Of a stretch of DNA of 23,159 nucleotides, positions 1-23,159 are shown one piece after another. Numbering within the stretch: the first letter of the stretch is position 1; each line of letters opens with the position of its first letter. Position numbers and translations under genes: made by a program. Source of the stretch: a virus. Location of the stretch: the IMG/VR virus record IMGVR_UViG_3300025759_000732, positions 1 to 23,159 of that record, one strand, 5' to 3'. The notes under the pieces were generated by a model that did not search any database, was not told where the DNA came from, and saw nothing but the letters and a program-made list of their open reading frames with translations.

Positions 1-1103
1 CAATGGAGTGGAACTACGAAGGATTTATTGATGAGCACGGAAGCCCAGTCTTCAATACTCCGAGTGATGACGTCTTTGACCCCCATGGAGAGTTAATAGA
101 TGTAGGTGTAATAGACCACTGGCAAAACGAAGCTGATGGTTTAAAAGGAGATCAAGACGCGCTAAACGAATTTTACAGGCAGTTTCCAAGAACTGAAGAA
201 CACGCGTTTAGGGATGAAACTAAAAATTCCATTTTTAATCTTGTTAAAATATACGAGCAAATAGACTACAACGAAGAAATGTCAAGGACACTAGGTATTT
301 CAACGGGTAGTTTTCAGTGGATTAACGGTGTAAAAGATACAAGCGTTATATTTTATCCAGATCCAAAAGGTAGATTTAAAATAAGTTGGGTACCACCAAC
401 ACACATACAAAATAAAATTGTAATAAAAAATGGTATAAAATATCCTGGTAATGAACATATGGGTGCTTTTGGTTGTGACTCATATGATATATCAGGAACT
501 GTAGATGGTAAAGGCTCTAAAGGAGCTTTACACGGTTTAACTAAGTTCAGTATGGAAGATGCGCCTGCTAATCAGTTTTTCTTAGAGTATATAGCTAGAC
601 CACAAACCGCAGAGATGTTCTTTGAAGATGTTCTAATGGCATTAGTATTTTATGGGATGCCTTTGCTTGCAGAGAACAACAAGCCTCGTCTATTGTATTA
701 TTTACGAAGACGTGGTTACAGAGGTTTTAGTATGAACCGCCCTGATAAAGTTTGGAATAAATTATCAACTGCAGAAAAAGAAATAGGTGGTATACCAAAC
801 TCAAGCGAAGATATAAAACAAGCACATGCCGCGGCTATTGAAATGTACATACAGAACCACGTAGGTATGAACGCTGAAGGTCAATTTGGTAGTTGTTATT
901 TTAACGAGTTGTTAAACGACTGGGCTAAATTTGATATAAACAAAAGAACGAAACACGACGCTTCTATAAGCTCTGGTCTTGCAATAATGGCTTGTAATAG
1001 GCATTTATATAGACCAAATGCTGTGATAGAAAAACCAAAACTAAATATAAGTATTGCTAAGTATTCAAACAATGGTAATATGTCAAAAATAATTAAAAAA
1101 TAA
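1..1103 (+). CDS. terL: Large terminase subunit, C-terminal nuclease part (5' partial)
   Basis: This is the DNA-packaging motor nuclease that cuts concatemeric DNA and feeds it into the portal. The frame is open to the window edge and no Walker ATPase motif is present, so the N-terminal ATPase half lies upstream. The ATG at base 3 is probably an internal methionine. With residues counted from that ATG, the RNase H-like nuclease signature is visible: GCDSYD (D159), the MPLLAENN segment (E224) and KHD (D319), which are the usual acidic metal ligands. The segment MFFEDVLMALVFYGMPLLAE followed by an Arg-rich strand is typical of phage TerL C-termini. Two bases separate its TAA from the portal ATG, and a terminase-portal order is the norm in tailed phages. 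The family call is safe; the resemblance to crAss-like TerL is from memory. Confidence 0.9.
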   Translation, partial: MEWNYEGFIDEHGSPVFNTPSDDVFDPHGELIDVGVIDHWQNEADGLKGDQDALNEFYRQFPRTEEHAFRDETKNSIFNLVKIYEQIDYNEEMSRTLGISTGSFQWINGVKDTSVIFYPDPKGRFKISWVPPTHIQNKIVIKNGIKYPGNEHMGAFGCDSYDISGTVDGKGSKGALHGLTKFSMEDAPANQFFLEYIARPQTAEMFFEDVLMALVFYGMPLLAENNKPRLLYYLRRRGYRGFSMNRPDKVWNKLSTAEKEIGGIPNSSEDIKQAHAAAIEMYIQNHVGMNAEGQFGSCYFNELLNDWAKFDINKRTKHDASISSGLAIMACNRHLYRPNAVIEKPKLNISIAKYSNNGNMSKIIKK

Positions 1104-1105
1104 AT

Positions 1106-3517
1106 ATGGCTGTAAGAAGTTATTTCCCATCTCAAGTTGTAAGTGACGTTGAAAAAATGAGTTACGACTATGGTTTAAAAGTAGCTAAAGCTATTGAAGC
1201 CGAGTGGTTTCATACTGAAAAAGGTAGTAATAGATATAGAACAAATCATAACAACTATCATAACCTTAGGTTATACGCAAGAGGTGAACAATCAATACAA
1301 AAATACAAAGACGAATTATCTATAAATGGTGATTTATCTTATTTAAATTTAGACTGGAAACCAGTGCCTATTATACCTAAGTTTGTTGATATAGTTGTAA
1401 ATGGTATTGCAGAAAGAACTTATGATATAAAAGCATATTCACAAGATCCATATGGAGTAGAACAACGTACTCAATATATGGAATCAATGTTAAAAGATAT
1501 TAGGTCTTCAGAAATAAATGATTTTGTTCAAGAAACAACAGGTATAAATTTATATGAAAACGATCGCAACATACTGCCTGGTTCTGAAGAAGAATTAAAG
1601 CTGCATATGCAGTTAACATATAAACAAGCTGTAGAGTTAGCTGAAGAACAAGCTTTAAACGTTTTATTTGAAGGTAGTAATTACGAATTAATTAAAAAAC
1701 AGTTTTATTATGATTTAACTGTTTTAGGTATTGGTGCTGTTAAAACTGGATTTAATACATCTGAAGGTGTTGTTGTTGAATACGTCGATCCTGCAGACTT
1801 AGTTTATTCATATACTGAATCACCATATTTTGATGATTTATATTACGTTGGTGAAGTTAAAATGATACCTATAAATGAACTTGTAAAACAGTTTCCACAT
1901 TTAGATCAAGAGCAATTAGAAGATATAATTAGAAGTAAAAGTTATCACCAAGCTAACTACCACAATAATTCATACAATACATTAGAAGAAGATAACAATA
2001 AAGTTCAAGTTTTATATTTTAATTATAAAACTTATATGAACGAAGTTTACAAAGTAAAAGAAACTGGTACTGGTGCTGAAAAAATATTAGAAAAAGATGA
2101 TACTTTTAATCCACCAGAAGATTCTGATAATTTTGGCAAACTACATAGATCAGTAGAGTGTTTATATGACGGTGCTATAATACTTGGCACTGATAAATTG
2201 CTTAAATGGGAAATGGCTAAAAACATGATGAGGCCAAAAAGCGATTTTACTAAAGTAAAAATGAATTACGCTGTTGTAGCTCCTCGTATGTATAAAGGTC
2301 GTATAGAGTCGTTAGTACAACGTATCACTGGTTTTGCAGATATGATACAATTAACTCATTTAAAGTTACAGCAAGTACTATCTCGCATGGTACCAGATGG
2401 TGTTTATTTAGATGCTGATGGTCTTGCTGAAATAGATTTAGGTAACGGAACAAACTATAATCCACAAGAGGCTTTAAATATGTTTTTCCAAACAGGATCT
2501 GTAATCGGTAGATCGTTTACAAGTGAAGGAGATATGAATCCTGGTAAAGTGCCAATACAAGAAATACAGTCTAGTAATGGCGGTGCTAAAATGCAAAGTT
2601 TGATTGGTACGTATAATTATTATTTACAAATGATTAGAGATGTAACCGGTCTTAATGAAGCTAGAGATGGTAGTATGCCAGACAAAAACGCTTTAGTTGG
2701 AGTACAGAAATTAGCTGCCGCTAATTCTAATACCGCGACAAGACATATATTACAAGCTGGTTTGTACTTAACTTCTCAGGCAGCAGAGTGTTTGTCACTT
2801 AGAATATCTGACATATTAGAGTATTCACCAACAGCAGATGCCTTTGTACAAGCTATAGGTGCTCATAACGTAGCAACTCTTGATGAAATGTCTAATTTAC
2901 ATTTATATGATTTTGGTATATTTATAGAGTTAACTCCTGATGAAGAAGAAAAAGCTTTGCTTGAAAATAATATACAAGTTGCTTTAGCACAACAGAATAT
3001 AGAGCTTGAAGACGCTATTGATCTTAGAGAAATAAAAAATATAAAGCTAGCTAATCAATTATTAAAAATACGTAGACAACAAAAATTAGAAAGAGATCAA
3101 GCTATAGCACAGCAAAATATACAAGCGCAAGCACAGGCTAATATGCAAACACAGCAGGCGGCTGCTCAACTTGAAGTTCAAAAAAATCAAGCTAAGATGC
3201 AGGCAGAAGCGCAACTTGAACAAATGAAAGCTCAAATGGAATCTCAAAAAATGCAACAAGAAGTAGAGTATAAAAAAGAACTTATGCAGTTAGAGTTTCA
3301 AATAAATATGCAGTTAAAAAATATAGAAGTTGAAGGTTATAAAGCAAGAGAAAAAGAAAAAGAAAATCGTAAAGACGAAAGAACTAGAATACAAGCTACA
3401 CAACAAAGTGAGCTTATAGATCAAAGAAAAAGTGCAAAAGCACCTAAAAACTTTGAGTCTGCAGGTAATGATATACTAGGAGGCGGATTTGATTTAGGTG
3501 CGTTTGAACCTAGATAA
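1106..3517 (+). CDS. Portal protein (crAss-like size and layout)
   Basis: The portal forms the dodecameric ring at one capsid vertex through which DNA is packaged and ejected. At 803 residues it is long for a portal but matches crAss-like portals as I remember them. Visible features are a mixed N-terminal domain, the wing-like YVDPADLVYSYTESPYFDD segment around residues 225-245, and the clip/stem segment TGLNEARDGSMPDKNALVG around 513-532. A Gln/Lys/Glu-rich helical tail follows at about 655-770, almost certainly a coiled coil that could form a long barrel into the capsid. The protein ends in a Gly-rich FDLGAFEPR tail. The start is the first ATG after the terminase stop (2-base gap) and has an A-rich leader without a Shine-Dalgarno sequence. 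The position between terminase and scaffold/capsid genes agrees with the call. Confidence 0.9.
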   Translation: MAVRSYFPSQVVSDVEKMSYDYGLKVAKAIEAEWFHTEKGSNRYRTNHNNYHNLRLYARGEQSIQKYKDELSINGDLSYLNLDWKPVPIIPKFVDIVVNGIAERTYDIKAYSQDPYGVEQRTQYMESMLKDIRSSEINDFVQETTGINLYENDRNILPGSEEELKLHMQLTYKQAVELAEEQALNVLFEGSNYELIKKQFYYDLTVLGIGAVKTGFNTSEGVVVEYVDPADLVYSYTESPYFDDLYYVGEVKMIPINELVKQFPHLDQEQLEDIIRSKSYHQANYHNNSYNTLEEDNNKVQVLYFNYKTYMNEVYKVKETGTGAEKILEKDDTFNPPEDSDNFGKLHRSVECLYDGAIILGTDKLLKWEMAKNMMRPKSDFTKVKMNYAVVAPRMYKGRIESLVQRITGFADMIQLTHLKLQQVLSRMVPDGVYLDADGLAEIDLGNGTNYNPQEALNMFFQTGSVIGRSFTSEGDMNPGKVPIQEIQSSNGGAKMQSLIGTYNYYLQMIRDVTGLNEARDGSMPDKNALVGVQKLAAANSNTATRHILQAGLYLTSQAAECLSLRISDILEYSPTADAFVQAIGAHNVATLDEMSNLHLYDFGIFIELTPDEEEKALLENNIQVALAQQNIELEDAIDLREIKNIKLANQLLKIRRQQKLERDQAIAQQNIQAQAQANMQTQQAAAQLEVQKNQAKMQAEAQLEQMKAQMESQKMQQEVEYKKELMQLEFQINMQLKNIEVEGYKAREKEKENRKDERTRIQATQQSELIDQRKSAKAPKNFESAGNDILGGGFDLGAFEPR

Positions 3518-3520
3518 AGA

Positions 3521-3545
3521 TTATTAATTATTATTATATTATATT
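3521..3545 (+). promoter_or_regulatory. AT-only leader before the scaffold candidate, nearly duplicated at 6257-6282
   Basis: These 25 bases contain only A and T and end directly at the ATG. The leader at 6257-6282 is almost the same: both begin TTATTAATT, both end TATTATATT, and both continue into ATGGCAAAAAA. There is no Shine-Dalgarno sequence. It may be a translation-start element of the Bacteroidetes type, a phage promoter, or both. The function is inferred; only the similarity is seen. Confidence 0.45.
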
Positions 3546-4757
3546 ATGGCAAAAAAGAAAAAAGAAAAAGTAGTCGAAAAGGCTGCTGAAGACAACGTTA
3601 TAAAAGTTGATCTTAAAAAACAAAATAAACAAGAAGATGACAATGTCATCAAAGTAGATTTAAGTAAACCACCAAAAACAAAAGAAGATGCCGTTCCAGA
3701 GCAAAGCACAGATGAGATACATGTACGCGACGAATCCGAAACTAGCGAAAAAGTGGTCGAAGAAATCATCGAGGAAACAAATGAAGAACTTGCCGGAGAA
3801 GAAAAATCCGATACCGTTCAAGATGAAACACCCACTCTTGAAGAAGTAACAGAAGAAGAAGTTCAAGAACAAACAGAAGAATTAGCTGAAGAAGTTCAAG
3901 AAGCTATAGAAGAAGCTCAAGAAACTGGACAAGCAATACCTGAAAATTTACAAAAAGTTGTAGATTTTATGGAGGAAACTGGTGGTACACTAGAAGATTA
4001 CGTACGTCTTAATCAAGATTATTCTAGTTACGACGACATGACAATATTAAGAGAGTATTATAAACAAACTAAATCTCATTTATCATCTGATGAAATAGAA
4101 TTTTTAATTGAAGATTCGTTCTCGTATGACGAGGAAGTAGATGAAGAAAGAGATATTAAAAAGAAAAAAATAGCGTTAAAAGAGCAAGTTGCCAACGCTA
4201 AAAGCCACTTAGACGGGCAAAAGTCTAAATACTATGAAGAAGTTAAAGCTGGTTCAAAGCTCACGAGTGAGCAACAGAAAGCAATTAACTTTTTTAATAG
4301 ATATAACAAAGAAAGCGAAGAGAATAAAAAAATAGCGGACAAACAAACTAATACTTTTAAATTAAAAACTCAACAAGTTTTTAACGATAAATTCAAAGGT
4401 TTTGAATATAACGTCGGTGATAAAAAATATCGGTTTAACGTGAAGAACGCTGCAGAGATACAAGAAACACAAAGCGACATTAATAATTTTGTCAAGAAGT
4501 TCTTGAATGAAAACAATGAAATGTCAGACGCTAAAGGTTATCATAAATCTTTATATACAGCAATGAATCCCGACGCTATTGCTAAGCATTTTTATGAGCA
4601 AGGTAAAGCTGATGCTATGAAAGAAAGCATTGCTAGGGCTAAAAACGTAAGCATGGACCCAAGGCAATCATTTTCAAACGATAACACTAGTGGGCCTAAA
4701 ATAAGAGTACTTAGCGATACTTCTCCAACTTTTAAGTTTAAAATTAAAAATAAATAA
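3546..4757 (+). CDS. Putative scaffolding / capsid assembly protein
   Basis: This 403-residue protein lies between portal and major capsid protein, the usual place of a scaffold. The N-terminus is Lys-rich (MAKKKKEKVVEKA), followed by an extremely acidic Glu/Thr/Val-rich stretch at about residues 45-125 that is probably helical or disordered. A charged helical body follows, with segments such as VDFMEETGGTLEDYVRLNQDY and HLDGQKSKYYEEVKAGSKLT. The C-terminus is basic (TFKFKIKNK), like the coat-binding tails of known scaffolds. The octapeptide DNVIKVDL occurs twice, at residues 16-23 and 32-39, with different codons. I have no catalytic motif for it; scaffold is inferred from position, charge and predicted helicity. 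Alternatives are a minor head protein or a protein packaged with the capsid. The start follows the AT-only leader, 28 bases after the portal stop. Confidence 0.6.
   Translation: MAKKKKEKVVEKAAEDNVIKVDLKKQNKQEDDNVIKVDLSKPPKTKEDAVPEQSTDEIHVRDESETSEKVVEEIIEETNEELAGEEKSDTVQDETPTLEEVTEEEVQEQTEELAEEVQEAIEEAQETGQAIPENLQKVVDFMEETGGTLEDYVRLNQDYSSYDDMTILREYYKQTKSHLSSDEIEFLIEDSFSYDEEVDEERDIKKKKIALKEQVANAKSHLDGQKSKYYEEVKAGSKLTSEQQKAINFFNRYNKESEENKKIADKQTNTFKLKTQQVFNDKFKGFEYNVGDKKYRFNVKNAAEIQETQSDINNFVKKFLNENNEMSDAKGYHKSLYTAMNPDAIAKHFYEQGKADAMKESIARAKNVSMDPRQSFSNDNTSGPKIRVLSDTSPTFKFKIKNK
3591..3662 (+). repeat. Two copies of a DNVIKVDL peptide motif
   Basis: The two copies are at 3591-3614 and 3639-3662, inside the scaffold candidate. 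The peptides are identical, but six of the eight codons differ synonymously (gac/gac and aaa/aaa are among the few shared). The DNA has therefore diverged while the peptide has been kept, which points to a short functional motif rather than a recent slippage repeat. Confidence 0.7.
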
Positions 4758-4778
4758 CTAATTTAAAAAAAATTAAAA

Positions 4779-6212
4779 ATGGCAATTACAAGTGCGAGTG
4801 GCGTAGATGCTGCTCCTAGAAAACAAACGCTTGCGACTAACTATGTAGACTTTACGTCTGCAGCAACTGAAGGTTGGGCGCAACAATACTTACCAGATCT
4901 TATGGAAAAAGAAGCTGAGATTTATGGTAAGAGAACAATCGCAGGTTTCTTAGCTCAAGTAGGAGCTGAAGAAGCTTCTAACTCTGATAGAGTAATCTGG
5001 TCAGAGCAAGGAAGATTACACCTAGCTTATACTGCAACTAATGCTGACGTTTCTTTAAACATATTTACAATTGTAAACGATGTTGACGGAAACACTGTTG
5101 GCGCTGATCACGGTATTAGAGTTGGTGATACTGTATTAATTTCAGAAGCTTCTGGAAACACTATTAGAGGTTTTGTTAGTGCAGTTTCAACTAACACTGT
5201 TACAGTTTTACCTTATACTCACGCTGACTGTGACGCTGCTGGTTTAACTGATGGTGATGACTTTAGAATATTAGTTTATGGTTCTGAATTTGCAAAAGGA
5301 CAAGATGGTAGATCCTCTGCTAACGAGCCTAAGTTCAAGTCTCATATGAACAAGCACATTATCATGAAAGATTACTACGAAGTATCTGGATCTGATACTG
5401 CTCAAATTGGTTGGATCGAAGTGTCTGGTGAAGAAGGACAAAACGGTTACCTATGGTACTTAAAAGCTGAAGGTGATACTAGAGCTCGTTTCACTGATTA
5501 CTTAGAAATGGCTATGATGGAAAGCGAGTTAAGCTTAACTGCTGCTCCTTCTGGTGTACCAACTAACGCTGGTGATACTGGTGCTGATGGCTCTGGTACT
5601 GAAGGTTTATTCAAAGCTATTGAAAACAGAGGTCACCAAACTACTGGTGTTGTAGGTTCTGATCCTGCTACTGATTTAGCTGAGTTTGATGCTATCTTAG
5701 CTGTATTTGACCAAAACGGTGCTATTGAAGAAAACATGATGTTTGTTGACAGATCAACTAGCTTAGCTATTGATGATATGTTAGCTTCAATGAACTCTTA
5801 TGGTTCAGGTGGTACTTCTTACGGAGTATTTAACAACTCTGAAGACATGGCATTAAATTTAGGTTTCTCTGGTTTCAGAAGAGGTTCTTATGACTTCTAT
5901 AAATCTGACTTTAAATACCTAAATGACAAAGGTACTAGAGGCGCTTTAAATGATACTACAAACGCAGTTAGAGGGGTTGTTATTCCTGCTGGTGTATCTT
6001 CAGTTTATGATGAGCAATTAGGTTCTAATATGAAACGTCCTTTCTTACATGTAAGATATAGAGCTTCACAAACTGATGACCGAAGATTAAAAACTTGGGT
6101 TACTGGTTCTGTTGGTGCTGCTACTACTGGTAAAGACGTGATGGAAGTTCACTACTTATCTGAAAGATGTTTAATTACACAAGGAGCTAATAACTTCATG
6201 TTAATGAACTAA
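4779..6212 (+). CDS. Major capsid protein (HK97-fold, crAss-like type)
   Basis: This 477-residue protein is the head shell subunit. Motifs I associate with crAss-like and marine Bacteroidetes phage capsid proteins are the N-terminal TLATNYVDFTSAATEGWAQQ, VIWSEQGRLHLAY at residues 72-84, YEVSGSDTAQIGW at 200-212, and the following GYLWYLKAEGDTRARFTDYL. Residues of about 90-165 are Val/Thr/Gly-rich with alternating strands (RVGDTVLISEASGNTIRGFV) and may be an inserted beta domain on the HK97 core. Codon use differs from the neighbours: by hand count AAC outnumbers AAT about 21 to 6 and TTC is about as common as TTT, while other genes here favour AAT and TTT. This fits very high expression. The start has an A-rich leader, and a strong terminator follows the stop. 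The fold is inferred, not computed. Confidence 0.9.
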   Translation: MAITSASGVDAAPRKQTLATNYVDFTSAATEGWAQQYLPDLMEKEAEIYGKRTIAGFLAQVGAEEASNSDRVIWSEQGRLHLAYTATNADVSLNIFTIVNDVDGNTVGADHGIRVGDTVLISEASGNTIRGFVSAVSTNTVTVLPYTHADCDAAGLTDGDDFRILVYGSEFAKGQDGRSSANEPKFKSHMNKHIIMKDYYEVSGSDTAQIGWIEVSGEEGQNGYLWYLKAEGDTRARFTDYLEMAMMESELSLTAAPSGVPTNAGDTGADGSGTEGLFKAIENRGHQTTGVVGSDPATDLAEFDAILAVFDQNGAIEENMMFVDRSTSLAIDDMLASMNSYGSGGTSYGVFNNSEDMALNLGFSGFRRGSYDFYKSDFKYLNDKGTRGALNDTTNAVRGVVIPAGVSSVYDEQLGSNMKRPFLHVRYRASQTDDRRLKTWVTGSVGAATTGKDVMEVHYLSERCLITQGANNFMLMN

Positions 6213-6225
6213 ACATTTATTTTAA

Positions 6226-6260
6226 GGATCGAGGCTTCGGCCTCGACCCTTTCTTTTTAT
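6226..6260 (+). terminator. Rho-independent terminator after the capsid gene
   Basis: TCGAGGC (6229-6235) pairs perfectly with GCCTCGA (6240-6246) around a TTCG tetraloop closed by C-G, the most stable RNA loop type. Two more G-C pairs lie outside an A-C mismatch. A T-rich run (6250-6260) follows. It starts 13 bases after the capsid stop codon. It should set the 3' end of a highly expressed capsid transcript, with partial read-through or a new promoter serving the genes downstream. Confidence 0.9.
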
Positions 6261-6282
6261 TAATTTTATTATATATTATATT
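6257..6282 (+). promoter_or_regulatory. AT-only leader after the terminator, near copy of 3521-3545
   Basis: These 26 bases of A and T differ from the leader at 3521-3545 by roughly one inserted base and one or two substitutions, and run into the same ATGGCAAAAAA start. The leader begins inside the terminator's T-run, where a new transcript start would be useful, so a promoter role is plausible. I see no classical TAnnTTTG Bacteroidetes -7 element in it. Confidence 0.45.
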
Positions 6283-7107
6283 ATGGCAAAAAAACAAAAA
6301 ATAGAAGAGGTAGAGGTACCTGTTGTTGAAACACCAGTTGTTGAAACACCAAAACCTAAAACAAAAACAAAATCTCATCCAGAAGACGGTTGGGTTATAA
6401 AAGATAGGATGTACTATCTTAAAAATGGTAGGTCTCCATTAACTTACTTAATAAGAGGTAGTGGCATATATTGGTTTGACGAAGAAAAAGGTTATGAAAG
6501 AGAATTAAAATATACCTCAAACCAAAGAACTTGTTTTGTTGATGAAATGAAAGGGCAGCAAAGATTAGCTCATATTATTTTTGAAAACGGCTCTTTATTT
6601 GTTCCTAAAAATAAAACTGTTTTACAAAAATTACTATCAATATATCATCCTCAAAAAGATAAGTTATTTGAAGAACATAAACCTGTTGAAATAGCTAAAA
6701 ATCAAATAGAAGATTTAAATTTAGAAGTTGACGCGTTGTTAGCAGCTAGAGACATGGAGATTGATATGGCAGAAGCTATTATGCGTGTAGAATTAGGTTC
6801 TAAGGTATCAGATATGAGTTCTAAGGAAATAAAGCGTGACTTATTACTGTTTGCTAAGAAAAATCCTAATTTATTCTTAGAATTAGCTTCTGACGATAAT
6901 GTTCAACTTAGAAATTTTGGTATTAAAGCTACAGAGCTTGGTATTATAAAATTAACTCAAGATCAAAGAAACTTTTTATGGGGGTCAAATGATAGACCTA
7001 TAATGACAGTTCCATTTGACGAGCACCCATACACTGCTTTAGCACATTGGTTTAAAACTGATGAAGGTATGGAGATATATGCAAATATAGAAAAAAGATT
7101 AAACTAA
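6283..7107 (+). CDS. Unidentified protein of the head-neck gene cluster
   Basis: I do not recognise a named family for this 274-residue protein. The N-terminus (residues 1-35) is low-complexity and Lys/Pro/Val-rich, with VVETP repeated twice in tandem, and starts with the same MAKK as the scaffold candidate. A compact domain follows at about 36-125 (DGWVIKDRMYYLKNGRSPLT, FVDEMKGQQRLAHIIFENGS, FVPKNKTVLQKLLSIYHP) that looks like a small beta-rich fold. The C-terminal 140 residues are helical and charged (EVDALLAARDMEIDMAEAIM). The gene sits directly behind the capsid terminator and before the connector genes, so a head, head-decoration or neck-assembly role is likely. I infer this from position only. 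The start follows the shared AT leader. Confidence 0.8.
   Translation: MAKKQKIEEVEVPVVETPVVETPKPKTKTKSHPEDGWVIKDRMYYLKNGRSPLTYLIRGSGIYWFDEEKGYERELKYTSNQRTCFVDEMKGQQRLAHIIFENGSLFVPKNKTVLQKLLSIYHPQKDKLFEEHKPVEIAKNQIEDLNLEVDALLAARDMEIDMAEAIMRVELGSKVSDMSSKEIKRDLLLFAKKNPNLFLELASDDNVQLRNFGIKATELGIIKLTQDQRNFLWGSNDRPIMTVPFDEHPYTALAHWFKTDEGMEIYANIEKRLN
6322..6351 (+). repeat. Perfect tandem 15-bp repeat (two copies)
   Basis: GTTGTTGAAACACCA occurs twice back to back, encoding VVETP-VVETP in the disordered N-terminus of the gene at 6283. Because the DNA is identical, it is probably a recent slippage duplication and may vary in copy number between relatives. Confidence 0.8.
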
Positions 7108-7113
7108 TCAAAC

Positions 7114-7152
7114 TGTAGGAGCGGTCGCTCTACGGGGCGATCGCAAACTACA
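7114..7152 (+). promoter_or_regulatory. GC-rich intergenic hairpin (structured RNA, not a classical terminator)
   Basis: GCGGTCGC (7121-7128) pairs with GCGATCGC (7137-7144) over 8 bp with one G-T wobble, around an 8-base loop. An outer 5-bp stem, TGTAG (7114-7118) with CTACA (7148-7152), is separated by a small 2x3 internal loop. An alternative small hairpin, GAGC-GGTC-GCTC, overlaps the left arm. No U-run follows, only an A-rich stretch up to the next ATG. In DNA this AT-rich, so GC-rich a structure is unlikely to be chance. It may stabilise or be a processing site of the mRNA, or be a weak or factor-dependent terminator. Confidence 0.65.
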
Positions 7153-7163
7153 ACAAAAAAATT

Positions 7164-8129
7164 ATGGCAGTAAGTATAAATAATGTATATCAAAAAGTTT
7201 TAGCAATAGCTAACAAAGAGCAAAGAGGATATATAACTCCGCAAGAGTTTAACTTATTTGCTAATCAAGCGCAAATGGATATATTTGAGCAATATTTTTA
7301 TGACAAAAATCAGTACAATAGGCTTCCAAAAGATAACACGCCTTATGCTGATTTAGATCATTTATTAGAAGAAAAAATAAGTATATTTAAAAAAAGACAA
7401 CAGCCAGTTACTATTATAAATCAATTTGGCGATGGAACTTTACCAAGCGATGTGTATAGATTAGATAATTTAACTAGACTTTCTTTAACTGGAGTTAGTG
7501 GTTCTACTGCAAATATAATAGAAGAAGTAACTGAAGATGAGTTTATGTTAGTAGACAGAAGTCCATTGGCAAAACCAACAGTTCAAAGACCTATTTATGT
7601 AAGAACTTCTGCTACTGGTGTTAAAATAAAACCTTATAGTTCAAGTCCTTCCGCTTCTGCAGCGGTTTATTTTACTCAAAATGGTGATACTGATGGCACA
7701 ACTACAATATCTGTTGATGCTGGCGGTAATTTAGATTTTATAGAAGCTGGGCAAACAATAACTGGTACAGATATACCAGCTGGAACTACAGTTGTTTCTA
7801 TATCAGGTTCTGGTCCTAATAATTTAGAAATATCACAGGCGGCTACAGGTAGTACCTCAGACGTTACTTTAACATTTGCATCAGATGATGTAAAATGTAA
7901 TTATATAAAAAAACCTGCTACTGTAAAGTGGACGTATGCAGTTGTCGTTGGCAAAGCTTTATACAACGCAAGCGCAACTGATTTACAAAACTTTGAACTT
8001 CATGAGTCAGAAGAAAATAATTTAGTAATAAAAATATTACAGTTAGCAGGTATATCTATGAAAGATTATAATGTAACACAAGTTGCTAGTCAAAAAGAAT
8101 CAAGCGATATTCAACAAGAAAAACAATAA
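7164..8129 (+). CDS. Putative head-tail connector / ring structural protein
   Basis: The protein has 321 residues. The N-terminus NNVYQKVLAIANKEQRGYIT followed by PQEFNLFANQAQMDIFEQYF is a helical signature I remember from many unannotated marine phage structural proteins. Residues of about 174-238 form a Gly/Thr-rich beta module (ITGTDIPAGTTVVSISGSG, then LEISQAATGSTSDVTLTF) that looks inserted, because the text on each side (KPYSSSPSASAAVYF, then CNYIKKPATVKWTYAVV) reads as one connector-like domain. Similar modules occur in the gene at 14600. The C-terminus is charged and helical. Its position before a second connector-like gene and the tail hub suggests a ring below the portal. That role is inferred; only its place in a structural operon is firm. 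The stop is followed 4 bases later by the next ATG. Confidence 0.65.
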   Translation: MAVSINNVYQKVLAIANKEQRGYITPQEFNLFANQAQMDIFEQYFYDKNQYNRLPKDNTPYADLDHLLEEKISIFKKRQQPVTIINQFGDGTLPSDVYRLDNLTRLSLTGVSGSTANIIEEVTEDEFMLVDRSPLAKPTVQRPIYVRTSATGVKIKPYSSSPSASAAVYFTQNGDTDGTTTISVDAGGNLDFIEAGQTITGTDIPAGTTVVSISGSGPNNLEISQAATGSTSDVTLTFASDDVKCNYIKKPATVKWTYAVVVGKALYNASATDLQNFELHESEENNLVIKILQLAGISMKDYNVTQVASQKESSDIQQEKQ

Positions 8130-8133
8130 ATAA

Positions 8134-9003
8134 ATGGGATTATTAGACAATCAAACACAACAGCAATATCAAGATTCAGGTAATCTTGGTGGCTACCAGT
8201 TTACATCGTTAGAAAACATAATAGATCAATTTCTTATTGCTTATGTTGGTGAAGATAAAATAATTCAAAAAGTTAAAAGAGTTGATGTTGCTTTTCACGC
8301 TCAAAGAGCGTTGCAAGAATTAAGCTTTGACACTTTTAAATCTACTAAAGCGCAAGAAATAACTATACCAGCTACATTACAAATGTTATTACCACAAGAC
8401 TACGTTAACTATGTTAAATTAACTTGGAAAGATTCTGCTGGAGTAGAACACCCTATTTACCCGACTTCAAGAACTTCAAATCCAAAATCTATAAAACAAA
8501 ATGCAGATGGTACTTATAACTTAAGTGGCAATGAATTAGATTTTGAAACTGAATCAGACACTTGGACAGCTTTTAAAGCCCATACATCGATTACTACTAC
8601 AGACGACTATGAGGATGATACGTTATGGCCAGCTGAAGGTCAAAGATATGGGTTAGACCCACAACACTCGCAAGTTAACGGTTCTTATTATATAGATGAG
8701 CTTGCTGGAAAAATACATTTTAGTTCTTTTTTAAGTGGTAAAACTGTAACTTTAAAATATATAAGCGATAGTTTAGGTACAGATGCAGAAATGCAAGTAC
8801 ATAAGTTTGCTGAAGAAGCAATGTACAAGTGTATAGCATACGCAATAATGTCTACAAAAGCTAATACACCAGAATATATAGTTCGTAGATTTCAAAAAGA
8901 TAAATTTGCTGCTACTAGAAAAGCAAAACTAAGATTATCAAATTTAAAATTAGAAGAATTAACTCAAATACTTAGAGGTAAGTCTAAGCATATAAAACAC
9001 TAA
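8134..9003 (+). CDS. Putative tail adaptor / ring protein (P22 gp4- or T7 gp11-like position)
   Basis: The protein has 289 residues. After a Gln-rich N-terminus it has a helical bundle (residues 25-70, with VDVAFHAQRALQELSFDTFK), then the LPQDYVNYVKLTWKD strand motif around 86-100. A beta region follows, and a C-terminal helical part (HKFAEEAMYKCIAYAIMSTK) ends in a basic tail. Helical bundle plus 'LP.DYV.Y..L' is the pattern of phage head-completion/tail-adaptor proteins that bind the portal and receive the tail hub. The immediate neighbour downstream (3-base gap) is the giant tail-hub gene, as in P22-like and crAss-like phages. A distant homologue search would be needed to name the fold; the adaptor role is a position-supported inference. 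Confidence 0.7.
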   Translation: MGLLDNQTQQQYQDSGNLGGYQFTSLENIIDQFLIAYVGEDKIIQKVKRVDVAFHAQRALQELSFDTFKSTKAQEITIPATLQMLLPQDYVNYVKLTWKDSAGVEHPIYPTSRTSNPKSIKQNADGTYNLSGNELDFETESDTWTAFKAHTSITTTDDYEDDTLWPAEGQRYGLDPQHSQVNGSYYIDELAGKIHFSSFLSGKTVTLKYISDSLGTDAEMQVHKFAEEAMYKCIAYAIMSTKANTPEYIVRRFQKDKFAATRKAKLRLSNLKLEELTQILRGKSKHIKH

Positions 9004-9006
9004 CAT

Positions 9007-12000
9007 ATGCCAGAAATAAAACATGTTTTCAATCAAGGTAAAATGAACAAAGACCTTGATGAAAGACTAGTTCCTAATGGAGAATATATAGATGCAAACA
9101 ATATTCAAGTATCAACATCTGACACAGATAATGTTGGAACTGTACAAAGTTTATTAGGTAATAGTGCAATACCTGTTGCTAGTCCTACTACAGTTTCTGA
9201 TTCTGGTTTTTGCGTTGGCGCTATTGCTGATGAATCAAATAATACAGCTTATTGGTTAATAGCTGATACTACCGATTGGGTTGCTGCAGCTCCTTCTTCT
9301 ATTCTTACCTACAAAGATTTTATATACAAAAGTGTGTATAACTCTACTACAAACACACATACTACAACGCCTGTTTTTATAGATTTTTGGTTAGAAAAAC
9401 ACCCAACGCCAGCATCTGGTGACTGGACAGGTAGTAATCCATATACAGCTTTCACAACAACAACTACAAATTTATCAACAGGTATGTATGTCAAACTTGT
9501 GGGGACAACTAGCTCTGTTTATAGACAAATAACTGTTTCTGGAAGCACAGTAACACTCGATGTTGAAGTTTATAAAAAAGATTGGGATTGGATAGAGTTT
9601 TCTTGGCAGGTACCTGATACTTACGGGTCAAATGCTTTTACAGATAGCCCTCAATTTAAAAAGCGAGTATTAAGATTTGATAAAAATGTTTTAATTACTG
9701 GTTTGAATATAATTGATGATTTATTGTTTTGGACAGATAATAACAGTGAACCTAAAAAAATAAATTTAACTAGAGCATTAGCAGGCACTGACGCTTCTGA
9801 TTTAAATAAATCAACAAAGGTTTTTGTAAATGGTGTAGAATATGGTTATTATAAAGAAAGCGATATAACTGTTATAAAGAAAAACCCTGAAACAGCGCCT
9901 ATTGTTGATCTAAGTATTTCTGACAGGTCTGGAATAATATCAACAACAACTACATTTAATTTTGACGACGTTAGTATTAATGATACTATTGAGATAGAAA
10001 CTACTGTTGCTACAAATTATAAACCTAATGATACTATATTATTTGGGTATAATATAACGCCTTCTTCAGATAATTTTCATGTAAAGGCTAGAGTTAAAAT
10101 TATTGAAGACACTACTGTTACACTGCAAATGTTGAGCAAGCAAAATACCCCTAGTGGTAGTAATACTTATAATATAATTTTAGAACATATAGCTAAAAAT
10201 CTTTTTGAAGAAAAGTTTGTAAGATTTGCTACGAGATGGAAATATGTTGATGGCGAATACTCTACCATCTCTCCTTTTTCAGACATTGCTTTTATTCCTG
10301 ACGAGTTTAATTATGAGACTATAAAAGGTTATAATGCCGGTATGGTAAATCAAGTTAAAGAAGTTATAATAAAAGATTTTATACCTGTCAACATATCTAA
10401 AGAAGTTGTTCAAATAGACATATTGTATAAAGAGTCTAATTCACCTATTATATATACAGTAGATAATATAAGTAGAACAGACATTGTTATTAACGGAAGT
10501 ACTAACGCTTGGAATACTGTAAACGACAGCTTTACTTTTCAAGGCAAATATTCTATAACTTCTGAAAATATATATGCTGCAATACCATCTAACCAAATAT
10601 TAAGACATTTTGACAATGTGCCTAGAAGGGCTTTAGCTCAAAGCATAACAGGTAACAGGGTTATTTATGGTAATTATTTGCAAAATTATAATTTAAAAGA
10701 CGATGCTAACGATATAGTAAAACCACAATTAAGTGCGTTAATAAGTCCAAGACTAAACAATTCTGCAGAATTATTAGCAAATCCATTGGCAACTCCAATT
10801 AACCACACAACAGGAAATATTGTAGACGGTTGGAATATGGATAACTCTTGGAGTTTAACAGCTGATTTTTATAATACATTATTTTTAGGTGGTGGTTTTG
10901 AAGAAAAAAATCCTTCTACAGGTGTTAGTCAATTTGACAAAATATCTCAAAATATAAATTTTCAAAATGACGGTGTTTATAGAATAAAATTTAAAGTAGA
11001 AAACTATGTGCAAGGCGTTTTAAGATTACAGCTAATAGCTTCAAATAAATTTGCTAGAAAAGATATTAACGCTAACGGAGAATATAACTTTACTCTCAAA
11101 TTAGATACTGTAAATAGAGGAGGTCAAAATAATTTATATAATAATGGCACTACATTTAGTTTTCAATCCTTGTCTGGTTCGTTTAATTGGAAAGGGCAAA
11201 TATCAAACTTTAGTTGTCAAGAAATAGTAGACACTAAAAAATCTATTAAATCTCAAAGAAATTATCAAATAGGTGTAGTTTATGCGGATGAATTTGGTAG
11301 ACAAACTCCAGTGTTAACAGATGAAACAGCATCGTTAAAAGTTCCTAAATCAGAAAGTGTAAATGCAAACTCTATAAAAGTAAAACTGCAAAATAATCCA
11401 CCTGTTTTTGCTTATTCATTTAAATTTTTTGTAAAAGAAACTTCTTCTGAATACTATAATTTAGCCATGGATAGAATATATAATTCTATTGATGGCAATG
11501 TTTGGATTTCTTTTCCATCTTCTGAAAGAAACAAAGTTGATGAAGAAACTTATTTAGTTTTAAAGAAACAAATAGAGGGGCCAGCTGTATTACAAGAATC
11601 TGCTACATATAAAATTCTTGCAATAGAAAATGAAGCGCCTGAATACATAAGATTAACTAGAAACCCTCTTGGTAGTGGTGTTGGTTTAAATGCTTCTGCT
11701 GGTATTAACACTTTATTTGGAGACACTAATTATAGACCTACAGACGATCAAACTGTTTTAGCTATTAAAAAAGATATATGGATAGACAATGATGATGGCG
11801 CACCATTAGACGATTTAAGTAATTTAGTTTTAAGATTTAAAGATGGTACTAGTCTATCAAGTTATTATAAAGTAGATTTGTTATCTGTTAAAGATATAAA
11901 TGGTACTGACTATTATATGTTTCACTTAAATACTCCTATAAGTGATTACGACGCTTCTTGGATAATGAGTGGTACAAATTTAAATACTGGTGTTAGCCTT

Positions 12001-14598
12001 ATTGTTTCAGAGGAAAAAGACGAGGCAAGACCAGAATTTAATGGTAAGTTTTTTGTTAAACTGCTGCTTGATGATAACTTAAAGAATTTTGTATTATCAC
12101 AAGCTGCTTTATCAGAAAGTAATGTTGGTATTGTTGCTAGAACTGAAGCTTGGTATGCGTCTGATGATGGTGTTGTTGGTGTTGGTATTGGAACAGCAAC
12201 AAGGTATCAAAAATTAGATGAAAATATTTTAATACAAACAACTGTAACTAACGATGCTCCTTTTAATGGTAGTGATGATTTTGATTTTTCTGGAGAAAGT
12301 TCATATTCTCCGGCTAGAGGAACTACATATTTAGATAGTGGTAATCGTTACATGAGACTTTCTGAAGAAGCTGTCTTAAAATGGAATAGAATACTTAAGT
12401 TTAAACTTTACGCAAACACACAAATAAACCCTTTAAACGACGATAATAACAGCACAAGAAAAAACTTTTTTATAGATAATGTTTCTTATATAGGTATACA
12501 GCCTTTAAACCAAGATTTACCAGCAAACGGTACATTTAAAGCTTCTGGTTATTGGGATCACAAAAATAACAAAGCAGTAAAAACATCAGGTAGATTTGGT
12601 AGAGGTGTTTTTGAGGCTGATGGTAGTGAAAAAAAGTTTGATGGAGTTACAACTGATACTTGGTTTACTCCTGGTAAATATTATATGGAACTTTCTTATT
12701 CTAAAATTTGGGCAGAAAGTAATTTAAAAGATATTGATGGTAGTAATATTGACACAGCTTCTTCTTGGTCGGATGCCTGGTCTGTTGGTAGTCCAAATAA
12801 TTCAAGCCATGTTAATGAGCAGGAGTTTGTTAAAAAACTAAAAGTAGGTGGTAAGTTTAGATTTAGCGGTGACACTAGTGAAAAGGTTTACACTATAACA
12901 AAAATAAGAAAAGAAAGAAGATGGAATCACACCGCTTATCCTTTTGCTCTTGATGCTAATGGTAATGAGTTTATAATTAGTAGAGAATCAGATGGTACAT
13001 ATGTAAGACCTCGTAATTTAAGCACTAACAATAGTTATTCTTTCGCAAATTCTCAATCATTTGAAAATCCATCAGCTGGAACTAGACAGATTGTAAATGA
13101 AACAGCCACACTTACCTTAAGAGGTGCGGATAGTATAAATAATGAAAAAGATAGATTTGGTCTTGCTACAAATAGAAGGTTAACATGGACTATAGAATTA
13201 GATGATGCGCCTGGGTTTAATAGTAACTATGATCCTTTAAATAGGACCTCTGGGGTAAGTAGTACTTTAATGGACGAAGACACCCCTCAATTTATAGAGT
13301 TTGTAGAACCATCGTTAAACGATGAGCGTCAGTTGCCTTCTAATGAACCAGCTATATTTGAAACACAACCAAAGACTAATGAAGGTTTAGATATTTATTA
13401 TGAAGCTAGTGACTTTATAAGTGTTGGTAATCACACGGTGTTTCATGAGTTACCTTGGTTTAATTGCTATAGCTTTGGTAATGGTGTAGAGTCTAATAGA
13501 ATAAAAGATGATTTTAACCAAGTTGTTATTGATAAAAACCCTAGAGCTTCTACAACTTTTCAAGGTCAATATGAAGAAGAAAGAAGAAAGTATGGTTTAA
13601 TATATTCTGGTTTATACAACTCTACAAGTGGTATTAACGAAACAAATCAATTTATTGCTGCTGAAAAAATTACTAAAGATGTAAACCCAGAATATGGTAG
13701 TATACAAAAATTACACACTAGAAACTCTGATTTATTAACGCTATGTGAAGATAAAGTGTTAAGTATACAAGCTAATAAAGACGCTTTGTTTAACGCCGAT
13801 GGCAATGTAAATGTAACTGCTAGTTCAAATGTACTTGGCCAAACAATACCTTTTGCTGGTGATTATGGTATATCAAAAAATCCAGAGTCATTTGTTACTC
13901 AAAACTACAGGGCTTATTTTACAGATAAACAAAGAGGTGCAGTATTAAGATTATCAATGGATGGTTTAACAGATATATCTGACGCTGGTATGGGTACTTG
14001 GTTTGAAGACAATTTAAAATCTTCTACAACTATACTTGGAACTTATGATAACGATAAAAAAGAATATAATGTAACTTTAAAAGGAAGTTCAAATTATACT
14101 GTTAGTTATAAAGAAAATGTAAAAGGTTGGACAAGTTTTAAATCGTTTATACCAGAACAAGGTTTAAGTATAGCTAACAACTATTATACAATAGCTCCTG
14201 AAAGTGGTAATTTAAAAATATGGTGGCACCATAACAATACTACATATAATAATTTTTATGGAACACAATATTATTCTGATGTTACCTTTGTATTTAATCA
14301 AGAACCAAGTACAATAAAAACTTTTAAAACATTAAACTATGAAGGTACGCAGGCTAAAGTTGATCAAAATACAAACACTGACGAAGGTGAATATTATAAC
14401 TTAACAGCTAAAACAGGTTGGTATACAGAAGATATAACAACTGACAAGCAAAGTGGTAGTTTAAATGAGTTTATAGAAAAAGAAGGTAAATGGTTTAATT
14501 ATATAAAAGGTGATACAACTACATTAAGCAACTTAGACACAGGTGAATTTAATGTTCAGGGTTTAGGAACTATATCATCTCATACAATAGCAAACTAA
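9007..14598 (+). CDS. Giant tail hub / tail stabilisation ('muzzle'-type) protein
   Basis: This 1863-residue protein likely forms the end of the short tail. The N-terminus HVFNQGKMNKDLDERLVPNG with EYIDANNIQV is the signature I know from tail stabilisation proteins (P22 gp10-like, crAss muzzle-type). Further conserved-looking segments are RVIYGNYLQNYNL (about 555-567), YADEFGRQTPVLT (about 758-770), FNCYSFGNGVESNRI (about 1485-1500), and, near the C-terminus, GQTIPFAGDYGISKNPESFV with RAYFTDKQRGAVLRLS. Residues of about 605-740 look like an inserted jelly-roll carbohydrate-binding domain (GWNMDNSWSL to FSCQEI). The protein is almost entirely beta-rich and has no signal peptide. It follows the adaptor by 3 bases and precedes two beta-rich surface proteins. 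The family call is fairly sure; the receptor role of the insert is inference. Confidence 0.8.
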   Translation: MPEIKHVFNQGKMNKDLDERLVPNGEYIDANNIQVSTSDTDNVGTVQSLLGNSAIPVASPTTVSDSGFCVGAIADESNNTAYWLIADTTDWVAAAPSSILTYKDFIYKSVYNSTTNTHTTTPVFIDFWLEKHPTPASGDWTGSNPYTAFTTTTTNLSTGMYVKLVGTTSSVYRQITVSGSTVTLDVEVYKKDWDWIEFSWQVPDTYGSNAFTDSPQFKKRVLRFDKNVLITGLNIIDDLLFWTDNNSEPKKINLTRALAGTDASDLNKSTKVFVNGVEYGYYKESDITVIKKNPETAPIVDLSISDRSGIISTTTTFNFDDVSINDTIEIETTVATNYKPNDTILFGYNITPSSDNFHVKARVKIIEDTTVTLQMLSKQNTPSGSNTYNIILEHIAKNLFEEKFVRFATRWKYVDGEYSTISPFSDIAFIPDEFNYETIKGYNAGMVNQVKEVIIKDFIPVNISKEVVQIDILYKESNSPIIYTVDNISRTDIVINGSTNAWNTVNDSFTFQGKYSITSENIYAAIPSNQILRHFDNVPRRALAQSITGNRVIYGNYLQNYNLKDDANDIVKPQLSALISPRLNNSAELLANPLATPINHTTGNIVDGWNMDNSWSLTADFYNTLFLGGGFEEKNPSTGVSQFDKISQNINFQNDGVYRIKFKVENYVQGVLRLQLIASNKFARKDINANGEYNFTLKLDTVNRGGQNNLYNNGTTFSFQSLSGSFNWKGQISNFSCQEIVDTKKSIKSQRNYQIGVVYADEFGRQTPVLTDETASLKVPKSESVNANSIKVKLQNNPPVFAYSFKFFVKETSSEYYNLAMDRIYNSIDGNVWISFPSSERNKVDEETYLVLKKQIEGPAVLQESATYKILAIENEAPEYIRLTRNPLGSGVGLNASAGINTLFGDTNYRPTDDQTVLAIKKDIWIDNDDGAPLDDLSNLVLRFKDGTSLSSYYKVDLLSVKDINGTDYYMFHLNTPISDYDASWIMSGTNLNTGVSLIVSEEKDEARPEFNGKFFVKLLLDDNLKNFVLSQAALSESNVGIVARTEAWYASDDGVVGVGIGTATRYQKLDENILIQTTVTNDAPFNGSDDFDFSGESSYSPARGTTYLDSGNRYMRLSEEAVLKWNRILKFKLYANTQINPLNDDNNSTRKNFFIDNVSYIGIQPLNQDLPANGTFKASGYWDHKNNKAVKTSGRFGRGVFEADGSEKKFDGVTTDTWFTPGKYYMELSYSKIWAESNLKDIDGSNIDTASSWSDAWSVGSPNNSSHVNEQEFVKKLKVGGKFRFSGDTSEKVYTITKIRKERRWNHTAYPFALDANGNEFIISRESDGTYVRPRNLSTNNSYSFANSQSFENPSAGTRQIVNETATLTLRGADSINNEKDRFGLATNRRLTWTIELDDAPGFNSNYDPLNRTSGVSSTLMDEDTPQFIEFVEPSLNDERQLPSNEPAIFETQPKTNEGLDIYYEASDFISVGNHTVFHELPWFNCYSFGNGVESNRIKDDFNQVVIDKNPRASTTFQGQYEEERRKYGLIYSGLYNSTSGINETNQFIAAEKITKDVNPEYGSIQKLHTRNSDLLTLCEDKVLSIQANKDALFNADGNVNVTASSNVLGQTIPFAGDYGISKNPESFVTQNYRAYFTDKQRGAVLRLSMDGLTDISDAGMGTWFEDNLKSSTTILGTYDNDKKEYNVTLKGSSNYTVSYKENVKGWTSFKSFIPEQGLSIANNYYTIAPESGNLKIWWHHNNTTYNNFYGTQYYSDVTFVFNQEPSTIKTFKTLNYEGTQAKVDQNTNTDEGEYYNLTAKTGWYTEDITTDKQSGSLNEFIEKEGKWFNYIKGDTTTLSNLDTGEFNVQGLGTISSHTIAN

Positions 14599-14599
14599 T

Positions 14600-16243
14600 A
14601 TGGCATTATCAATAAATTTAAATAGTACTGTAACCGTAGATGCTAATCATATTGTATCTATATCTGCTGGCGCTGGTGTTACGGCAAGCACGACAACAAC
14701 AAATTATGCGTCTAACACAAACTACATATTAACGCCTGATAGTGGTGTTGAAGCAACTGTTGCTACAATAACATTTACAGCCTCAAGTGGTTATTATTAT
14801 TTTAAAGAGCCAAAATATAATATTAGAACTGCTTATTCTTCTGCTTATAATATAGCAGAGACTATAACTAGAGATTCTAATAACAGAATAACTTCTAAAG
14901 TATTTGTTATAAAATATACAAATACTGTAAATTCTTTTGGAGATACTATAATATTTAGTCACGCTACAAAAGCTTTGCCAGCTACTACCAACGTACATAA
15001 TAATAATCTTATAGAAATAAAATCTTTTGAACTTGATACTAGTGATATAGCCTCGAATGGAACTACTAGAAATTTTATTGTAAAAGGAGATGCTACAGCA
15101 AAGTTTAGTTTAAAAATAACAAAAGATAATCCTAGTGGTTCTGATACTACTTATGATTTTACTACAAATACATTTACCGCTTCAGTTACAGAACTAACAG
15201 ATCAAGAAATAGATGCTACTGGTGAGTTTATAGGATTTATTACTTTTCCAAATATAAGTGTTGATGATACTTATACGGTAGAATTGACGCCAACGCTGTC
15301 TAAAGGTACTACTTTAAATAGTAGTATACAAGATAGTACAAATGAAAATTTATATACTTTAACTATAAATCAATATAAACTTATAACTATAAGTGTTGTT
15401 TTAGCATCAACGTTGCACTCTGGTTCATATTCAAGTTTTCCCCCAGCAACAATAACTATGACTGGTGAAAGAAATTCTACTAAAAGACTAGTTAGAAGTT
15501 TTTCATATGATTTATCACTTTTGGCAAATTCATTTACATTTGCTAGGGGTTACGGAGCTAATGTAGCTAGCATGCATCCTTTAGATATTAGATCAAGTAT
15601 TGTAAAAATTAAAAACGGCGATCAAACAGCTAGTGCTACCGTTGCTTTTGACGATGTAACTAATTTAGTTCCTGGTATGACTATGACTGGGACTGGTGTA
15701 ACAGGCAGTCCAAGAATAGTCTCTGTAGATCCATCTGCAAATACTATAGTTGTTGACGTTACACAAAACGCGGCTGGAGATGGTGGTATGGCAGACGATG
15801 CAAGTATTACATTTACTTATGGTGGATCTGAAACTAGTAAATTGATTAGTGGTTGTGAATTTGAATTATTAGGTATAGATGAAGCGGCTACTGGTTATTT
15901 ATTAAATGCAGTAACTTTACAAGATGTTACAACGTTAGTTAATGGTGCTGTAAGTGGTAGCGCAATTGTAAATGTTGATAGCGCGGCTGGTATAAAAGCG
16001 GCTTCAACAACTTTTGTTAGTGGTAGAGGTATAAATGCTGCGGTAGTAGCTCCTCACGTAGATAATGTTAATGTGAATCAATTGACATTAAGCGCAGTTC
16101 AAACGTTAGACGACAACACGCCACTTACATTTACAGGTAGTAGTAGAAATGCAACATTAGCTTTTGATCTTGCTATAACTAATTTTGGAACACAAGATCA
16201 TACACTAACAATTAATTTAGATAGTATTTTAACAGTATCATAA
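14600..16243 (+). CDS. Beta-rich virion protein, tail-surface or fibre candidate
   Basis: I do not recognise a named family for these 547 residues. The protein is Thr/Ser/Asn/Val-rich with alternating strands, almost no long helices and no cysteine-rich or enzymatic motif. Two Gly-rich modules lie near the C-terminus. One is at about residues 339-408 (MTMTGTGVTGSPRIVSVDPS) and one at about 447-511 (FVSGRGINAAVVAPHVDNVN, then LTLSAVQTLDDNTPLTF). They resemble each other and the insert in the gene at 7164. Such modules are common in phage decoration and fibre proteins. It is translationally close to the tail hub (one base between stop and ATG) and to the next gene (one base), so it is probably a tail or surface component made with them. 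Receptor binding is possible but not shown. Confidence 0.6.
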   Translation: MALSINLNSTVTVDANHIVSISAGAGVTASTTTTNYASNTNYILTPDSGVEATVATITFTASSGYYYFKEPKYNIRTAYSSAYNIAETITRDSNNRITSKVFVIKYTNTVNSFGDTIIFSHATKALPATTNVHNNNLIEIKSFELDTSDIASNGTTRNFIVKGDATAKFSLKITKDNPSGSDTTYDFTTNTFTASVTELTDQEIDATGEFIGFITFPNISVDDTYTVELTPTLSKGTTLNSSIQDSTNENLYTLTINQYKLITISVVLASTLHSGSYSSFPPATITMTGERNSTKRLVRSFSYDLSLLANSFTFARGYGANVASMHPLDIRSSIVKIKNGDQTASATVAFDDVTNLVPGMTMTGTGVTGSPRIVSVDPSANTIVVDVTQNAAGDGGMADDASITFTYGGSETSKLISGCEFELLGIDEAATGYLLNAVTLQDVTTLVNGAVSGSAIVNVDSAAGIKAASTTFVSGRGINAAVVAPHVDNVNVNQLTLSAVQTLDDNTPLTFTGSSRNATLAFDLAITNFGTQDHTLTINLDSILTVS

Positions 16244-16244
16244 C

Positions 16245-16604
16245 ATGGCAACAATAGATATAACAATAGGTAACGATTTAAATGACTCATTAAGCATTGG
16301 AGATACTACGTATCATGTTCGTTTAACTTCTTCTGGAGGTTTTTCAACTGATTTGTCTAGCGTAGTTGAACTTGGCGATGTAACCGCTATAAACACATCT
16401 ATAAATACAATTACGGTTGATGTTGGTTCTACAGTTATTTCTCCTAATGATTTAGATAATTATATGTTATTATTTTCTAAAGATGCAGCTGTTAATACAT
16501 CTGGTTTAACAGGTTATTATGCTAGCGTTAAAATGAAAAATAATTCAACTACAGAGTCTGAACTTTTTGCAGTTAGTTCTGAAGTTGTTCAAAGTAGTAA
16601 ATAA
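16245..16604 (+). CDS. Small beta-rich virion protein
   Basis: This is a 119-residue hypothetical protein, one base after the previous stop codon. It is made of predicted strands, with ITIGNDLNDSLSIGDTTYHV at the N-terminus. The C-terminal segment YYASVKMKNNSTTESELFAV is followed by SSEVVQSSK. This ending is familiar to me from short structural genes next to tail proteins in marine phages, but I cannot name a family. No transmembrane segment or enzyme motif is visible. Its tight coupling to the beta-rich gene before it suggests that the two products work together on the tail or capsid surface. Confidence 0.7.
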   Translation: MATIDITIGNDLNDSLSIGDTTYHVRLTSSGGFSTDLSSVVELGDVTAINTSINTITVDVGSTVISPNDLDNYMLLFSKDAAVNTSGLTGYYASVKMKNNSTTESELFAVSSEVVQSSK

Positions 16605-16670
16605 TACACAAAAAGTGTAATTATAAATAAATAAACAAAGAATTATGAACTTTAAAAATCAAAATAACTA
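16605..16670 (+). other. 66-base intergenic region with small hairpin and 8-codon leader frame
   Basis: TACAC (16605-16609) and GTGTA (16615-16619) form a 5-bp stem with an A5 loop directly after the stop codon; no T-run follows. A TATAAATA stretch lies at 16622-16629. A minimal frame ATG AAC TTT AAA AAT CAA AAT AAC TAA (16645-16671, MNFKNQNN) ends in TAATG, so its stop shares one base with the next gene's start. It could be a coupling leader or chance. Confidence 0.35.
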
Positions 16671-17357
16671 ATGGCTTGGTGGGTACCACTTGCTGCTGCT
16701 GCTGTTGGCGCTATATCTTCTACTAGACAAGGAAGAGCAAATAGACAAGTAGCGCGTGAGCAACAACAACAAGCATTAGAACTTCAAAGAGAACAAGCGG
16801 CTTTGTTGGAGCAGCAAAAACAAGAATATAGAGCTCTTCAATTTAGAAATCCTTTTGCAGAAAATGTTTTTGAAGATTTGACTGTAAGTCAAAGAGCCAC
16901 TAAGTTTCAAGCTCAACAAGGGTTACAGCAAAGAGCTGATATATTGCAAGGGCTTAGAGCTGCAGCTGGTACTAGCGGTATAGCTGGTTTAGCTCAAACA
17001 TTAGCTAATCAAGGGCAATTGCAAGCGCAGGCAATATCAGCTGGTATAGCTGAACAAGAAAGAGCTAATCAAGCAGCTAGAGCACAAGGAGAATTACAAG
17101 TGCAACTAGGACAGCAAATGGTTCAACAATTTGAAGCTGATAGACAAGCGACTTTACTTGGTATGCAACTTGGTCAAACTACAGGTGCTAACTTAGGTGT
17201 TAGAGCGGCTCAACAAAACGTTATGGGTGCAAATTTAGCCGCTGCGCAAGGCACAAGACAAGCTATGGGTACTTTAACAAAAACTCTTTTAAACCCAACG
17301 GTAATGAGTGGTTTGCAAGGTTTATTTGGACCTAAAGGAGGAGGTGATAACGGTTAA
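16671..17357 (+). CDS. Internal virion protein candidate (T7 gp14-like layout)
   Basis: The protein has 228 residues. A short hydrophobic Ala-rich segment at the very N-terminus (WWVPLAAAAVGAISS, residues 3-17) could be membrane-inserting. It is followed by a long Gln/Glu/Arg/Ala-rich helical region (about 20-60 and 75-165) without cysteines, and the C-terminus is Gly-rich (GLFGPKGGGDNG). A hydrophobic cap plus a Gln-rich helical body is the usual look of podovirus internal proteins that are ejected and help form a channel across the cell envelope, such as T7 gp14. The next two genes also look internal, which fits the gp14-gp15-gp16 order. The similarity is in composition and position only. 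The start overlaps the stop of a tiny leader frame (TAATG); the other in-frame evidence is the MAWW N-terminus common in such proteins. Confidence 0.7.
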   Translation: MAWWVPLAAAAVGAISSTRQGRANRQVAREQQQQALELQREQAALLEQQKQEYRALQFRNPFAENVFEDLTVSQRATKFQAQQGLQQRADILQGLRAAAGTSGIAGLAQTLANQGQLQAQAISAGIAEQERANQAARAQGELQVQLGQQMVQQFEADRQATLLGMQLGQTTGANLGVRAAQQNVMGANLAAAQGTRQAMGTLTKTLLNPTVMSGLQGLFGPKGGGDNG

Positions 17358-17370
17358 TAAAATATAAAAT

Positions 17371-18951
17371 ATGGCAGTAAATCAAAAATTAATAGAAGCA
17401 TCGTTTAGAGAAGCAGGATCAAGGGTACCTTTATCTACCACTGATTACAATATTGCTATGACACAAGCTAAAACTGGTGTTATGACAGATATTGTTAATG
17501 CTTATAATCAGTATGAGTCTGGTAAGCAAAAAGCTTTTGACGATATTGCTGGTAACGTAGAAGATATGATGAGAAAACTTGCTTCTGGAAGTGAGCAATT
17601 AGGTGGTATGCATCAGGCAAACGTACAAAGATTAAAACAATTACAGCAAGAGTTTAATTCTGTTTACGGTAACAAAGAAAAAGAAGATGAAGTTAAATTT
17701 AAAATTGAACAACTTGCGTCTGAAATAAACTCTGTAGCAGCTGGTTTTGGTAAGTTTGGTCAAGCGTATATTGATGGTACTATAAATGTAAAAACTACAG
17801 ATCCTAATTTTTATAATGTTTTTGGTAAAGTTTGGGATAAAGATGGCAAATATGATGATGTTCAGTTTAATTGGGATGATAATAATAAACTAAGTGTTAC
17901 TGTAGATGGTGAAACACAAAAAGTAAGTGATTTATTTAACAAATTAGTTACTAAAGATGACGCCCCTACTATTGGGTTAGGTAATCAAGGTTTAAGTTCT
18001 ATGAAGCTTGGCGCTACAAAAGGTAGCACTTTTAACGAAACTGATGCCACGAGAAATGTTGAGTCTTTAATTAATACTCCTGAAAAATTTGCAAACCTTA
18101 CATCATCAGATACTTTTGGTGATATTTCATATAGAGAAGCTTTGTTGACAAACCCTAATATACACAAAGTTTTGCAAACTTTAAATAAAGATAAATATGA
18201 TATTGATGGTAACGGTACTGTAGACAAAAATGATTTTAATACACCCGAAAATATAGCTGTATTATACGATGCACTAACAGACATACATGACAAGAATTTT
18301 GATTTTGAAGTTGCTAAAAAAGTTGCGTCATCTTGGTACACTGACGGTTATTTAAGATCAAAGTTTAATGAAGGTAGAAATATGCTTCAAGAAAAAGAAG
18401 TTAGTAGAACTGGTAAAAGAGGTGCTTATATGACAGCAAAAGGGCAAGTAAGCGCAGATACTTTTGAGCGTGATTTTGTACCTTATATAAACTTTTTAAA
18501 TAATCCAAAAGAAGGTCAAACAATGCAAAGCCCTATTGAGTTTTTAGAAGTTAAATATGAAAATGGAAACTTTTTTATAAATGGTAAAAGTATAGGTCCT
18601 GACCCTAAAGACGTGGCTAAATATGATGGTTTGTTAAATTATATTGAGCAAAAAGCTAACGTTACAAACCAAGGTTTACTTGAAGTTGGTTTTGATTTTA
18701 TAAAAATGAACGAAGAAGATGCTGAAAAATATTTAAAACAAAACTTACCAGAAGGTTTTACTTTTGAACAATATGGCTTAGGTGATGCTATAAAAGTTAT
18801 GTATGGTAATAAATCTGTTAATATAAATCTTCAACCAAACACAACTTCAGGTGAAAAAAGACAGATAAAAAAATTAAATGATTTTATAAAAAGCGTAAAT
18901 GTTTTAAGCGCTGAAGATTTAATAAAAAAATATACTACTAACAATGAATGA
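17371..18951 (+). CDS. Internal virion protein candidate with an EF-hand-like loop
   Basis: This 526-residue protein has no family I can name. The N-terminal 130 residues are helical (NQKLIEASFREAGSRVPLST; NVQRLKQLQQEFNSVYGNKE), the middle is mixed, and the C-terminus is charged. Residues 277-288 read DIDGNGTVDKND, a near-perfect 12-residue calcium-binding loop (D1, D3, N5, G6, V8, D9, D12; position 12 is Asp instead of the more common Glu). It sits 13 bases after the Gln-rich internal protein gene and overlaps the giant gene by 8 bases, so it is probably the middle member of an ejected protein set, by analogy with T7 gp15. The stop is TGA, the only non-TAA stop seen in the window. The internal role is inferred from position. 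Confidence 0.65.
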   Translation: MAVNQKLIEASFREAGSRVPLSTTDYNIAMTQAKTGVMTDIVNAYNQYESGKQKAFDDIAGNVEDMMRKLASGSEQLGGMHQANVQRLKQLQQEFNSVYGNKEKEDEVKFKIEQLASEINSVAAGFGKFGQAYIDGTINVKTTDPNFYNVFGKVWDKDGKYDDVQFNWDDNNKLSVTVDGETQKVSDLFNKLVTKDDAPTIGLGNQGLSSMKLGATKGSTFNETDATRNVESLINTPEKFANLTSSDTFGDISYREALLTNPNIHKVLQTLNKDKYDIDGNGTVDKNDFNTPENIAVLYDALTDIHDKNFDFEVAKKVASSWYTDGYLRSKFNEGRNMLQEKEVSRTGKRGAYMTAKGQVSADTFERDFVPYINFLNNPKEGQTMQSPIEFLEVKYENGNFFINGKSIGPDPKDVAKYDGLLNYIEQKANVTNQGLLEVGFDFIKMNEEDAEKYLKQNLPEGFTFEQYGLGDAIKVMYGNKSVNINLQPNTTSGEKRQIKKLNDFIKSVNVLSAEDLIKKYTTNNE

Positions 18952-21900
18952 GCTAGAGCAAATTGTTCAAAGAATGGTTGATGCTGGTGAGACAGAAGGA
19001 AATATAAAATTAGTAATACAAAACTATAATAAAGTTCCTGCTAGCTTCGCCGCTGATTATAATGTTTTTGGTAGTAATATTAATATTTCCGAACAAGAAG
19101 TTAGTGATATTATTTCTCAAGCTGAAGCTGAGCCAGTAACAAAAATTAAAGAAGAAGAAATTGAACAATCATTGTTTAATCCTTATGCAAAAGGTTATGG
19201 TTCTTACGTTGCTCCTAGAAAAAAAGTAGAATACAAGTCCTATGTTTTTGATGAATTTTTAAACGAGGAAAGAGATAATATAGAACAAGCTAAACAGCAG
19301 TGGATCTCAAAGCAAAGAAAAGATTTATTAAAAGAAAAGTTAGAAGAACGTTTAGAAGATGTAGAGGATAAGTTTTTACCGTGGTATTCTTTACCAGGTG
19401 TAGATCCATCGTTATATGCTAAAAAAGCTGCTTATGCTAAAAAAAGAGCTATACTTGCAACAGAATTTAAAGTTAAAGAGGCAGAGGCTAATAAAGAATA
19501 TATAGAGTTAAGTAACAAATTAACAACAGACAAAGACTCTATAGACAATATTGATTTAAGAATTGATAATATTAAAAAGCAATACGACTTAAACCCTGAT
19601 TCTTTTACAGAAGAAAAAATTAAAGAATTTAAAGATTTAATTAATACGCGAGAAGCTGCTGTAGATCTTTTTAATGAAGAATTAGAAAATTTAAATAAAA
19701 TAGGAATACAATCAGAAGATTTTAATACTATAGCTGATATGACTCAGCGTACTTATAATAATATTGACGTTGCAACAAATAGAATATCATCTAGAACTTT
19801 AAGTGCTATTGCTGGATTAGGTGACTTTGCACAAAATATTAGTTTACCTGGTGTGATCAGAAACCTTGGCGGTATTGATGTTGAAAACGAGGAAGATATA
19901 AAAACACTACCAGTTTTTATACAGCCAATAGCAAGGCAAATGGGTAAAACCATGAAAGAAGAAAAAATAAGTATTAATGAGTTAAGAGATAAAGCTGAAG
20001 AAATAAATAAATTTACAAAGCATAGGCAAGAGTTTAAAAAAATAAATTCTTTAGAAGATTTTGGAGAATTTACTTTAGATTTATTTTCAGAGCAATTAGT
20101 TAATACAGCTGTAACAGCTACTACTGGTAATTTTGGTTTATTTGTCGTTTCAGCAAGTGCTGCTGGTGATAAAATGAATGAAATGAATATTGATATTGAA
20201 AAATATTTACAAACTGGTGGTAAAGAAGGTCAAATGGTAAGTCCTATTCAATTTTATACGGCTGGAATTGGTTATGGTTTATCTGAATATGTAACAGAAA
20301 AAATAGCTTTAAAACAACTTAATACAGCTAAAAACTCTTTTAAAAAAGCAATTGATTTAGATGATTTTGGAGAGTACAGTTTAAAAGAATTCAGTCTTAT
20401 TGATGCTGCTAAAAGATATGGTGTAAATGTTAACCAAGAAGGTTCTGCAGAGCTTTTTGCAAGTTTAGGACAAAATTTTTTAGATAAATATATTTTAGAT
20501 AAAGAGGTTGATTTAAGAGATAATTTACTTGAATCTTATGTTAGCGGTGCTGTAATGAGTGGTTTAGGTTTTCAAGCGCCTGTAATAACAAATGATATAT
20601 ATAGATCTTTTTCTACAAATAATGAGTGGAGTACAGTTAATAATAATTCGAAAAAAATAGTAGAATTACAAGAAAGCTTAAAAAATCTTTATAAAAAAAA
20701 TGTTAAAGATCCAAAAGTTAAAGATGCTATAAAACTACATGTTGAGCAAATAAACGATTTATTAAAAGAAAATTTAAGAGCTAAAAAAATATCTGAAAAT
20801 AGAATAGATGATTTAAGTTCTGACGACAAAGGAGTTTTAATACATTTAACTAGTGAAGCTTATAAACACAAAAAAAGAATTGATGAAATAAACTCTAATG
20901 AGAATTTAACTGAAGATCAAAAAAAATATTTAATAATTAAACACGTTGATAAATTAGAAAATATTTATTCAAAGCAAGAGCAAGTTAGAAATTCAGCTAC
21001 TTTTTCTAAAGATAAAGAAAGAAACAAAAAAGCTACTATAGAATACGCTACGTTAACTGGTGTAAAAATAGAAAACATAACTATAAAAGAAGGTGATAAC
21101 GCTATAGATAAAATAAATGAATATATAGACTCTTCAAATATAGCTGATGATCTTAAAAAAGAATTTAAAGAAGAAATAAAAGTTGAACTAGAAAAAAATC
21201 CAAATGTTCACGGCGCTCATTTTGGTAAAGATTTTGGGCTTCCAATATCTGTTCAATTTGAATCAAATGCTACTAAAGATATTTCTGGTAATTCAACTGT
21301 TTTTTCTCACGAGTTAGGTCATGGTACATTGTTTAGAGCTTTAGCAGAGCAAAATGCTGACATAGTTAAAATGTCGCAAAACTTAGAAAAATATGTTAAA
21401 GCAAGATTTTCAAAACTTTATTTAAAGTTTGCAAAAACACATAGACTGTATAAAGGTTATGACGCTGAATATAGAGCGGAAGAAACCTTGGCAATGACTA
21501 TTGATTTTATGCGTCAATATAATATAGATGCTGATAAATCTCTACAAGGAAAGTTAATAGACAATTTTAACGGCTTGTTTAATAAAAATAAAAACTTAAC
21601 AAAAACTAACGAAGTAAAAACAGGTAAAGACGTTTTTGACCTATTAAAAAGTTTTGCTTTTGGTTTTGAAACAGGAGAAATATCAGACTTAGCTGCTAAA
21701 GTTATAAAAGGTGAAGCTGATATTGTAAAAGCTCCAAAAGAAAAAGTTAAAGAAAAACAACAAGTTCCTTTTTCTAAATCAGCCTCTGACAATGTACAGC
21801 GTATATACGAGGAGCAAGGCGTTGGCGGTGTTTTTGATATTATAAATGAATTTAAACCTATAGTAAATAAAATAGTAGACAAGCGTAAGGACGCTCCAGG

Positions 21901-23159
21901 TTTTGATAGACAATTGCTAGCCGATGAAATAGAAACTGGTGAGCGTGGTATATTGGATTTAATTGGTGAATATAAACCAGAGTCTGGTGTGCCATTAGCA
22001 GCGTTTATAAATAAATTTTTACCAGCTAGAGCTATTGAAGCTTCAAGAAGAGTTTTAGGTGAAGAGTTTACTGTAGACGTTACAGAGGCAAAAACTGTTG
22101 CAGCTGAAGAAGTTGCTGAAGTTGAAGTTAAGCCTAAGCCAAAGAAAAAGAAAATTATTTTATCTGATAGGCTGGGTGTTAAAAATAAAGTTGACGAGGC
22201 AATTAGTAAAAAACTGCCTGAGTTAGATATTGAGAATTTAAACTTTAAAAAATTAAAAGACCAAACACCAGAAATAACTGGAGAGCTATTTGGTATATCT
22301 CCTAAAAAACTGATAAGCTTAGCAAATATAACTAAAAAAGAATTACAGTCTGCGCAAATGTTTATTAATAAAAACGCAGATGTTTTAATGGCAATGCTAC
22401 CTGAAGGTGCTACCACCGGTGGTACAGCTACTGGAGTACCTAATACTTTATTAAAAGCTTTTTATATAAAAACTGAAAGGGCAAAAGCAGCTAAAACTGG
22501 CAGTAAAGCAGGTCTTGCAATACAACAAAAGAAAGCTATAACTAAAAAAGAATTTTTAGAAACTTTTGGTATTATAGACGGTAAGCCAGATCGTACAGAT
22601 AGAAACACATCAGCTAGGGTTTTAGCTTTAGCAGGTGTAACTGGTAAAATGATGAGCAATCAAGCTATTAGAGAAGAGTTATCTAAAAATACAACAGAAG
22701 ATAATGCTAAATTAATGCTTAGACTTTCAGATGGTAAATCAACTGTTATGTTTAGTAAACAAGAATCTATAGACAAAGGCGTGCCTTTTATAGTAGATTA
22801 TTTAAAGCAAGTTGACTCTGAAATTACAGAAGACAAAGCTTATCAAATTTTGGGTAACTACGCAAACCTTACTGACGATGAATTTAAAAGTAATTTTCCA
22901 ACATACTTTAACGGTATAATAGATTATGTAGAAGCCATGTCTCAGTTTATAGCTGATGGTGGCAAAGAAGCTCAGCAATTTACAAAAGCCATAAAAGGAG
23001 TTGATTTTGGTAATCAAAAATTAAATGATTATTTAAAAAATGGTTTTTGGACATTGTCAGATGCTAAGTTTAAAAAAGATAAAAAAGCTATGGCTTGGTT
23101 TTTAAAGACGTCTTACGATCTTGCAGACCAAATAGTTTTGCCAGAAAACGCAACTAATG
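18944..23159 (+). CDS. Giant multidomain virion protein with zincin metallopeptidase motif (3' partial)
   Basis: The frame opens at ATG 18944, overlapping the previous stop by 8 bases (ATGAATGA), and stays open to the window end: 1405 codons, no stop. Residues 1-380 are charged and helical. Residues 383-455 and 499-545 are Gly/Ala-rich and hydrophobic (NFGLFVVSASAAGDKM, YVSGAVMSGLGF). HELGHG at 789-794 is a zincin motif, with E846/E847 in YRAEETLAM as candidates for the third zinc ligand. FSK occurs at 687, 943 and 1270, bracketing the zincin and the next module. Residues 1002-1050 match the spacing of sigma region 2. A Lys-rich linker (KPKPKKKK) follows, then a conserved-looking segment (GVPNTLLKAFYIKTERAKAA; NTSARVLALAGVTGKMMSNQ). 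It is most likely an injected internal virion or polyvalent protein. The peptidase motif is sure; the other functions are inference. Confidence 0.85.
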   Translation, partial: MNELEQIVQRMVDAGETEGNIKLVIQNYNKVPASFAADYNVFGSNINISEQEVSDIISQAEAEPVTKIKEEEIEQSLFNPYAKGYGSYVAPRKKVEYKSYVFDEFLNEERDNIEQAKQQWISKQRKDLLKEKLEERLEDVEDKFLPWYSLPGVDPSLYAKKAAYAKKRAILATEFKVKEAEANKEYIELSNKLTTDKDSIDNIDLRIDNIKKQYDLNPDSFTEEKIKEFKDLINTREAAVDLFNEELENLNKIGIQSEDFNTIADMTQRTYNNIDVATNRISSRTLSAIAGLGDFAQNISLPGVIRNLGGIDVENEEDIKTLPVFIQPIARQMGKTMKEEKISINELRDKAEEINKFTKHRQEFKKINSLEDFGEFTLDLFSEQLVNTAVTATTGNFGLFVVSASAAGDKMNEMNIDIEKYLQTGGKEGQMVSPIQFYTAGIGYGLSEYVTEKIALKQLNTAKNSFKKAIDLDDFGEYSLKEFSLIDAAKRYGVNVNQEGSAELFASLGQNFLDKYILDKEVDLRDNLLESYVSGAVMSGLGFQAPVITNDIYRSFSTNNEWSTVNNNSKKIVELQESLKNLYKKNVKDPKVKDAIKLHVEQINDLLKENLRAKKISENRIDDLSSDDKGVLIHLTSEAYKHKKRIDEINSNENLTEDQKKYLIIKHVDKLENIYSKQEQVRNSATFSKDKERNKKATIEYATLTGVKIENITIKEGDNAIDKINEYIDSSNIADDLKKEFKEEIKVELEKNPNVHGAHFGKDFGLPISVQFESNATKDISGNSTVFSHELGHGTLFRALAEQNADIVKMSQNLEKYVKARFSKLYLKFAKTHRLYKGYDAEYRAEETLAMTIDFMRQYNIDADKSLQGKLIDNFNGLFNKNKNLTKTNEVKTGKDVFDLLKSFAFGFETGEISDLAAKVIKGEADIVKAPKEKVKEKQQVPFSKSASDNVQRIYEEQGVGGVFDIINEFKPIVNKIVDKRKDAPGFDRQLLADEIETGERGILDLIGEYKPESGVPLAAFINKFLPARAIEASRRVLGEEFTVDVTEAKTVAAEEVAEVEVKPKPKKKKIILSDRLGVKNKVDEAISKKLPELDIENLNFKKLKDQTPEITGELFGISPKKLISLANITKKELQSAQMFINKNADVLMAMLPEGATTGGTATGVPNTLLKAFYIKTERAKAAKTGSKAGLAIQQKKAITKKEFLETFGIIDGKPDRTDRNTSARVLALAGVTGKMMSNQAIREELSKNTTEDNAKLMLRLSDGKSTVMFSKQESIDKGVPFIVDYLKQVDSEITEDKAYQILGNYANLTDDEFKSNFPTYFNGIIDYVEAMSQFIADGGKEAQQFTKAIKGVDFGNQKLNDYLKNGFWTLSDAKFKKDKKAMAWFLKTSYDLADQIVLPENATN

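What the first reader, a model, noticed from the sequence alone, without database searches (positions are those of the whole stretch)
18944..23159. Giant polyvalent-type virion protein with a zincin module
One open frame of at least 1405 codons sits right after two internal-virion-like genes. It carries HELGHG (residues 789-794) with a downstream Glu pair at 846/847, which is the minimal zinc site of a gluzincin-type peptidase, and also hydrophobic Gly-rich segments and other unrelated modules. A peptidase built into an ejected phage protein could process the protein itself, other virion proteins, or host targets after entry.
Basis: partly seen in the sequence, partly recalled or inferred. Interest (0 to 1): 0.75.

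Follow-up and report, generated by a model that had tools for sequence, protein, structure and literature searches.

The report
Phage-injected polyprotein: peptidase plus sigma-like module
A marine crAss-like phage carries, next to its tail genes, a giant protein probably ejected into the host that strings together a zinc peptidase and a domain shaped like the core of bacterial sigma factors, with a recurring three-letter motif at the joints where it may be cut.

Summary
Window 18944-23158 is one open frame (1405 codons, 3' end off the contig) behind crAss-like head and tail genes. H789-E790-x-x-H793 and E847 are conserved: across 112 relatives the second His and E847 are invariant and the first two >90%. 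An alignment-based model (pLDDT 80, pTM 0.79) resembles only M34-type zincins (lethal factor, PPEP) among its top 14 structural matches. This is the zincin module already described in phage "polyvalent" proteins.

(1) The next module (943-1050), in the best-conserved part of the protein, looks like sigma-70 region 2: the top 50 structural rows are overwhelmingly sigma factors (best Z 9.5), and sub-cutoff NCBIfam hits of its relatives are mostly sigma families. Pfam's own region-2 model does not hit. Fourteen of 18 long relatives also encode a separate sigma factor. (2) Module joints recurrently carry a short motif, mostly FSK: about twice as many independent contexts as for permuted tripeptides, with both serine codon families used. 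This suggests processing sites.

Best explanation: an ejected polyprotein cut at these joints, plausibly by its zincin, freeing a sigma-like module to redirect host RNA polymerase. Fold and conservation are well supported; cleavage, ejection and sigma function are inferred.

The parts
18944..21001 (+). residues 1-686: N-terminal region, coiled-coil rich with a hydrophobic stretch around 384-408; residues ~219-690 similar to virion structural proteins of Cellulophaga and Tenacibaculum phages
   Evidence: tblastn hits to 17 phage records; BLASTP to Gundel_1 gp74 E 4e-14 and phi38:1 gp101 E 4e-11; hydropathy
21002..21010 (+). FSK joint (687-689) before the zincin module
   Evidence: sequence; lies in a low-confidence segment of the model (model residues 4-6)
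21011..21757 (+). residues 690-938: M34-like zincin metallopeptidase domain
   Evidence: model pLDDT 80, pTM 0.79; top 14 VIA rows are anthrax lethal factor and PPEP metallopeptidases, Z 7.2-4.3; 112 relatives
21308..21322 (+). HELGH (789-793): zinc ligands H789 and H793, catalytic E790
   Evidence: H793 invariant, H789/E790 >90% in 112 relatives; on helix 97-113 of the model
21482..21484 (+). E847: presumed third zinc ligand
   Evidence: invariant in 112 relatives; on helix 152-170 of the model
21407..21415 (+). FSK (822-824) inside the zincin domain, at a turn between two helices; not a module joint
   Evidence: sequence and model
21770..21778 (+). FSK joint (943-945) between zincin and sigma-2-like module
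   Evidence: directly after low-confidence linker 247-259 of the model and before helix 262-286; the 73%-identical block shared with L003/L004 starts here
21770..22093 (+). residues 943-1050: sigma-70 region-2-like module
   Evidence: VIA rows overwhelmingly sigma factors, best 6ca0_F Z 9.5, rmsd 2.6 over 90 residues; NCBIfam SigI/SigK/FliA/SigE sub-cutoff matches in relatives; hhalign with E. coli sigmas P 9.7e-4 versus 0.4 for the reversed profile
22094..22750 (+). residues 1051-1269: conserved domain of unknown fold coupled to the sigma-2-like module
   Evidence: part of the best-conserved block 943-1272
22751..22759 (+). FSK joint (1270-1272) ending the conserved block
   Evidence: low-confidence segment 586-590 of the model; homology with L003/L004 stops exactly here
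22760..23158 (+). residues 1273-1405: start of a further module, truncated by the contig end
   Evidence: BLASTP alignments with most relatives end near 1272
9007..14598 (+). crAss-type muzzle protein (context)
   Evidence: Pfam crAss_MUZ_C 48.2 bits against cut-off 27; BLASTP to phi38:1 gp97 E 7e-55
16671..17357 (+). 228-aa Ala/Gln-rich protein, candidate internal/ejection protein (context)
   Evidence: gene order as in phi38:1 gp99
17371..18951 (+). 526-aa protein, candidate internal/ejection protein (context)
   Evidence: gene order as in phi38:1 gp100; BLASTP to the same-position protein of L004 E 1e-6

Best explanation
The ORF encodes a giant modular internal protein of a marine crAss-like phage, probably of Bacteroidota, ejected through the tail with the DNA. 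The N-terminal ~680 residues act in assembly/ejection; then come an M34-like zinc peptidase, a sigma-70 region-2-like module with its conserved partner domain, and further modules beyond the contig end. The modules are joined by short disordered linkers carrying an FSK-type motif. The zincin (in cis, or in trans between copies) cuts at these joints, during maturation or after entry, and so releases the sigma-like module, which binds the host RNA polymerase core and steers it to phage early promoters. Shown: the ORF, conservation of the zinc site, the zincin-like and sigma-2-like predicted folds, the recurrence of the motif at module joints. Inferred: presence in the virion, cleavage, which protease cuts, binding to RNA polymerase.
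For: Zinc-site conservation and zincin fold. Sigma-2 fold, independent sequence hits to SigI in 34, SigK in 15 and FliA/WhiG in 8 of 64 relatives, best E 3.4e-4, profile comparison P 9.7e-4 against 0.4 for the reversed control; phage sigma factors also appear in BFVD. A stand-alone sigma factor gene (hits to region 2 and mostly region 4) in 14 of 18 long relatives, and no second crAss-size RNA-polymerase-like ORF in a near-complete relative apart from the muzzle and the giant itself. FSK: 289 in giants against 57-104 for four of the permutations (KFS, 184, overlaps KFSK), while other proteins of the same contigs show no excess; 117 distinct downstream contexts against 42-59; homology breakpoints 11.6 per FSK against 1.0-2.7; serine encoded by both AGY (62%) and TCN (38%), so the amino acids and not one DNA junction are kept; the three window joints lie in or beside low-confidence linkers. 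Variant joints (FSE, FSA, ESK) fall in proteins outside the main zincin subfamily in 7 of 8 cases. Orthologues by position are annotated as virion structural proteins.
Against: No experiment. Pfam Sigma70_r2 gives no hit to the window or to the members and all NCBIfam hits are far below their cut-offs; no sigma region-4 match was found in the giants of 18 records. VIA Z of 7-10 for a helical domain can reflect a common arrangement (tool note). The motif-zincin link was grouped after the fact and is confounded by kinship; a partial Mantel test correcting for C-terminal similarity is not significant (p 0.18), and coherence of joint motifs within proteins is weak (p 0.04). Another protease could cut, or none. 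N4 virion RNA polymerase also has a zincin and is packaged unprocessed (PMC5512222).
Confidence: 0.5

Rival explanations
1. The zincin is an effector that cuts host proteins after ejection and does not process the polyprotein; FSK joints are only flexible linkers or are cut by another protease.
For: Iyer et al. list host targeting as an alternative for such peptidases; N4 virion RNA polymerase is packaged unprocessed despite its zincin; the partial Mantel test is not significant.
Against: The motif recurs in many unrelated contexts at module joints; joint variants tend to go with zincin subfamily changes.
Confidence: 0.3
2. The FSK joints are relics of module shuffling: short shared junctions that help recombination, with no proteolysis.
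For: Modules are visibly swapped at these points.
Against: Two serine codon families that no single synonymous step connects encode the same residue; about 60 extra independent contexts.
Confidence: 0.2
3. The sigma-2-like module is a helical fold in a structural/ejection role and does not touch RNA polymerase.
For: No curated sigma model is passed; no region 4 in the giants; 30 of 64 members have no SigI hit even at low threshold.
Against: Specificity of the structural rows and of the NCBIfam hits, with the right register 2.1-2.3 in the profile alignment; the phages also encode a classical sigma.
Confidence: 0.3

Closest known systems
Polyvalent proteins with zincin-like MPTase domains (Iyer et al. 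2017, PMC5512222), e.g. phage P1 DdrB, N4 virion RNA polymerase
   Same: Giant multidomain phage protein near late genes, zincin with HExxH and Glu on a later helix, three-stranded sheet; autoprocessing already proposed there; their N4 example also matched anthrax lethal factor
   Different: No sigma-like module is mentioned there ('sigma' does not occur in the main text) and no joint motif in the peptidase section; this family has no tblastn match in the phage collection for its conserved block or C-terminal domain
crAss001 virion cargo proteins gp45-gp50 (PMC10172136)
   Same: crAss-type muzzle; large cargo proteins stored in the virion and ejected
   Different: crAss001 packages RNA-polymerase-associated proteins; here no such gene was seen in a near-complete relative, and the giant carries a sigma-2-like module instead
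Cellulophaga phage phi38:1 gp101 and Tenacibaculum phage Gundel_1 gp74
   Same: Same gene position (phi38:1) and similar N-terminal region (both); annotated structural proteins; Gundel_1 gp74 (2482 aa) has a HEFGH motif followed by a Glu pair
   Different: phi38:1 gp101 has no HExxH; neither shows the sigma-2-like block
M34 metallopeptidases: lethal factor and Pro-Pro endopeptidases (PPEP)
   Same: Fold of the zinc domain (Z 7.2-4.3), HExxH plus downstream Glu
   Different: About 10% sequence identity; those are secreted bacterial proteins, this is a module of a phage protein
Sigma-70 family region 2 (SigI, SigK, FliA, sigma-70)
   Same: Predicted fold and register of regions 2.1-2.3
   Different: Below all curated thresholds; the tandem tryptophans of sigma-70 region 2.3 are not kept; no region 4 found in the giants; embedded in a virion-type protein

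Membership tests
Zincin (gluzincin, M34-like) metallopeptidase | HExxH on a helix | tested here: met
Zincin (gluzincin, M34-like) metallopeptidase | third ligand Glu on a downstream helix | tested here: met
   E847 invariant in 112 relatives, on helix 152-170
Zincin (gluzincin, M34-like) metallopeptidase | zincin fold | tested here: met
   top 14 VIA rows are all M34-type zincins, then a drop to unrelated rows at 3.8 or less; Z under 8, Foldseek alone not significant
Zincin (gluzincin, M34-like) metallopeptidase | zinc binding and peptidase activity | not testable with these tools
   needs experiment
Polyvalent protein (Iyer et al. 2017) | several unrelated domains in one phage polypeptide, with MPTase | tested here: met
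   zincin, sigma-2-like and a HAD-like DFDDT region in relatives
Polyvalent protein (Iyer et al. 2017) | gene next to late virion genes | tested here: met
Polyvalent protein (Iyer et al. 2017) | injected into the host with the DNA | not testable with these tools
   structural annotation of orthologues only
Sigma-70 factor | region 2 fold | tested here: met
   with the caveat on helical domains
Sigma-70 factor | match to a curated region-2 or family model above cut-off | tested here: not met
Sigma-70 factor | region 4 in the same protein | tested here: not met
   in 18 long relatives the only region-4 matches lie in separate ~250-aa ORFs; the window protein's missing 3' part was not seen
Sigma-70 factor | binding to RNA polymerase core | not testable with these tools
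   needs experiment
Crassvirales-type virion | crAss muzzle domain | tested here: met
   PF25729 48.2 bits, cut-off 27

The most novel reading that the evidence does not exclude
A phage carries a sigma factor into the cell inside its particle: the giant ejected protein is a true polyprotein whose built-in zincin cuts at FSK joints and releases a sigma-2-based module that captures host RNA polymerase for early transcription, taking the place of the packaged RNA polymerase of gut crassviruses.
Probability: 0.33. Interest if true: 0.87.

Novelty: new variant of a known kind. Interest (0 to 1): 0.66.

Why it matters
How phages without their own RNA polymerase start transcription at once is usually left to host promoters. 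A virion-borne sigma-like module would be a distinct answer and a counterpart to the packaged polymerases of N4 and crAss-like phages. The recurrent joint motif turns the 2017 proposal, that zincins process injected phage polyproteins, into a test with named candidate cut sites, and it offers a way to mark module borders in other giant phage proteins.

Tried and rejected
Pfam and PHROGs on the giant protein: no significant hit. PDB profile searches by sequence: nothing significant, though sigma factors appear at E 0.6-0.8 with the sigma block alone. Foldseek alone on the zincin model gave no significant match. Relatives of the conserved block in isolated phages: none by tblastn; none in the GTDB genome contigs, so the host is inferred only from flavobacterial phage relatives. 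Divergent blocks following the zincin in other giants (e.g. L052, L061) resemble sigma region 2.3 by eye but give only P 0.04 against E. coli sigmas and mostly unrelated family hits: suggestive only. Tight co-evolution of zincin and joint motif: not significant after correction. Idea that FSK is a phage-wide cleavage signal: not enriched in the other proteins of the same contigs. A crAss-like packaged RNA polymerase as the identity of the giant: the window protein has no DxDxD motif and its conserved block is sigma-like. The HSP-end test for FSK is partly circular, because conserved modules begin with the motif; the independent-context count is the better evidence.

Full report
Observation. 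The window is a 23 kb virus record with large terminase, portal, major capsid, head and muzzle genes of crAss type. The last ORF, 18944-23158, is open at the contig end. HELGHG at 789-794 and EE at 846/847 are present. In a shuffled protein of this composition a HExxH arises in under 1% of cases, and conservation removes doubt: in 131 non-redundant relatives taken from IMG/VR nearly all have HExxH, mostly once; 112 match a zincin profile, with H793 and E847 invariant and H789/E790 above 90%. A few relatives (L020 and its near copies L023/L026, and L025) read HDxxH.

Zincin. A model of residues 690-938 built on 112 sequences has pLDDT 80 and pTM 0.79, three strands, the HExxH on one helix and E847 on a later helix, as described for polyvalent-protein peptidases. 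Foldseek alone is not significant, but VIA-align ranks 14 M34-type zincin chains first (lethal factor Z 7.2, rmsd 5.1 over 181; PPEP Z 5.5-4.3, rmsd about 3.9 over about 145), then drops to unrelated rows at 3.8 or less. This is the known zincin hub domain of polyvalent proteins, in a new member.

The module after the zincin. The block 943-1272 is the best conserved (73% identity to L003/L004). Its first part reads like sigma region 2. In a joint model (pLDDT about 90 there) the VIA rows shown are overwhelmingly sigma factors aligned to model residues 258-360, best 6ca0_F Z 9.5, rmsd 2.6 over 90 residues; Foldseek also lists sigma factors first, at E 0.1-1, and phage sigma factors in BFVD. Independently, NCBIfam scans of 64 members hit SigI (34 members, best E 3.4e-4), SigK (15), FliA/WhiG (8) and SigE, always below the curated cut-offs. 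hhalign with five E. coli sigmas gives P 9.7e-4 in the register 2.1-2.3, against 0.4 for the reversed profile. Pfam Sigma70_r2 does not hit. I therefore call it sigma-2-like and do not file it as a sigma factor.

Genomic setting. Of 18 long relatives, 14 have a separate ORF of about 250 aa matching sigma region 2 (14) and mostly also region 4 (13). In a near-complete relative of 72 kb the only other ORF of that size is the muzzle; GroEL, terminase, portal and a sigma gene are there, and no crAss-size polymerase ORF is seen (gene names other than sigma read from the start of the sequence only). phi38:1, with the same tail gene order, has no annotated RNA polymerase in the parts read.

Joints. 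FSK occurs at 687, 943 and 1270, in or beside low-confidence linkers of the model, and at 822 inside the zincin. Over 131 giants FSK occurs 289 times against 57-104 for four of the permutations (KFS at 184 overlaps the frequent KFSK), with no excess in other proteins of the same contigs; it has 117 distinct downstream contexts against 42-59; homology breakpoints gather at it; its serine uses both codon families. Some relatives carry FSE (L025, L032, L085, L099) or ESK (L020) at several joints; the statistical support for coherent switching is weak (p 0.04). Seven of eight FSE/FSA/ESK cases fall outside the main zincin subfamily (Fisher p 7e-6, grouping chosen after the fact), but a partial Mantel test is not significant.

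Interpretation. The published proposal that zincins process injected polyvalent proteins (PMC5512222) fits, and candidate sites can now be named. What is new is the sigma-2-like module in a protein whose orthologues are annotated as virion structural proteins, with no mention of sigma in that paper and none of a packaged or ejected sigma found in the literature searched (open-access papers only). Ejection, cleavage and polymerase binding remain to be tested.

Noticed in passing
L192, L193 and 12 further records: Long relatives encode a stand-alone sigma factor of about 252 aa apart from the giant protein.
   Followed up: partly
L004 about residues 1337-1480 of the giant; similar in many relatives: A HAD-like DFDDT region follows further downstream in the giant proteins, itself preceded by an FSK/FSR-type joint in many.
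   Followed up: no
L020, L023, L026, L025: Zincin motif reads HDGLH or HDAFH instead of HExxH, together with joint motifs ESK or FSE.
   Followed up: partly
L199 3-1415 and L202 4217-4972 (one 72 kb relative): A GroEL gene is split across the contig ends, suggesting a circular or circularly permuted, near-complete genome; phi38:1 also has GroEL.
   Followed up: no
   Followed up: no
L061, L052, L082 and others, block after the zincin: Divergent blocks that look like sigma region 2.3 by eye (e.g. NYDPKKGAFSTHVYNNI) but are only marginal by profile comparison.
   Followed up: partly
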